From Opitutus sp. GAS368 (GTDB taxonomy: Bacteria > Verrucomicrobiota > Verrucomicrobiia > Opitutales > Opitutaceae): 64,000 nucleotides of DNA. The DNA is taken from assembly GCA_945903465.1 (NCBI GenBank), contig CAMDOF010000014.1:1-64000 (forward strand), read 5' to 3'. Of the stretch, positions 1 to 64,000 are shown in pieces (position 1 is the first letter of the stretch; the number at the start of each line of letters is the position of its first letter). The notes under the pieces are model-generated. The model did no database searches. It saw only the letters and a list, made by a program, of their open reading frames with translations, and was not told the origin of the DNA. A program made the translations under genes and the position numbers.

Positions 1-375
1 GAGGCTCCCAGGCAGCAGGGGCGACAAGAGTGTCGCCCATCCGACGGACCGGCGACACTCCTGTCGCCGATGGTGGGCCTGGAAAGCGGTTTCTTCCCGT
101 CGGTGCCAAAACTTGTTTTGGTGGGGAGGCTCCCATGCAGCAGGGGCGACAAGAGTGTCGCCCATCCGACGGACCGGCGACACTCCTGTCGCCGATGGTG
201 GGCCTGGAAATCTGTTTCTTCCCGTCGGGGCCAAAACTTGTTTTGGTGGGGAGGCTCCTATGCTGCAGGGGCGACAAGAGTGTCGCCCATCCGGCGGACC
301 GGCGACACTCCTGTCGCCGATGGTGGGCCTGGAAAGCTGTTTCTTACAGTCGGGGCCAAAACTTGTTTTGGTGGG
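1..375. repeat. Three tandem 125-bp units with internal hairpins
   Basis: Three near-identical units begin at 1, 126 and 251, and a fourth starts at 376 but diverges after a few bases, so the array probably extends left of the window. In unit 1 the palindromes are GGGCGACA/TGTCGCCC around AGAG (19-38), GGCGACA/TGTCGCC around CTCC (51-68), and CCAAAA/TTTTGG around CTTG (about 107-122). The first two arms are also near-complements of each other, so the unit can fold as two small hairpins or one long one. No stop codon occurs in any plus-strand frame across the array, but I do not regard it as coding. The spacing and absence of unique spacers do not fit CRISPR; a BIME/REP-like structured repeat is the best description. 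Confidence 0.9.
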
Positions 376-754
376 GAGGCTGCTAGGAAACTGGATTTGC
401 GGGGGGGGCGGGGTTCTTGGATTCAACGGACGAAACGATCCCAAAACCCAAAGCCTGACTCCGTTGGTTCGTTCCTGACTCCGTTGGTTCGTTCGACACT
501 GTACGTTCCGTCGACCGTGGCGCGGGCTCGGGCGCGCGGCCTGATGATTCAATCCGCAGCATTCTCGGATCAGACCGCGCCGCACGCGCCAGACCGCGCC
601 GCGCGCGGCACCTCCTTAGCAGGCGCTTGCGCGGCAGCGTTCGCCTTGAGATTTTTGGCTGTGTCGGGCACCGAAAGCTTGAGTGCTCGGCCGGGCCCTT
701 GCATTTCAAGTAGCCATCGGGTTCCTGCTGACCCGGTCAATCCTTCATCTTCTG
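376..754. other. Non-coding leader region before first sulfatase
   Basis: No gene is recognised here. It holds the diverged edge of the 125-bp array, a G run near 401-408, and a perfect 20-bp tandem duplication at 455-474 and 475-494. Open frames exist in this stretch but show no protein-like character. The promoter of the downstream sulfatase should lie here, although I cannot point to convincing -35 and -10 boxes. Confidence 0.5.
455..494. repeat. 20-bp perfect tandem duplication
   Basis: The unit CTGACTCCGTTGGTTCGTTC occurs twice head to tail with no spacer (455-474, 475-494). It looks like a recent slippage duplication and has no obvious function. Confidence 0.9.
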
Positions 755-2329
755 ATGATCACGCGCTTGCGCTCCTCTGCTCTCTTTGCTTCGGGTCTGC
801 TCTTCGCTGCCGGCTTCCACTTTGCCGGCGCGGCCGGCCCGCCGCCTCCGAACGTCCTCTTCATTGCCGTCGACGATCTCAACGACTGGATCGGGCCCTT
901 GCGCGGCCATCCGCAGGTGAAGACGCCGAACCTTGACCGGTTGGCCCAGCGCGGCGTCACCTTCACGAATGCCCATTGCGCCGCACCGCTCTGCAACCCT
1001 TCGCGTGCCGCCGTCTTTAGCGGTCATCAACCGTTTACAACCGGCGTGCTCGCGAATGACGAAAAGGCCATCCGCACGGTGCGGCCTGATCTGGTCCTCT
1101 TGCCCCAGCATTTTAAGGCAGCGGGCTATCGCACCTATGGCACGGGGAAACTTCTTCACCAGAAGGGCCGCGGTTTGTGCGATGAGGAGTTTTATCCCGA
1201 GCAGCGCTGGAGTCCGTTTACCGCCGAGGCGACCGCCTACACGGCGGCCGAGCTCCCTTCCAAGGGCACCGATCATCCCCAGCATCATACCGTCCTCCAA
1301 GGGCGCCCGGTGACTTTGCCGCTCAACCGGATGCCGAGCGATCGTGCCGCCACTTCGCCCAACGGCGAATCCTTTGATTGGGGACCGCTCGAGGTGGGCG
1401 ACGCCGACATGGGCGACGGCCAAATCGCCGAGTGGGCCGTGAAGCAAATCCGCCAGCAGCCGACGATGTCGCCGCAACCGTGGTTTCTCGCGGTCGGATT
1501 TTATCGTCCCCATATCCCGCTGTTCGCCCCAAAAAAGTATTTCGACCTCTACGCGGGAATCGACGTCCAGCTTCCCGCGGTCAAAGCCGATGATCTGGTC
1601 GATCTGAGCGACACCGGGCGCGCTTGGGCCCGTGATCCTGTCACGGCGGGCTCGCACGCGGCCGTGGTAAAATACGGGCAGTGGCGAGCGGCCGTTACGG
1701 CGTATCTCGCGTGCGTCTCCTTCATCGACGCGCAGGTCGGTAAACTCCTCGATGCCCTCGACGCCAGTGCCGCCGCCGACAACACCGTGATCGTATTCTG
1801 GGGAGACCACGGCTGGCACCTTGGAGAAAAGGAACACTGGGGCAAGTGGACCGGCTGGCAGCGTGCGACTCACGTGCCGCTCATCGTGGTGCTCCCGCAA
1901 CGGGGCGCCTCCGCGGACTTTCCCCGGGGTGCGACGTGTGCGGCTCCCGTTGGGCTGATCGACCTTTATCCGACCTTGATTAATGTGTGCGGGATCGCCC
2001 CTCGCGCGGGTCTCGCTGGCGAGTCGCTGGCCCCGCTGCTCAAAAACCCGGCGGCCGTCTCGGACCGTGTGATCCTGACGTGTTTTGATGCCGGCAACTA
2101 CTCGGTGACGGGCCCGCGCTGGCGCTACCTCCGGTACGCCGACGGGAACGAGGAGCTCTACGATCTCGTGAATGATCCGCACGAGTGGACGAACCTGGCG
2201 GGCCGGCCCGAGGTGCGTACTGTTCAGCAGGAGATGGCGGCCAAACTACCGGTGGTGGCCCCCGCGATCAACGAGGCGGCGGCACCGGCCAAGTCGGGCC
2301 GGAAAAAAAAGAAATCGGCGAACCTCTGA
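755..2329 (+). CDS. Secreted sulfatase, iduronate-2-sulfatase-like
   Basis: Formylglycine-dependent sulfatase (about 524 residues) predicted to hydrolyse sulfate esters on a glycan outside the cytoplasm. The ATG at 755 gives a clean signal peptide (basic start, hydrophobic core near residues 8-20, AGA-like cleavage near 26); an upstream in-frame ATG at 683 would bury it. The N-terminal metal site is the VDD at 39-41, and the maturation motif C-N-P-S-R starts at Cys80, the residue converted to formylglycine. A later WGDHGWHLGE segment is typical of iduronate-2-sulfatase-like members, as is the opening VLFIAVDDLNDW. The C-terminus is Lys-rich. It converges on the TonB receptor gene and is one of four sulfatases here; no maturase gene is in the window. 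The true substrate is unknown. Confidence 0.9.
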   Translation: MITRLRSSALFASGLLFAAGFHFAGAAGPPPPNVLFIAVDDLNDWIGPLRGHPQVKTPNLDRLAQRGVTFTNAHCAAPLCNPSRAAVFSGHQPFTTGVLANDEKAIRTVRPDLVLLPQHFKAAGYRTYGTGKLLHQKGRGLCDEEFYPEQRWSPFTAEATAYTAAELPSKGTDHPQHHTVLQGRPVTLPLNRMPSDRAATSPNGESFDWGPLEVGDADMGDGQIAEWAVKQIRQQPTMSPQPWFLAVGFYRPHIPLFAPKKYFDLYAGIDVQLPAVKADDLVDLSDTGRAWARDPVTAGSHAAVVKYGQWRAAVTAYLACVSFIDAQVGKLLDALDASAAADNTVIVFWGDHGWHLGEKEHWGKWTGWQRATHVPLIVVLPQRGASADFPRGATCAAPVGLIDLYPTLINVCGIAPRAGLAGESLAPLLKNPAAVSDRVILTCFDAGNYSVTGPRWRYLRYADGNEELYDLVNDPHEWTNLAGRPEVRTVQQEMAAKLPVVAPAINEAAAPAKSGRKKKKSANL

Positions 2330-2448
2330 CCAACCGGGTGCCCGTCCGGCTGGGAACGGGGCGCGGCGCCGCCAGCCGCGACGGCCGGTGGGCCCACGGC
2401 GCCGGGTCAAGGCGGCCGGGGACGGCCTTGGCCGGAAGCCTGTTCGGT

Positions 2449-5400
2449 TTAGAAGTCAAAGCTGCTCGTGAGTAGAAACACGCGTGGCTCGGGATATTGG
2501 AAGACGACCGGTGCGCCCGCGGCGGAGAGTCCGCTCTGGGCGATGAGTTTGTCGTCGTTGAGCACGTTGCGGACGTTGAGCGAGACGTTCCAGCGGACCC
2601 GCTTGGTGAAGAGGGTTGTTGTGTAGCCGAGCACCCCGTCGGTGTTCCAGGAGGATCCGCCCATGATGGGCCGATTTGTATCCGCGATCGCGATACTGGA
2701 TCCCGCGGGGAAGAGCCCGGGGGTGCCGAGGATCGGATCGTTGGCCAGATCAGCGGAGGTAACGGTCTTGTCGCGGTAGCCGAGGATCCGTTCGCCGCGA
2801 TAGCGCATACTGCCGCCCAGGCGGAAGCCTTTCAGCCAGCCGGTCTGAAATCGATAGGTGCTGGTGAAGTTACTGCGCCAGACGACCTCTTGGTTATTGG
2901 CTTGGCCCTCGCTCTCGCGCAGGAACGCCCAGCCGAGCGCGGCGCTGCGGACATAAGCGAGCAGGGTTTCGTTGGGATTGGTTGACGTGTTAAAGTGCAA
3001 CGGGGTGGGGCCGTTGCCGCCGGTGCGTTGCAGAGCGGCGAGGTCATTGGCGGCGGCGAGCCAGTCTTTTATCCGGTAGGCGATCACGCCGAACCAGTCC
3101 CCGGCGATCCGGACGCTCCGAGTATTATTCTTAGCGACGCTGGCGCTCACGCTCCAGCCGCCGAACGGGTTGGCGACGAGCCGGTATTCGACGCCCTTCG
3201 CAATGCGATCGGCCGCATTCGCATACTTGAGGGAGTAGACGGTGCCGGCCGCGCCTTCACTGACCCAGCCGAGCACATCGTTCTGAAAATAAGCCACCGG
3301 GCTGGTGGGATCGATGCCGTTTTTGGTGCCGCCGAGGACGGCGGCGCCCGTGGCGGCGGATTCGTAGCGGCCACCTGATTTGCTGAGCTGGTAGTTTTGA
3401 ACGGATTTCTCGATGTGCACGGCCGTCCAGCGGATATCGTTGCGATCCATGCCGGAGTTTCCTCCGACGGCGGTCGGGTTGGGCACTGCCGGGGAGCCGC
3501 CGGAGATTCCGAGGTAAATGGATTCGTAGGCGTTGACCCGCAGGACGAGTCGGTTCTCGAGGAAACGCAGCGACCCGCCATATTCGCGGGTGGTCCCATC
3601 GTCGAGTTGAGCCTCGCTGCCGCTGGGGGATTTGCGGGTAAAATCTGCGACGAAGGCCGAGGATGATTCCGTGTAGTGCAAGCTGGGGATCGCGTTTTTT
3701 CCGAAAGGATGAATCACGACGCCCTTAAGGCGGGAGGTGACGCCATACTTGGTGGCGGCTTCGAGGGAGTCGAACTCGCCGCCGCGGCTGAGCATGGCAT
3801 CCCATGGTTCGAAGCCGGCGTTCCCGACGGGTTGGCCATTGCCGGGGAAAACGATCGCGGCACCGCTGCGGATGGGCTCCTCGTACTTGCCGGTGGCGGC
3901 GTTGTACCGGCGTGGCAGCCGGCTGTTCGCGCCGCCGCTCTGGCCAACCCACGGAGCGAACGATGCATTGGAAAAACGTTCACCCACGGTGAGGTTGAGC
4001 CGGCCATTGAGGAAACTACTCTGCACCCCATACTGCATCGCGTCCTCCTTCTTCTTGCCGTTTGAGGTCTGGACTTGGGCGCCATACGGACTGCTCATGC
4101 CGGTGTTGATCACGACTTCGCGACCGGCGGCGTCCTGCCCGATCACGCGGGTCTCTGGACTCCAGAGGTTGAAGGGCGCCTGCAGCGAGAAGTGGCCCGT
4201 GCCGCTGTTGTTTTGCGGCGTGTCGAGATAGAAACGCGAGCGGAGCCGGCGCGTATTGCGGATGGTGTCATTGGCGGCGGTGGTCCCCGCGGGATAGACG
4301 ATGCCGTCGAACGTATTGTCGGAAATGATACGGGCATTGTTGTTGTTCTGCTGTACGCGCATGTTGACGCCGCCGGAATACATCACGGCGGCCTGATGGG
4401 AGCCGAGCCAGCGCCAGAAGCCCGGCCGCTTTTCAAAATTGAGGGCGTAGGCGGTTTGGAGCCGGCGCTCCGTCCGGTGATTTCGCCACATGCTGCCCGT
4501 GATATCGTCCTCCACGTAGTATTTGCCGAGATTGGGATTGGGGGTGATGCCGTCCGGGAGAAACCGGTTTAGTTCAACGCGCAGATCAGTGTTGTTGCCA
4601 GAAATGAAACTGAGTGAGCGGGTGTCAAAAACCTCCCGGTTATATCCGCCCTCGATGTAGAGATCGCGCCAAGGGTTCAGTTCGAAGACAAAGCCATGGA
4701 TGTTACTGCGCCAACGACGTTGCATGGCGTTGCCGATGACGCTCTGGTCAAGCGGGTAGATGTTCGGATTGATGATGCTGGGGTCTTGGGTGCCGTCGAG
4801 TGGGCGGCTGGAGGTCACGGTATTGGTCCAGTTGCGAATCGCCGATGGTTGGCTGCCGTTAAGATTGTAGACGACGGTGCCGGCCGAGGCCACGTTGTTG
4901 AAGCGCTCGGCGGATTTTGCCAGATCGGCGCCTTGAGCGTTAAACGCGGTGGTGAACTGCGTCGCCGTACTCGTGGCGTTGAGGCCCGCGTTATTGAAGA
5001 ATGGGCGCGTCGCGGTGCCCAGCCACGGGCTGACCCGATCCGCGACCAAGGTGTTGGCGGCGTTGCGCTGCCGCGAATCGTATTTCTCGATCCAGCCCCG
5101 TAAGGAAGCGCGGGGGGTGGGCTGAAACAGCAGGGCGGTGTAGAGGCGTTCGGTCTTGGCCCCGACGCCGTCGCGATAGTCGCGCTCGTCGGCACGGAGC
5201 CCGGCGATGCGTAGTCCGAGCATCTTGCGCAAGAGTGGCTGGTTCAAGTTCAGCGACGTGCGCAGGCTGCCGTTGGAGTCGGCGCGAATCGTGGCATTGC
5301 CAGAGAATTTCCGGAGGTCGGGCCGGTCGAAAGCGGCGTCGTTGGTGCCACCAGCGAAACCAGCGCCGAAGAGAATGGCATTCGAACCGGAGACGAGCGT

Positions 5401-5901
5401 GAAGCGTTTGCCGGTGTTGTAGCTGTCGAGGGGTACGTTGGTCTCGAAGAAATCGTGCGTGTTGTTAGAGCGGCTCAACCCTCGGGTCTTGCCGCCGTAG
5501 TTGGAGGCAAAGACGCTGTTCGTATTCGGATCCGTGCCGGGCGAAAAGTTCTCCTCGCTCGATTCAATATTCATCGAGTAGCGGAGCGCTTCCTCGAGGG
5601 TGAGGGCTCCGATATCTTCCAGAAATTCGGCGGTCAATACGTCGATCTGGGAAGCGACGTCGCGCAACTCACTTTTTAACCGCGTGCCGCCGAGCGTGCT
5701 GGTGGCGGTGTAACCGACATCCGAACTCGCACTGACCGCGAACGGATTCAGGACAATGGCCTCCTCGGTTGGGGTGGCTCGAGTGGCCGGCGCTGGCGCG
5801 AGCGGAGCTACCTGGGCGTGGGTTGGGCTGCTCAGCAGCGCTGAGGCGATGAGCAGACGGTTGAACAAATAGGCGAAGCCGGGGTGCGGGTGTTGGGTCA
5901 T
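2449..5901 (-). CDS. TonB-dependent outer-membrane receptor
   Basis: Large (1150 residues) outer-membrane beta-barrel receptor expected to import a ligand, probably a glycan fragment given the sulfatases on both sides. A signal peptide ends near the A-Q-V at about residue 30. An acidic TonB-box-like stretch and the NPFAVSASSDVGYTATST segment (about residues 51-68), common in verrucomicrobial receptors, are followed by a plug domain (about 75-210) and then the barrel. The chain ends with Phe (SSFDF), the usual barrel-insertion signal. There is no carboxypeptidase-regulatory-like N-terminal extension and no adjacent SusD gene, so this is not a classic Bacteroidota SusCD pair. It is divergent from the sulfatase at 6093, with about 190 bp between them for promoters. 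Confidence 0.93.
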   Translation of the reverse strand: MTQHPHPGFAYLFNRLLIASALLSSPTHAQVAPLAPAPATRATPTEEAIVLNPFAVSASSDVGYTATSTLGGTRLKSELRDVASQIDVLTAEFLEDIGALTLEEALRYSMNIESSEENFSPGTDPNTNSVFASNYGGKTRGLSRSNNTHDFFETNVPLDSYNTGKRFTLVSGSNAILFGAGFAGGTNDAAFDRPDLRKFSGNATIRADSNGSLRTSLNLNQPLLRKMLGLRIAGLRADERDYRDGVGAKTERLYTALLFQPTPRASLRGWIEKYDSRQRNAANTLVADRVSPWLGTATRPFFNNAGLNATSTATQFTTAFNAQGADLAKSAERFNNVASAGTVVYNLNGSQPSAIRNWTNTVTSSRPLDGTQDPSIINPNIYPLDQSVIGNAMQRRWRSNIHGFVFELNPWRDLYIEGGYNREVFDTRSLSFISGNNTDLRVELNRFLPDGITPNPNLGKYYVEDDITGSMWRNHRTERRLQTAYALNFEKRPGFWRWLGSHQAAVMYSGGVNMRVQQNNNNARIISDNTFDGIVYPAGTTAANDTIRNTRRLRSRFYLDTPQNNSGTGHFSLQAPFNLWSPETRVIGQDAAGREVVINTGMSSPYGAQVQTSNGKKKEDAMQYGVQSSFLNGRLNLTVGERFSNASFAPWVGQSGGANSRLPRRYNAATGKYEEPIRSGAAIVFPGNGQPVGNAGFEPWDAMLSRGGEFDSLEAATKYGVTSRLKGVVIHPFGKNAIPSLHYTESSSAFVADFTRKSPSGSEAQLDDGTTREYGGSLRFLENRLVLRVNAYESIYLGISGGSPAVPNPTAVGGNSGMDRNDIRWTAVHIEKSVQNYQLSKSGGRYESAATGAAVLGGTKNGIDPTSPVAYFQNDVLGWVSEGAAGTVYSLKYANAADRIAKGVEYRLVANPFGGWSVSASVAKNNTRSVRIAGDWFGVIAYRIKDWLAAANDLAALQRTGGNGPTPLHFNTSTNPNETLLAYVRSAALGWAFLRESEGQANNQEVVWRSNFTSTYRFQTGWLKGFRLGGSMRYRGERILGYRDKTVTSADLANDPILGTPGLFPAGSSIAIADTNRPIMGGSSWNTDGVLGYTTTLFTKRVRWNVSLNVRNVLNDDKLIAQSGLSAAGAPVVFQYPEPRVFLLTSSFDF

Positions 5902-6092
5902 CGGAGGTATTGAGAGTGGCTTTGGCTAAGTTGATCCAGCGACCTGATCAAGGATCTTAAACCGTCCGACCGGCGGCCGCTCCGTCTTGGCGGCTGGCGG
6001 TCGCTGCTCGTCCTGTCTCGGCTGGACCCGATCTACCGGGTAATCGTTGACCTTACTTGCCCAGTGCGCGGCGCCCCGTTAGGCGTCTCTGG
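5902..6092. promoter_or_regulatory. Divergent intergenic region, receptor/sulfatase
   Basis: This 191-bp gap separates the start codons of the TonB receptor (minus) and the second sulfatase (plus), so it must carry both promoters. I see no convincing operator or promoter consensus. Coordinate control of receptor and sulfatases from this gap is an inference from orientation only. Confidence 0.4.
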
Positions 6093-7625
6093 ATGCAACC
6101 CCGACTCATCGTAATGCTCGCTGTCGCCTTGACCTGTTTGGCGTGGGGCGCTCACGGCGTTTTGGCGGCGATTCCTGCGAGGCCCAACGTGGTCTACATT
6201 CTCGCGGACGACTTGGGCTACGGCGACGTCCAGGCGCTAAACCCCGCGCGCGGAAAAATTAAAACGCCCCACCTCGATCGGCTCGCTGCCCAGGGCATGA
6301 CGTTCACCGACGCGCATAGCGGTTCATCGGTTTGCACGCCCACGCGCTACGGTTTGCTGACGGGCCGCTATGCTTGGCGCTCGCGTCTGCAAAAGGGTGT
6401 CCTCGATGGCTCGGATGATCCACCGCTCATTGCCCAGGATCGCCTGACCGTTCCTGCGCTGCTGCAACGGCACGGTTACACGACGGCCGCGATCGGCAAA
6501 TGGCATCTCGGTTTTACTTCCGAGCCTCCCCGCCCGACTCCAGCGGCGGCGCCTGGGCCTGCCGCGGCACCTGCGGGAAAATCTAAAATGGGCGAGAAGG
6601 GGCTCCCGGTCGGCACCCGGATCATCGGGGGTCCGGTCACGCGCGGCTTCGATTATTTCTGGGGCTGCTCCAACGCCCGCACGATGGCGGGCCTGATTGA
6701 AAATGACCTTGTGATCGAAAATCTCCCGCCCGTGAAAATGCTTCCTCGCCTCGAGCGGCAGGCGGTCAATTACCTCGCGGCGCACGCCGCCGCCGCGAAA
6801 GGCGGGACCCCGTTTTTTCTTTACGTCCCGCTGACCTCGCCGCACACGCCCATTCTCCCCACGCCAGAGTGGCAGGGGAAAAGCGGTCTCGGCGACTACG
6901 GCGATTTCGTCATGCAGACTGATGCCGTCGTGGGAGCAATTCTCGCCGCACTCGACCAAAACGGCCTGACCGATGACACCCTCGTCATCTTCACCGCCGA
7001 TAACGGCTGCTCGCCGCAAGCCGACACTCCGGGCCTCGAGAAAAAAGGTCATTTTGCCAGTGCCCAGCTCCGCGGCTACAAGGCCGATATTTGGGAGGGT
7101 GGCCATCGCGTGCCTTTCTTGGTGCGCTGGCCGGCGCGGGTCGCCGCGGCCTCGCAAAACGCCCAGCTGATCTGTCACGTCGATCTGCTCGCGACTTGCG
7201 CCGATCTCCTCGGCGTGAGCCTCCCCGCAGATGCCGGCGAAGACAGTGTGAGCATTCTCCCGGCGCTGCTCGGTCGCGGCGGGGCCCCGCGGCGCGACGC
7301 CGTCGTGCATCACTCGATTAACGGGATGTTCTCGATTCGTCAGGGCCCGTGGAAATTGGAATTTTGCCCGGGCTCCGGGGGCTGGGGCGCGCCCGGTGAT
7401 CCCGCCGCCCGCCGAGCCGGCCTAGCGGAAATTCAACTCTACGACCTCAGTCGCGACGTTGCGGAAACCCAAAATCTTCAGGCCGAAAACCCCGCGACCG
7501 TCGCCCAGCTTACCGCGCTGCTCCTTCGTTACGTGGCCGATGGCCGCAGCACTCCCGGCCCCCGCCAACGTAACGACGTTGCGATCGATCTTCTGAAAAC
7601 CAAAGGCGCCGCCTCCCTACCATGA
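6093..7625 (+). CDS. Secreted arylsulfatase-type sulfatase
   Basis: Second formylglycine sulfatase (about 510 residues from the ATG at 6093). The upstream ATG at 6057 would only add 12 Arg-rich residues before the signal peptide, so 6093 is preferred. The hydrophobic signal spans about residues 5-25. Metal-binding ADD is at 38-40 and the maturation motif C-T-P-T-R begins at Cys81. The LGYGD segment following ADD and the GKWHLGF segment are hallmarks of the arylsulfatase A-like branch. An Ala/Pro-rich insertion near residues 148-163 looks like a surface loop. Its stop codon overlaps the start of the next sulfatase (ATGA at 7622-7625), so the two are translationally coupled. Confidence 0.92.
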   Translation: MQPRLIVMLAVALTCLAWGAHGVLAAIPARPNVVYILADDLGYGDVQALNPARGKIKTPHLDRLAAQGMTFTDAHSGSSVCTPTRYGLLTGRYAWRSRLQKGVLDGSDDPPLIAQDRLTVPALLQRHGYTTAAIGKWHLGFTSEPPRPTPAAAPGPAAAPAGKSKMGEKGLPVGTRIIGGPVTRGFDYFWGCSNARTMAGLIENDLVIENLPPVKMLPRLERQAVNYLAAHAAAAKGGTPFFLYVPLTSPHTPILPTPEWQGKSGLGDYGDFVMQTDAVVGAILAALDQNGLTDDTLVIFTADNGCSPQADTPGLEKKGHFASAQLRGYKADIWEGGHRVPFLVRWPARVAAASQNAQLICHVDLLATCADLLGVSLPADAGEDSVSILPALLGRGGAPRRDAVVHHSINGMFSIRQGPWKLEFCPGSGGWGAPGDPAARRAGLAEIQLYDLSRDVAETQNLQAENPATVAQLTALLLRYVADGRSTPGPRQRNDVAIDLLKTKGAASLP

Positions 7626-9076
7626 AACATTTGCTCTCCATTTCGATGCTCCTCCGCCGCGTCCCGGCGGTACTGGTTTTTGCGTCCGGCGCGGCGACTG
7701 CCGCGATTACCGCCACGGCCGCGGGGGTCCAAGCGAAACCCAACATCGTCTTCATTTTTGCCGATGACCAACGCGCCGATACCATCGCGGCCTTGGGCAA
7801 CGCGCAGATCAAAACACCGAACCTCGATCGTCTCGTGCGGCGCGGGGTCGCTTTCAACCGTGCGTATATGATGGGAGGCTTGAACGGCGCGACCTGCGTC
7901 CCCTCGCGGGCGATGTTGCTCTCCGGCCGATCACTTTTTCACATCGACGAAAAACTCACGCGGGATGAGACCTGGCCCGCCGCCTTCGGTCGAGCCGGGT
8001 ACACCACGTTTATTAGCGGCAAATGGCACAACACCCCCGCCGCCGTCCCGCTGAGCTTTCAACGCGCCCGCCAGCTCTTCACCGGCGGTATGACCAACCC
8101 CATGCAGGCCCCGCTCGGCAGTCTGGAAAACGGTAAAATGGGCCCCGCGACCGTCGGCCCGAAACACGCCTGTGAGACGTTCACCGATGAGACGATCGCG
8201 TTTTTGAAGGAGAGCCATTCGGCGCCTTTTTTCGCCTACTTGCCTTTTGATGGACCCCACGATCCCCACATCGTGCCCAATGATTTTCCCGTTCACTACG
8301 ACGCCGCGAAGATTCCCTTACCGGCCAATTTCCTGCCGCAGCATCCGTTCAATAATGGCGAAATGACTATTCGCGACGAACAACTTCTCCCCTGGCCGCG
8401 CACCTCGTTCGATATCCGCACCATGCTCGCCGAGTACTACCGCTACATTTCTTTCCTCGATCTTTTGATCGGCCGGGTGCTCGACGCCGTCGACGCCTCA
8501 CCGCACGCGAAAAATACCTTTGTGGTTTTCGCCGCTGATTCCGGCGTCGCCCGCGGTAGTCACGGTCTCATCGGAAAACAAAATCTCTACGAACACTCCA
8601 TGCGAGTACCCCTGATCATCGCAGGTCCCCGCATCCCTGCCAACCAGACTACTGATGCGATGTGCTACCTCTTCGATGTGCTGCCCACCCTCGGCGCGCT
8701 TGCGGGCATCACCGGTCCTAAAACGAGCGAAGGCATCGATCTCAGCCCTTCGTTGCACCATCCTGCCACGCCCGCCCGCGCGTCGTTGATGTTTGCCTAC
8801 CAGAAGGTCCAGCGCGGCCTCCGCGACGAACGTTTCAAGGTCATCCGCTACCCGCAGGTTGACCGTACCCAGCTCTTCGATCTCCAGGCCGATCCCGATG
8901 AGCGCATCGATCTTTCGAGCCGTCCGGAGCATGCGGCCCGCCTCGCTGCGATGACCACCGTCCTCGCGGCCGAAATGAAGCGCCTCGATGATCCCCAAGT
9001 ACTCATCGTCGCCTCTCCCCAGCCCGCCGCGTGGTCACCACCGGCAAAAAAATCGGCCGCGCCCAATAAAAAATAA
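7622..9076 (+). CDS. Secreted sulfatase, first of a tandem pair
   Basis: Third sulfatase (484 residues) with an N-terminal hydrophobic export signal up to about residue 37. The metal site is FADD followed by QRADTIA (about 46-56), and the formylglycine motif C-V-P-S-R starts at Cys92. The FADDQRADTIA opening and the GKWHN segment match the next gene closely, and both share a late SHGL.GK segment followed by a YEHSMR/FEHSMR motif, so the two are paralogues from a tandem duplication. It overlaps the upstream sulfatase by four bases and is followed after 22 bases by the next one, making a three-gene sulfatase operon. Substrate preference cannot be told from sequence reading alone. Confidence 0.92.
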   Translation: MKHLLSISMLLRRVPAVLVFASGAATAAITATAAGVQAKPNIVFIFADDQRADTIAALGNAQIKTPNLDRLVRRGVAFNRAYMMGGLNGATCVPSRAMLLSGRSLFHIDEKLTRDETWPAAFGRAGYTTFISGKWHNTPAAVPLSFQRARQLFTGGMTNPMQAPLGSLENGKMGPATVGPKHACETFTDETIAFLKESHSAPFFAYLPFDGPHDPHIVPNDFPVHYDAAKIPLPANFLPQHPFNNGEMTIRDEQLLPWPRTSFDIRTMLAEYYRYISFLDLLIGRVLDAVDASPHAKNTFVVFAADSGVARGSHGLIGKQNLYEHSMRVPLIIAGPRIPANQTTDAMCYLFDVLPTLGALAGITGPKTSEGIDLSPSLHHPATPARASLMFAYQKVQRGLRDERFKVIRYPQVDRTQLFDLQADPDERIDLSSRPEHAARLAAMTTVLAAEMKRLDDPQVLIVASPQPAAWSPPAKKSAAPNKK

Positions 9077-9098
9077 AACCCCGCCGCCCGCCCTGTCC

Positions 9099-10607
9099 AT
9101 GAATCGCCTATTTTCTGGCCCACGTTTCCGCGGTGGCCTCATCCGCGCCCTCCTCGCCACCGTGGCCCTTGCCCTCGCCACCACCGCCCTCGCCGCTACC
9201 CACGCGCCGAAGCCCAACGTCCTTTTCCTTTTCGCCGACGATCAGCGGGCCGACACCATTGCGGCCCACGGTAATGCCCACATCAAGACGCCGATCATCG
9301 ACGGCCTCGTGCGCGCGGGTACGAGTTTCCGCAATAACTACGTCTTCGGAGGTAACAGCGGTGCCGTCTGCGTGCCGAGCCGCGCCATGCTGCACTCGGG
9401 CAAGACTTGGTTCGCCATCAACACGGCGACCCTCGCGGGGGAAAAACTCATGCCCGAGCTCTTCGGCGAAAATGGGTACGCCACTTTCGGGACCGGCAAA
9501 TGGCATAACGGCCAACCGTCTTGGCTCCGCGCTTTTCAGCAGGGCGAGCGCATCATGTTCGGCGGCATGTCTGATCATCAGATGGTGCCCGTCCGCGATT
9601 TGGGCCCCGATGGCAAACTCACCGCGCAACGTCTCGGCGAAAAATTTTCCAGTGAGATGTTTGCCGACGCGGCCATCCGTTTTCTCGAGAAACAGGGCGC
9701 CACCACCGACGCGAAGCCGTTCTTCTGTTACATTGCCTTCACCGCCCCTCACGACCCGCGCCAGCCACCCCCGGGCTTCCCCGCCAATTACGCCTCGCGC
9801 CCACCGCTGCCCAAAAATTTTCTCGCACAGCTCCCTTTCGATAACGGTGCGATGAACGGCGGGCGCGATGAAAACCTCGGCGCTTGGCCACGGACCGAAG
9901 CGATGATCCGTGACCAGCTCGCGGAATACTATGCGATGATCGAGCACCTCGATACCCAGATCGGTCGGATCCTCGCGACCCTTAAAGCCCGCGGGCTCGC
10001 CGAAAATACCCTCATCGTCTACGCCGCCGATAACGGCCTCGCCCTCGGTAGCCACGGCCTCCTCGGCAAACAGAGCGTATTTGAACACTCGATGCGCACC
10101 CCGTTCATCATCAGTGGTCCGGGTATTCCCCAGGGTAAGTCGATCCACGCGTTCACCTACCTTTTCGATATTTTCCCCACGCTCTGCGACCTCGCTGGCC
10201 TCACTCCGCCCGCCGGCGTTTTCGGCGAGAGCGTCCGGCCGCTCTGGACCGGCGCCAAATCCAGTCTTCGCGACACCGTTTTCCTCCCCTACATCCAAAT
10301 CCAACGCGCCGTGCGTGATGAGCGTTGGAAACTCATCCGCTACCCCAAGCTCGGCTTCAGCCAGCTCTTCGATCTCCAAAACGATCCCAACGAAACCCAA
10401 AGCGTCTACGCAGACCCCGCCCGCGCGGCCGACATCGCGCGCCTCACCGCCGCGCTCCAAGCGTGGCAACTCAAGGTAGGGGATACGCTGGTCACCAATA
10501 CGGGGAGCAACCCGCCGCCCAAGATCGATCTCACTGGCAAAAAGCGGGATCCCGACCAGTGGCAGCCCGATTGGATCGTTAAAAAATACTTTCGCGACAA
10601 TCAATGA
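9099..10607 (+). CDS. Secreted sulfatase, second of a tandem pair
   Basis: Fourth sulfatase (about 502 residues). The ATG at 9099 starts a typical signal peptide (Arg-containing n-region, Leu/Ala-rich core about 15-33). An in-frame ATG at 8988 lies inside the preceding gene and is rejected. The metal site is FADDQ (about 45-49) and the formylglycine motif C-V-P-S-R begins at Cys91. Co-linear similarity to the 7622 gene over the whole length indicates a duplicated pair, though the two have clearly diverged. It is the last gene of the plus-strand operon and converges on the gene ending at 10745. Confidence 0.92.
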   Translation: MNRLFSGPRFRGGLIRALLATVALALATTALAATHAPKPNVLFLFADDQRADTIAAHGNAHIKTPIIDGLVRAGTSFRNNYVFGGNSGAVCVPSRAMLHSGKTWFAINTATLAGEKLMPELFGENGYATFGTGKWHNGQPSWLRAFQQGERIMFGGMSDHQMVPVRDLGPDGKLTAQRLGEKFSSEMFADAAIRFLEKQGATTDAKPFFCYIAFTAPHDPRQPPPGFPANYASRPPLPKNFLAQLPFDNGAMNGGRDENLGAWPRTEAMIRDQLAEYYAMIEHLDTQIGRILATLKARGLAENTLIVYAADNGLALGSHGLLGKQSVFEHSMRTPFIISGPGIPQGKSIHAFTYLFDIFPTLCDLAGLTPPAGVFGESVRPLWTGAKSSLRDTVFLPYIQIQRAVRDERWKLIRYPKLGFSQLFDLQNDPNETQSVYADPARAADIARLTAALQAWQLKVGDTLVTNTGSNPPPKIDLTGKKRDPDQWQPDWIVKKYFRDNQ

Positions 10608-10744
10608 TGATCGCCCCGCGCGCTCGGCCACCAGCGCCGCGGGGTGGGCCCCTGGCTCCTTGGTTTCACGGGGGCCGGTTCGCGGAGATGAGTTTCCCGG
10701 TGAAAAAAAATGCGCGGATCATCCCGGATGTCGAGAGGCGGAGT

Positions 10745-13195
10745 TCAAGGTACTGGTATCGGCGGCGGAGGTGGCGGCGGGTCGGTGAGAGCGGCAAAGT
10801 GGGCGTTTGGAAAATGAGCTTCGCCGTTGGTGCCGCCGATGAGGTTGAGGCCGGCCGTGATTGTTTCCGGCGAGGCGGGATGGTAGGGAGCGGAGCGATG
10901 CCAGATCGTGCGCCCGTTGAGGCGAGCGATGAGCAAGGGCTCCGCTCGAGGGGCCGGATTCGCTGGTATCCAGCATTCGAGTACTTGGGGATCGCCAAAG
11001 CGCGCCGCGACCCGGGATGAATTGATGGCCGGAGAGCCCCAGTGGTCGTACCCGAAGGTGAGCGACGCGTCTGGGTGCACGGTGAGGAAAAGAATATCGC
11101 CGTGGCCGGAGCTGCCGCTGACTAAGATCGGGAAGGCGCGGCCGGCCATCGCGGGTTGCAAAGTGAAGTGCACGCTGACGCCGACCGGCGGGGTGCCTTG
11201 GATAGCGCTTAAGGCAATCGGGCGGTGGGTATGAATCGTCCCAGTGAAGCGCGGAGCATCGCTGGACGCGCGCGGATCCTGGCCGAGAATCACGGCCCCA
11301 GGAAAAACATCAATCGAGACGGCGCGCTCGTTCCACAGTCGCAGATCGTCGCACTCCGCGCGGAGCGACGCTTTGGCCCCATCGAAATCAGCGTAGGTGT
11401 CCCCGATACTGAGGCGCAGGGTGTGGCGCGCGCCCGGCTTCGCTTTTATGGCCAGAGAAAATCGCGTGGGGGTAGCGTGGCCATGCTCGCGATACCCAAA
11501 ACGGATCGAGTCGTCGTTGAGGTATTCGATAAAAACGAGCGCGGCCGCCTTGCTCGCGGGCGTCACCGCGAGCAAGGGCTCCTGGCGCGGCGAGCGATCG
11601 GCCGGGAGCGAAAACACCAGCTCGACGGGTGTATAGTCGGGTGCAGCACGGCTGCGCAGTTGAAAGCACGGCCAGTCGAGCGCGCGGGCCAACGGGCGAA
11701 AAGTGGCGGGGGGTGATGAGGCGGCCTCGCCGTAGAAATGGACGATGGTCAGCAGTGCGACCACCGCGGTGATGAGGGCGGCGACCAGGCCGGTGATGCG
11801 TAAAAGCCGCCGGGAGCCGGCGGAGTTCAGATGGGTTTCCCACGTCAGAAAGCCGAAGGCGGCGAGCAGCATGAAGGAGGGTGCGAAATCCACGAGGTAG
11901 CGCACGCACGAGCCAAAGAAAAAAAGAGGCGTGACGGTGTTGAGGACAGCGCTCGCGGCGATCAGGCCGATGGTCGCGGCCGCCTGGTCATGGCCGCTCC
12001 GCTGGGCACGCCAACCGAGCAGACTAGCGAGGGCCGGGACGCCAAACCAGGCGAAGGGGAGGTTGCGAAAAAGTCCGAAGGTGTACTCGACGCCCGCCTG
12101 CCCGACCGGCCGCGGCGGCGGCAAGGCACCGGTGTGAAAGGGAAACGTGGCCACCCAGTTCAGGGCGGAAGTGAAATACATCCGGAAGTTGAAGCTGACG
12201 TACGCGGGGCTGAAGTGGGTGTTATGGATTTCTCCGGTACTCGATAACTGATAGGTCATGCCAAATTCTAGAGGATGGCCGAAGCGCCCGTAGTTATAGG
12301 CTGCCAGCGCGAGACCAATCATCGCGCAAATGCTGCCGGCGACAAAGAGAGCCGGCCAGCCGTAGTGAGTGGCTACCTGGGGATTTCTTTTGCGAAACCA
12401 GAGGGGTAGGGCGAACAGGGCACAGCCCAGCAGATAGGTCGGCCGCGAGGCGATCGCGAGACCGAGGGCGAGTGCGCCGGCGGCCGCCCACGCCGTGGCG
12501 CGGGGCGAAGCGAGCGCGCGCACCAAGCAAAATAAGCTGATTGTAAAATAGCAAAATCCGGCCGCGAGGGAGAGTTCCCAAATATTTGAGCGCCGGAGTA
12601 GCGTCAGCAGCATGTTGCCCGTACCGAGCGCGATCAGCGCGGCGACGATCGCGAGGGCGCTGGCCGCAGGAAAATGGCGGCGCTGCCCAAAGAAAAAGAT
12701 GCCGACGAGGGCGAGGTAACCCACGATCGAGAAAAACCACACCGCGCAGGGCAGCGGGAGATCCCGGCCCGTGATTAAAGCGAACGGCGCGAAGAGGGTC
12801 AGCACCGGGGCCGGCCCGAAGTAGAGATAATAGTGTCCTTTAAAGTAGCTCGCGTCGTGGAGCACCGAGGTGATCTGGCGCAGGGCAGGGTCGTAAGGGT
12901 TGGGGGCATTAACGATGGCGGGCGGTACGGCGAGGTCGACGTAGAGATGACCTTTGAGGAATCCGTGGCTAAGAATATTGAAGTGATCGGTCTCGTGCTC
13001 GCCGGGCGGCCTGAGTTGCGGCCAGCCGCCGCCGTTGCTTTGGCCGACCCATAAATACAAGGCGATCGTCGCGAGCATGGTCAGCGCCGAAGCCATCGCC
13101 ACGGCGAGCGAGGGGCGCGTGCCCGCAGCGAGCGCGCCCCGCGCGGGGCCACGGGAAAGGGGCGGACCGCACCCGCGCGGAATTAGGATGCGCAT
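10745..13195 (-). CDS. Polytopic membrane protein with beta-rich C-terminus
   Basis: I do not recognise a named family. The 816-residue protein has a Gly/Pro/Arg-rich start, a first hydrophobic span near residues 30-50, and then about ten further hydrophobic segments up to about residue 480. This layout resembles lipid-linked-sugar (GT-C-type) transferases, but no signature was confirmed. The remaining 330 residues are soluble and contain two related stretches, each with a hydrophobic strand followed by an S-x-x-FGY motif (SIRFGY, SLTFGY) and a later downstream LRL/LEC strand, so probably two beta-sandwich repeats. It ends in a run of seven prolines. An internal Met near residue 33 is an alternative start. 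Confidence 0.6.
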   Translation of the reverse strand: MRILIPRGCGPPLSRGPARGALAAGTRPSLAVAMASALTMLATIALYLWVGQSNGGGWPQLRPPGEHETDHFNILSHGFLKGHLYVDLAVPPAIVNAPNPYDPALRQITSVLHDASYFKGHYYLYFGPAPVLTLFAPFALITGRDLPLPCAVWFFSIVGYLALVGIFFFGQRRHFPAASALAIVAALIALGTGNMLLTLLRRSNIWELSLAAGFCYFTISLFCLVRALASPRATAWAAAGALALGLAIASRPTYLLGCALFALPLWFRKRNPQVATHYGWPALFVAGSICAMIGLALAAYNYGRFGHPLEFGMTYQLSSTGEIHNTHFSPAYVSFNFRMYFTSALNWVATFPFHTGALPPPRPVGQAGVEYTFGLFRNLPFAWFGVPALASLLGWRAQRSGHDQAAATIGLIAASAVLNTVTPLFFFGSCVRYLVDFAPSFMLLAAFGFLTWETHLNSAGSRRLLRITGLVAALITAVVALLTIVHFYGEAASSPPATFRPLARALDWPCFQLRSRAAPDYTPVELVFSLPADRSPRQEPLLAVTPASKAAALVFIEYLNDDSIRFGYREHGHATPTRFSLAIKAKPGARHTLRLSIGDTYADFDGAKASLRAECDDLRLWNERAVSIDVFPGAVILGQDPRASSDAPRFTGTIHTHRPIALSAIQGTPPVGVSVHFTLQPAMAGRAFPILVSGSSGHGDILFLTVHPDASLTFGYDHWGSPAINSSRVAARFGDPQVLECWIPANPAPRAEPLLIARLNGRTIWHRSAPYHPASPETITAGLNLIGGTNGEAHFPNAHFAALTDPPPPPPPIPVP

Positions 13196-13322
13196 GTTGG
13201 CTGGCTTCCGTTCGTTGTTATCGGAATCCCCGTCATGTTTCCTTCAGCGACTGCGCGCGGACCGAGCACGCGCCCGGGCGTCCGGGCGCCGGCCAAATGA
13301 CCGCGGTCGAGCGAGCGCGGTT

Positions 13323-14216
13323 TCAATGCGGCCGAGCGTTTACGCGCATAAACTCGAGAATCGCCAGGCGTGTTGGATCGTTCGCATTTACCATCTCATG
13401 AGCGATGCTTCCATGGGTCCGGTTCGTCATCAATTGACCGGCGATGCGGGTGTTTCCCGCCGCCTTCATCAGGGCGACGAAATAAATATTCTCCTCGGCG
13501 CGCGCCGCCATGTCCTGGTCGCCGTAGAGCACGAGAAACGGCGGCGTCTTCGCTCGCGCGAAATGAACGGGCGCGGCCGCATCGGCCATCACGGAGAATC
13601 GCCCCAGGCCGCGCTCGCGGAGGACCGTGTAATGCGTCAGCACTTGCCCGCTCATTGGAACGAAGCCCGCGATATCGGCTATCTTCAGGCCGGCCTCGCT
13701 GAGAAAGCGCTCATCCATGCCGAGCATCAGCGCGAGATAGCCCCCCGCCGAGTGCCCACCGACAAAGATCAGCTTCGCGTCGCCGCCGTGTCGCGGAATC
13801 TGCCCGTGGGTCCACGCGACGGCGGCCGCCGCATCCTGAATGTAACTTGGAAAAAGAGTCTGCGGGCTCAATCGATAGTTCGGCACCACCACGGCGATCC
13901 CCGCCGCGGCCAGGCTCCGGGCGATGGCAGGCGTCGGGTCGGTCTTCGTCCCTCCCTTGTCGCCATTCACTAATCCGCCGCCATGAAACCACACCAGCGT
14001 GGCGAAGTTCGCGGCGTTTTTCGGTAAATACAGATCGAGCTGGCAACGCTGCCGCTCGTATTCCGTCAACGCGGCGCCGGATTTGTAGGGCATATCCGCA
14101 AGCACCCCGAGCTCAACGGAGGGTGTGGCCGCGAGCGAGGGCGCGAGCGAGGCCGTGAGCGCGAAGAGCGCCTGCGCCACGGTGAGCGCGAGGAATGGGC
14201 GAGCGTAAGCATGCAT
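13323..14216 (-). CDS. Exported alpha/beta hydrolase (esterase-like)
   Basis: A 297-residue alpha/beta-hydrolase of the carboxylesterase/hormone-sensitive-lipase type with an N-terminal signal peptide (about residues 1-30). The oxyanion-hole motif HGGG occurs in the segment VWFHGGGLVNGDKGG, and the nucleophile elbow is G-H-S-A-G-G. The late YGDQD supplies a likely acid and the HGS segment a likely catalytic His. The family cleaves ester bonds of small substrates or acyl groups on sugars. Placed close to the sulfatases, it could remove acyl decorations, but nothing in the sequence shows that directly. Confidence 0.85.
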   Translation of the reverse strand: MHAYARPFLALTVAQALFALTASLAPSLAATPSVELGVLADMPYKSGAALTEYERQRCQLDLYLPKNAANFATLVWFHGGGLVNGDKGGTKTDPTPAIARSLAAAGIAVVVPNYRLSPQTLFPSYIQDAAAAVAWTHGQIPRHGGDAKLIFVGGHSAGGYLALMLGMDERFLSEAGLKIADIAGFVPMSGQVLTHYTVLRERGLGRFSVMADAAAPVHFARAKTPPFLVLYGDQDMAARAEENIYFVALMKAAGNTRIAGQLMTNRTHGSIAHEMVNANDPTRLAILEFMRVNARPH

Positions 14217-14564
14217 CGGATTTTACACGACGTAACGTGACGCCGCCGATGCTGACAATCGTGTTCTCGGAAGATTCCGGCATTGATTTTTAAATAACCA
14301 AACTAAGCCTCGAAAAAGCTGCGGAGCGGCGCGCAAAGCGGTGGCCAATTGTGGAATTTCCGGCAGGCTGGCCCGCTAAATCGGCGGGGTCGGTCCGCTG
14401 ATTATCGGGTTATGCCAACGGACCGGCATCTTGGAGATGGCCGTCGCCGCGAATGCCAGCGACGGGTGATTCTGCCGATCGCGGGTGTTCCCTGTTATCC
14501 CGTAAATCAAGGTCCGCATTTTTGGGCGATGGGTGTTTGCCCGCGGGGAAGGCGTTGGCTGATT
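14217..14564. other. Intergenic, no gene seen
   Basis: 348 bp between the hydrolase start (14216, minus) and the end of the CotH gene (14565, minus). The part nearest the hydrolase is AT-richer (around 14285-14310) and is the likely promoter zone. I see no RNA gene, repeat or convincing terminator. Confidence 0.4.
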
Positions 14565-17500
14565 TCAGAAAATTTCGTAAACCTCGATCAACGCCTCGCC
14601 CGTGCTGTTGTTCACCCCGGAGACCTGAAGGGTGTAAGTGCCGCCGGCCGGAAGTGTGACCAAGAGAGCGGCGTCCCGGCTCGCCGCCACCAAGGGGAAG
14701 GCGCCGACTTGGACAAACGTCGCGGCCAGTGCCGCCACCCAGTTGTCGTTGGCCCCGATAGTCACACCCCGGCTATCAATCACTTTGAGGGTGGGATCGG
14801 CCAATGGTTTCGGTACGCCGAACGATCCAAGTGTCGGGCCGACGGCCCGGATCAGCACCTGTTTGCTGCCGGCGCCGACGATCGAGAACCCCGCGATGAG
14901 AATATCCTCGCCTGTGCCCACGCGATTGCGTGCGGAAAGATTGATCAGACGAGGCGAGGTGCCGCCGACAGTATCATACGCCTCCACCAAAATGACCCCC
15001 GGCCCCGTGCCGGAGGCGCGGACGGTGAATGCGCCCGTGAGCACTTGGCTCAACGCGGCGTCTTTGGAGCCGCCGGCAAATTCGAAGGCGCCGACCGATG
15101 TAAAGACACTGGCGAGCGAGCTGGGCCAATTGTCGTTGGTGGCGGTCGGAGTCGTGCTGTCGCTCCCGAAAAGTTCCAGTTTCGGGTCGGCCATGCCGCT
15201 GAGTCCAAACGGTAGCAACGCGGGACCGGCGGCCCGGATGAGCACTGGTTTGGAACCGCCGATCACGACAGCGCCGAGGGTGACCGTCTGCCCGGCGCCG
15301 AGCGTGGTCCGCACGGATAGATTCGAGAGGGTGCTGCCCGAGAGGGTCTCCAGCTGCGCCGGCTTACTCACGATCGTGCCGCCCGCATTGGCCACGGCCA
15401 CCGAGTAGGCCCCCGCGTTTGCCGGTGAGGCGCCACTCAGCACCAGCGTCGACTTGGTCGCGCCTTCGACCGGCACGCCGTCTTTCGACCATTGATACCA
15501 GAAGAAACCGCTGCTCGTCGCCGCGGCGGTGAGCGTGGCGTTACCCCCGAAAAGCACGCTTTGCCCGCTGGGCTGCGCCACCATTACCGGGGCCGGTGGT
15601 GCGGCGGTCGCCTTCGTCAGCGCGTTCGGAGCACTCGCGTGCCAGCTACTCGCCAGGGCGTGATCCGGGTTGGCGAATGGATTGCTGAGCACCAGGCTGG
15701 ATCCATTGCCGTCCGCCTCCTCCGGCCAAGGCGCGGAATCGCGATAGGTGAACTGCTTGATGATGGCGCCGTTCGCCGCGCGGATGATCACTTGCTCACT
15801 GCTGTTGGAGAGATTTCCAGAGAAGGCCCCCGCCACCACCGGCTGCGCCCCGGGCTCCAGCCGGGCCGCGAAAGCGGCGGGATTCTCAACGATAATGATG
15901 CGTCCGCCCGGTGGTAAAATGCGCAGCGCGGGCGCCACCGTGTTGAAATCAAACGAGACCGCGTCATCGATTTTTACTCCGGTGAGGTCGAGCGACTGCG
16001 TGCGCGAGATGTTCATCAACTCGATAAACTCGAAGTCATTGCCATTATTAAACCCTGCCGCGATTTCGGCCGAGGTCGGGTCTACCGGATGATAATGCAG
16101 CTCGCTGACGACGAGGTTCACCGCCCGGGCGGGAGTGGCCTCGAGGACGAAGGTCGCCTCGGTCAGAGGCGACCAGGTGTCGCCCTGCTTGATCCGAGTG
16201 CGAAGAGTGTGCGCACCGGGCGTTGTGAGCGCGAGGGCGGGACCGGGGGCCGAAGCGGTCTGGCCGACGATCCGAAGATCGAAGCGCAGGTCAGAGTAGT
16301 CGTTTCTCGGATACGCGTTCGTCGCATTGGGTGGGAACGCGTAGATCGCCTGATGGACTTCGACTGCGAGTGTATTGACGCCTTCCTTGAGCAGCGCGCG
16401 ATCGAACGGCACGGAGATGAACAGCGTTTCGGTGGACGCATAATTATTGCCCGGATCGATGGGGCCGAGCGCTTCCTGCCCGTAGGTGGCCGGGGTGGGC
16501 GCGAGAGGAAAGTTGCTGCGGCCGGCTTCTACTCCGTTGAGATAAATGATCGCACCGTCATCGGCCATGATTTCAAAGAAGACGCTGGTCAGGCCGGCGG
16601 TCCCCGTGGCGGTGAACGTCGTGCGGAAGTAAGCGGGGCCGGGTTCGGCGTCGGCCGCGGTATAGTTCGGTGCGACGGGCGAGACATTGGTGGCCAGACC
16701 GGTGGTCTCCCCATAGCCGAGCGGCGCGATGCCCTGGCTCCACGTGCCATCCGCGTGCGCGGGCGCCGTCCACGCGAGACCGCTGGCATCATTCGCGGGC
16801 GCGGCCGCGGGGAGCAGCCATTTCCACGATTGCCCGGCCGCCAAGAGGGTCGAGGCCGTGACGGTCCCCGTCCCCGTCGTGAGGGCGGATGGGGCGAGCG
16901 TGCCGCCGACTTGCCGCGGATCGGCGCCATCGATCGTGTAGTAAGTGGTGCCGCCTGCGGGGTTCGGATTGTGAAGGCGAAATTGGAATCCCAACGGCAC
17001 ATTGCCGGCGGATTGCGCGCGGCCCGTGAGCGCATCGATCAATTCGGTGGGCTTGAGGCGCGGCGCGAGCGTCGTCGCGTTGATTGTCTGCGGCGCACCG
17101 TCGAGCCACTCCAGTCGCTCCGCGAGCCACGTCTTGAGGGCATCGACTTCCTGACGCCACGTGGTGCGGTTGACCTGACCGGTCTGGCCGCTGGTGAGGG
17201 TGTTACTGCCGAGGTACGGGTACTTCCGATAGTGTCGAGCGACCGGTACCTGGATCGCCATCGTGGTGGTGCTCGCTGTATTGACGATATCTGCGCGGCT
17301 GCCGTCGGTGAGCTGGGTGTACACGGCCTCGATGCGACCAAAAAGAGTCTCTTTCGAAAAGTGTGAGCGCCGTAACGCCGCCCAGCGGTTCCAGTAGCGG
17401 TCGTTGAATTCCGGGTCGTCGTCGAGCCGCGTGTAATACGTGTAGTTTGAGCCCACCGCCCACCACTTCATGCCAAAGGAGGCGTTCGAATATCCATAGT

Positions 17501-20105
17501 TGGCGTTCCCGAGGCTGCGATCGACATCCCATAGCGGGAACGCCGTCATCGGGCCGTTGCGATCTTTGGAGAAGTAATAGCTAAAAGTGTACGCATCGAC
17601 TTCTTTGCACAGCTCCAGCCAGAGCGTCCGGTCGATGAAGCTGCGTTCGTGGATCCATTTCCCGTAATAGTTCGCACTCGCGGGATCGTTGAAGTCCGGT
17701 GCGGCCAGAGCCGACGTCATCCGAGTGAGCCAGCTCGTGAGGGCGTTCGCTTGGACGGCGGTGACGGGCTCGGGATCGCTGATGTCGTAGTCGCGATTCG
17801 AGCCGGGGACGGCGGGGTTGGCGGCGGCGTTGATTTTGTATTCGTAGGGGGTCTTATCGTTTTTGAAGATAAATCCTCCGCTGATCAGCGCTGGGTCGCT
17901 CATGCTGTCGTTAAGCTTGGCGATATCCACCCGCTCCTTGCCGCGGGATGGTTTTTCCATGAGCAGGTAGACGCCGCGGTAGTCGGCGTAATCGAGCGTG
18001 TTGTTGCCTTGGTTAAAAAACACCTCGACGAAACGACACCGTAAACCCGCCCCCGGTCCGTTGGCGTCGAGCATGGCTTGCTGCATGAGATAATTTCGCA
18101 TGAGTGACTTATCGAAAGTCAGGCTTTGCAAAATCCAATCGCTGTTGCTCGGCATGCCCAGGAGCGGTTCGTTGCGATCTTCGTCTTCGTCCTCTTTCCA
18201 GAACTCCAGCGCATAGGGTCGCTCGGCCTGGCCGGAGGAGCTCTGGCCACGCACGTGCGTGCCGCCGCGCAGCACTTGATCCGGAGCGTTGGCGAAGCTC
18301 GCGCGATTCGTACCGGGTTTCACGTCATACACCGCGACCTGGGAAAACCGATAGGGGCGCAGCCCGAGGGGATTCGTGAGCCCGTCGACGTTGCGCAGGA
18401 AACTGTCGAGCACGATGACCGGCAGCGTGCTGTTGAACGGCTGCCCCGAGCCATTGTAATTACTCGCCACGTTGACGAGCGTGGTGGCGTTGGTGTCCGC
18501 CCCACCCATCAGCCAAATAAAGGCGCGGTTGCCGGTTTTCGAGGGCAGGTAACCCGGCGCGAAGACCCGCGCCTTCACGTAGGTGCCGGTCGCGATGTCG
18601 AGCGGGGTCGTGTAACGCGGCGAGGTCTCCGTCGGTTCCGCGGTGTTTAATGTATAGCGGATTTCGGCGCCGGCGGGAGCATTCGCCGGTAATTGTATCC
18701 CCAGTGTGACCGCAGAGGTAATGACCCCACTCGGCTGATCTGCCTGCGGCACGACGCCCGGCTTGAAAAAGACCGGCGCAGCCATGCGTCTCTCGGCCGC
18801 TTGGCGACCGCGGTTGGTGGTGCCGGGGGTCGCGATTTCCAAATAGCCCTTCGTCTGCGCCGGTCCCAGCCCGCCAAAGGAGACGTCTTCCGGCTGCGGG
18901 CCGTAGCTGAGCGCGTGGACCACCGTGATCCCATCGCTGCGGACCAGCGTGAGCGCCCCCCCTTCCTTCTGCAGCGTAAAATTGGCGTGCGGACGAACAT
19001 TCGTGAAACGATTTTTACCCGATGCAAAAATGATCTGATGGCCATAGGCTGGAAGGGTCAGACTGGGCAGCGGATAGCTCACCGTCGGTGGATTCGCACC
19101 GGGCACGGGACTCCCCGCGCTGGTGTAGTCGAGGCGCCACCCGGTCAGACTGACTGGGGCCGAGGTTCCATTGTACAGATCGATCCAGTCCGATGCCGCA
19201 AGATCTTCGTCCGCCAGCCCAGAGGCGTTGTCAGCCATGATCTCCTCGATGACCACACCACCCGTGGCGACCGGCGCCACGGGGCTCGTGATGGTGGTAA
19301 TCGCAAGATCATCCACAAATACGTCCTGCATCGCGCCGCCCGTCGCCGCGTTAAGCGCAAAGTTGCAGCCGACGGTTGGTGCAAAATCCGGCGTCGGCAG
19401 ATGGGTGAAAATCGCGATGCCATCGTAGGTGAGGTCCAGCCCGTTGACCGCGTCCCAGTGCAGCAGCACGGTCCGGAAGGTCTGGTCGTAGGTAAAGTTT
19501 CCTCCGGGCAGATTTGCCGCCAGGAAATTACCCACGCTGTTGGCATCGGAAAATACTTCGATGCTCCGAGGATCAGTGGTGGCATTCTGGTAGGTGTCGA
19601 AATTCACCACCAACCCATAGGCCGCCACGTGCCCACCCCCGCCGCCGACGCCACTGAGCGAAGGGCCAAAGCTCAGGTTGAACCCGTCCGCGGGGGTCGC
19701 CCCCGGTGCGCGATCCATCAGCAAGCGCAGCGTGACGGTGAACTCAGTCACCGCGGCAGCGGCATCAAGTACCGGTAAGATGAGCGCGTTCGTGGCGCTG
19801 CCCGTCACTTTGTCCGCCAGTCGCAAGGCGGTCTCGCCAGTCGTCCCGACGCCCGTTTTCACGATACCCACATTGATCGTGCCGGTTCCGTTGGTGTCTT
19901 TCCGATTGGAAATGAGGGTCGCATTGGTGGCCACACCATTGAGCAAGCCCCCGCTGAGGAGGATCGATGTGTTGATCGCGCCGTTCGGCGTATCCGTGGC
20001 GATCGAGTTGAAATTGTTCGTGTAGGTGGCGGCTGGCAGCAGGGCTGGAAGCATCGCGGCCAGCCCAAGCACGGGCCGTAGTTTTACAATAATAGGGGAG
20101 GGCAT
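14565..20105 (-). CDS. Giant CotH-kinase/lamin-tail exported protein
   Basis: An 1846-residue exported multidomain protein. In order: signal peptide (to about 26); a lectin/LamG-like beta domain (about 27-270); a lamin-tail domain (about 283-410) with the VIEEIMADN and DWIDLYN motifs; a chitobiase C-terminal-like strand with 'RYTLNTAEPT'; a CotH domain (about 550-900) with a GGTHVRGQSSSGQ loop, then SDWILQS and WDVDRSLGN; a glycan-binding-like beta domain; a second lamin-tail domain; an Ig-like domain with WYQWSKDG; and two C-terminal repeats, each with an LIRA.GP motif and a later NDNW motif. CotH proteins are atypical protein kinases in spore coats; here the domain is exported and its target is unknown. 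The terminal repeats are widespread in Opitutus-type surface proteins. Confidence 0.85.
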   Translation of the reverse strand: MPSPIIVKLRPVLGLAAMLPALLPAATYTNNFNSIATDTPNGAINTSILLSGGLLNGVATNATLISNRKDTNGTGTINVGIVKTGVGTTGETALRLADKVTGSATNALILPVLDAAAAVTEFTVTLRLLMDRAPGATPADGFNLSFGPSLSGVGGGGGHVAAYGLVVNFDTYQNATTDPRSIEVFSDANSVGNFLAANLPGGNFTYDQTFRTVLLHWDAVNGLDLTYDGIAIFTHLPTPDFAPTVGCNFALNAATGGAMQDVFVDDLAITTITSPVAPVATGGVVIEEIMADNASGLADEDLAASDWIDLYNGTSAPVSLTGWRLDYTSAGSPVPGANPPTVSYPLPSLTLPAYGHQIIFASGKNRFTNVRPHANFTLQKEGGALTLVRSDGITVVHALSYGPQPEDVSFGGLGPAQTKGYLEIATPGTTNRGRQAAERRMAAPVFFKPGVVPQADQPSGVITSAVTLGIQLPANAPAGAEIRYTLNTAEPTETSPRYTTPLDIATGTYVKARVFAPGYLPSKTGNRAFIWLMGGADTNATTLVNVASNYNGSGQPFNSTLPVIVLDSFLRNVDGLTNPLGLRPYRFSQVAVYDVKPGTNRASFANAPDQVLRGGTHVRGQSSSGQAERPYALEFWKEDEDEDRNEPLLGMPSNSDWILQSLTFDKSLMRNYLMQQAMLDANGPGAGLRCRFVEVFFNQGNNTLDYADYRGVYLLMEKPSRGKERVDIAKLNDSMSDPALISGGFIFKNDKTPYEYKINAAANPAVPGSNRDYDISDPEPVTAVQANALTSWLTRMTSALAAPDFNDPASANYYGKWIHERSFIDRTLWLELCKEVDAYTFSYYFSKDRNGPMTAFPLWDVDRSLGNANYGYSNASFGMKWWAVGSNYTYYTRLDDDPEFNDRYWNRWAALRRSHFSKETLFGRIEAVYTQLTDGSRADIVNTASTTTMAIQVPVARHYRKYPYLGSNTLTSGQTGQVNRTTWRQEVDALKTWLAERLEWLDGAPQTINATTLAPRLKPTELIDALTGRAQSAGNVPLGFQFRLHNPNPAGGTTYYTIDGADPRQVGGTLAPSALTTGTGTVTASTLLAAGQSWKWLLPAAAPANDASGLAWTAPAHADGTWSQGIAPLGYGETTGLATNVSPVAPNYTAADAEPGPAYFRTTFTATGTAGLTSVFFEIMADDGAIIYLNGVEAGRSNFPLAPTPATYGQEALGPIDPGNNYASTETLFISVPFDRALLKEGVNTLAVEVHQAIYAFPPNATNAYPRNDYSDLRFDLRIVGQTASAPGPALALTTPGAHTLRTRIKQGDTWSPLTEATFVLEATPARAVNLVVSELHYHPVDPTSAEIAAGFNNGNDFEFIELMNISRTQSLDLTGVKIDDAVSFDFNTVAPALRILPPGGRIIIVENPAAFAARLEPGAQPVVAGAFSGNLSNSSEQVIIRAANGAIIKQFTYRDSAPWPEEADGNGSSLVLSNPFANPDHALASSWHASAPNALTKATAAPPAPVMVAQPSGQSVLFGGNATLTAAATSSGFFWYQWSKDGVPVEGATKSTLVLSGASPANAGAYSVAVANAGGTIVSKPAQLETLSGSTLSNLSVRTTLGAGQTVTLGAVVIGGSKPVLIRAAGPALLPFGLSGMADPKLELFGSDSTTPTATNDNWPSSLASVFTSVGAFEFAGGSKDAALSQVLTGAFTVRASGTGPGVILVEAYDTVGGTSPRLINLSARNRVGTGEDILIAGFSIVGAGSKQVLIRAVGPTLGSFGVPKPLADPTLKVIDSRGVTIGANDNWVAALAATFVQVGAFPLVAASRDAALLVTLPAGGTYTLQVSGVNNSTGEALIEVYEIF

Positions 20106-20599
20106 GAAGGGCGGGTTTCGACGAGTGAACCCTCTTTGGTAAAGATCACGCGACCCATTTAATCAAGGCAGCCCCGCGCCCGCCGTCCGCTCGCGCCGGT
20201 CTTCACCGCTGTGGGCGGCGTCAGTCAAAACTCACGCTGCCAGGGCTCTCCCTAATTCGGTTTTATCTGGGTCATCGGGTGCACCCGCTCCGCGCGGAAC
20301 GATGGCCACGCGTCTTCAGGCCGACGCATTGCGTTCATCGCCCGCCTCCGTCCGGAATCGCGCGTGGGGAGCCTCTGCCCCGCTATTTTTTTCTCCGCGT
20401 GATGATTCCCGCCTGCCTCGGCTCCGCGGTGGGTTCGGGGTTACGCGCTTCCATGCAAAACGATTCTGCCTGGGGCGTTCGGGCGCGCGGGCGGATCGTT
20501 TCTAGCGGGGAGAAATTCCTGGAAAGACGGTGCGCCGCTTTGTCAGGCAGGTGCGATTTGCCCATAGGGCAATGGCGCACGGTCCCTCTCGGCGGACGG
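20106..20599. other. Intergenic, no gene seen
   Basis: 494 bp upstream of the CotH gene and downstream of the dioxygenase gene. Several open frames cross it but none looks protein-like. One clear hairpin lies at 20551-20580 and is listed separately. The CotH promoter presumably lies within the first 150 bp. Confidence 0.4.
20551..20580. repeat. Inverted repeat (hairpin) after dioxygenase gene
   Basis: GTGCG and CGCAC arms flank a perfect TTGCCC-ATA-GGGCAA core, giving an 11-bp stem with a small internal loop. It lies 20 bp beyond the dioxygenase stop codon on the transcribed side. There is no T tract, so it could slow or protect the 3' end of the mRNA rather than act as a classic terminator. 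Confidence 0.6.
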
Positions 20600-21286
20600 T
20601 CACCCGTGTTCCGGTGTCAAGCCCATCACAATATCCCACCGCGCCGTCAATTCGCCTGACTTGGACCCCGCCAGCGGGGTGAAAGCCACCGTCACGTTTT
20701 CGCGTTGCCGAGGGTCCGTGATCTTTTTCCAAACGCCGTCCTTTTCATTACCGACATAGCCCTTGATGTAGCACTGCGAGACCAGTTCCTTTTTTCCCCG
20801 TAATTTCACGGCGAGATGAATGTGCGGGGCCCGCCCCGGGTACGCCACCGGCTTGATCGTTCGGAAAATATATTCACCGGTCGACCCCGTTGCGAACCGC
20901 CCAAAGCACTGAAAATTCGCGTCCCTTTTCGCCTTGTCACCCCCGGTTTTCGAGTGGAGGTAAACGCCCGTCGCATCGCACTGCCAGATCTCGATGGTCG
21001 CATTGCGAATGGGGGAACCAGCCGATGTTAGTAACCGTCCGCTCAACCACGTGATTTCACCCACCGCCGGCGTGAGCCGATCGTTCACGACGATCAAATC
21101 GTTGTCGGTATCGAGCGGCAGGACATCGGGGTAAAACGGCCCTTCTGTCTGCCGCGGGGTGAGCGCGAGTTGCTCGGCGAAGAGTCCCGGCACCGCGAAG
21201 AGCGCGGATCCGACGGCCAATTGGCGCAGAAACTGGCGGCGAGGCGAATAGATGGCAAATGTTCGGGGGAAAAGTGAGCGGGGCAT
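20600..21286 (-). CDS. Tat-exported intradiol ring-cleavage dioxygenase-like protein
   Basis: A 228-residue member of the intradiol (protocatechuate/catechol) dioxygenase fold. The TPRQTEGPFYP opening is the family signature. The usual non-haem Fe(III) ligands appear present: a Tyr in the segment CDATGVY, a second Tyr in VAYPGRAP, and two His in PHIH. The N-terminus SPRRQFLRQ followed by a hydrophobic stretch is a good twin-arginine signal, matching the TatA gene at 59186. An upstream Met gives a 13-residue extension before that motif. Most characterised enzymes of this fold are cytoplasmic; an exported single-gene form outside an aromatic-degradation cluster leaves its substrate open. Confidence 0.85.
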   Translation of the reverse strand: MPRSLFPRTFAIYSPRRQFLRQLAVGSALFAVPGLFAEQLALTPRQTEGPFYPDVLPLDTDNDLIVVNDRLTPAVGEITWLSGRLLTSAGSPIRNATIEIWQCDATGVYLHSKTGGDKAKRDANFQCFGRFATGSTGEYIFRTIKPVAYPGRAPHIHLAVKLRGKKELVSQCYIKGYVGNEKDGVWKKITDPRQRENVTVAFTPLAGSKSGELTARWDIVMGLTPEHG

Positions 21287-21377
21287 TTTTCAGGCAGACG
21301 TGTGCAGCGGGTTAAAGTTTTGGTTAGGTTTTAATCAAGCTGGATCGCTGGCGGGTGGAGAGTGTGATCGGCGGCGG

Positions 21378-21620
21378 TTAGCCGGCACTGGGCTTGGTTT
21401 TTTGGCGTTGGGTCTCGGCATCCCTGAGGCGGTCGCTCTGGCCGGTGATGCGGATTATCATCGCGTGGTGCAGGCAGCGGTCGAGGATGGCGGAGGCGGT
21501 GGGCACGTCCTGGAGCAGCTTGCCCCAGTCCTCGGTCGGGCCGGTTGCTGGTCATGATCGTCGATTTGTTCTCGTGGCGGCGCATGATGATCTCGAAGAG
21601 ATATTCCCCGATTGATTCCT
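21378..21620 (-). pseudogene. istB: IS21-family istB helper ATPase, C-terminal relic
   Basis: Read on the minus strand, the segment EYLFEIIMRRHENKSTIMTS is followed, after a one-base frameshift near 21536-21541, by EDWGKLLQDVPTASAILDRC and TGQSDRL, ending at the stop codon at 21378-21380. This is the C-terminal end of IstB, the AAA+ partner of the IS21 transposase. Neither the Walker motifs nor istA is present, so only about 80 codons survive. It abuts the IS110 relic directly, implying one element inserted into or recombined with the other before decay. Confidence 0.8.
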
Positions 21621-21624
21621 AAGA

Positions 21625-22010
21625 AACTGGACTTGCTTCTTCCCTGCCTTTTGATCCTCAAAAGATGGAGTTGAGGTCGCCCGCCGGTTGGAAAGCGGCC
21701 GGGTGCTGACGCTGAGCTGGTGGTTGCCGCTGACTTTGTTGCTGGGGCACAGTTCCAGCCACGAGGCGAAATTCTCGGGGCTGGCAAAGCGGTCCAAGTT
21801 GGGACCGACCTCGGTGAGGAAAGTCTAGCCGACGTGGGTGTTGACACCGTCCACCGCCGCGATGTTGACGCCGAACTTCTGGAAGAGCAGGGTGCGGACC
21901 GCGGCGTCCGGTGGTTTGCCCCGCCTAGTCGGCGGCGGCGGCGCGGCCTCCGGGCGGTTCTCGAGCAGGGCGGGCTACCGGCCGAGCGACGTCGCTCGCG
22001 ACTGCGCGAA
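21625..22010 (-). pseudogene. IS110-family transposase, C-terminal relic
   Basis: The minus strand encodes LLFQKFGVNIAAVDGVNTHV, an in-frame stop, then FLTEVGPNLDRFASPENFAS and LELCPSNKVSG, ending with STRPLSNRRA. This matches the C-terminal (transposase_20-type) domain of IS110/IS1111 transposases, where the helix-hairpin 'GV..TAI.G' is followed by 'FASWLGLCP..K.SGGK'. The N-terminal DEDD catalytic domain is not recognisable, and the stop near 21828 confirms loss of function. Confidence 0.8.
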
Positions 22011-22644
22011 CGAAAGTCTCAACTGAACCCCGCCGGGAACCAACCCGCCCGGCCGAGCCTGACCAGCCGTCGGCTGCGAACCGGCAGCGAGTCTTGGCGG
22101 GCGTCCGAAATGGCGCCTTCGAGCGTAGGCAGCCAAGTGCCAAACCGGGTGATTGAGCCCCGCGATGAATTATATCGGTGGAGCCTGCGTTGTAGAAAAA
22201 ACGTGGTAAGTACGGAGGCGCCCTTAAGGTTTGGCGCCGATGTCCGCCCTGGGTCTGACAGGGCAGAGCAGGGGAGGTTTTCTCGGGAAGATGGGAGAGC
22301 CTCCGGTCTCCTCGGCCATAACCGGCAGCGACCAGACTGGTGAAACAAGGTCCCTATCCCCGTCCGACGCTCCGCGGTCGGTCGGTGGCGAAAATAGCTG
22401 GGGATTCGAGGTGTCGCGCGCCGAGCGACCGAGCGAAGGTGCAGAGACCCGAGGTAGTCTTAGCCGCCGCGTAGTACCGATTGAAACCAGGGAAACCAGC
22501 TCGAGGGAGCCCGGGAATAGGGAAGGCGGTGGTCGGGTTGTGGAAGTGTCGTTGGCAACGCTCGGGGGGCCCGTGCCCATTGAACGTGGGTCCACCCGAA
22601 GAGGACGCCTCGGGAGGGTGGCGCAGCGGCACCCGCCCGAGCCG

Positions 22645-23903
22645 TTGACGGCGTTGAATCAGCATCCGGACCTGAACTGGATGCACGAAGCCTACGGGGG
22701 GGCGCGAGGACGCTGCGCCGTGAGTCGACGGGCAGACGGTCGCCGGATAGGGAGAGCATCTGCCGGAAAATCTCCGGAATCTGCTTGCGCGAGCCCAAAG
22801 CGGTCGCGACCAAGCGTTCCCGGTCAAGCGCGCGGATGGACCAAAGAATGAGCTGGACGATCGGCCCATCGGCTCGCCCACCACGGAGGATAAAATCCTC
22901 CAACGGGCGGTGGCCATGTTCCTGGAGCCGATGGACGAGCGGAAATCCTTTCCGTTTCACCTTGGGTTCCGTCCCCGTCGTTCAGCGTATCAGCCGATCA
23001 AATACATCTGTTCGCAAAGTCACGCGCAGAAAGTGGCGTGGGTACTGGAGGTCGATTTAGGCAGGTTCTTTGACGCGGTCGACCCGAACACGTTCGTGAG
23101 CTGTGGGGCCGCCGAGTGTAGGCCGGCGTGATTACCCGCTTGATCGGCAAGTGGCTGCAGGCGGGCGGATGGGAAGAGGGCAAGGTCAGCCATCCCCCAA
23201 AGGGCCCACCGCAAGTGGGAGTTGTTTCGCCTATCCCCAGTAATATCGACGGGCACGAAGTGCTGGACAAATCGTTGGTGAAAAGGATCCAGCCCCGATG
23301 CCGGGGCCACACCTTCATGGTTCGTTTCGCCGATGATTTTATCATGGGCTTCGAGCACGTGGAGGACGCCCGGAAGGTTATGCGCGTGATCGACAAACGG
23401 TTCGCGCGTTTTGGCCTGAAGGTTAATGCGGAGAATACGCGCCTGGTGCCGTGCAAGCGCCCGCCGTTGCAAAAGGGCGACCCGCCGGGCAGGGCTAGGG
23501 ACGTTCGATTTCCTTGGGCTCACGCTCTACTGGGGGGGAAGGCGCTTCGGGGCAGCTTTGGGGTGAAGCCGCAGACCGCGCGTAAGCGGTTCCGGCGCGC
23601 ACTCGACTCCATCGGTCAGGGGTGTCGTGAAAATCGGCACGTCCGTCTGCGGGAGCTGTGGGCTGCGCTCAACACCAAGCTGCGTGGTCACGACGCCGAC
23701 GACGCCATCTCGGAAAACTCCCGGATGCTCGGAATGCGCGGGGAGAAGTAGAGCGGGTGTGGCTGCAGTGGTTCAACCGGCGCAACCGCGGACGAGCCAT
23801 GGACTGGGAACGGTTCTCGGCTTTGCTCCAGACCTTGCCCTTGGCTCCTTCCCGGAGTGTTCATTCCCGCTGGCAATCGAATCCACCCCTTGAGAAACCG
23901 TAG
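22645..23903 (+). pseudogene. ltrA: Group II intron reverse transcriptase/maturase, broken
   Basis: Pieces in three frames rebuild a LtrA-type protein. LNQHPDLNWMHEAY (22654) is followed by a shift to VDGQTVAG with a stop at 22748. Then come LPENLRNLLARAQSG, RPIGSPTTEDKILQ and LGFRPRRSAYQ, with FFDAVDP (the RT2/3 region) before a stop at 23129. A second shift leads to QVGVVSPIPSNI and the catalytic FADDF (RT5, near 23328). After a third shift the maturase-end VERVWLQWFNRRNRG leads to a stop at 23903. At least three frameshifts and one internal stop make it non-functional, although the FADD catalytic box survives. Confidence 0.88.
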
Positions 23904-23932
23904 GCGTGAAGCCCGCTCTTACGGGACTGGGG
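23892..23932 (+). ncRNA. Group II intron domain-V-like hairpin (relic)
   Basis: The segment beginning GAGAAACCGTAGGCGTGAAG and continuing to a GGGACTGGG tail can pair CCGTA with TACGG around an inner GCG/CGC stem. Its position, immediately overlapping the end of the maturase frame, and its GAG...CCGTA...TACGGG layout match intron domain V. The outer strand has diverged from the usual GAGCCGTA, in keeping with decay of the whole intron. Confidence 0.6.
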
Positions 23933-23939
23933 GGGCGTC

Positions 23940-23973
23940 GTCCGGCTTCGGTCCGGACGGTCCGAAGCCGGAC
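23940..23973. repeat. Perfect 12-bp inverted repeat
   Basis: GTCCGGCTTCGG (23940-23951) is exactly complementary to CCGAAGCCGGAC (23962-23973) with a 10-base loop. It follows the domain-V-like hairpin and could be the former domain VI or an attachment-type palindrome into which the intron inserted. A bulged adenine, needed for domain VI, is not seen in the perfect stem. There is no T tract for a terminator. Confidence 0.7.
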
Positions 23974-23975
23974 GC

Positions 23976-24266
23976 AACAACGGCGCGCAGACCGCCGCGC
24001 TCAACGGTTGCCCCGACATCCTCGAATGGGAGTCGGGCGTCTTTCCGTCATCGGTGAGGACATCACCGCGGCAGCGCTCGCGCCCAGGCTCCCTGCCGAC
24101 CGCTGGGGGCCGGCCGAACCAGGGGTGCGCATCCCCTGGAAAACGCTCGTCCTCGCTGAGTGAAGGGCGCTCGCGCCACCCTAACCACGGCCTTCGAGTA
24201 CGCGCCTTCGGAGTGCGGTGAGAAAGAACCGGCTGATCAGCGGTGGAGAGGATGCTCGCCAAGTTT
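23976..24266. other. Unassigned region after intron relic
   Basis: About 290 bp with no recognisable gene, lying between the intron remnant and the end of the Cache-HAMP gene. Open frames here lack protein-like character. It may hold further unrecognised mobile-element debris. Confidence 0.35.
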
Positions 24267-25535
24267 TTAGGCGGGCGGGGAGGCGGTCGGGTCGGGAGAC
24301 GCCGGAATTTTCTTTTCCGCCGCGGCATGGTTACTTTGTGCCCGCAGATCGACGACCATGCGCCCGAGGGCATCGCAAAGGACGGCGATTTCGCCTTCGC
24401 CGCGGGGCAGCGGCATGACGGTGAGAATATCGCCGCTGCGGATGCGGTCGGCGGATCGGCCAATGGAGCGGAGGCGTTGGGCGAGGTGGTGGGCGCTGAT
24501 CCAACTACCGATCGAGATGAGGAAGGTCAGGGCGAGGCCCCACCCGATAATGTGGCGCTGGAGCTCGCGCGCGGGTACCAAGACGAGTTCGGCCGGTTGG
24601 CGTAGGGCGATAATCCAACCGAGGCCCCGGAATTCACGAAAGCCCCGACTGCGAGCATAGCCGGTGAGGTAGGTGGTGCCGCCGCGGGTATTTTCGAGGA
24701 GTGAGCCGCGAAAGGTGCGGGCGTTGGGTAGGGTGGGCGACTCGGGTGGTCGGGACCAGCCAGAGCCGCCTGAGTCGAGAAGGACATCGCCGGACGCGCT
24801 GTAGACCGTGACGCCGATGCGCTCGCGGCGGGCGGCCTCTGGCACGACGGATTGTTGAACTTCGCGGGCCCAAGCCCAGTGAAGGTGGGCTCCCAGTACG
24901 CCGAGCAGGCGACCGTCCGAGCCTGAGACGGGCACGGATAGATCGAGAAAACGACCGGAGCGATCGTCGCCGGCCGCGGCGAGCTCGCGGGTGAGTTCGG
25001 GCAGCTCGTGGAAGTCACCTGCGTACTCTCGCTCGCGCCCCGAGCGGAACCATGGACGCGTCTCGACCGAAGCACCCTCGATGATGCGTTGGGTTGTGGC
25101 GATGAGCTGGCCCGTCGTATCCGCAAAACCAATCCAGGCAAAGTCCCGGGCCTCGTCTTGGAAATTCTCAAGGAGTCGGCGGCGATCGGTTGCTGGTAGT
25201 TCGGCGGATCGAAAAGGGGCGAGGTTGGCCGCGAGTCGTAGGTGGCGTTGGTGCTGGGCGATGACACGGTCGAGCTTGTCGCTCATTTGGAAGGCGAGGG
25301 ACTCGAAGGACGCGCCGGTCTGTTTTTCGATGGCGCGCTGTAACATCCCGGCGGCGAGCGAGGCAAAGATCAGGGTGAAGAGCAGGCCACAGCCGCCGGC
25401 GATCGAGGCCGCCCGCGCACGCAGGCTGATGCGCGGGTCGAAGACCCACCACCAATCGCGAGCTGTGGATGAAAAGGGCGGAGTGGCGGGAGGTTTCATC
25501 GCAGGCAGGACGTTGGAATGGTTGGGAGGTGACAC
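24267..25535 (-). CDS. Cache-HAMP membrane sensor lacking an output domain
   Basis: A 422-residue membrane protein with a transmembrane helix near residues 40-68, a large periplasmic dCache-like domain (about 70-320) with the WIGFADTTGQ and RPWF segments typical of ligand-binding Cache folds, a second transmembrane helix near 330-352, and a HAMP linker after it (LAQRLRSIGRSADRIRSGD). The chain then stops after a Pro/Ala-rich tail, with no kinase, methyl-accepting, GGDEF or phosphatase module. The gene lies next to mobile-element relics, so an output domain could have been cut off, or it may work as a stand-alone sensor that partners another protein. An internal Met (start at 25499) is an alternative. 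Confidence 0.8.
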   Translation of the reverse strand: MSPPNHSNVLPAMKPPATPPFSSTARDWWWVFDPRISLRARAASIAGGCGLLFTLIFASLAAGMLQRAIEKQTGASFESLAFQMSDKLDRVIAQHQRHLRLAANLAPFRSAELPATDRRRLLENFQDEARDFAWIGFADTTGQLIATTQRIIEGASVETRPWFRSGREREYAGDFHELPELTRELAAAGDDRSGRFLDLSVPVSGSDGRLLGVLGAHLHWAWAREVQQSVVPEAARRERIGVTVYSASGDVLLDSGGSGWSRPPESPTLPNARTFRGSLLENTRGGTTYLTGYARSRGFREFRGLGWIIALRQPAELVLVPARELQRHIIGWGLALTFLISIGSWISAHHLAQRLRSIGRSADRIRSGDILTVMPLPRGEGEIAVLCDALGRMVVDLRAQSNHAAAEKKIPASPDPTASPPA

Positions 25536-25856
25536 GGCATTTTTTATTCGCGTGTCGGGCGGGGAAGACGTGAGGCGGTGCTGAGTGCTAAGGTGGGGGT
25601 TCTTTTTTATTTTGGGTGTTCGCGGGTGGGTGGCCGTCGTGAGATAAGCGGGGGGCGGAGGGCAGTAACCTGGTCGAGGTCCGGCGCGAATAGTGGGCGC
25701 TGGCGGGCGTGGACTTTGGCGGAGAGATTCGGCACCTACGCAGCCGGTTTGCTCGAAGTCCCGCCCGCGGTTCCTGAGAGTTCTTAAAATATTAAAAAAA
25801 CAGGTGATTGCTGGGATGAATCAGTCCAGCTTGGTTCCGCCCTGACAGGCCCTTCC
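25536..25856. promoter_or_regulatory. Divergent intergenic region, Cache-HAMP/DUF4870
   Basis: 321 bp between divergent start codons. The section nearest the DUF4870 gene is AT-rich (TTCTTAAAATATTAAAAAAA at 25781) and is a likely promoter or upstream element; a -10-like TAAAAT lies in it. No RNA gene or small ORF is convincing in the remainder. Confidence 0.45.
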
Positions 25857-26219
25857 ATGACTTTCGACGCTCACTCCGTGCCCTCCCGCTTAGCTGGCAA
25901 CTCCAGCGATAAAGCCTTGATGATCCTTTGCCATCTGTCGGCCCTCCTCGGTGTGGGCTTGATTCTCCCGCTCATCGTCTGGCTGGTAAAGCGCCGCGAG
26001 CTCGACGCCGTTGCGGCCCACGCCGCCGAGTCGCTTAATTTTCATCTCTCGCTCGTTTTTTACGGGATATGCCTCGTGCCGCTTTGTTTCGTGGTGATTG
26101 GAATTCCGCTCTTGGTCATTCTCGGATTGGTGAGCTTGATCCTCGCCCTTGTCGCCGCCGTGCGGGCGTCGGATGGTATCCTCTACCACTACCCGCTGAC
26201 GATTCGTCTGGTGAAATAA
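25857..26219 (+). CDS. DUF4870 (Tic20-like) small membrane protein
   Basis: A 120-residue protein with three hydrophobic helices (about 20-43, 62-80 and 83-102). The layout HLSALLG...LIVWLVKRRELDAVAAHAAESLNFHLS is typical of DUF4870 proteins, which resemble the chloroplast import subunit Tic20 but have no proven bacterial function. It ends with the family-like PLTIRLVK tail. It converges on the VOC-protein gene, with only 24 bp between the stop codons. Confidence 0.88.
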   Translation: MTFDAHSVPSRLAGNSSDKALMILCHLSALLGVGLILPLIVWLVKRRELDAVAAHAAESLNFHLSLVFYGICLVPLCFVVIGIPLLVILGLVSLILALVAAVRASDGILYHYPLTIRLVK

Positions 26220-26232
26220 CGCGGATTAAGAA

Positions 26233-26248
26233 CTTAACGCGGGTTAAG
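26233..26248. repeat. Short hairpin between convergent genes
   Basis: CTTAAC-GCGG-GTTAAG forms a perfect 6-bp stem between the convergent DUF4870 and VOC genes, overlapping the VOC stop codon. It is too weak and lacks a T tract, so a terminator role is only possible, not shown. Confidence 0.45.
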
Positions 26249-26648
26249 AAAGGTTCGCGGCTGGCATAAGAAACGGGGACACGCGTTGGCAGAGTTGCAG
26301 GGGGAGGCCCCACGGGTCGCGCATCATGATGAGAAGAGTGCCGTCCGGTTGGGGGTCTTCGCGGAAAAGCGTGGCACCAGAAAGTTCAAGCCGAGCCCGT
26401 TCGGCGCGGGCATCGGGGGCGACGACGGCTAGATGGAAGCAGAGCGGATGAAGCGTGGGGTAGTCGGGGATCGACGCTTCGGGATTCGTATAAAGCTCGA
26501 CGATGGTGCGACCCGTTTCGTCAGCGAGGAAATGGGTATAGGGAGCGGTCTGAAGCGAGCGGGTGATCGTGAAGTTGAGATGGGCGGCGTACCACGCGGC
26601 CTGCGCTTGGGCTGACGGCACATTAAGAGCGAAGTGTTCGAATTTCAT
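26244..26648 (-). CDS. VOC-superfamily (glyoxalase-like) protein
   Basis: A 134-residue single-domain vicinal-oxygen-chelate protein. It opens with KFEHFALNVPS, has an internal HPLCFHLAV strand carrying a potential metal-binding His, and a RDPWGLPLQL strand near the C-terminus, all in the usual beta-alpha-beta-beta-beta order. Such proteins range from glyoxalase I to dioxygenases and antibiotic-binding proteins, so the substrate is unknown. Expected as a cytoplasmic dimer. It is a single gene, not in an evident operon. Confidence 0.85.
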   Translation of the reverse strand: MKFEHFALNVPSAQAQAAWYAAHLNFTITRSLQTAPYTHFLADETGRTIVELYTNPEASIPDYPTLHPLCFHLAVVAPDARAERARLELSGATLFREDPQPDGTLLIMMRDPWGLPLQLCQRVSPFLMPAANLS

Positions 26649-26833
26649 GAGGTGTTTTTTGTCGGGGGAAGAGACCGGTGGCGTTTTTTAACGAGGAGCG
26701 GGCTAATTTCAAGCCGAGGGCAGATCTTTGTTCGGTTTAGATTCGGCCGTAATTCCGGGGAATGGCGGGAGGCGAGATCAGGGCGAGTTCCCGTGGATCG
26801 TGACCTCATGAGTGCTGAGGTTGGCGGCGGCGT

Positions 26834-28549
26834 TCAGGGTGGCGCCGGGGCCTTTAGCAGGGTAGAGCGGGTGTTGTTATGCGGTAACTGATCGATGAGG
26901 CCCGGCGGGTTGGTGAGTATGGTCGTGAACGTCATTTGGCCCGCGGTGGCCAGCGTGGGTTTATCGACGGGAACTCGGGCAACAAAAATCTCACCGGCGG
27001 TCAAGTTCGGTACGTTGAACTGGGTCGGGGTAGCGCCGGTCGTCAGCGTCAACGTCAGCCCGCTGATGGCACGGCCGCTGCGGTTCTGGACGACAAACTC
27101 CATCTGCTGGTTGGGGGCGTCGTAGAAGTGACTGGATACGGCGGTATCGACATAACTAAAATCAGCGTGATGCATCGCCGTACTCACATTCAGGATACCA
27201 TGACCGAAAATGGCGTCGGCGCCGGGAGAGCCGGTGTCGTTGGCGGTGCGTCCGAGTAGATCCGCGGCCTGGCGGGGGCTGAGGCGAGGGTCCGCTGAGA
27301 GCAGGGCGGCGACTGCGCCCGCGACGAGCGGGGCACTGGCGGAAGTGCCGTCGACGGTGACGCGCTGGCCATTGAGCCAAGCCGTTTGCACGCCGTAGCC
27401 GGGTGCGGTGAGTTGGAGCTGCGGACTGGAGTTTGAAAATAAAACCGACTGTTCCAAGCGGTCGATGGCGCCGACGGAAATGACGCGAGGGTCGGCGGCG
27501 GGCCAAGCGAGTTGGGCGGCTTGATCGTTGCCGGCGGCCGCGACAATGAGCGTGCCTAGATTCGTGGCGTAGGTGATGGCGGCATCGAGGATCGCTCCGC
27601 CGGTGGCGCCGCCGAGGCTGATGTTGATGATTTTGGCGCCGTGATCGGCGGCGGCGATGATGGCTTGCGCAAGAGTAAAAAGATCGCTCGTTCCGGTCGT
27701 ATCGGTAACGCGGATACTTAAAATAACCGCGGCTGGGGCGACGCCCGGTGCGTCGCTCGCGGCGCCGGCCGCGAGCGCGGCGACGGCCGTGCCGTGGCCG
27801 TCGTTGTTGCCGTCACCGGGGGCAGAGCCCAAGCCGATGTCGAGAGTGCGGATGCGACCATACCCGAAGGTTGCGTCGGGCGCGACGCCCGTATCGAGAA
27901 TGGCGATAGTGGTGCCCCGGCCCCAGGTGCTGCGGTCGCCGGTGGCGCCGATGAAGGCGAGGGTATCATTGCCAAAAGGCACTTGGTCGACCGCGGCGCG
28001 TTTCTGTTTAGCCGGAGGGGCGGGGAGGGAGACGAGTGGGTTTGGCGTGGTCCCGGTATAATCGGTCAGGTGGCGGGTGAGTTCATCGCGTAATGCTTCG
28101 AAGGCGGTGTAGCGGACGCGCACGGCGTGGAGTGAGTTGATTTGCGCCACCACGCTGAGTCCAGCCGCTTGGGCGCGCGGGAGGAAGCGGCGAAGGGCTT
28201 CGTCATCTTTAAAGGTGAGGAGCGCCTCGCGGTGGCGAGTTTCACCCAGTTCCATCGCCTGTTGCAGGACCAGCATCAGCGTGGCGATTTCCGCCTCGGT
28301 CGGGTCGATGAGGTTAGGTGGCGCGCTGGTCAGAGCCGTTCGTCTGGTGGGTTCGGCGAATGACGAGGGCGGCCGATCGGGCGAAGGGGTGGCTGGAAAA
28401 TTCGCGCGCCAGAGGGAGACGAGCCCGAGGCCGACCGCGACGCCCATCAAGAGGTTGCGGCGGAGGGTGCGGGTGGCGGTCAGCCTACGAGCGGCTCGCG
28501 CGGATGGGGCCGGGGACTCGCTTTCGCAGGGGAGTCCTCGGAGTTTCAC
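26834..28549 (-). CDS. Membrane-anchored subtilisin-like (S8) serine peptidase
   Basis: A 571-residue S8 peptidase with a GTG start, one N-terminal membrane segment (about 34-50) after an Arg-rich n-region, an inhibitor-like prodomain (about 95-170), and a catalytic domain with all three triad blocks: AILDTGV (Asp), DGHGTAVAAL (His) and GTSASAPLVAG (Ser). The oxyanion Asn is in AAAGNDQAA. After the domain comes a beta-rich CARDB-like C-terminus (about 460-571). The start codon overlaps the stop of the upstream glycosidase-like gene (GTGA at 28546-28549), so the two are translationally coupled and likely act in the same place. Confidence 0.9.
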   Translation of the reverse strand: MKLRGLPCESESPAPSARAARRLTATRTLRRNLLMGVAVGLGLVSLWRANFPATPSPDRPPSSFAEPTRRTALTSAPPNLIDPTEAEIATLMLVLQQAMELGETRHREALLTFKDDEALRRFLPRAQAAGLSVVAQINSLHAVRVRYTAFEALRDELTRHLTDYTGTTPNPLVSLPAPPAKQKRAAVDQVPFGNDTLAFIGATGDRSTWGRGTTIAILDTGVAPDATFGYGRIRTLDIGLGSAPGDGNNDGHGTAVAALAAGAASDAPGVAPAAVILSIRVTDTTGTSDLFTLAQAIIAAADHGAKIINISLGGATGGAILDAAITYATNLGTLIVAAAGNDQAAQLAWPAADPRVISVGAIDRLEQSVLFSNSSPQLQLTAPGYGVQTAWLNGQRVTVDGTSASAPLVAGAVAALLSADPRLSPRQAADLLGRTANDTGSPGADAIFGHGILNVSTAMHHADFSYVDTAVSSHFYDAPNQQMEFVVQNRSGRAISGLTLTLTTGATPTQFNVPNLTAGEIFVARVPVDKPTLATAGQMTFTTILTNPPGLIDQLPHNNTRSTLLKAPAPP

Positions 28550-31137
28550 GGCGTGACGGTGACGAGCACGTACGGGGACTCACGAGTAAGGTCGGGCCAG
28601 TTTGTGCCGTTACCGTGGGTATCGGTGGCTTCAATAAAGTACTGCAGGTCATGGGAGGGAGTAATGAAGTCGGCTGGGATGCGGGCGGTGTAGCCGCCTG
28701 GCCTGTCGCTGAGTGTCATCGTGAGGGTGCGGTAGTTCTCGAGGGAGGGGGTGCGGCGGTAACGCAGGCGGACGTGTTGGATACCAGCAGGGTCGGTCAC
28801 GCGTGCGAAAATAACGAGGTCTTCGTGGGGGCGCGCGGTCGGCGCGCGCGTCGACGCGATCTGAGGGGGTGCGCGGTCCCCGGCGCTTGGCGGCGACCAT
28901 ACTTTTTCTTTCATGATGGCTTCGTCGGGCGGGCAGCACTGCTCTTCGAGCTCTTTGAGGCCGGCCTCAAGTTGTTTTAATTCATCTCGCCAATGCCCGG
29001 ATTCGTTATGTTGGCGCGGTCCCATGGCGAGGTTGCTGGTATCGTGGTCGTCGGCGGCGGCGACGAGTTCGCGCCAAGCGGCGACCGCGTCTTTTTCGGT
29101 GTAGGTGGCGGCGACGAGTTCGGCTAATCGCAGGCCGCGCTTGAAAAGGTTGTAGTGGACGGCGGCGAGGGAGCGCCTGGCGTGAAAACGGGCGAGGTGG
29201 GCGAGAATTTTAAGATCGGTGACGGTGGCGTCGAATTCGAGGCTTCGGGTGGGGCCGGCGGCGAGCGTGGCGGCTTGAACAGCGGTGAGGATCGCGTCGG
29301 CGGTTTCGTCGAACCAGCGGCTGGTGATGGCGGGAGTGCGCTTGGTCGTTGTCGTGCTGGCGAGGATACGACGGGCGGCCTCGATAAAACTTTCGAACTG
29401 TTCGGGATCGCCACCCTCGTTGTTGGCGTAGTCGGCAAGGTTGGGTCCGAGACTCTGGCGCTCGGGCCAGCCGCGGTGGGATGACAGGCGGGCGTGGGGG
29501 TAGACGGCGGCCACGATCATGGGCAAGACTTGCGAGGCTCGGTGGAGACCCGCCTCGATGGATGGGCCGGCCGCGCGACCGAAGCGTTGGACAAATTCCC
29601 GCTGCCATATCGCGGGATCGGTGTTGGGATTATAGCCAAGGCGCCCCCAGACTTGGAAGAAGTGCCAGTATCGCTCGAACTCATAATCGTAATGGCGGTA
29701 GGGGGATGCGAGCAGGGCAAATGTTGGCAGGTCCGCCGGTTGGGCGGCCATTTTTTTGGCGAGCGGCTCCGACACATTCCACTGAGAGGTCCGTGACGGC
29801 TGGGTGGAGGCGGAGTAGCGGCGGACGTAATCGGGATCCGCCCAGAGGAGCACGCGCGCGGTTTTGTCGTTACCCGGTCGCTGGATGATTTCGTAGGTCG
29901 GCGAAGCCGTGGGCAACCCCGCGTCGCGCGCGCTGACATTAAACGGTGGGCGCCGATTTAGGGGGAGGCGTTGATAGGGCAGCCCCAAGTGCCCGTTCCA
30001 CTCCTTGCTCGCGATGCGCAGGTCGATGCTCAAAGGGAGGGCCGTGAGATTCGTTGGTGGCGGGTTCGCGAGGGTGGAGGCGTCGATCTTGAGAAGGAGT
30101 TTTGCGCGGTGGAGTTGAGCGAACGTGGCGGGCTCGAAGATGGGCGGAACGTTCCGCATGAGGGCAGCGGCGTTGTCGATATGAATGTGGAGTCGGTCGA
30201 GCGCGGGTACGCGCACCAGCAGCTCCTGGAGGGCGGCCAAGGTATAGGCTGGGAGATTATTCCCGGTGAGACCGGTGATGGGGCTGCGTTCGGTGCGAGC
30301 GGTGGGGGCACCCGAGCTGGCCGCCGCTTCGGCTGATCGGTCGGCAGGGCGAAAGGGATCGTGGATTTCGAGGGAGACATCGATGCCTCGGTCGTGGGCC
30401 TGTTCGATCAGGCGGTTCAGCGCGGCCAGATTGCGTTGCTGCTCCGCGCTGGTGAGAGCGATCATTTTCACTTCGTTAAAGCCTGGGGTGATGAAAAAGT
30501 AGGGGTATGGTATTGAGAGGAAGCTGCTTTCTTCGTCGCCAAAGACAATCAGCAGCCGGTTGAAGCGGTGAGTGGCGAGAGTATCGAGATAGCGCTGCCA
30601 GTAGCGGTCATCGTAAAACCGGCTCTCCCAATGGGTGCGGTTCAGCGCATAAATGGAAAGGGTGCGTTCGCGGACCGCCGGCGACTCCGCGATCGTGGGG
30701 ATTTCGCTTAGTGGTTGATCGGCGTGCTCGGCCCAAGCGACGCGGGTCGCGGTCTCGAGCAGCGCATACATAAGACCGCGGTCATCGGCGCCGCAGAGCA
30801 CGACGGTGGCTACCTGGTCGGTCATCGGCAAAGGGGCGATCGTAAGGGCTTCCGCCTCGTTGGGTAAAAGCGCGTGGATGGTGGCCAGAGCGGTGGCGGC
30901 GGCGCCCTGACTATTCCGGGTGCCAGCGAGGATCCGGAGCGGTGCGGTCGCCGCGTTGATGGCAGTACTCTCGTCGATCTGCCAGCCGCGCGCGAGTAGG
31001 GCGCTGCGGAGCACCCGCAGCCCGTGTTGGCTGGCACGGCCCGGTGACGGATCGTGGACCAGTGCGATCCGGTGCGAGGTGTCGGCCGCAGCGTTCACCG
31101 GGAGCGCTGCGAGACAGAAGAGAATCAAGAGCCGCAT
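28546..31137 (-). CDS. Exported glycosidase-like protein, unassigned family
   Basis: An 863-residue protein with a signal peptide (to about 18). An N-terminal domain of the kind found before GH20/GH67-type barrels (about 20-150) has a strand LRILAGTRNSQGA and a GADDRGLMYALLETA helix. A barrel-like region (about 160-550) follows with the segments RTLSIYALN and NRLLIVFGDEE and a WESRFYDDRYWQRYLDTL helix. The C-terminal end (about 770-863) is a beta domain resembling a fibronectin-like module. At the strand where related proteins carry a catalytic acid, I read RLHIHIDNAAALMRN, with no obvious Glu, so activity is uncertain. It is the first gene of an overlapping pair with the S8 peptidase. Confidence 0.6.
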   Translation of the reverse strand: MRLLILFCLAALPVNAAADTSHRIALVHDPSPGRASQHGLRVLRSALLARGWQIDESTAINAATAPLRILAGTRNSQGAAATALATIHALLPNEAEALTIAPLPMTDQVATVVLCGADDRGLMYALLETATRVAWAEHADQPLSEIPTIAESPAVRERTLSIYALNRTHWESRFYDDRYWQRYLDTLATHRFNRLLIVFGDEESSFLSIPYPYFFITPGFNEVKMIALTSAEQQRNLAALNRLIEQAHDRGIDVSLEIHDPFRPADRSAEAAASSGAPTARTERSPITGLTGNNLPAYTLAALQELLVRVPALDRLHIHIDNAAALMRNVPPIFEPATFAQLHRAKLLLKIDASTLANPPPTNLTALPLSIDLRIASKEWNGHLGLPYQRLPLNRRPPFNVSARDAGLPTASPTYEIIQRPGNDKTARVLLWADPDYVRRYSASTQPSRTSQWNVSEPLAKKMAAQPADLPTFALLASPYRHYDYEFERYWHFFQVWGRLGYNPNTDPAIWQREFVQRFGRAAGPSIEAGLHRASQVLPMIVAAVYPHARLSSHRGWPERQSLGPNLADYANNEGGDPEQFESFIEAARRILASTTTTKRTPAITSRWFDETADAILTAVQAATLAAGPTRSLEFDATVTDLKILAHLARFHARRSLAAVHYNLFKRGLRLAELVAATYTEKDAVAAWRELVAAADDHDTSNLAMGPRQHNESGHWRDELKQLEAGLKELEEQCCPPDEAIMKEKVWSPPSAGDRAPPQIASTRAPTARPHEDLVIFARVTDPAGIQHVRLRYRRTPSLENYRTLTMTLSDRPGGYTARIPADFITPSHDLQYFIEATDTHGNGTNWPDLTRESPYVLVTVTP

Positions 31138-31454
31138 ACCGATGTTCGATTGGCATCGGAGTACGCGCGCCCTGCAAACTCAATCGTGACGGGGTTGTTG
31201 ATCCGTGGCGTGCGGGGTTCAGTCGAGTGCGCGCCGATTTGAGCCGATTGCGCCCACGGCGCGCCGCTTTTTCCTGTTTGGGTGAGTGGCGCGTTTTTCA
31301 GGAATGCTGGGGCGGGGGGCGTGGAGTGCGCCATTTCGCCCGGTTCGCGAGGCCGGAGCCGTCGTCTTAACCTCGAAGGGTTATAGCCCCGCCGAATTTT
31401 GCTCCGTGGGACTCGGGAGCGTATCGCTCTCGCGATCAGCGGAGCGGAGCTGCA
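31138..31454. other. Intergenic, no gene seen
   Basis: 317 bp between the glycosidase-like start and the end of the dnaA-neighbour gene. A short hairpin (ATCGC-TCTC-GCGAT, about 31423-31436) follows the 186-residue gene's stop codon in its direction of transcription but has no T tract. Nothing else is recognisable. Confidence 0.4.
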
Positions 31455-32015
31455 TTAGAAGCCGCGCTTTTGCAGGGCGGCACTCAGTTCCCGCATAAAG
31501 GACTGCCCATCTTCCGGCGTGGGCCGGTAGCCGGGCTGGCTGACTTCAGTGAAACCGGGACGTCCGTACTGGTCCACCATCCACTTGGCAGTGACGCCAT
31601 CGCTGAAGGTCACGCTGCCGCTGGCGAGCGCGCCTGGCAGCAGAGTCACCTTATCGACATCAATGGTCACGAGGCTTCCGCCCTCAGGTGGCAACGCCGT
31701 GAGGTCGTCATCCAGCTCGGTTTCCGCGGGTTCGGAAGGGGCCGATTCCTCGGTGGGCGCCGCTTCTGGGGCGGGCGTCCGCGAGGCGGTGGGGGCGGGC
31801 GTCTTCGCTGGGAGAGTTTTGGTGACGTCGCTGGCGTCAACCGCGGGTGCCGGGTCTTTAAGCTCGAGGTTGAGATCGTCGACCAAGAAGCGGACGTCTC
31901 GGTAGGTCATCGAGAGTTTAAATTCTTGGATGAGTCTCTTTTGGACGGTCGAAAGATTGTCCCCGCCGCTAATCCAGGCGGCGACGGCTTTTTTCTGATC
32001 AGGAGTGAGCGACAT
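31455..32015 (-). CDS. Conserved-looking protein downstream of dnaA
   Basis: A 186-residue protein of unknown function. The N-terminal 50 residues look like a helical, helix-turn-helix-type unit (LTPDQKKAVAAWISGGDNLS, then YRDVRFLVDDLNLEL). A Pro/Ala/Glu-rich linker follows (about 55-115), then a compact C-terminal part (about 118-186) with LVTIDVDKVTLLPG and WMVDQYGRPGF. No signal or membrane helix is seen, so it is cytoplasmic. It lies 98 bp after dnaA on the same strand, so co-transcription is likely. Its arrangement is compatible with a DNA-associated role but this is only inference. Confidence 0.7.
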   Translation of the reverse strand: MSLTPDQKKAVAAWISGGDNLSTVQKRLIQEFKLSMTYRDVRFLVDDLNLELKDPAPAVDASDVTKTLPAKTPAPTASRTPAPEAAPTEESAPSEPAETELDDDLTALPPEGGSLVTIDVDKVTLLPGALASGSVTFSDGVTAKWMVDQYGRPGFTEVSQPGYRPTPEDGQSFMRELSAALQKRGF

Positions 32016-32113
32016 AGCGAAAGTGAAAGGGGAAAGAAATAAGATGCAACCCGCAGGATGGCCGAGGAAACACGTTCAACATCATCCGAGGCCGGTACGC
32101 CGACGCTTCCTCT

Positions 32114-33520
32114 TCACTTGGCCAATTGGTTTTTGAGGAATTCGACGCTGCCGCGAGAGGAAGCGTCTTGGGCCATCATGTTATCGACGGCCTTGCAGGC
32201 GTGAATGACGGTGCCATGATCGCGACCGCCGAAAGCGTCGCCGATCTCTTGGAGGGAGTGCTTGGTGAGGGTGCGAGCGAGGAACATCGCGATTTGGCGA
32301 GGGATCGCGATATTGTTGGGGCGGCGCTTGCTCGTCATATCACTATGGCGGATCTGGTAGTGGTCGGCCACGCGCTTCTGAATAATTTCGATGGTCAGGA
32401 GATTCTGGGCCTGTTCCATCAACACATCTTGGAGGAGACGTTCCGCGGTCGCTAAATCGAGTACCTTATTGGTGAGCGCGGAGTAACTGGACACTTTCAG
32501 GAGGGCGCCTTCGAGCCGGCGAATATTCTTGGTGATATTCTGGGCGATGAAATACAGAATCGGGTCCGGTAGCTGGCAGTTGAGGAACTGCGCTTTGATG
32601 CGAAGAATCGCGAGGCGGGTTTCAATGTCAGGCGCTTGAATATCCGCGGGTAGGCCCCACTCGAATCGCGAGACCAGCCGCGACTCTAGTTTCTGAATCT
32701 CGCTGGCGCGGCGGTCGCTAGTGATGACGATTTGCTTACCCGCCTCAAACAGGTCGTTGAACGTATGAAAAAACTCTTCTTGGATCCGCTCTTTGTTGGC
32801 CAGAAATTGGACATCATCCAGCAGCAGCACATCCGCGTGGCGGTAACGCTGGCGGAACTTGGTGAGGGCGTTTTCCTGAAGCGCTTGGATGAACTCGTTG
32901 GTGAATTTTTCGGTGGAGAGGTAGGCGACCCGGGTCTCGGGATTTCGGCGGATGATGGCGTGCCCGATGGCATGCATCAGGTGGGTCTTGCCCAAGCCGG
33001 TTTCTCCGTAGAGAAAAAGAGGGTTGTAGGCTTGGCCGGGAGCTTGGGCCACCGCCATGGAAGCGGCGTGGGCCATCTGGTTATTTGATCCGACCACGAA
33101 CGTCTCGAAGGTGTTTCTCGGGTTGAGCGTGCCACTGGTGGGCCCGCGTTCATCGTAGCGCGATGCTCGGCGCGCCGGGGTGGCCCTCGCGCGAGTCGTC
33201 GCGGTCGTTTCAGCCAGTGCGCGTTCGCCGGTGCTGGGCAGGGTGACCCCGGCGCGATCCCCTGAAATGGTCTTGCGCAACGTCACGTTGACCATCCGCC
33301 CTGCGGTCAGTCGGAGGCGTTGGGCGATGAGGTCAAGATAGTTGTCGTGAATCCAAATGGCCGCAAAATCGTTGGGCACGCCCAAGGTTAAGGAGTCGGC
33401 GGTCGCTTCAATGCAAATCATTGGCTCAAACCACATCTGGAAAACATCCTCCGGAAAGAGCGATTTGAAGTCGCACTTGACGGTTTCCCAAAGGCTGGGG
33501 GCGAGAGTGGTGGCAGGCAT
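32114..33520 (-). CDS. dnaA: Chromosomal replication initiator DnaA
   Basis: Replication initiator ATPase (468 residues) with all four domains. Domain I is at about 1-85, a variable Arg/Thr-rich linker is at about 90-135, and the AAA+ domain has Walker A GETGLGKTH and Walker B LLLDDVQFL. Domain IV carries the DNA-binding signature (RDHGTVIHACKAV). It binds DnaA boxes at oriC and melts the origin. An AT-rich gap containing two TTATTCACA boxes lies directly upstream, suggesting autoregulation and origin function. The gene is followed by a small unknown gene instead of dnaN. Confidence 0.98.
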   Translation of the reverse strand: MPATTLAPSLWETVKCDFKSLFPEDVFQMWFEPMICIEATADSLTLGVPNDFAAIWIHDNYLDLIAQRLRLTAGRMVNVTLRKTISGDRAGVTLPSTGERALAETTATTRARATPARRASRYDERGPTSGTLNPRNTFETFVVGSNNQMAHAASMAVAQAPGQAYNPLFLYGETGLGKTHLMHAIGHAIIRRNPETRVAYLSTEKFTNEFIQALQENALTKFRQRYRHADVLLLDDVQFLANKERIQEEFFHTFNDLFEAGKQIVITSDRRASEIQKLESRLVSRFEWGLPADIQAPDIETRLAILRIKAQFLNCQLPDPILYFIAQNITKNIRRLEGALLKVSSYSALTNKVLDLATAERLLQDVLMEQAQNLLTIEIIQKRVADHYQIRHSDMTSKRRPNNIAIPRQIAMFLARTLTKHSLQEIGDAFGGRDHGTVIHACKAVDNMMAQDASSRGSVEFLKNQLAK

Positions 33521-33542
33521 GTCGGATCGCTAAATGGTAGGT

Positions 33543-33551
33543 TTATTCACA
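33543..33551 (+). promoter_or_regulatory. DnaA box TTATTCACA (dnaA-proximal)
   Basis: Exact match to TTATNCACA 23 bp upstream of the dnaA start codon. It fits an autoregulatory DnaA site or an origin box. Confidence 0.65.
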
Positions 33552-33828
33552 CTGCGCCGCCGAATCGGTCTTTTGCACGTCGTGTCTGCCGGATCCGAGG
33601 TGCGCTCATGGTAACGAAAAATGGTTGGAATCACCCCTAGGAAATTACGTTGGATTGGTTGCAACGTAAATGATTGGTGATCAGTCTTTAATGATTAAAG
33701 TTACTACGGGCGCCAGAGAGGGAGGCGTCGATGACATAAAAAAGAACGATTCTGAAGCAGCTCAGAAGTGGACGAGGGCGGAGTAACGGCGAACCTAAAA
33801 ATCATTTCAAGGCGAAGTTTCGCACAAC

Positions 33829-33837
33829 TTATTCACA
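33829..33837 (+). promoter_or_regulatory. DnaA box TTATTCACA (AT-rich side)
   Basis: Second exact match to TTATNCACA, in the same orientation as the first and immediately before the strongly T-rich stretch (33838-33870) that could be the unwinding element. Confidence 0.65.
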
Positions 33838-34043
33838 TTTTTTCTGGGCATAACTTATCATTTTTTTTGTTTGCCAAAGGAGTGAGATTTTCTGGCCCAG
33901 ATAAAAGCGCTGAAATGAGGTAGTTTTTTTGTGGTTACAGCCGATTTTTTGGAGCGCGCACGAGGGGGGGGCGGGCACACCGGTTTTGATGGATTGGAGC
34001 GGGGCGTTGTGAGTTTCTGGATACGCTCGCGGAGAGGTTACAT

Positions 34044-36071
<2,028 letters not shown>

Positions 36072-36163
36072 GGCGAGAGGGGGCGGAAAAGGCGGCTCGG
36101 TGGTGGTGGCGAGCAGGTTGAGCGCAGTGCGCGGCGGAGGGCGGCCGGAGCGCTTGAAACGAG

Positions 36164-37585
36164 TTACTTCGCCGCGGGGGCGGGTGTGGCGACGGCCTCG
36201 GTGGCGCGCTGGTCTTTCACGTCGCGCACGATCCTGCGAACGTCGAAGAAGCTGACATATAAAACCATGGAAAATAGGAGGACCAAGAAGGTGCTTTGCG
36301 CCTTGATCATCAAGCTCACGGGCAGCGGGCGACCGCGGATCTGACTGATGGAGGCGAAGAGCATCTGGCCGCCGTCGAGCACGGGGATGGGGAGCAAGTT
36401 GAAGACGGCAAGGTTGACGTTGACGAGAATAGTAAACCAGAGGGCGAGAGGCAGACCAGCGCGGGAGACGGCGACAAAGTTGTCGATGATGCCGATGGGC
36501 CCACTGAGGTGCGATAGACCGATATCGGACTTGGGATTAATGAGGGCCCAAAGAGTGCGGAACGTTTTCACGACGCAATCGGCGATCTGGCTGAATGGGT
36601 TGGGATGGACGTAGGACACGCCCGATTTTATGGCGAGGCCGACGTCAATTTCTTTGCTACTGATCAACGTGAGTTTGATGGGGGTATTGGCTCGGAGCAC
36701 GGAAATGGTGAGGGGCCGGCCGATCGCCGCTTTGAGGGCTTCGGTGAGTTGGGGATAGGTGAGGGTAGTGGTCTCGTTGACGGCGGTGATGAGATCGTTG
36801 AGCTTGATGCCGGCGACCTCAGCGGGTGAGCCTGGCGTGATGCGTCCGACGAGGAGTTTGGCGACGGTGGAGAAGCCGACTTTTCGGACGCTCTCGTCGC
36901 CACTTAAAATGGGCAGGATTGAAACTTCGAGTTGTTCTTTGCCGCGACGGACGGTGAAAATGGTTTCGCGTTCGCCTTGCCGCGTCCAACCGCTGCTGAG
37001 AGCGAGATGTTCAACGATATCGGCAAAAGTGGCGACGGGTTCGCGGTCGACCATTAAGATGACATCGCCCGGTTTGAGGCCGGCCTTAACGGCTGGGCTG
37101 ACGACCTCTTGCCCGGCGGCATTTTTAAGGGTGGGGGCGATTTCGGCGATCGTCGTGGAAGTGAAGCCAGTGGCGGCGGGTTGCCCGATAATCCAAATGA
37201 CGCAGGCGAGCAGGAAAGCGAAGACGATGTTGAAGGCGGCACCGGCGGCAAACACGATCATTTTGGTGGTGTAGCTGACGGGGGGAAGTGGGGCGGTGTC
37301 AGCGGAGCGCTCTCCCTCGATGGAACCGAGATCGGCGAGTTGGGGCAGCATGACATAGCCACCGAGGGGAAGCCACGAAACGCGGTATTCGACGCCATCT
37401 TTGCCGCGCCACTTGAAGATGGGCGGACCGAAGCCGATCGAGAATCGCTCGACGTGGGCGCCGCGCCGGCGAGCGGCGAGGAAGTGGCCGAGTTCGTGAA
37501 CGAAAATTGAACCGCCGAACAGCAGGACGACAAGAAAGGCGACCCAGATGTTGGCAAGGGCAATTGATAGGAGATCGGAGGTCAC
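36164..37585 (-). CDS. rseP: RIP-type site-2 protease RseP
   Basis: A 473-residue membrane zinc protease that cleaves membrane-spanning substrates (such as anti-sigma factors and signal peptides) inside the bilayer. The zinc motif HELGH is at residues 30-34 in the first membrane helix, and the other zinc-binding motif VLDGGQMLF lies in a C-terminal helix. Two PDZ-like domains lie between (about 130-320), each with a GxxPGDVI- or GSPAEVAG-type loop. The gene follows dxr after only 12 bp and precedes ispG by 92 bp. Rather longer than E. coli RseP (450), but otherwise complete. Confidence 0.95.
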   Translation of the reverse strand: MTSDLLSIALANIWVAFLVVLLFGGSIFVHELGHFLAARRRGAHVERFSIGFGPPIFKWRGKDGVEYRVSWLPLGGYVMLPQLADLGSIEGERSADTAPLPPVSYTTKMIVFAAGAAFNIVFAFLLACVIWIIGQPAATGFTSTTIAEIAPTLKNAAGQEVVSPAVKAGLKPGDVILMVDREPVATFADIVEHLALSSGWTRQGERETIFTVRRGKEQLEVSILPILSGDESVRKVGFSTVAKLLVGRITPGSPAEVAGIKLNDLITAVNETTTLTYPQLTEALKAAIGRPLTISVLRANTPIKLTLISSKEIDVGLAIKSGVSYVHPNPFSQIADCVVKTFRTLWALINPKSDIGLSHLSGPIGIIDNFVAVSRAGLPLALWFTILVNVNLAVFNLLPIPVLDGGQMLFASISQIRGRPLPVSLMIKAQSTFLVLLFSMVLYVSFFDVRRIVRDVKDQRATEAVATPAPAAK

Positions 37586-37597
37586 AAGGGAAAAGGA

Positions 37598-38800
37598 TTA
37601 CGAGGCGAAATGGGAGAGATGCGCGCGCGCGATACGTCGAGATTCGGCATCGATGGCAATGACGGCGGCTAATTGACTCGGTTCGAAGTTTTGAATGCGG
37701 CTGAGAGTATGTTCGACGACTTGGGGAATCGCAAGAAAGGGAATTTCTTCGTTGAGAAAAGCGGCGACAGCGACCTCGTTGGCCGCGTTGTAGATCGCTG
37801 GGGCGACTCCACCCGCCAGAAGAGTGGCTTGGGCCAGGCGCCACAGGGGAAAGCGTTGTTCTTCGATCGGTCGGAATTCCAAAGCCATGCGCTGGGCAAA
37901 ATCGAGGGACGCTTCGACCGCGGGTGCTCGCGCGGGATAAAGGAGCGCGTGTTGAATCGGGAAGGTCATCGATGGCGGGCAGAGCTGCGCGAGCATCGCG
38001 CCGTCGTTAAATTCAACCAAGCCGTGGACAATGCTCTGCGGATGAATGACCGCGGTACACTGCGTGGGCGTGAGATTGAAAAGCCACCGGGCCTCGATCA
38101 GTTCCAGCCCCTTGTTGGCGAGCGTGGCGGAATCGACGGTGACTTTTGGTCCCATGGTCCAGTTGGGATGCTTGAGGGCGTCAGCCGGTTTTACCGTGGA
38201 GAGTCGTTCTGTCGGCCAATCGCGAAAGGCGCCGCCGCTGGCGGTGAGGATAATCTTTCGAACGCCGCCGTGGGAGTGGCCCTGCAGGCATTGAAAGACC
38301 GCATTGTGCTCGCTATCGATGGGGAGCACAGGCGCGTGATATTGCTGCGCGGCGGCCATGACAAATTTACCTGCGAGGACGAGAATTTCCTTAGACGCGA
38401 GGGCGAGGCTTTTGCCGGCGGCGAGAGCAGCGAGGGAGGGTTCGAGTCCGGTGATGCCGACCACGGCGATAAGCACGATATCGGCTTCGGGTAGCTGGGC
38501 GAGTTCGGTCAGGCCCGCGAGACCGCCGACGAGCTGAGCACCAGAGGGGAAGGCGGTGGATTGTGACCTGGCGGCGGCGAACGCGGTCTCGTCGAAAACC
38601 GCGATATTAAGCACGTTGAACTGCCGGGCGATGGCGGCGAGTTTCTCCCAGTTGTGGTGAGCGGCGATGCCGACTAATTCGAGTTTGTCCGGATGGGCGG
38701 TGAGAACCCGCAGGGTGTTTTCCCCGATGGAACCGGTGGCTCCGAGGAGGACGACGCGCTTTCTGGGACCGGCGAAGATCGCGTTGGGTGGCAGTGGCAT
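37598..38800 (-). CDS. dxr: 1-deoxy-D-xylulose-5-phosphate reductoisomerase Dxr
   Basis: Converts DXP to MEP with NADPH, the first committed step of the MEP pathway. It has 400 residues, the normal length. The NADPH-binding start LLGATGSIGENTLRVL is at about 18-33. The metal/substrate segment has LPIDSEHNAVFQCL, followed by the flexible-loop segment TASGGAFRDWP, and the PNWTMGPKVTVDSATLANKG stretch with its conserved Lys/Asp/Ser/Asn substrate ligands. All these are the family's catalytic signatures. It lies within the envelope/isoprenoid operon. Confidence 0.97.
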   Translation of the reverse strand: MPLPPNAIFAGPRKRVVLLGATGSIGENTLRVLTAHPDKLELVGIAAHHNWEKLAAIARQFNVLNIAVFDETAFAAARSQSTAFPSGAQLVGGLAGLTELAQLPEADIVLIAVVGITGLEPSLAALAAGKSLALASKEILVLAGKFVMAAAQQYHAPVLPIDSEHNAVFQCLQGHSHGGVRKIILTASGGAFRDWPTERLSTVKPADALKHPNWTMGPKVTVDSATLANKGLELIEARWLFNLTPTQCTAVIHPQSIVHGLVEFNDGAMLAQLCPPSMTFPIQHALLYPARAPAVEASLDFAQRMALEFRPIEEQRFPLWRLAQATLLAGGVAPAIYNAANEVAVAAFLNEEIPFLAIPQVVEHTLSRIQNFEPSQLAAVIAIDAESRRIARAHLSHFAS

Positions 38801-38873
38801 GCGGATCGGCGTGCGCGGTGGCGTTTAATCACTCGTTGATCTCATTGGCCGCACCAAACCGGAGCGGTTATCA

Positions 38874-39704
38874 TCACGGGAGCCGGAAGAGAAAGTAACC
38901 GATGGGTGCGGCAAGAATCACGCTGTCGCTCAGATCGAACATGCCGCCGATACCCGGAATCGTGCTGCCAGAATCTTTCATTTGTGCGCGGCGTTTAAGG
39001 ACTGATTCGACGAGGTCCGCGACAATCCCGATGAGCGCAATCGGGACGGCCATGAAGGCCGCCGTGACGGGGGTCATATGAAGTGGAAAATAATCGCGGG
39101 CCAGCCACGCCACGAAGGCCCCCGCGCCCATCGCCAAGACCACGCCGCCCGCGGCTCCTTCCCAAGTCTTCTTCGGGCTGATTTGGGGAGACATCTTGGT
39201 GCGTCCGAACGCGAGACCGCTGATCAAGGCGCCCATATCACAGAATTTAGTGACGATAATAAGCCAGAGGCATAAAAGCAGTCGGCCCGAGCTCGAAATG
39301 GTATCGCTAGGCACGGGGGTGACAATGGCGACGAGATAGGCCAGCATCACGGGCACATAGGCTAGGCCGAGCAGCGTCGAGGAAAGGGATTCGACGCGGT
39401 TTTCGGGGGTGCGCTCGCCGAGCAATCTTATCGCGAAGACGATGACTCCAAGGGGGAGCAGGAGCGCGGAAGACCAGCCAAACTGGATTTGCAGCCAAGG
39501 GCCCAAGGTGATGAAGCCGCCGAGCGCGATGCCAAATTTATCGAATGGATCGTAGCCGGAGGCGTGCATGAGTTGATAAAATTCACGCAGGGTGAGGACC
39601 GACAACAGAGTGATGAGAACGAGTGCGCCTTCAGTGCGGAAGTAGCCCACGGTTGTGCCCACGATGGCCCAGAGGAGGAGGGTGCTGAAGAGGCGTTGGC
39701 CCAT
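38874..39704 (-). CDS. cdsA: Phosphatidate cytidylyltransferase CdsA
   Basis: Makes CDP-diacylglycerol from CTP and phosphatidate, the branch point of phospholipid synthesis. 276 residues with about seven membrane helices. The family signature near the C-terminus is present as KDSGSTIPGIGGMFDLSDS, with the conserved Lys-Asp, Pro-Gly and Asp residues. It lies 35 bp after uppS and 73 bp before dxr on the same strand, the classical uppS-cdsA-dxr-rseP order. Confidence 0.95.
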   Translation of the reverse strand: MGQRLFSTLLLWAIVGTTVGYFRTEGALVLITLLSVLTLREFYQLMHASGYDPFDKFGIALGGFITLGPWLQIQFGWSSALLLPLGVIVFAIRLLGERTPENRVESLSSTLLGLAYVPVMLAYLVAIVTPVPSDTISSSGRLLLCLWLIIVTKFCDMGALISGLAFGRTKMSPQISPKKTWEGAAGGVVLAMGAGAFVAWLARDYFPLHMTPVTAAFMAVPIALIGIVADLVESVLKRRAQMKDSGSTIPGIGGMFDLSDSVILAAPIGYFLFRLP

Positions 39705-39739
39705 GTTAGACGCGGATGCGGCTTAAAATCGTCGGGAAG

Positions 39740-40483
39740 TTATTTGTCCATCGCCGCTTTGACTTGCTCGCTGGTCAGGCCGAAGCGCCGCTCGCGCCGG
39801 CTGTATTCGGCCAAGGCGGCGGCGAGGTCGGCTTTAGTAAAATCAGGCCAGAGCACCGGCGTGAAAATATATTCGGCGTAGGCGCCTTGGAGCAGTAGAA
39901 AATTACTGACACGTGTCTCGCCCGAGGTGCGGATAATCAGATCGGGCTCGGGCATCCCGGCGGTGTAAAGATAGCGGTCAAAGGTCTCCCAGGAACTGTC
40001 GTTAAGTTTTTCGTGGCCGGCGGCCACGGCGGCGGCATACGCGCGGGCGGCGTCGACCATTTCCGTGCGGGCGCCGTAATTAAGAGCGAGCACCAGCGTG
40101 TAATCGTTGAAGTGTTTGGTTTCCTCCGTGGTCATGCGGAGGACTTTTTGGACGCCGGCCGGCAGGTCCTCGATGCGACCGATGGTGCGCAACCTCACGC
40201 GATCGCGTACAAACGTCTCTAATTCGCGCTTCAGGTAATATTCGAGCAATCCCATGAGTGCGCCGACTTCGTCTTGGGGTCGCTTCCAGTTCTCGATCGA
40301 AAAAGCGTAGAGCGTGAGCATGCGCACGCCGAGATCGCGGGCGGCCAAGGTGGCGGTGCGCACAGTTTCGACCCCTCGCCGATGCCCTTCAATTCGGGGC
40401 AGGCCGCGTTTCGTCGCCCAGCGCCCGTTGCCATCCATAATGATGGCCACGTGCTGTGGGATGTTTTCGACAAGAACGGACAT
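39740..40483 (-). CDS. uppS: Undecaprenyl diphosphate synthase UppS
   Basis: Cis-prenyltransferase (247 residues) that elongates farnesyl diphosphate to the C55 carrier lipid for peptidoglycan and other surface polymers. Motifs are HVAIIMDGNGRWA (catalytic Asp and the substrate Arg) and the downstream GHRRGVETV. Later signatures NYGARTE and the PDLIIRTSGETRVSNFLL block close the active site. First gene of the operon, with a 145-bp divergent gap to the pterin dehydratase gene that should hold its promoter. Confidence 0.97.
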   Translation of the reverse strand: MSVLVENIPQHVAIIMDGNGRWATKRGLPRIEGHRRGVETVRTATLAARDLGVRMLTLYAFSIENWKRPQDEVGALMGLLEYYLKRELETFVRDRVRLRTIGRIEDLPAGVQKVLRMTTEETKHFNDYTLVLALNYGARTEMVDAARAYAAAVAAGHEKLNDSSWETFDRYLYTAGMPEPDLIIRTSGETRVSNFLLLQGAYAEYIFTPVLWPDFTKADLAAALAEYSRRERRFGLTSEQVKAAMDK

Positions 40484-40628
40484 AAATAAGACGGAGCCTA
40501 GGGTGGTGCCGGTATCTTGACAAGCCGCTAGGCGCGCACCCGTGCGCTTTTGGTTATCGGACGGAGCTTCCGTCGCCGCCGACCGCGCTTCGATTGACGG
40601 GCGCGGGGACGCCGTTCACCGTCGGGTC

Positions 40629-40955
40629 ATGCTCACACCTCTGACGTCAGACGAAATTGCGCGCGCCTTGGCGTCCCTGCCCGGCTGGAGCCTGAAATTA
40701 AACGCCCTGACGCGATCTTTCAATCTGGGCTCTTTTCGTGAGGCCATGTGCTTTATGGGGCGGATTGCCTTTGAGGCGGAGGAACTGAACCATCACCCAG
40801 AGTGGACCAATGTCTATGATCGTGTGGTCATCCGGCTCAATACGCACGACGTGGGCGGTGTCGTGACGGCCCGGGATGTCGCTTTGGCCCTGCGGATTCA
40901 GCGCATTGCCGAGAAGGGCGCAGGCATTTCCTCACTCGCAGCTGAGCGGGGTTAG
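40629..40955 (+). CDS. Pterin-4a-carbinolamine dehydratase
   Basis: A 108-residue PCD/DCoH protein that regenerates oxidised pterin cofactor after aromatic amino-acid hydroxylases. Start chosen at 40629, because MLTPLTSDEI is the usual family opening; an earlier ATG at 40542 would add 29 Arg/Asp-rich residues unlike the family. The catalytic HHPEW motif is preceded by AEELN, and the later THDVGGVTARD-type block (here THDVGGVVTARD) completes the family pattern. No phenylalanine hydroxylase gene is in view, so it may serve another pterin or molybdopterin enzyme. Confidence 0.92.
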   Translation: MLTPLTSDEIARALASLPGWSLKLNALTRSFNLGSFREAMCFMGRIAFEAEELNHHPEWTNVYDRVVIRLNTHDVGGVVTARDVALALRIQRIAEKGAGISSLAAERG

Positions 40956-41043
40956 GTTAAGGGCGGGCCGCAGGTTTAGCCGTCAGCGGCCTGTGGTCCG
41001 GCCCGTTGTTCTCAAGGGTTGAGATGACGGCGCCTGTTTCGGT

Positions 41044-42015
41044 TCAAAGCCCGCGCATAAAATTGAAAGTCCGGTCGACTTGGCCGGGGAGCGGTTCATG
41101 CGCGAAGTCGGGGTAGAGAACGAAATCCTTCTTTGCGGTAATTTTGTTGTAGGCCGCAAATTGTGAGCTAGGAGAACAGATCGTATCCATCAGACCTGTG
41201 AACATCAGGACTTGGGCCCGGATGCGTTCCGCGAGGTGCTGGATGTCGATATAACCGAGTTTGGTGAAAATTTCCTCGACCCGCTCATGTCGCGGATCGT
41301 TAAACCGCAAGAAAAGACGAAGCTCTTCGTACGCATCCTTAGCATAGTCCTGCTCCCAGACTCTTTGGTAGTCGCAAAGAAACGGATACACAGGGGCCAC
41401 TCGCTTAATTCGTGGTTCCAGTGCCGCGCAGGCCAGAGCCAAGGCCCCGCCTTGAGAAAGGCCGCAGGCGCCCACCCGCTGGGCATCGATCTCCGGAAAT
41501 TCCATCACGACTCGGGCGAGTTGGACCGTATCGAGAAAGATTTGCCGGAACGCCAGTTTGCGCGGATCCGGGTCGGCGAGACCGCGAATGATATGGCCCC
41601 GCTGTGTCGTGCCCTGCACGCGCCCGTTGTCTTCAGAGCGACCGCCTTGGCCACGGCAGTCCATCGCCGCCAAGCTGAAGCCTTCTGCCGCCCAGCCAAA
41701 CTTGTCGAACCAGTCGCCAGAGTGGCCCGAGTAACCGTGAAATTGCAGCACCGCCGGGTGAGGCCCCGCGGCGCGCACCGCCCGGGGTCGAAGGTATTTA
41801 GCGTAGATCCGCGCACCGCCCACACCGGTAAACCAAAGATCGAAACACTCGATATTTTGCGCGGCGACGACCCCGCTCGCTTTCAGTTCAGGTTGCGGGT
41901 CGGTCGCGGCCAGCTCGCTCAGCGCTTCGGTCCAGTAGGCGTCAAAATCAGAGGGGCGGGGATTGCGCCCCGGGTAGGTGAGTAGTTCTGAAAGGGGACG
42001 GTCGATGAGGGGCAT
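41044..42015 (-). CDS. Acetyl-xylan-esterase-type (CE7) hydrolase
   Basis: A 323-residue alpha/beta-hydrolase of the CE7/acetyl xylan esterase AxeA family, acting on acetylated sugars and also cephalosporin C. The start is placed at 42015 because MPLIDRPLSELLTY is the family opening; the longer open frame adds an unrelated Arg-rich stretch. The conserved RGQGGRSED loop and the nucleophile motif GLSQGGALA are present, with the acid in GLMDTICSP and the catalytic His in YPDFAHEP. No signal peptide, so cytoplasmic. 20 bp after the lipoprotein gene on the same strand. Confidence 0.92.
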   Translation of the reverse strand: MPLIDRPLSELLTYPGRNPRPSDFDAYWTEALSELAATDPQPELKASGVVAAQNIECFDLWFTGVGGARIYAKYLRPRAVRAAGPHPAVLQFHGYSGHSGDWFDKFGWAAEGFSLAAMDCRGQGGRSEDNGRVQGTTQRGHIIRGLADPDPRKLAFRQIFLDTVQLARVVMEFPEIDAQRVGACGLSQGGALALACAALEPRIKRVAPVYPFLCDYQRVWEQDYAKDAYEELRLFLRFNDPRHERVEEIFTKLGYIDIQHLAERIRAQVLMFTGLMDTICSPSSQFAAYNKITAKKDFVLYPDFAHEPLPGQVDRTFNFMRGL

Positions 42016-42035
42016 GGAAAAATGATCAAAACAGT

Positions 42036-42839
42036 TTAGAATACGCGGACAAAAGAGCGCACGCCCACGTCGACCAAGGACCCGTTGGCGGCTTGTGCGC
42101 GGCGCCATTGGCCTCGTTCATCAAAGACGCCCAGTTGCTCGGGCCGCCCAGCGAGTGGAGCGAAAAATTCCCGCTGTTCTGGATCGAATGCGAGCGACGC
42201 TCCGACGGGAGCGCTCAGGTTGATCTCGCCGGTGCGCGCGCCTTGGAGGTCATGGACCGTGATGCGCCGACCACCGGCGTTGAGGACGAAGATATGTTGG
42301 CCGGCTGGGTCGAATGCCAGCGCCAGCGGGGCGCCCTCGAGACCGGCCAGAGGAAGGGTGCGGACGACCCGACCCAAACGTGAGGTTTCGAGGATTGCGG
42401 CCGGGACGCTTCGTAGCAGAAAAAGATGGCCATCGCGCGGGCGGATGGCGAGGTCACCCCCACCGATCTCGGGCGCGCCTTCGATCGTAAACTCGCGCTT
42501 GATCGCGCGGGCCGGTCGATCGACGACGCGGATCCGATTACCGGGGTGGATGCGCAGAAAAAAGTGATCGGTAAAGGGATCGTAAGCGAAACCGGTGACG
42601 AGTTCATCCGCTTTTAAAAAGCTGGGAACCTCCTCAACCCGCCCGTTGCCGATATCCTGTATTTTTCGCTCTGGGCCGGCTGTCGCCAGGGTGTACAGGT
42701 GAAGCGGGCCTCGCGTGGCGCAGCCCGCTCCGGCGAGCCCCAACCAAGCCACCGCCCCAAGCGCGCCGAGCCGGCGAAGAGCGCGGGCGTATCCTTTTCG
42801 CGTTGTCACGATCGCTCGTCGCGGCGTGCATCGGTGCAT
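42036..42839 (-). CDS. Predicted lipoprotein, beta-propeller-like
   Basis: A protein of about 267 residues with a lipobox (LAGAGC) near residue 40, so it is predicted to be lipid-anchored. After the Cys the chain is made of short, repeated strand units (for example FAYDPFTDHFFLRIH, LAFDPAGQHIFVLN and LAFDPEQREFFAP) typical of YncE/NHL-type propellers, which bind ligands or partner proteins. Start uncertain: the ATG at 42839 overlaps the divergent phosphorylase start by two bases, while a GTG at 42809 leaves a 28-bp gap and still covers the lipobox. I do not know its function. Confidence 0.65.
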   Translation of the reverse strand: MHRCTPRRAIVTTRKGYARALRRLGALGAVAWLGLAGAGCATRGPLHLYTLATAGPERKIQDIGNGRVEEVPSFLKADELVTGFAYDPFTDHFFLRIHPGNRIRVVDRPARAIKREFTIEGAPEIGGGDLAIRPRDGHLFLLRSVPAAILETSRLGRVVRTLPLAGLEGAPLALAFDPAGQHIFVLNAGGRRITVHDLQGARTGEINLSAPVGASLAFDPEQREFFAPLAGRPEQLGVFDERGQWRRAQAANGSLVDVGVRSFVRVF

Positions 42840-43536
42840 GAAAGTCGCATTCATTAGTGGGACGAGTATTGTGAACTCAGCGTTGTTTTCGTCGTGGGAA
42901 GTGAAGACCGTCGAGACAAATTTTGGAGCGGTGACCTATCGCCGTCGAGGCGAGCAGGTCTTGCTAAATCGGCATGGCAACGCCTTTCCGCTGCCGCCTC
43001 ATAAAATTAATTACCGCGCTAATCTCGCGGCGCTGGCCCAGCTCGGTTTGGTCGACGTGGTCTCTCTGAACTCGGTTGGGTCTTTGCGCCCGGAGCTGCC
43101 TCCGGGAACGCTCGTTTCCTGCTCTGATTATGTGTGCCTGCAGCAGGGCCCCGTCACGTTTTATGATGAGGAGCTTCGGGGCGCGGCTCCCGGGATTGCG
43201 AATAACCTGATCCCGGGGCTCGTCGCCGCTTTGGCCCCGGAATTTAAAATTCATACCGGGAAAGTGTATGTGCAGATGCAGGGTCCTCGATTTGAAACGA
43301 AGGCTGAGATCCGGGTTATCCGTGCGTGGGGTGATGTGGTCGGGATGACGGCCGCGCACGAGGCGGATCTCTGTGCCGAAAACGGACTGCGTTACAACAG
43401 CTTCGCGCTGGTGGATAATTACGCGAACGGCCTCGAGGGAACCGAGATCGATTTTGTTAAATTTAAGGATCTTGTGCGAGAAAATCAGACTAAAGTAGAT
43501 CGCTTGTTTACGCGTTTTCTGGAGATTCTGGCGTGA
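42838..43536 (+). CDS. MTAP/purine-nucleoside-phosphorylase family protein
   Basis: A 232-residue class II nucleoside phosphorylase-fold enzyme. The start at 42838 gives the family opening [14 protein letters not shown] (the phosphate-binding loop). The diagnostic block [17 protein letters not shown] is followed by [15 protein letters not shown], which binds purine and ribose in 5'-methylthioadenosine phosphorylases. It is shorter than typical MtnP (about 270-290), so either a compact relative or a specialised purine/inosine enzyme. It splits methylthioadenosine or a nucleoside with phosphate. Divergent from a lipoprotein gene whose start it nearly touches. Confidence 0.85.
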
Positions 43537-43774
43537 TGGCCACGCGAGCTGGCGCGGTCAAATCGAGGGGCGCGCTGCTGCCGAATTAGATCGCGGCGGC
43601 GGAGTCTTGGCGCGGCCCGCGGGCAGGAGCGCCCCGGCCGCAACGTTGGGGGCAAGCGGTAGAAAGTGGCTCACCGGTACCGCCGGGTGCGCTCCTTTTC
43701 CCGCGCACCGTGAATCACTCGATAATTTTAAAACCAGTTTGCGCAGGGCCTCCCCGCGCAATAGGCTTTGGGCG

Positions 43775-44746
43775 ATGATCGATTTTGTCGCGATGCCCGA
43801 AATGACGGCGGCCCAGCGGGCGCTCGAACGACTGCGCGCGAATATGCGCCTCTCGATTCGGGGTAAGGATGAGGTGATTAATCAAGTACTCGTCTGCCTT
43901 TTGGCCGGCGGGCATCTGCTGATCGAAGATTTGCCGGGAGTCGGTAAAACGACGCTCGCCTACGCTTTGGCACGTTCCATGGATTGCATCTTCACGCGGA
44001 TCCAATTCACGAGCGATTTGCTCCCAAGCGACGTGACCGGTGTCGCCATCTATGATGAGGCATCGAAGACCTTCGTTTTTAAAAAAGGCCCCGTTTTTGC
44101 GCACGTCGTTTTGGCCGACGAGATTAATCGAGCCACGCCGAAGACGCAGTCGGCCTTGCTTGAAGTCATGGACCGCGCGCGAGTGACCGTGGACGGGGAA
44201 CCGCATGCGGTGGGGACTCCTTTCATGGTCTTTGCGACGCAGAATCCCGTGGACTACGAAGGGACCTTTGCGCTCCCCGAGAGCCAAATGGATCGTTTTT
44301 TGATGCGGTTGCGGATGGGTTATCCCGAGGCGGCCGACGAGCGCGAAATCCTGCGGACCGCTCGGGGTGGATATGACGCGATTGCGCTTAACCCCGTGGT
44401 GACCCGTCACGAGATCCTCGGATTGCAGGCGTTCGCCCAGCAGGTCTTCGTCGAGGAAAGCGTGTTGGAGTTTATTTTGAGTATTGTCGCGGCGACGCGG
44501 ACGGAAGCCGAATTTCGCAATGGGGTGAGTGTGCGCGGCGGCGTGGCCCTGCGGCGCGCCGCGCAGGCGCGGGCGTTGTTGCTGCAGAGAGATTTTGTGT
44601 TGCCCGGGGACGTGGCGGAATTGGTTGCGCCGATTTTGGCGCACCGGCTCGCGTTGGCGCGGCAGACCGGTGACGCGCTCGAAGAGCGTCGGACCGTGGC
44701 CGCCGTGCTCAAGCGCATCGTGGGTGCCGTGCCTTGGCCGGTTTAG
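43775..44746 (+). CDS. MoxR-family AAA+ ATPase
   Basis: A 323-residue MoxR ATPase. The start at 43775 gives the family opening [17 protein letters not shown]; the longer open frame adds unrelated sequence. Walker A is [12 protein letters not shown] (residues 51-62), Walker B is [10 protein letters not shown], and the sensor motif is [12 protein letters not shown]. MoxR proteins act as chaperones that insert cofactors or activate partner complexes, normally together with VWA or DUF58 proteins. Here it leads a three-gene operon with DUF58 and a transglutaminase, the classic arrangement. Confidence 0.95.
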
Positions 44747-44760
44747 GGCGGACCCATTTT

Positions 44761-46032
44761 ATGATGGCGGAGCGTGCGCGCGGAGCTGGTTCAGGCCGTT
44801 CGGAAATCAATGGAGTGGTGCGGCGGGTTTCCGACTGGGCGGGCGCGAGTGGTCGCGCGCAACGGCGGCCGTTTACGTGGAGCAGTTTTTTATGGTCTTT
44901 AGTGTATCCGAAACGTGGTGACCGAATCCGGCCCACCCTCCCGGGAGTCATTCTGGTGGCTTTGTCGATGGGGATTGGGACGGCCGCCTATAATTCATCG
45001 AGTAATATTCTTTTCATGACGCTCTCGCTGCTGCTCGCATGCTTGATTCTCAGCGGGGTGCTGTCGTGGCTCAACCTGCGCGCGGTTAGCTGGCAGCTGC
45101 AACTCGCGCCTCCGTGGCGAGCGGGCGTCGAGGCAGTGGTTGCGCTGGACTTGCGCAATGCGAAACGGGTTCTGCCGACTTACGCTCTGGAGTTTGCATT
45201 GACCGCGCGTTTGCAGGCGGCTGAAAAAGAGCAAAAAGCGGAGTCGACTGTGTCGGCGCGACCGACGGATGTACGCGCGGCGCTCGCTCAGGCCGAGCTG
45301 AAGGAAATTCGTGGCCAGGTAAGTTTGGCGCAACGGCTGGACGCGCGGGGTGTTGGCCAAGTCGAGTGGCGGTTTAAACCTGAGCATCGAGGCCGATGGC
45401 TGGTCGAGCTGGCTGGGGTTGGCTCGTTTTTTCCGTTTGGGTTTTTACGCAAGGACACCGGCACGGACCTCGCGTTGCTCGCCACGGTTTGGCCGGCGGA
45501 GGTGGTGTACCAGCGGGTGGGGCAGGCGGCGGGGCGGCGAGTGGCGGCGGGCGACCGCGTCGGGCGAGCCGGTCTCGGCGGGGATATGTTGGATTTACGG
45601 CGCTATGCGGCGGGTGACTCCCATCGACTAATTCATTGGAAAGCGAGTGCGCGGATGCGGACGCTCCTTGTGCGGCAACTGGCGGGGGAAAGAACCGAGG
45701 GCTATGCCTTGTGGTTGAAGACCGATGCCCGGGTCTGGTCGCGACCGGAGCAGTTCGAATTATTACTCCGGTTGGTTGCGACGCTGGCCCACGACCTTTT
45801 TATCGCTCGTGAGTTGACGAGTGTGGCCCTCGATGACGAGCCCCCGCGGATCGTGCGGCGGCGGCACGATCTAGAGGCGTGGTGGGATCTTCTCGCCACG
45901 GTGAGCACGCACCACCGTGAGCAGCCGATGGCTGAGTCGATACCCACCCAGAAAAATATCATGATGTTTTTCCCCGAAGGGGTGCATGGCGTCAGCGCGG
46001 TCGTGGCTGGGCAGAAAGTGGCCGAGGTATGA
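44761..46032 (+). CDS. DUF58 membrane protein
   Basis: About 423 residues, start at 44761 (the upstream TTG reading overlaps the MoxR stop). Two membrane helices lie near residues 60-100, followed by an extracytoplasmic beta part with a charged Glu/Lys stretch. The diagnostic DUF58 motif with GDSHRLIHWKASARM precedes a RQLAGERTEGYALWL VWA-like beginning. DUF58 proteins pair with MoxR ATPases in complexes of unclear mechanism. 14 bp after moxR and four-base overlap (ATGA) with the transglutaminase, so translation is coupled. Confidence 0.92.
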   Translation: MMAERARGAGSGRSEINGVVRRVSDWAGASGRAQRRPFTWSSFLWSLVYPKRGDRIRPTLPGVILVALSMGIGTAAYNSSSNILFMTLSLLLACLILSGVLSWLNLRAVSWQLQLAPPWRAGVEAVVALDLRNAKRVLPTYALEFALTARLQAAEKEQKAESTVSARPTDVRAALAQAELKEIRGQVSLAQRLDARGVGQVEWRFKPEHRGRWLVELAGVGSFFPFGFLRKDTGTDLALLATVWPAEVVYQRVGQAAGRRVAAGDRVGRAGLGGDMLDLRRYAAGDSHRLIHWKASARMRTLLVRQLAGERTEGYALWLKTDARVWSRPEQFELLLRLVATLAHDLFIARELTSVALDDEPPRIVRRRHDLEAWWDLLATVSTHHREQPMAESIPTQKNIMMFFPEGVHGVSAVVAGQKVAEV

Positions 46033-48263
46033 TCCCTCAACCCAGCCTGCGTCCGCAGTTGACGGTCGATGAGTTGTCCCGTTCGGCGTGGTTCCTGGGC
46101 GGCGCGCTGGCGCTGGTCGGGCTGAGCTCGGCGTTTTATTTGGAAGTCGACGCGGTGGTTTTGGCGGCGTTGGCGTTCGTGGTGATGAGTACCACCTTGA
46201 TCTGGCCGGCCTTACCGGCGCGGATACCCACCATCGCACACACGTTGGCTTTTCCCTCGATCGTGGCGTTTTTCATCGGAGATCTTTGGCTGAAGACCGA
46301 GGTGCTTCCAGCCATGGTGCGACTTGCCATTTTGCTGTTGGTCTATCGGGCGATCTCCTACCGCCAGCGGCGGGATGATCTGCAGATCATCGTGCTGGGC
46401 CTATTCCTCATTATCGTCGCAGGGGTCTTGTCGGTTTCCCTGATCTTTGTACTGCAAATTTTAATTTATACTGCGTTGGTTTTGGCGCTGCTCCTGGTGA
46501 TCACTTTGCGGGAATCTGCCCGCGGGTCGGTCCCGGTCACGGCCCTGCCGGCGGGCGAAATCCCGCCGTGGGTTCGGTCGATGAGTTGGGGTCAGCTCCA
46601 CCGGCGATTTTGGGCGGCAACGGATTGGCGCGTGGTCAGTTTGGGCCTAGCGTTGTTTTCTGGCGTGGTCGGCGTATCCATTTTGTTGTTTCTTTTGATT
46701 CCACGCTTCCAGCTGGAAAACAGCCTGTTTCTTGATCGGTTCATCTCGAAGAAGGCGAAAACTGGCTTTAGCGATACGATCCGCTTTGGGGAGGTGACGG
46801 AGATTCAGCAGGACACGGGAGTGGCGCTAAGCGTCGACGTTTCGGATCAAACCAAGATCCCCGTGATGCCCTATTGGCGCATGTTGGTCTTGGACCAGTA
46901 CAGCGCGGGCACTTTCCGGCTTTCGTCAGCGCTAAGAAATCAGCAATTTGGTGCTGAGCGGACTAACTATTTCCTGCATGGTGAGAGCAAGCTGAAGCAA
47001 GGGCTTGGTTCAGAGTGGACTTTTTATCTCGAGTCAGGGGTGAGCCGGTTTCTGCCTTTGCTCGGTCACTTTGAGGTGGTGCGTTTCCGTGAAACCCAGA
47101 ATTTCCGGCTCGCCGCCCATTTATCGGTGGTGCAGTTGCGGGAAGAGCCGGTGACGATGGTGGCGTATCGGGTGGAAGGTTTTGACGCGAGTGGGAGCCT
47201 GCCTGATCCGGATTTTGCGCGGCTCTGGAGAAATCGCGCGCAGGTCGGCTCGCGGCGTCAGGTGTTGCAAAATGGGGTGGAGATTTCGGGAGAGCAGGAT
47301 TTAGCGGCGCTGCGCGGGGCGGTGCAGCGGGCCACGGCGGGCCAAAGTTTAGATGCGTTGGTTTTTGCTCGGCAAGTGGGGGCGTGGTTGCGGGCTAATC
47401 ACCCCTATTCTTTGGCTCCGAAGATTCCGGCGGGTCCCGGCGATCCGCTGGTGCGCTGGTTAGTTTCGAGCGAGGGTGGTCATTGCGAACTTTTTGCCGG
47501 TGCGATGGTGATTTTAGCCCGCACGGCGGGGTTCCCGGCGCGCGTCGTGACCGGTTTTCGCGGGGGGAGTTGGAACGGTTATTCCAACAATTTTTCGATT
47601 CGCCATGCGGACGCCCATGCCTGGGCAGAAATTTTTCAAGAGTCCTCCGGATCGTGGTTGCGAGCCGATCCCTTGGAACCGGCCGTGATTGAGGAAACGG
47701 TGGTGAAAGCGGCGGTGGCGACGGGCGCGCGGTTGGATCGCAGCTGGGGTGCTTGGACGGCTAGTCTGCGAGTTTTCTGGTACCGGAGGATCGTGAACTT
47801 TGATCAAAGCGCCCAGTTGGGTACGTTGAAGGCGGTCAAGCAGGCGACGGAAAATGTGGGCCAGCGGTTGCGCGAGTGGCTGGTGGCAGGCAACTGGCAA
47901 GCGATGGGATGGCTGCGGACGCCTTGGACCGTGCAGCGATTTCTCCAAGGGGCTTTAGGGATGGGGCTCGTCGGTGGATTGGCGGGGTGGTGGTGGGTGC
48001 GGGGGCGCGCGGCTTGGCGTCGCTGGGGCGCGGCGCACGGCGAGCGGACCGCGGACCCGACGCGGCGGGAGGCCGGGAGTTGGTTGAGGCGATTGGAGGA
48101 CTCTGGAAAGTGGCTGGAGAGAGGGGATGCCGAGATTTTGGCCGATCTCCAAAGAGTGCGTTTTGGAGACGCGAAGCGGTGGCCGGAGACGGCGGCCTTA
48201 TTTCGGCGGGCGAGGCGCTCGTGGCGGGCGGCGAAACGAGCGGCGCGACTTACTCGGACTTAA
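46029..48263 (+). CDS. TgpA-like transglutaminase membrane protein
   Basis: A 744-residue protein with about six N-terminal membrane helices (about 20-230), a periplasmic transglutaminase-like core, and a C-terminal helix near 635-660. The catalytic Cys is in GGHCELFAGAM, and the His/Asp lie in SIRHADAHAWAEIF and LRADPLEP. It fits the TgpA/DUF3488 family, periplasmic transglutaminases needed for viability in Pseudomonas. It forms the third gene of the MoxR-DUF58-TGase operon. Its 3' end overlaps the 3' end of the PBP2 gene by 14 bp on the opposite strand. Confidence 0.92.
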   Translation: MIPQPSLRPQLTVDELSRSAWFLGGALALVGLSSAFYLEVDAVVLAALAFVVMSTTLIWPALPARIPTIAHTLAFPSIVAFFIGDLWLKTEVLPAMVRLAILLLVYRAISYRQRRDDLQIIVLGLFLIIVAGVLSVSLIFVLQILIYTALVLALLLVITLRESARGSVPVTALPAGEIPPWVRSMSWGQLHRRFWAATDWRVVSLGLALFSGVVGVSILLFLLIPRFQLENSLFLDRFISKKAKTGFSDTIRFGEVTEIQQDTGVALSVDVSDQTKIPVMPYWRMLVLDQYSAGTFRLSSALRNQQFGAERTNYFLHGESKLKQGLGSEWTFYLESGVSRFLPLLGHFEVVRFRETQNFRLAAHLSVVQLREEPVTMVAYRVEGFDASGSLPDPDFARLWRNRAQVGSRRQVLQNGVEISGEQDLAALRGAVQRATAGQSLDALVFARQVGAWLRANHPYSLAPKIPAGPGDPLVRWLVSSEGGHCELFAGAMVILARTAGFPARVVTGFRGGSWNGYSNNFSIRHADAHAWAEIFQESSGSWLRADPLEPAVIEETVVKAAVATGARLDRSWGAWTASLRVFWYRRIVNFDQSAQLGTLKAVKQATENVGQRLREWLVAGNWQAMGWLRTPWTVQRFLQGALGMGLVGGLAGWWWVRGRAAWRRWGAAHGERTADPTRREAGSWLRRLEDSGKWLERGDAEILADLQRVRFGDAKRWPETAALFRRARRSWRAAKRAARLTRT

Positions 48264-50226
48264 AGAGGGGCGCGGCCGGTTGGGCGGCGGGTGTTTTGCG
48301 GGTGAAGTATTTTTTCAGCAGGGCCGCCGCGATCGGCGCGGCGTGCCGGCCGCCTTCAAAGCTTTCTCCGGCGGTTTCACCCTCAATCGCGACGGCGACG
48401 GCGATGACTGGCTGCTCCACTGGCGCGAAGCAAATAAACCAAGCGAAATTGATATTTTTGCCACCCTCGACTCGCTTTTGAGCAGTGCCGGTTTTGCCGG
48501 CGACGGTCACGCCTTCGATGCGATAGGCCGGGGTGCTGATGACTTTCCCCGTGCCGTCGGTAGTGCAACCGAGCATGCCTTCGAGCAGGGCTTTTCGCTC
48601 CTCCGGCTTTAAGCCGATCGTCGCCGTGCGCTGCGTTGGCCGATTGGGGTCGTGGACGAGGGTTGGCTGGGTGAGGAATTCGCCCCGCGCGATCGAAGCA
48701 GCGAAGCAAGCCATTTGTAATGGCGTAACCAGTACAAAGCCTTGCCCGATGGCCATGTTCGCCGTGTCGCCTGGTACCCAAGCTTCTTTCTGGGTGCGTT
48801 GCTTCCAATCGGGATCCGGCATCGTCATGCGATGGCCCTCGCCCGGCAGCTCGATTCCCGTCGGCTGGTCCAGATGAAATCGCCGGCCTTCTGCCGCTAT
48901 CAACGCCGCCGTTGTGAGCCGCCCCGCTTCATAATAATAGATATCGCAGCTCTTTGCCACGGCGTCGCTGAGCAGGATTTCGCCGTGGCGTCCGCGGCCG
49001 TTGTCGCAATAAAATATCCGATTCCCAAGACGCAGCAGGCCGTTGCACTTGATGATGGCATTATCGGGGGTGATGGCTCCCGCCCTTAGTGCGGCCATCG
49101 TGGTGAGCAGTTTAAACGTCGAACCTGGCGGCCAAAATCCATTGAGCGCGAGATTGTACCAGGCACCGCGCTTCGTCATGTCGGCGACGAATTCCGCGGA
49201 TGCTCTTGGCGAAAACTTGTTCAGATCAAAATCCGGTTTGCTCGCCATCACCAACACTTCGCCTGTCGCGATATCGAGGGCGACCGCCGTTCCCCGTTGG
49301 TCGCCGATCGCCTCCTCCGTCGCGAGTTGCAGATCGATGTCCAGCGAGGTGACGAGGTGCTGGCCCTGCTTCGGTGCCCGCGTCTCAAGTGGTGGGTTGA
49401 TTTTGTAGCCCGTGGGGTCAACGCGGTAAATTCGCCCGCCGGCTTCACCTTGCAATTGGCTATCAAACCATTTCTCGAGCCCGTCTTTTCCCGCCGTGCC
49501 CTTCATTCTGAACGTGGTCAAATCATCACCTGGAAAGCCCACCGCTTCCACATCGTTGTCGGCCCGAACGTAGCCGAGCGTGTGGGCGGCCGCGGAGCCG
49601 TGGGGATAGGTGCGGGCGTTTGAAGCGTAAACTTCGAGCGGCGAACGCACGGGCAATCCTTCGATCAGTCGCGCGTATTCCTTCAGCGAGAGGTGATCCA
49701 TCAGCGTGAAGGGCAACAACAGTTGGCGGTCGAAGTGTCGGCGTAAATCGGCCGCATCGACTTGGTCGTTCCGGCCGGTGAGTTGATTGACCTGATCGAG
49801 GTAACGCTGCACCAACGTGACCCGGGCGATTTGCTTCAACTGGGCGTCCGCGGGCACATCTTGCCGATCGCTGGTGGCCACATAGTTTTTGTAAATCCGG
49901 ATGTGCTCGCGCCGTAGTTCCGATTTAAGCTCGTCCAAGTGGAGCAGCACCGCAAAGCGGTGGCGATTGCCGACCAAGAGCTGCCCGTGGCGATCGTAGA
50001 TATTTCCGCGCGCGCCGGGGAAAATAATCCGCCGTTGGTTTTGCTGCCGCTCGGCATCGGCATAATCATTGGCTTTGATCAATTGGCGGTAGGCGAGACC
50101 TCCGGCGAGTGTCAGCAAAAGGACTGCAGTGAGAAAATAGAAAAAGAGAATGCGCGGGTTGTAGCTCCGGTGCGATTGAACGAGCTTGCCCGATCGTTCG
50201 TTGAGTGAGTCTTCGTCGGAGTCCAT
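48250..50226 (-). CDS. mrdA: Penicillin-binding protein 2 (elongasome transpeptidase)
   Basis: A class B penicillin-binding protein that cross-links peptidoglycan during side-wall growth. 658 residues from the ATG at 50226, where MDSDEDSLNE precedes a membrane helix (about 26-46); the longer frame is Arg-rich and rejected. The N-terminal dimerisation part carries RRIIFPGARGNIYDRHG. The transpeptidase domain has PPGSTFKL (active Ser), SCD (SxN) and AGKTGTAQ (KTG). It is the last gene of the mreB-mreC-mreD-mrdA group. RodA, the usual partner glycosyltransferase, is not next to it, because the MoxR-type operon converges here. Confidence 0.95.
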   Translation of the reverse strand: MDSDEDSLNERSGKLVQSHRSYNPRILFFYFLTAVLLLTLAGGLAYRQLIKANDYADAERQQNQRRIIFPGARGNIYDRHGQLLVGNRHRFAVLLHLDELKSELRREHIRIYKNYVATSDRQDVPADAQLKQIARVTLVQRYLDQVNQLTGRNDQVDAADLRRHFDRQLLLPFTLMDHLSLKEYARLIEGLPVRSPLEVYASNARTYPHGSAAAHTLGYVRADNDVEAVGFPGDDLTTFRMKGTAGKDGLEKWFDSQLQGEAGGRIYRVDPTGYKINPPLETRAPKQGQHLVTSLDIDLQLATEEAIGDQRGTAVALDIATGEVLVMASKPDFDLNKFSPRASAEFVADMTKRGAWYNLALNGFWPPGSTFKLLTTMAALRAGAITPDNAIIKCNGLLRLGNRIFYCDNGRGRHGEILLSDAVAKSCDIYYYEAGRLTTAALIAAEGRRFHLDQPTGIELPGEGHRMTMPDPDWKQRTQKEAWVPGDTANMAIGQGFVLVTPLQMACFAASIARGEFLTQPTLVHDPNRPTQRTATIGLKPEERKALLEGMLGCTTDGTGKVISTPAYRIEGVTVAGKTGTAQKRVEGGKNINFAWFICFAPVEQPVIAVAVAIEGETAGESFEGGRHAAPIAAALLKKYFTRKTPAAQPAAPLFKSE

Positions 50227-50254
50227 AGCCGTAAAAAATAACCGGATTCCGCTC

Positions 50255-50764
50255 TTAACCGGTCGACGCGTAGCCCGGTCCCGCCAGCGCCATCGTTTTG
50301 GCCTGGAGCGCAAAAAACCAAGGAGTGATTACGGCCAAAAAAATCTGCGAGCAGGCGAGGTCAGCCATCAGCCGGGGCCAGACGGCCGCGGGTGCGGGAG
50401 AATCGTGGATTTGGCTGAAAGAGAATATCAAGAAGAGCGCGAGATTCGTCAGCAGGACGACAAGCACGCTGGCGATGGTGTCTTCGCGGGGTACCCGGTC
50501 GCGAATATGAAAGATGACGACGTGAGCAGCGGCGAAGAGCAGGGTGTGCGTGCCGAAGGTCACCGGCGTCGTGGCATCGCAGAGGAGTCCGCCCATGAGC
50601 GCCGCCGCTAGCCCTGGGCCGTGAGGTTGCGTCAGCGCGGCGAAGGCGACGAATAAGCCACCGGCGAATAAATATACGCGCCAGCCGGTGAGTGCGTGGT
50701 TGGCCTGACCAATCACGGTCCACAGCAGCAGGAGCGTGGCAAAAAGGGTGAGCGCGCGGCGCAT
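50255..50764 (-). CDS. mreD: Rod shape-determining protein MreD
   Basis: A 169-residue integral membrane protein with four to five hydrophobic helices and the GLAAALMGGLLCDATTPVTF segment typical of MreD, which links MreC with PBP2/RodA in the cell-elongation complex. The start ATG (50764) opens MRRALTLFATLLLLW. It lies 64 bp after mreC and 28 bp before the PBP2 gene. Weakly conserved family, so the call rests on context as much as sequence. Confidence 0.88.
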   Translation of the reverse strand: MRRALTLFATLLLLWTVIGQANHALTGWRVYLFAGGLFVAFAALTQPHGPGLAAALMGGLLCDATTPVTFGTHTLLFAAAHVVIFHIRDRVPREDTIASVLVVLLTNLALFLIFSFSQIHDSPAPAAVWPRLMADLACSQIFLAVITPWFFALQAKTMALAGPGYASTG

Positions 50765-50828
50765 GGGAACGGCTGGGTCAGGGCAGGGGCAACGCGAGGT
50801 CGCAAGGTCGATTTATCAGTGGTATCAT

Positions 50829-51668
50829 TCAGCGTCCGCCGAGGTTAGCGAGCGGTACGAGTACGGTCACTTCCGTCAAGGAACCGAGGCGTTCGTCGAG
50901 TCTGACCTCGCCGGATTTAAAAAGACCATCGTTGCCTGAATCGGCGCGCACGATGGTGCCGAGGGTGAGACCGGGAGGAAACACCCCGCCAAAGCCCGAG
51001 GTAACGAGTCGTTTGGGTGACTGGGTCGTCGCAATAATGTCCAGCGGCATAAATTCCACGACTCCGGTGGGTGGGGCAAAGGTCGGGTTGATCCCTCCTT
51101 GAAAACTCAGCGGTCGGGCATCGCCTTCCACGACGCCCGCTAGCCGCACATTCGGGCTGCTGATGAGTTCGACGACCGCCGTGGTCGCATACACCTCGGT
51201 GACGCGCCCGACCACTCCGCCGGTGAAAACAACCGGCGCACCGGGCGGGATGCCAAAATTTTTTCCCTTGCGAATGACGATGCGCTGCCACCAACCAGAG
51301 AAATCACGGCGGGCGACTCGCGCATGCTCGTAGCGGTACTCGCTGAAAGACGGTAGGCGCAACAGGCTTTCTAGCCGAGTGATCTCCGACTGTAATTCGA
51401 CGTTCTGTTGTACGGCGAGTTCGTAGGATGAATTCAGCCTGGCCAAGTCGCGGCTCGCCTCGATGAGTTCGTCCTTCGAATGCAGGCGGAGCGACCAGTA
51501 CTCTTTTAAAACTCTGGCATAGTCCGCGGTGATCGTGATTGGGGCCGTGAGTTCGAAAAAGGTCGCGCGGGTCAACGTCTTGATGGCGGTCGGTATCAGC
51601 AGCCACGCCCCGACGATGAGGGCGAGGGTTACGAACGGTCTGGTTTGATCGAGGCGTTTGAAAGGCAC
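50829..51668 (-). CDS. mreC: Rod shape-determining protein MreC
   Basis: A 279-residue bitopic protein: short cytoplasmic start, one membrane helix (about 12-30), then a coiled-coil-like segment (about 60-100: ELIEASRDLARLNSS... rich in Leu/Glu), then two beta domains. The conserved segments ARVARRDFSGWWQRIVI and GAPVVFTGGVVGRVTEV, with later GLVTSGFGGVFPPGL-type strands, are characteristic. MreC scaffolds PBP2 and MreD in the periplasm. Separated from mreB by a 387-bp gap without any gene. Confidence 0.93.
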   Translation of the reverse strand: MPFKRLDQTRPFVTLALIVGAWLLIPTAIKTLTRATFFELTAPITITADYARVLKEYWSLRLHSKDELIEASRDLARLNSSYELAVQQNVELQSEITRLESLLRLPSFSEYRYEHARVARRDFSGWWQRIVIRKGKNFGIPPGAPVVFTGGVVGRVTEVYATTAVVELISSPNVRLAGVVEGDARPLSFQGGINPTFAPPTGVVEFMPLDIIATTQSPKRLVTSGFGGVFPPGLTLGTIVRADSGNDGLFKSGEVRLDERLGSLTEVTVLVPLANLGGR

Positions 51669-52055
51669 GGGCGTTGGGTGATTACTCGACTCGACCTACC
51701 GAAGGCACGGAAAAACGGCGGAGGTGAGGGGAAATGTTCGGGCCCCATTGGGTCGGGGAGTGCTGGCTGGGGCGTCGCAGGTGAGGGCCGCTGTTCCCCG
51801 AGGTGGCTTGGCCGCCGAAGCGGTGAGTCGGGCCGAAGTCGGCGAGAAGGCGGGCGTCGTTAAGCTTGGGTGCTGGTCGGGTCGAAAGCTCCACTGGAGG
51901 GCGATCGGGCCGAGGTCTGTGGAGGTAAATGGCGTCGATCTCTTGAATCGGAAGCAGCGAGTCCGCCGGCGGTTCACCGGCCAGCCGGCGTCATTTTTGC
52001 CCGGCGAGTTGAGGCGGGCGGGCGGGTGCGGCGGCGGACGCCGGCCCCAAGCCAT
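51669..52055. other. Long untranslated gap inside mre gene group
   Basis: 387 bp between the mreB stop and the mreC start on the same strand, unusual for an operon whose other junctions are 28-64 bp. No reading frame looks protein-like, and I see no obvious terminator, repeat or RNA fold. It could hold a separate mreC promoter. Confidence 0.4.
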
Positions 52056-53069
52056 TCAGACGTTTTGCATTAACCAAGACAGATCATTCAAAACCGCGCC
52101 CGTACCGTTGGCCACCGCGGAGAGCGGATCGTCGCTGACGGTCACGGGCAAGCCGGTCTTCTCGCTGAGGAGATGGTCAATGCCTCGGATCAGCGCACCG
52201 CCGCCCGCCATGACAAAACCGCGATCGACGAGGTCAGCGGAAAGTTCAGGTGGGCAGCGCTCAAGGGTCACGCGGACCGCATCGACGATCGACGCGATCG
52301 TATCGGCCAAGGCTTCGCGAATCTCTTGAGACGTGACGTGAATCGTTTTGGGCAGACCGGCGACAGAGTCTCGACCCTTCACTTCCATGGAAAGTTCTTC
52401 ATCGAGGGGATAAGCCGATCCAATGCGGCACTTGATATCTTCGGCGGTGCGCTCACCGATGAGAAGATTATAGGCCCGCTTCATGTAGTTGATGATGGCG
52501 CTATCGAGCTCGTCGCCGGCGACGCGGATCGATTTTGAGAAGACGATCCCGTTGAGCGAAATAATCGCGATCTCGGTGGTGCCGCCACCGATATCGACGA
52601 TCATGTTGGCGGCGGGTTCGTCGATCGGCAGGCCCACGCCAATGGCCGCAGCCATGGGCTCTGGAATCGTGATGACGTCGCGCGCTCCGGCGTGCATGGC
52701 GGATTCTTTAACGGCCCGCTTTTCAACCTCGGTAATGCCCGAAGGAATGGCTATGACCACGCGAGGCGGAGCCCGAAAGGAGCCTCCCGATACTTTTCGG
52801 ATAAAATAGCGGAGCATCGCCTCCGTCACGTCGAAGTCGGCAATGACTCCGTCTTTCATCGGCCGGATCGCGGTGATGTTACCGGGCGTGCGCCCCAGCA
52901 TGCGTTTGGCTTCGTCCCCGACCGCGCGGACTTTTCGAGAGACGGTATCAAGCGCGACCACGGAGGGTTCACGTAGAACGATCCCCTTGTCTTTTACGTA
53001 GACAAGGGTGTTGGCTGTGCCGAGATCGATACCGATGTCGTTCGAGAAGTAACCGAAGATATTCGCCAT
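52056..53069 (-). CDS. mreB: Rod shape-determining actin MreB
   Basis: Bacterial actin that positions the elongation machinery under the membrane. 337 residues from the ATG at 53069, where the family start [20 protein letters not shown] contains the phosphate-1 motif; the longer open frame adds 79 unrelated residues. Other nucleotide-binding motifs are [16 protein letters not shown] and [16 protein letters not shown] (phosphate 2), plus a late [12 protein letters not shown] adenosine motif. All are intact. First gene of the mre set, with a 329-bp upstream gap. Confidence 0.97.
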
Positions 53070-53398
53070 GTTGCGGGTGCGAGAAGCGACAGAGGGGCGA
53101 CAATTCGCTTGGTCAACGAATCGGCGCGTTTCGCTACTGTCAACGTGGTAAAATAATCCGTGAAAAATGAGTCGCGCTAAAAGAGTGCGGAGTTGGGTCC
53201 GGGGAGGGAGCTGGCTCGAGCTGAGCGGGACTGCGGCGAGCAGCTGGAGCAATGTTCTGGCCGCACGGTTTATCGAGCTGGTCGTTGGCCGGGTAGGTGC
53301 GCCCACCTCGTTTTTGCGCAGGCGCTAGCATGTGCATGCCTTGGTGGCGACTTTGCCACCCGGATGGGTGGGTGCAACGGGCGGGGCGTGGCCGGCGA
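53070..53398. other. mreB upstream region with small ORF candidate
   Basis: 329 bp between the end of the U32 gene and the mreB start. It contains the mreB promoter. A 53-codon plus-strand frame (53167-53328), [16 protein letters not shown]..., sits beside a TAAAAT element (about 53149), but has no ribosome-binding site, and I do not accept it as a gene. Otherwise nothing is recognisable. Confidence 0.35.
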
Positions 53399-55993
53399 TT
53401 ACGTTTTGCGCGCGATTACCTGTGGCGCGGTATCGATCTGCCCGCGGGTTACCCCGAGCTGGTTCAAGAGCTTCAGCTCGCGCCAAAGGTCGGCGCCGGT
53501 GATCTCTCCGCGCAGCAGTTGCCCGTAGCGCGTGAGGGTTCGCTCGACCTCGCCGGCGTCCTCGTTGACGAACTCCACGCGAAAGCTGCGGGCTCCGAGT
53601 TCAAGCAACCGCCCGACATACTCTGCGCCGGTCTGCGCGCGGTTGTTGAAAACCGTATTGCGGCAGCCTGCATCGGCCCTGAGCGGTAGTTCGGCGCCGA
53701 CGCGGTCCCGGAGCGCGACGCGGTGCGTGTCGCATGGCCGTCCACAATCCCGATAGTCTTTACCGGACGATAAAAACGCGCAGTACACGCAGTGCTCCAT
53801 GTGAAACATCGGCATGTGCTGGTGAATGGTGAGGTCGAACCACGTGGGAGGCGCGCCCTTCAGCAACGCCTCCAACTGGACAATGTTGAGATCGTAACTG
53901 GCGGTGACGCGCTCAAGGCGGTGGCGCGTCCGCAGGTAGTCCGCCGTCCACGGATTTGCGACGTTGAGCGAAAAGTCACCCCGCTGGCGGTCGTTGGCAA
54001 AAAACTGCAGGTGATCGTAATTGCGGACGAGATACCCGTCGGCCTCGCAGGAGCGCACCTGTTTTAAAATCCACTCTTCTCCAGGTTTGAAGATGCGGGG
54101 AGGGGCGACCCAGATTGTGGCGGGCGCCGACTCTCCCTTGCCGGTGGCTTGCAGTTCGCGAAAACGAGCGACGGCCTCGCGGTAGCGCTTGGGGTTTTCA
54201 AACTCGCAGTAAATGGTCCGCGCGCCTGATTTCCATGCCGCGTCAAGTTGCTCAAGCAACCGGATAACGGCAATTAATTCTGGGGCCGGTGGGGGCGGGT
54301 TGGTCCGCTGGTAATTCGGCGGCGTCAGCGGCGAGGTTTGCCAGCGCTGGGGCCGGGCACGGAGCTGCTCGAGGGCGAGCGCCGCTTCCCGTCTTAGGCG
54401 GTTTAATTCACTCACCGGCAGGATGAGATCGCCGACGAGATGGGAGTGCAGTTCACCCAGTTGGAAAGGCGTGCCGCCCAAGCGGCCCAGTTGGGCGCGC
54501 AGGCGTTCAAAGGTGAGGGGTTGGCTCTCGGCGGCCGCCAAGGGCAGGGTTGAGTCGATTTTTACGACGTGGCCTTGCTCGTCCTGGGCGATCAGCGTCA
54601 GGGGGCTGCCGAGGTGGCCGTGCACTTCGACTTTGATCGGGCGGGTGTGCCTGATGCGTTCGCCTGCAAACGTCGCGCGGAGTTCGCGATCGAGCGCGGG
54701 ATCGTTGGTTTTCCAGACTAATTGGCCGGGCTGCACCCGCCGCCAATCGATATCGCCGTGACCGAAACGCAGGGTGGTTTCCTTCGCGGGGCCTCCCTCA
54801 GGTTCAACTTGGTAAACGCGGCCGCCCTGCTCGCGCTCGTCTGGTTTCCCAGCGTCGAAAACAATGCCATCCCCAGGTTTTACGGGCGCGATCAGCCGCA
54901 GCGAGGCGCTCGCCGTCCCGACCCGAGTCACTTCGCCGAGCAAAACGCCGCGCTTCGTGCCAAACCGCGCATGCGCGAGTTCCTGGTTGTGGATCCCTCG
55001 AAACCAGCCCGTGTAGAGGCCGCGGGAAAAAGCCATTTGCAACTCGTAGTGCGGGCTCGGTTGGTTTTCGCCCGTCTCGGCCTTTTCCGGCCAGAGGCGA
55101 TCGAGCGCTTGCCGATAAACGCGGGTGATGCTCGCAACATACTCGGGCGACTTCAGCCGACCTTCAATTTTCAGAGATGAGACGCCCACGCGAACTAACT
55201 CCGGCAGGACGTCGAGTCCCGCGAGGTCTTGTGGACTGAGGAGGTAGCGACGGTCGCCGAGATCTATTTTCCGGCCGTCGGCGATCAGATCGTAGGGCAG
55301 CCGGCACGCTTGCGCGCACTCTCCGCGGTTCGCCGAGCGTCCGCCCAGCGACTCGCTCGTCAGGCATTGGCCGGAGTAGGCGACGCAGAGCGCGCCGTGC
55401 ACGAAAACCTCCAGCGGCATAACGTCGGCGGGCGACGTTTGCGCCGCGCGAATCGTGGCAATTTCTGCGATCGAATTTTCTCGGGCGAGTACGACCAACT
55501 GCGCTCCGAGCTCCCGCGCAAATTCCACCCCGGCAGCGCTCGTGATCGTCATCTGCGTGGAGCAATGGATGGGAAAATCCGCGGAAAGGGCCCGAATCAT
55601 TCGGCAGACCCCGATGTCTTGCACAATCGCCGCATCGACCCCGGCCGCGATGATGGTGCGAAGATAGTCCGCGGCATCCGCGAGCTCGTTCGTAAATACC
55701 AGCGTGTTAAAGGTCACGTAGCCGCGTACACCGCGCCGATGCAGAAACTCCATCAACGCCGGAAGATCACTTTGCGTAAAATTTTTGGCCCGCATCCGAG
55801 CGTTGAAACGCTCCAGACCAAAATAAATGGCATCGGCCCCGTTCTCGACGGCCGCGCGGGCGCATTCCCAATCGCCCGCCGGCGCCAGCAACTCGGGCCG
55901 GCGGCGCGGCGCGAGGCTAGTCCCCGCCGTTCCGCTTGGCTGGGGAGCGCACGCGGTCGGCGCGGAGGTGGCGGGAGAATCCGAGTTGAACAT
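53399..55993 (-). CDS. U32 peptidase-family protein, RlhA-like
   Basis: An 864-residue protein with an N-terminal U32 barrel (about 30-330) starting RRPELLAPAGDWECARAAVE. This domain carries the cysteine signature (SGQCLTSESLGGRSANRG, then ECAQACR), as in E. coli RlhA, which hydroxylates 23S rRNA C2501 using an iron-sulfur cluster. The remaining part matches the DUF3656/collagenase-like C-terminal region. A further Cys set in MEHCVYCAFLSSG and YRDCGRPCD near residue 740 suggests another metal site. Despite the name, proteolysis is not required. It is 15 bp downstream of the MFS gene on the same strand. Confidence 0.9.
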   Translation of the reverse strand: MFNSDSPATSAPTACAPQPSGTAGTSLAPRRRPELLAPAGDWECARAAVENGADAIYFGLERFNARMRAKNFTQSDLPALMEFLHRRGVRGYVTFNTLVFTNELADAADYLRTIIAAGVDAAIVQDIGVCRMIRALSADFPIHCSTQMTITSAAGVEFARELGAQLVVLARENSIAEIATIRAAQTSPADVMPLEVFVHGALCVAYSGQCLTSESLGGRSANRGECAQACRLPYDLIADGRKIDLGDRRYLLSPQDLAGLDVLPELVRVGVSSLKIEGRLKSPEYVASITRVYRQALDRLWPEKAETGENQPSPHYELQMAFSRGLYTGWFRGIHNQELAHARFGTKRGVLLGEVTRVGTASASLRLIAPVKPGDGIVFDAGKPDEREQGGRVYQVEPEGGPAKETTLRFGHGDIDWRRVQPGQLVWKTNDPALDRELRATFAGERIRHTRPIKVEVHGHLGSPLTLIAQDEQGHVVKIDSTLPLAAAESQPLTFERLRAQLGRLGGTPFQLGELHSHLVGDLILPVSELNRLRREAALALEQLRARPQRWQTSPLTPPNYQRTNPPPPAPELIAVIRLLEQLDAAWKSGARTIYCEFENPKRYREAVARFRELQATGKGESAPATIWVAPPRIFKPGEEWILKQVRSCEADGYLVRNYDHLQFFANDRQRGDFSLNVANPWTADYLRTRHRLERVTASYDLNIVQLEALLKGAPPTWFDLTIHQHMPMFHMEHCVYCAFLSSGKDYRDCGRPCDTHRVALRDRVGAELPLRADAGCRNTVFNNRAQTGAEYVGRLLELGARSFRVEFVNEDAGEVERTLTRYGQLLRGEITGADLWRELKLLNQLGVTRGQIDTAPQVIARKT

Positions 55994-56008
55994 GAAGGGG
56001 GGAGACTT

Positions 56009-57283
56009 TTACCGCGGTGCGGGCGGCGGCGTCGCAGGGTCGAGCAGGCTGGCGGCCGGACTCGCCACATGCGGAGCAACCGAGCACAGCCCAGCTGCTA
56101 AAATGACGGTCAGAATAAAGCAGGCAATCGAGACGTAACTGAGCATCGGTAATCCCGCTAACTGACCCTCCGGCGTGCGCGTCACGAAGAAGCCGGCGGT
56201 CAGGCACACACCGGCCGTGGCCGCCTGTTGCAGGGCAGCGTGCACGCTCATAAAGCCGCCGCGGTGGCGTGCCCCGACGGCATTCGTGATCATCGTCATC
56301 ACCGGAGAAAATCGGCCCGACATCGTAACCATAAATAACGCCATCATCAGCGACGCGAAGGTCAGTGAGGCGGGTCCCATCCGGGTGATGACGAGCACCG
56401 CGATCACGGCCCCCACCGACATGATCATGAGTAACTTCAACCGGTTCATGTGGTCACTCAGCCAGCCGATGAGCGGGGTCGTCAGCGCGGTCGTCAACCC
56501 TCCGACCATGTAAGTAATCGGCAGTTGAATTTTCTCATCGAGGCCGACGTTCGCGATGAAGGCAGGCGCGATAAAAGGGATGAGTAAGCCGCCGGCCATC
56601 ACGAGCACGGCGCCGAGTGCAAGGGCCCGCTGGTACACGTGGTCGGTGAGGATTTCGCGCATTTGCCGCAGCGGTTGATGGCGGCTGACCGCCGTCTCGA
56701 TTGGCGGCAAGACGAGGGCCGCCAGGGCGAGCGCCCCAGCGGTGCAACCGCTGAGAAGAAAGAAGGGGGCGTGCCAGCCAGATTTGCCCGCAAGCACGAG
56801 CCCGATCGGTACGCCGAGCACCGAGGCGAGTGGAAACGCGGTCATCACCAAGCTCATGGCACGGCCTCGGCGGGCCGGTGGAATAATATCGCCGACCATC
56901 GCGTTTACGAGGGAGCCGGTGAGACCGCCGAAGGCCCCGGCGGCAATCCGCGCCAGCAGTAATGCATGATGGCTTGGCGCCAAGGCACAGGCAAGGGTCG
57001 CCAGTCCAAAGCCCGCGTAAAGCCAGACGAGCGCCCGTTTGCGATCAAAGCGGTCGAGCACGAACCCCCCCGCCAATCCACTTACTGCGGCCGATAACCC
57101 ATACGCGGCGACGAGATGGGCAAACTGGGCCGGGCTGATTGCAAATACGCTCATCAGTTGCGCCCCCAGCGGCATGATAATCATGAAATCAAGGATGTGC
57201 GTGAACTGCAGCGCTCCCAATGTGAGAAGCGTGGCGCGTTCCCGCCTGGGGGAGAGCGCATGATGGTGTCCACGGTGCGGCAT
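56009..57283 (-). CDS. MFS (DHA1-type) transporter
   Basis: A 424-residue proton-driven transporter with about 12 membrane helices. The cytoplasmic loop GGFVLDRFDRKRALVW after helix 2 and the equivalent central WLSDHMNRLKLLM loop are the paired MFS motifs. The overall look is AraJ/YdhP-like efflux (sugar or drug export). Hydrophilic His-rich N- (MPHRGHHHALS) and Pro-rich C-terminal ends. It follows the LysR gene by 40 bp, so the regulator may control it. Substrate unknown. Confidence 0.88.
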   Translation of the reverse strand: MPHRGHHHALSPRRERATLLTLGALQFTHILDFMIIMPLGAQLMSVFAISPAQFAHLVAAYGLSAAVSGLAGGFVLDRFDRKRALVWLYAGFGLATLACALAPSHHALLLARIAAGAFGGLTGSLVNAMVGDIIPPARRGRAMSLVMTAFPLASVLGVPIGLVLAGKSGWHAPFFLLSGCTAGALALAALVLPPIETAVSRHQPLRQMREILTDHVYQRALALGAVLVMAGGLLIPFIAPAFIANVGLDEKIQLPITYMVGGLTTALTTPLIGWLSDHMNRLKLLMIMSVGAVIAVLVITRMGPASLTFASLMMALFMVTMSGRFSPVMTMITNAVGARHRGGFMSVHAALQQAATAGVCLTAGFFVTRTPEGQLAGLPMLSYVSIACFILTVILAAGLCSVAPHVASPAASLLDPATPPPAPR

Positions 57284-57323
57284 AAAACCACGACCGTTGG
57301 CTTTTTTAGGGAAAGCGCAACCG

Positions 57324-58235
57324 TCAGCGGGTAGCGTGGGTCATTAACTCTTCCCGCGTGCGGACATGCTCGCGCAGAACGGAGATAAATTGCTCAGCCC
57401 CTCGGCTTTGGTAGCGCTGCAGGTGCCGAATGATCGCGAGTTCTCGGGTAGGTGCGGTTCCACTCAGCCGGAGATAAGTCAGCGTCTCGCGGTCCGCGGG
57501 CAACCGGGCGAGTTGGGGTAAAATCGAAATGCCCAGCCCTGCCGCCACCCAAAGTTTGAGCGTCGCGATCTGCGCACAATGAAAACCAATCCGCGGTTGC
57601 AACTTTTGGTCGCCAAAGAAGCTCCGAATTTGCGTCGCGAGCGCGCTGGCGTCCCCCAACGATGCGAAGCTTTCCCCAGCGACGTCGTTCAGATTAATTT
57701 CCGCGCGGGCCGCAATCGGATGGTCTTTCCCCACCACTAACAACAGCGGTTCCGTCATCAGCGGCTCAACGGAAATCCGATGCTCCTTCACGGGCAATGG
57801 GACAATCGCAAGGTCGAGGTCGCCTTCGACGACGCCGCGCACGAGGTTCGCGCGGAAATCTTCCCGCGCATCAATCAGCAAATTCGGATGCGTGGTGTGC
57901 AGTTCCGCAATCAAAGGTGTCAAAAGGTACGGCATGACGGTCTGCACCGCGCCAACCGTGATTCGCCTCCCCAAATTAGGGTGATCGCCGAGCTCCTTGG
58001 CTGCGTTTTCGACTTCGAAAAGGATCCTCCGCGCTCGCTCCCGAAAGGCGACGCCGGCCTCCGTTAAAACGGCCTTGCGGCCCAGCCGATGAAAAAGCTT
58101 ATGACCAACCTCATTTTCCAAATTCAAAATCTGTTGACTTAAAGAGGGTTGGGATACGTTAGAACGTTCCGCCGCCCGTGTAAAATTTCCAGTCTCGGCC
58201 ACCGCCGCAAAGTACCGCAGTTGGGTTAATTCCAT
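57324..58235 (-). CDS. OxyR-like LysR regulator without redox cysteines
   Basis: A 303-residue LysR-type transcription factor: N-terminal winged HTH (about 1-60, with FTRAAERSNVSQPSLSQQI), then an effector domain. Overall it most resembles OxyR. OxyR senses peroxide with two cysteines (E. coli C199 and C208); here the matching stretch reads GDASALATQIRSFFGD, with neither. The only Cys in the protein is in GFHCAQIAT, at a position occupied by an Arg-rich strand in E. coli OxyR. It is therefore probably a ligand-responsive or constitutive relative. An OxyR-type operator overlaps its own start codon, pointing to autoregulation. Operonic with the MFS gene. Confidence 0.85.
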   Translation of the reverse strand: MELTQLRYFAAVAETGNFTRAAERSNVSQPSLSQQILNLENEVGHKLFHRLGRKAVLTEAGVAFRERARRILFEVENAAKELGDHPNLGRRITVGAVQTVMPYLLTPLIAELHTTHPNLLIDAREDFRANLVRGVVEGDLDLAIVPLPVKEHRISVEPLMTEPLLLVVGKDHPIAARAEINLNDVAGESFASLGDASALATQIRSFFGDQKLQPRIGFHCAQIATLKLWVAAGLGISILPQLARLPADRETLTYLRLSGTAPTRELAIIRHLQRYQSRGAEQFISVLREHVRTREELMTHATR

Positions 58236-58270
58236 AGTTTAAAACTATCAAATAGATAGGAAGGTTCGAT
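58234..58270. promoter_or_regulatory. OxyR-type operator, ATAG-N7-CTAT repeated
   Basis: Four elements with exact 7-base spacing: ATAG (58234), CTAT (58245), ATAG (58256) and CGAT (58267). This matches the known OxyR consensus ATAG-N7-CTAT-N7-ATAG-N7-CTAT at 15 of 16 defined positions; the last block has one substitution. The first half is a perfect palindrome around a central A. The site overlaps the LysR start codon and lies roughly -71 to -35 relative to a start site predicted for the divergent small gene (about 58305), a placement suited to activation there and repression of the regulator. Confidence 0.8.
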
Positions 58271-58298
58271 TTCAACTATCATAATTTTGAGGTATACT
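58271..58298 (+). promoter_or_regulatory. Candidate promoter of small membrane-protein gene
   Basis: TTCAAC (58271-58276), 16-base spacer, TATACT (58293-58298). The -10 is good; the -35 is poor, as expected for an activator-dependent promoter. It follows the OxyR-type operator directly. Confidence 0.5.
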
Positions 58299-58324
58299 GC
58301 GTCTCGTTGAATCAAGTCGATTCG

Positions 58325-58534
58325 ATGAAAAGCTATAAATCTATGAATAAGTATAATCGTTCAGTGTTTCTCGCGGTCCTTGGCCTCCTCATTGCGGGTG
58401 CGGCGATCGCCCTTTCTTTCCGTGCCTCCGTTAATGCCGAGTCCTTGATTGGCTACGTCAGCGTGTTCGCCATGCTTTGCGTCGCCGCTTTGGAATATCG
58501 GATTACTTGGAAGCGGCTCTTGGGCCGGGGTTAA
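58325..58534 (+). CDS. Small two-helix membrane protein
   Basis: About 69 residues from the ATG at 58325. A TTG at 58307 and another ATG at 58343 are alternative starts. Two hydrophobic helices (about 14-32 and 39-57 of the 69-residue form) separated by a short FRASVNAE loop, with a basic C-terminal end (ITWKRLLGRG). I do not recognise a family. It stands alone between a divergent LysR gene with a shared operator and a strong terminator, so it is a single-gene unit probably controlled by that regulator. Confidence 0.7.
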   Translation: MKSYKSMNKYNRSVFLAVLGLLIAGAAIALSFRASVNAESLIGYVSVFAMLCVAALEYRITWKRLLGRG

Positions 58535-58560
58535 ATCCCTCCTCGAGGTTAGAACCAACC

Positions 58561-58594
58561 GGGGCCCGGATTAATTTCCGGGCCCCTTTTTTTT
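58561..58594 (+). terminator. Intrinsic terminator of small membrane-protein gene
   Basis: GGGGCCCGGA and TCCGGGCCCC form a perfect 10-bp GC-rich stem with a 6-base loop, followed by eight T residues. It ends the transcript of the small gene, 27 bp after its stop codon. Confidence 0.95.
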
Positions 58595-59185
58595 AAGTTC
58601 AGCTGAGAGGATAGGGCCGCCGACCGGGGCGGGCAGTTTCGATTCGCCAATTTTTGGGCGCCTGAGCGAGCCGAACGCCGAAATCAGGCGGAGAAACGCC
58701 GGCGATACGTCGGGTCGGCGCCAACGGGGGCCCGCGTCGATGGTAGGGGGTTTTAAGTCGGAGTCGGTCCGCGTGAGCGGTAGCGCCAGGGCTTTCGCGC
58801 AGCCCCCGCGATCACCTCGGCTCAACCCAGACGACTCGTGCGGGCCTACAAAAAAAACCGCCGCGCGGTGTTCCCGCCGTGTGCCCGGCGCCCACCGTTG
58901 CGAACCCCGCGGTCGCTTACCTTCACCGTTTGCTGCTGTCGTCGGCCGCTGCCGTGTCCGCGACCATGGGCACCGTCACCGGCGCGGCGGGCTTAATTTA
59001 GCTCGCGTTAAGCCGATAGAAAGCAGCGCCATCAGGCGGATAAGGGCCCCGGACAGCCTGGACCGTGATGGTGTTCGCGGTGCAGGCGCCGACCGCCGTG
59101 CCCAAGGCAAAGTTCGCCTCCGGCACTCGCGTGATCGGTTGGTGATATCAACCCGATGACCTCGCGGTCGTCGGCCGGGCCGTTC
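58595..59185. other. Region after tatA, no gene; possible RNA
   Basis: 591 bp between the terminator and the TatA stop codon. No frame is convincing. A minus-strand terminator lies at 58850-58869, more than 300 bp after the tatA stop, so the tatA transcript may carry a long 3' tail, or a separate small RNA or short ORF (with codons reading like ANFALGTAVGACTANT, minus strand near 59100) may exist there. Nothing is certain. Confidence 0.35.
58850..58869 (-). terminator. Intrinsic terminator, minus strand
   Basis: On the minus strand ACCGC-GCG-GCGGT forms a 5-bp stem followed by eight T residues (A tract at 58850-58857 on the plus strand). The stem is short but GC-rich. It would end transcripts coming from tatA. 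Confidence 0.65.
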
Positions 59186-59788
59186 TCAAGTTTGCTCGGG
59201 CCGCGTCGCGGTCTGAGGCGGAGTCGTGGGAACGACGATCGGGGCCAGCGCAGCGGGTTCCGGGGCGATGGTCTCGGAGGAAGGTGCGGGGGCGGCCAAG
59301 CTGGCGTCGGTCGTGATCCCATGTTCGGTTGGCGCAGAAGCCGGCTCGGCGGCGAGGGTGGGTTGCTCGGCGGGCGTTGGGTCACCTGAGGGGGTCACGC
59401 CCGCGGTGGTCGCATCGGTGCTCGGAGTTTCCGGCTTAATCTCCGGATGTTGCGAATGGTAGTCGTGATCGTAATCGTGGTGGTACTCATCCGGATGGTG
59501 GGTAGCGGCATCGGGACCCGCGGCGTCAGTTGGGTTAGGGGCGGTGCTGGCGGCGGCGGTGAGTTGCGGCGTCGTGTGCTTGCGCTCGTCCTCATCGAGG
59601 GCTCGCTTGAATTCCTCCTCTACTCCCGCGGCGGCTTTTTTGAATTCACGAATGGACTTGCCCAGTCCGCGGGCGAACGGGGGTAGTTTATCGCCGCCGA
59701 AAAGCACGAGAATGAGCACGAAAATCAGCATCATTTCCGGAGCGCCGACCCCGTCGATGAAGGCAAGTGAAGCGAAAGTCGTATCCAT
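59186..59788 (-). CDS. tatA: Twin-arginine translocase subunit TatA/E with extended tail
   Basis: A 200-residue TatA-type protein that builds the pore of the twin-arginine export system. The membrane helix (about 17-32, PEMMLIFVLILVLFGGDKLP) and the FGGDKLPPFARGLGKSIREF amphipathic hinge are classical. The remaining 130 residues are an unusual tail: a His/Asp-rich stretch (HHPDEYHHDYDHDYHS, about 96-111) that looks metal-binding, then Pro/Ala/Thr-rich low complexity. Typical TatA is 60-100 residues. TatB/TatC are not adjacent. The exported dioxygenase-like protein at 20600 carries a Tat signal. Confidence 0.92.
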   Translation of the reverse strand: MDTTFASLAFIDGVGAPEMMLIFVLILVLFGGDKLPPFARGLGKSIREFKKAAAGVEEEFKRALDEDERKHTTPQLTAAASTAPNPTDAAGPDAATHHPDEYHHDYDHDYHSQHPEIKPETPSTDATTAGVTPSGDPTPAEQPTLAAEPASAPTEHGITTDASLAAPAPSSETIAPEPAALAPIVVPTTPPQTATRPEQT

Positions 59789-59840
59789 AAAATTGAAGAT
59801 GAATAATTTCAGGAAAAAAAGGGAGTGCTAAATGGCCGGG

Positions 59841-60761
59841 TTATTGAACCTTGATACTCACGGTGAAACGCTGGGTTTCGCCGGGCGCCACGTGATGGAG
59901 GCCGATTTTGTGTTCGGGCGCATTGGGCGGGCCCATCCAAGGTTCGACGCAGTAAAACGGTGAATCTGGCGCCAGCGTCCACGTTACAAACGTGGCGTTG
60001 GCGTGAGGAATTTTCTCTGTGCCCAGCTGAATGATAATATCTCCGGTTCGGTCTTTTTCTCCAAACCTGACTTCGGAGTCGCGCAGTCCCATGTGGAGCG
60101 CGTCAATCAGCGCGGGGTTGGCCAGATTTTCGTCCGTCTGTAAGGTCGGTCCGGCGATGAGCGCTCCAGTGGAATCCTGGCGCAGTCGTTTGTTGGCGGG
60201 AATCCGAATAAGATAGTCGCCTCGGGTGGTGCCCTCTACCCACGGCACGGTGAAATAAAAGTGATGGCCGGCGGACCACGGCAGTGGTTCGCGGCCGAGA
60301 TTGGTGAGGGCGAGTTCGCACATTAGCCCGGTGGCCTCGAATCGATAAGTGACGGTAAACTCGTATTGGTACGGGTAGCACTGGCGGGCTTCATCGTTGG
60401 GGACAAAGACGGCGACAAAGCCGCGGGCATCGAGGCGGGTGACTTTGAACTCGCCTTGGCGGGCGAGGCCATGCATCGGCATGGCGCGGCGGACATCATC
60501 GTCGGCTCGCCAGTAGTGAATATCGCCGCGATCGAAGACCCGCGCATTGAAGGGAAATAGAATCGGGTTGCCGCCGCGGACCTTGGCGAAGTCGTCAAAG
60601 TTGGCGTCTTCCGGCCAGTACAAAATATCACGAACGGAGCCGTCGCCGAGGGTGAGGTTCCAGTTCATGAGTCGCGCGCCCAGTTCGGGCAAGGCGAGAA
60701 AAGTGGAACGACCCACGTGCCAGCGGGTGAGTTGATGGCCTTGGTAGGTGACCTTTTCCAT
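59841..60761 (-). CDS. Aldose 1-epimerase-family protein
   Basis: A 306-residue galactose-mutarotase-type protein, which interconverts alpha and beta anomers of sugars. Family features: GGNPILFPFNARV near the start, a PMHGLAR His motif, WSAGHHFYFTVPW with the catalytic His, and the acid in YCVEPWMGPPNAP. All expected residues appear. No signal peptide. Divergent from the NfeD-type protease gene by 138 bp, no evident functional link to it. Precise sugar unknown. Confidence 0.9.
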   Translation of the reverse strand: MEKVTYQGHQLTRWHVGRSTFLALPELGARLMNWNLTLGDGSVRDILYWPEDANFDDFAKVRGGNPILFPFNARVFDRGDIHYWRADDDVRRAMPMHGLARQGEFKVTRLDARGFVAVFVPNDEARQCYPYQYEFTVTYRFEATGLMCELALTNLGREPLPWSAGHHFYFTVPWVEGTTRGDYLIRIPANKRLRQDSTGALIAGPTLQTDENLANPALIDALHMGLRDSEVRFGEKDRTGDIIIQLGTEKIPHANATFVTWTLAPDSPFYCVEPWMGPPNAPEHKIGLHHVAPGETQRFTVSIKVQ

Positions 60762-60899
60762 AGGGTGCGGGGCTGCGTTTAACGCGGAGGCGCGGTGGTG
60801 CGCAAAGTTATTATTTCAAAAGGTGCGCGCGTTTTTTTTGCTGGAGGCAGTGTGACGCGAGCTTGCTTGGGCGTTTTTTTTGCGCAAGGTTTCGACGGA

Positions 60900-62369
60900 A
60901 TGTTTGAAGGGTGTTCATCATCGTTGGTTGGACGGGTCCTGTTCGCGTCTCGGCTGATGGCAGTCGGTCTTGCGGTGCAGGCGCTCGTGGGCGCAGCGGT
61001 CGACGCCTCGCGCGGCGCCGTGGTGGAGGGGGCGCGGAAGCAACGCGTCCTCGTGGTACCGGTCCGTGAGCAGGTCGACGGTCCGTTGCTTTTTATAATC
61101 CGGCGTGGGCTGAAAGAGGCGATTGAGGAAAAGGCCGATGTAGTGATTCTGGATATGAAAACACCCGGCGGTGCGCTTGATGTGACGTTCGAGATCATGG
61201 AAGCGCTCGGTAAGTTTCCGGGGACGACGATTACGTTTGTAAATGATCAGGCGCTCTCGGCTGGGGCGTTTATCGCGGCCGCCACGGAGGAAATTTGGTT
61301 TTCTCCTCGGGGCAAGATTGGGGCCGCCGCGCCGGTGGGCGCGACGGGGCAGGAGATCGATAAATCGATGCGGCAAAAAGTGGTGAGTTATTTGCGGGCG
61401 GAGGTGCGGTCGCTCTCGGAAGGCAAAGGGTTTCGCGGGCAGGTGGTTTCGGCGATGATCGACGAGGACTACATCTTGAAGATCGGTGAAGACGTTTTGA
61501 AACCCAAGGGTGAGTTGTTGACGTTGACGGCAAGTGAGGCGCTCAAGGCTTATGGTGAGCCGCCGCAAGCGCTGCTGGGCGCGGGCATGGCGGCGAGCGT
61601 GACGGATTTGTTGACGCAAAAATTTGGGGCCGATCAGTTTTCGGTGAAAGTGTTGACGGTGACCTGGTCGGAACGACTTGCCGTGATGATGCACGCGGTG
61701 GCGCCAATTCTGATGGGACTGGGTTTGTTGGCTTTGTACATCGAGTTTAAAACGCCGGGGTTCGGGATTTTCGGGATCGTGGGAATTGCGCTTTTGGCGG
61801 TGGTTTTTCTGAGTAATTTTGTGGCGGGGCTCTCGGGTCATGAGCCGATGATGGTCTTTGGGCTGGGCCTTTTGCTGGTCTTGTTGGAATTGGTTTTCTT
61901 GCCGGGATTTGTGGTTTTTGCCTTGGGTGGCCTGACGCTGATGGCGGGTTCGTTGGTGTGGTCGATGGCGGATATTTGGCCGAACCGGCCGATCGTTTTT
62001 AATGATGCGTTATTGTTTGGGCCGGTGCGGGATCTTGCCTTAGGGGTCGTGGTTGCGGTGGTGGTGGCACTCGCGTTTGCGCGTTTTATTCCGAAGGGCT
62101 GGTTTTTTACGCGGTTAGCGATCGGTGAAGTTTTGGCGGGTCCGGGGCAGCCGCTGGCGATGGCGATGGAGGTTGACGGGCTGGTCGGGCATATGGCGGT
62201 AGCGGTGACGGGGCTCTTTCCGAGTGGACAAGTGGAGGTGGCGGGGCGGCGGTATGACGCGCGACTCGAAGTGGGATCGGCGGTCGTGGGAGCGCGGGTC
62301 GTGATTCGCCGCAAGACGGATTTTGGGCTGGTGGTGGAGTGCGTGGCGGTGGAGAATCCTCGTGGATGA
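60900..62369 (+). CDS. NfeD-type membrane serine protease
   Basis: A protein of about 490 residues with a ClpP-like N-terminal protease (NfeD1b type). The start at 60900 gives a short n-region before the first hydrophobic segment; the 60795 start would add about 35 residues. Catalytic pattern: VVILDMKTPGGALDVTFEIM, followed by the Ser in ALSAGAFIAAA. About four membrane helices follow (about 250-400), and a C-terminal OB-fold (the GLFPSGQVEVAGRRYDARLE stretch) ends the chain. These proteases are linked to stomatin/flotillin complexes in membranes. Overlaps the next gene by four bases. Confidence 0.9.
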   Translation: MFEGCSSSLVGRVLFASRLMAVGLAVQALVGAAVDASRGAVVEGARKQRVLVVPVREQVDGPLLFIIRRGLKEAIEEKADVVILDMKTPGGALDVTFEIMEALGKFPGTTITFVNDQALSAGAFIAAATEEIWFSPRGKIGAAAPVGATGQEIDKSMRQKVVSYLRAEVRSLSEGKGFRGQVVSAMIDEDYILKIGEDVLKPKGELLTLTASEALKAYGEPPQALLGAGMAASVTDLLTQKFGADQFSVKVLTVTWSERLAVMMHAVAPILMGLGLLALYIEFKTPGFGIFGIVGIALLAVVFLSNFVAGLSGHEPMMVFGLGLLLVLLELVFLPGFVVFALGGLTLMAGSLVWSMADIWPNRPIVFNDALLFGPVRDLALGVVVAVVVALAFARFIPKGWFFTRLAIGEVLAGPGQPLAMAMEVDGLVGHMAVAVTGLFPSGQVEVAGRRYDARLEVGSAVVGARVVIRRKTDFGLVVECVAVENPRG

Positions 62370-62848
62370 GCTTGGTCCTATTATTTTTTGCGGTGGGCAT
62401 TCTTCTCGTGGGCGTTGATGTGTTCGTGCCGGGATCGCTCCTGGGTGTTTTAGGGGGGATGGCATGGGTGGCGGGCGTGGCGGTGGCGTTCAGTCGTTTC
62501 GGAGTGAACGCGGGGGCCTACGCTTCCGGGGTGGCGTTGGTATTGGGCGGCGTCGCGCTCTACCTTGAGCTTGAGTGGTTGCCGAAGAGCCGGCTGGCGC
62601 GGAAGTTTTCCTGGAAGTCTTGGAGTGGGGGCCAAAGCCAGCCAGCGATTGCCGCTCGGACCGTGGTCGGCCAGCGCGCGGTCGCGATCACGCCACTGGC
62701 ACCAACCGGGGTGGTGGCGCTGGGTGACCGGCGCTATGAGGCGTTTGCCCGCAGTGGCCATGTCGCCGCGGGTGCCGCAGTCGACATCATCGACTTGGAT
62801 AATTTTCGTTTAATTGTCGTTCAATCCTCAACTATCTCAACCACATGA
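62366..62848 (+). CDS. Short NfeD-domain membrane protein
   Basis: A 160-residue companion with the N-terminal hydrophobic helices (about 1-70) and a C-terminal OB-fold NfeD domain ([20 protein letters not shown] and YEAFARSG). It lacks the protease part. Start chosen at 62366, where ATGA overlaps the protease stop. Short NfeD proteins act as partners of flotillin-like proteins; the next gene is exactly such a protein. Confidence 0.9.
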
Positions 62849-63846
62849 GTCTTCCACTGATCGGTCTGATTATCGCCGGCCTAATCGCTTTAATTATTGG
62901 CGCGATTGTCTTTAGTTTGATTGGGGCGTGGGTGAAGGCGCTCTTTAACGGTGCGCCTGTGCCGATGTCGAAACTGGTCGCGTTAAAATTCGCGAGTATT
63001 CCGTATGGCCTGATTGTGGATGCGAGGATCACCGCGGTGCGTGCCGGCATCGAGGTGGACGCGGATCAAATTGCGTCGCACTATCAGGCGGGTGGTGACG
63101 TCGTGCCGACGGTGCAAGCGCTGATTGCCGCTCAGAAAGCGGGCATTGAATTGGGATGGAATCGAGCCTGCGCGATTGATCTCGCGACGAAAGGTTCGGG
63201 TAAGAGCGTGGTTGAGGCGGTGCGGACCTCGGTGGACCCGAAGGTCATTGATTGTCCGAATCCTGCGAGTGGGCGTACGACGATTGATGGTGTGGCGAAG
63301 GACGGCATTCAGGTGAAAGTGAAGGCGCGGGTGACGGTGCGAACGAATCTGGATCGTTTTGTGGGCGGAGCGAAGGAGGACACGATCATCGCGCGGGTGG
63401 GCGAAGGGATCGTATCGACGATTGGTTCGTCGGAAAGCTACAAGTCGGTTTTGGAAGCGCCGGACAGCATCTCTAAAACGGTGCTGGCGCGTGGTCTCGA
63501 TGTGGGATCGGCGTTTGAGATTTTGTCGATCGACATCGCGGACGTTGATGTGGGTGAGAATGTGGGTGCGAAATTGCAGGAAGCGCAGGCCGAGGCGAAC
63601 AAGAGTATCGCGCAGGCGCAGGCGGAGATTCGTCGCGCGGCCGCGGTAGCGGTTGAGCAGGAAATGAAAGCGCGCGTGCAGGAGATGCAGGCGAAGGTGG
63701 TGGAAGCGCAAGCGCAGGTACCGCTGGCGATGGCGGAAGCGTTTCGTTCGGGGCGTTTGGGCATTATGGATTACTACAAGATGGAAAACATTCAGTCTGA
63801 CACGCAGATGCGCTCCTCGATTGCGCACCCTGACGGGAAGAAGTAA
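62845..63846 (+). CDS. floA: Flotillin-like protein FloA
   Basis: A 333-residue flotillin-like scaffold of membrane microdomains. It opens with a hydrophobic hairpin (about 5-30) that inserts in the membrane, followed by the PHB-like domain (about 35-230, with [19 protein letters not shown]) and the coiled-coil Ala/Glu-rich tail (about 240-300) with repeated QA-type heptads ([17 protein letters not shown]). This is the YqfA/FloA subgroup. It overlaps the NfeD stop by four bases, completing a protease/NfeD/FloA operon. Confidence 0.95.
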
Positions 63847-63870
63847 GGCGGCGGGTTAATTTTTTGAACC

Positions 63871-64000
63871 GTGTTCGCCGCTGCCAGCCTTTTTGATTGG
63901 GTGATGGGAAAGTTGCCGGTCCTGATATTCCTGCTCGTATTTGTGAGCCAGGTGGTGCGGGGATGGATGCGTTCTCGCGAGGAAAAGCCCGCGCCCCAAG
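63871..64000 (+). CDS. Partial membrane-anchored protein, cut by window end
   Basis: An open frame from a GTG at 63871 runs off the window. It encodes FAAASLFDWVMGKLPVLIFL followed by a hydrophobic helix and a basic RGWMRSREEKP tail. It starts 24 bp after floA, so it is likely the fourth gene of that operon. Neither the start nor the family can be settled from about 43 residues. Confidence 0.5.
   Translation, partial: MFAAASLFDWVMGKLPVLIFLLVFVSQVVRGWMRSREEKPAPQ

Follow-up and report, generated by a model that had tools for sequence, protein, structure and literature searches.

An OxyR-descended regulator without the peroxidatic cysteine and a divergent small membrane protein form a predicted two-gene module in the Opitutaceae

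OxyR of Escherichia coli is a LysR-type protein that controls a regulon, with OxyR-type half-sites before its gene and a short transcript, oxyS, running divergently from it. Other LysR regulators bind effectors near the position that T129 occupies in OxyR. The hydrogen peroxide site of OxyR is formed by C199, T129, T100, P99 and residue 147 (excerpted text of PMC7038661), and His198 is described as critical for Cys199 in the excerpt of PMC8289212. In Deinococcus radiodurans the one-cysteine OxyR DR0615 has a single C210, with Thr201 at the missing cysteine; C210 senses peroxide and DR0615 activates katE (excerpted text of PMC2225504). By their spacing, C210 and Thr201 are taken here as the C208 and C199 positions of E. 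coli OxyR. LsrB/VtlR of the Rhizobiales is a second LysR factor beside OxyR, and the genes activated by VtlR encode small proteins and an sRNA (excerpts of PMC11975290 and PMC7486931).

The protein considered here is a LysR-type regulator of 303 aa encoded at 57324-58235 on the minus strand of the window (the whole stretch of 64,000 nucleotides analysed, from Opitutus sp. GAS368). Like E. coli OxyR, it is a LysR protein with OxyR-type half-sites before its gene and a short predicted transcript diverging from it. Pfam domains HTH_1 (PF00126) and LysR_substrate (PF03466) both scored above their cut-offs, and identity to E. coli OxyR is 36% over residues 1-269 of the window protein. Its AlphaFold2 model has a mean pLDDT of 93.8, and the closest PDB match, by sequence and fold alike, is Pseudomonas aeruginosa OxyR (4x6g). 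Against the NCBIfam OxyR equivalog (NF008361) the regulator scored 154.6 bits, below the cut-off of 329. No NCBIfam family exceeded its cut-off among the best 25 of the 55 matched, within which the top scores were to CynR, GltC, CidR, HcaR and OxyR.

Residues were compared in an 82-row alignment referenced to E. coli K-12 OxyR (L080, taken from the genome record): C199 is replaced by A198 and C208 by F207. In further contrast to E. coli OxyR, T129 is replaced by R128 and H198 by S197. The sole cysteine, C220, aligns with E. coli A221, which rules out its lying at a redox position and bears out the original prediction of a single cysteine outside the C199 and C208 positions. The window protein has neither a peroxidatic C199 in an H198/T129 pocket nor a resolving C208. 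As these defining cysteines are missing, it is not filed here as an OxyR, despite its OxyR operator and its grouping with OxyR.

A total of 115 genomes were searched, the window's own included; one best match was taken per genome and the loci were then fetched. Eleven loci with identical proteins were dropped before counting, and L003, L004, L035 and L037 were also excluded. L065, truncated upstream, was left out of pairing and operator counts, and L101, a partial protein, was scored as a gap in most residue tallies. Of the 73 genomes from the window's family (Opitutaceae), 60 have a clade regulator, with identities to the window protein ranging from 86% down to 39%. A record search added twelve further distinct clade members, and nine distinct paralogs among the fetched loci retain C199.

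Across 72 clade proteins the C199 position holds T (30), S (26) or A (15), with one gap, and Cys in 0/71. The C208 position holds F (44), C (23) or L (4), again with one gap. T129 is replaced by R in 67/72 proteins and H198 by S in 70/72, whilst R264 (E. coli R266) is kept in 71/71 and the T99 position is T in 62 and S in 10. Judged from these residues, the peroxide pocket of the clade regulators is largely dismantled, with R264 and T99 retained. Moreover, C220 is present in 70 of the 71 members with data (L059 has V) and H271 is invariant (71/71). C220 is the only cysteine in 8/71 members, the window's included; two further members either have a single cysteine elsewhere or are partial proteins. 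In the secondary structure of the regulator model R128 begins a helix, at a point that we take to lie at the interdomain cleft. Part of the clade resembles DR0615 at the C199 and C208 positions, as that protein appears in the excerpted source; the window protein differs from it, lacking the C208-position cysteine too and having C220 instead. Given the Deinococcus one-cysteine precedent, the 23/71 members with a cysteine at the C208 position may remain redox-active.

A maximum-likelihood tree of 72 rows, in which 36 of the 72 clade rows were included, placed all 36 on one branch (support 99/94) among C199-bearing rows, in keeping with common descent with OxyR. The sister of the clade was the pair L077/L141 (93/91, not starred). 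The outgroup did not fall on one side of a branch, four of its rows being placed next to E. coli OxyR, and long branches join one another; the deep rooting is therefore unsure. Because the surrounding rows share C199, we infer that it was lost in the clade. C199-bearing OxyR relatives from the same order (L070-L072, L074-L079, L134-L145, L148 and L150) share the tree with the clade. In the nine checked the recognition-helix stretch is identical, QPSLSQQI being the majority sequence in the clade and in these nine paralogs alike. In contrast to the clade, these relatives all possess C199. Among the nine paralogs, T129, H198 and C199 are present in 9/9 and C208 in 8/9, and the C220 position is S, G or T. 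Divergent neighbours of the C199-bearing rows include a catalase at L070, L071 and L072 and a peroxiredoxin at L077.

The operator is a predicted site at 58234-58270 on the plus strand, reading ATAG-N7-CTAT-N7-ATAG-N7-CgAT. It agrees with the OxyR consensus, ATAG-N7-CTAT-N7-ATAG-N7-CTAT, in 15 of its 16 positions, with all spacers exactly N7. Its half-sites (ATAG 58234-58237, CTAT 58245-58248, ATAG 58256-58259 and CGAT 58267-58270) follow an 11-bp period, and the first overlaps the regulator ATG (58233-58235, minus strand). No other operator match was found in the window at up to three mismatches, where 0.01 were expected (mean of 100 shuffles). The original prediction of an OxyR-type operator with this spacing over the start codon therefore stands, as the single match in the window. 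The site is also kept in the clade. When half-sites were read on the divergent strand at fixed offsets from the regulator ATG, the mean score was 14.07/16 (n=71), whereas 11 shifted registers gave 1.25-5.59. Conservation is poorest in the fourth half-site, which is exact in 3/71 members and matches at 3 of 4 bases in 62/71; 68/71 have CGAT or another variant. CTATGG is found at the regulator start codon in 61/71. In two outliers of the 71, L046 and L050 (in-register score 6/16), the operator is displaced upstream of the ATG, so the site need not overlap the start codon. A chance motif was ruled out by the in-register conservation and by the genomic positions of the 12-base core described below.

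The nine C199-bearing paralogs scored a mean of 10.33/16 (range 4-14), which suggests that the operator is only partly shared with them. By eye, several further C199-bearing relatives show the operator layout over the start codon. Both a C199-bearing paralog and a cysteine-less regulator were seen in one genome in L072/L007 (G013), L073/L006 (G025), L075/L012 (G006) and L076/L011 (G008). With a common recognition-helix stretch and partly similar operators within one genome, cross-talk is possible.

Divergent from the regulator, at 58343-58534 on the plus strand, lies an ORF for a small membrane protein of 63 aa with two predicted transmembrane helices. A small ORF of this family was found beside the regulator at 71/71 clade loci with upstream DNA, as against 0/9 C199-bearing paralogs. 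The HMM behind these counts took five clade ORFs as its seed and was iterated on those loci. With script-chosen starts, the 71 ORFs are 56-97 codons long and begin 86-205 bases from the regulator start. Hydropathy gave two membrane segments in 65/71 small proteins, the window's among them, and one in 6/71; the structure model is modest, with two helices and a mean pLDDT of 71.8. The dN/dS of the window's small ORF against 24 same-genus members was 0.14-0.54. Over 1989 pairs the median was 0.56, with some distant pairs above 1 and near saturation. The original prediction had taken the locus for a one-off and overlooked the divergent small ORF. Also unnoticed in that first reading were the predicted promoter of the small ORF, a fifth CTAT at its -35, a leader hairpin and a terminator.

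The promoter, predicted from sequence at 58271-58298 on the plus strand, has a -35 of TTCAAC (58271-58276), a 16-nt spacer and a -10 of TATACT (58293-58298). The fifth CTAT (58276-58279, plus strand) overlaps this -35. CTAT is found at the fifth-half-site offset in 55/71 members, with TTTCAAC overlapping its first base in 50/71. A -10-like hexamer was found in 67/71 by a permissive test (at least 4 of 6 bases, best of 7 offsets, without a shuffled control). A leader hairpin is predicted at 58304-58328 (plus strand; 10-bp stem, 5-nt loop). Three of the 71 leaders fell outside the length limits, leaving 68 for the fold and stem tests. The best stem was at least 4 bp in 64/68 (without a shuffled control), and the median fold z against shuffles was -2.1, with 39/68 below -2 and 3 above 0. 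The 5′ arm of the best stem takes 61 distinct forms among the 68 leaders, though arm length varies too. Consensus folding of 36 hand-picked leaders from the 71 gave 4 pairs, 3 of them with changes on both sides, and little gain. An intrinsic terminator, recognisable by its GC stem and run of T, follows the small ORF at 58561-58594 (plus strand), and a hairpin with a T run was detected no more than 120 nt beyond the small ORF in 64/71 members. The divergent transcript had no Rfam match at the gathering score; three weak matches overlap the terminator.

When 384 genomes of the class were searched with a profile, the small-protein family turned up in 26, all from the window's family, and 26 of the 27 places adjoin a clade regulator. 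A weaker small-protein match, L133 (G392:C14:79050-79226), has no regulator within the fetched stretch. The search missed the small ORFs of G045 and G065, which are known from the locus set, so it is not exhaustive and its negatives are not firm. No Pfam or NCBIfam match of the small protein exceeded a cut-off where cut-offs were shown. Weak NCBIfam matches, listed with no cut-offs, had a lowest E of 0.0019, seen in one of the 23 members, and the PDB gave one match (E 0.27). Among the open-licence papers listed, neither the clade nor its small membrane protein was found described, and the small membrane protein family is apparently undescribed. Taken together, gene content points to the regulator and the small membrane protein as a conserved two-gene module, with the small protein as the likely target of the regulator.

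The window's 8.16 Mb genome has a single exact copy of the 12-base core formed by the first three half-sites, a difference from E. coli OxyR and its regulon. With one mismatch allowed there are 5 places, 2 of which are this site, against 5 in the control, and a second weak site may exist. Across 69 genomes, exact cores were found at 29 places in 27 genomes, compared to 9 for a reversed-pattern control. Of these 29 places, 22 are at clade regulator starts. The other seven comprise a C199-bearing paralog start (G030), a place upstream of another LysR gene (G031) and five elsewhere (G080, G044 and three in G033). Within the genus the exact core occurs in 16 of 27 genomes, once each and always at the regulator, with none exact in the other 11; this pattern points to one target. 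An outgroup-placed LysR protein, L151 (G031:C1, core 6390303-6390328), has an exact ATAG-N7-CTAT-N7-ATAG just upstream of its start, and another, L146 (G071), was judged by eye to have the same core upstream of its start.

The window's genome (93% complete, 343 contigs) was also searched for a second, cysteine-containing OxyR, a check put forward with the original prediction. None was found, which at this completeness does not prove absence. Five LysR matches were recovered, by the regulator query and by the OxyR profile alike: the regulator itself and four others, all without the OxyR cysteine pair. KatG-type peroxidase matches are present in this genome, and PF00199 catalase gave no match in it. 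Elsewhere in the window, translations show a run of several sulfatase-like ORFs at 683-10607, adjoining a large TonB-receptor-like ORF (2449-5901, minus strand).

The regulator seems to retain the OxyR DNA site yet to lack the chemistry by which OxyR detects peroxide. We favour, at a probability of roughly 70%, a single-operon regulatory module that would have descended from OxyR through loss of peroxide chemistry. A tetramer on the four half-sites would cover the regulator start and repress the regulator's own gene, and through the half-site against the -35 it would bring RNA polymerase to the small-protein promoter. The trigger would be something other than a C199-C208 disulphide, most likely a small and probably anionic ligand in the rebuilt cleft (R128, S197 and the invariant H271), and less likely a modification of C220. 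A ligand is favoured because conservation of R128, S197 and H271 roughly equals that of C220. The output would be a message of about 290 nt for an orphan two-helix membrane protein. The original prediction had proposed recognition of OxyR-class DNA in response to a different signal, a reading that the comparison favours and partly supports. The DNA part gains from the operator being kept in the clade and from QPSLSQQI being the majority stretch in C199-bearing paralogs as well. For the different signal, the absence of C199 from all 71 proteins and the replacement of most T129 and H198 residues argue in favour, but the conserved C220 would allow a thiol sensor.

Such a sensor, with C220 as a new thiol responding to oxidants, nitric oxide, sulfane sulfur or a metal, is a doubtful but serious competitor. 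C220 is found in 70/71 members where the nine C199-bearing paralogs have S, G or T, it is the sole cysteine in 8/71 members, and H271 is invariant. There are also precedents in one-cysteine DrOxyR (excerpted text of PMC2225504) and in the reported S-nitrosylation of AphB. However, L059 keeps the module with V at this position, the residues of the C199 pocket are gone and C220 does not replace C199, and an invariant residue may equally be structural or ligand-binding. It is improbable that the protein is instead a locked OxyR, which, having no C199, would repress or activate constitutively and independently of any signal. C199S OxyR of E. coli has an extended footprint with two separated groove pairs, but the 11-bp array of four half-sites fits the compact layout of oxidised OxyR (both from excerpted text of PMC2881104). 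Whilst a genus genome has at most one exact core, in line with a locked protein, near-invariance of R128, S197, C220 and H271 down to 39% identity would be unexpected if there were no signal.

Two further explanations concern the target rather than the trigger. The divergent transcript could be a small RNA like OxyS, its ORF being secondary or dual-function, since its divergent placement matches that of oxyS relative to E. coli oxyR, a leader hairpin is found in most members and the terminator would yield a short transcript. Conservation at the protein level, with the ORF family at 71/71 loci and the low dN/dS within the genus (0.14-0.54), together with the lack of an Rfam match at the gathering score, makes this quite unlikely. 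The other candidate target is an MFS transporter (56009-57283, Pfam MFS_1), which lies on the minus strand, the same as the regulator, 40 bp downstream of it. Its best NCBIfam match is a myxochelin exporter (270 bits, below the cut-off of 525), so the regulator might chiefly control local drug or siderophore export. Among the 69 clade loci for which 200 nt or more of downstream DNA was available, only 38 have a same-strand MFS gene after the regulator, as against 71/71 for the small ORF. As a core partner the transporter was ruled out by this count and is regarded as an optional neighbour, and its being the chief target is very improbable indeed.

The single-operon module thus remains the preferred reading. 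There is perhaps an even chance that, within the Opitutaceae, an OxyR lineage shed peroxide sensing once, rebuilt the pocket (R128, S197, C220 and H271) to suit a different signal and came to serve solely as a small-protein switch. Compared to oxyS in E. coli, the divergent product in the window is, from its sequence, a conserved membrane protein, and the same-order relatives with C199 have no such ORF in the nine checked. LsrB/VtlR is alike, by description, in being a second LysR factor with small-protein targets; unlike the clade regulator, it affects many genes and has cysteines C144 and C273 (excerpts of PMC11975290 and PMC7486931).

For annotation the lesson is one of caution: peroxide sensing should not be assumed on the sole ground that an OxyR-like protein is accompanied by an OxyR site. 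The clade offers a natural experiment on a well-studied redox switch, whose input may change whilst its DNA code stays, with paralogs that have and lack the cysteines, sometimes in one genome, sharing a recognition helix and in part an operator. A small membrane protein family gains a clear candidate regulator, and operator and regulator together provide handles on its function. If this reading is true, the Opitutaceae would possess a new class of sensor that works through an old operator and drives a new small-protein effector.
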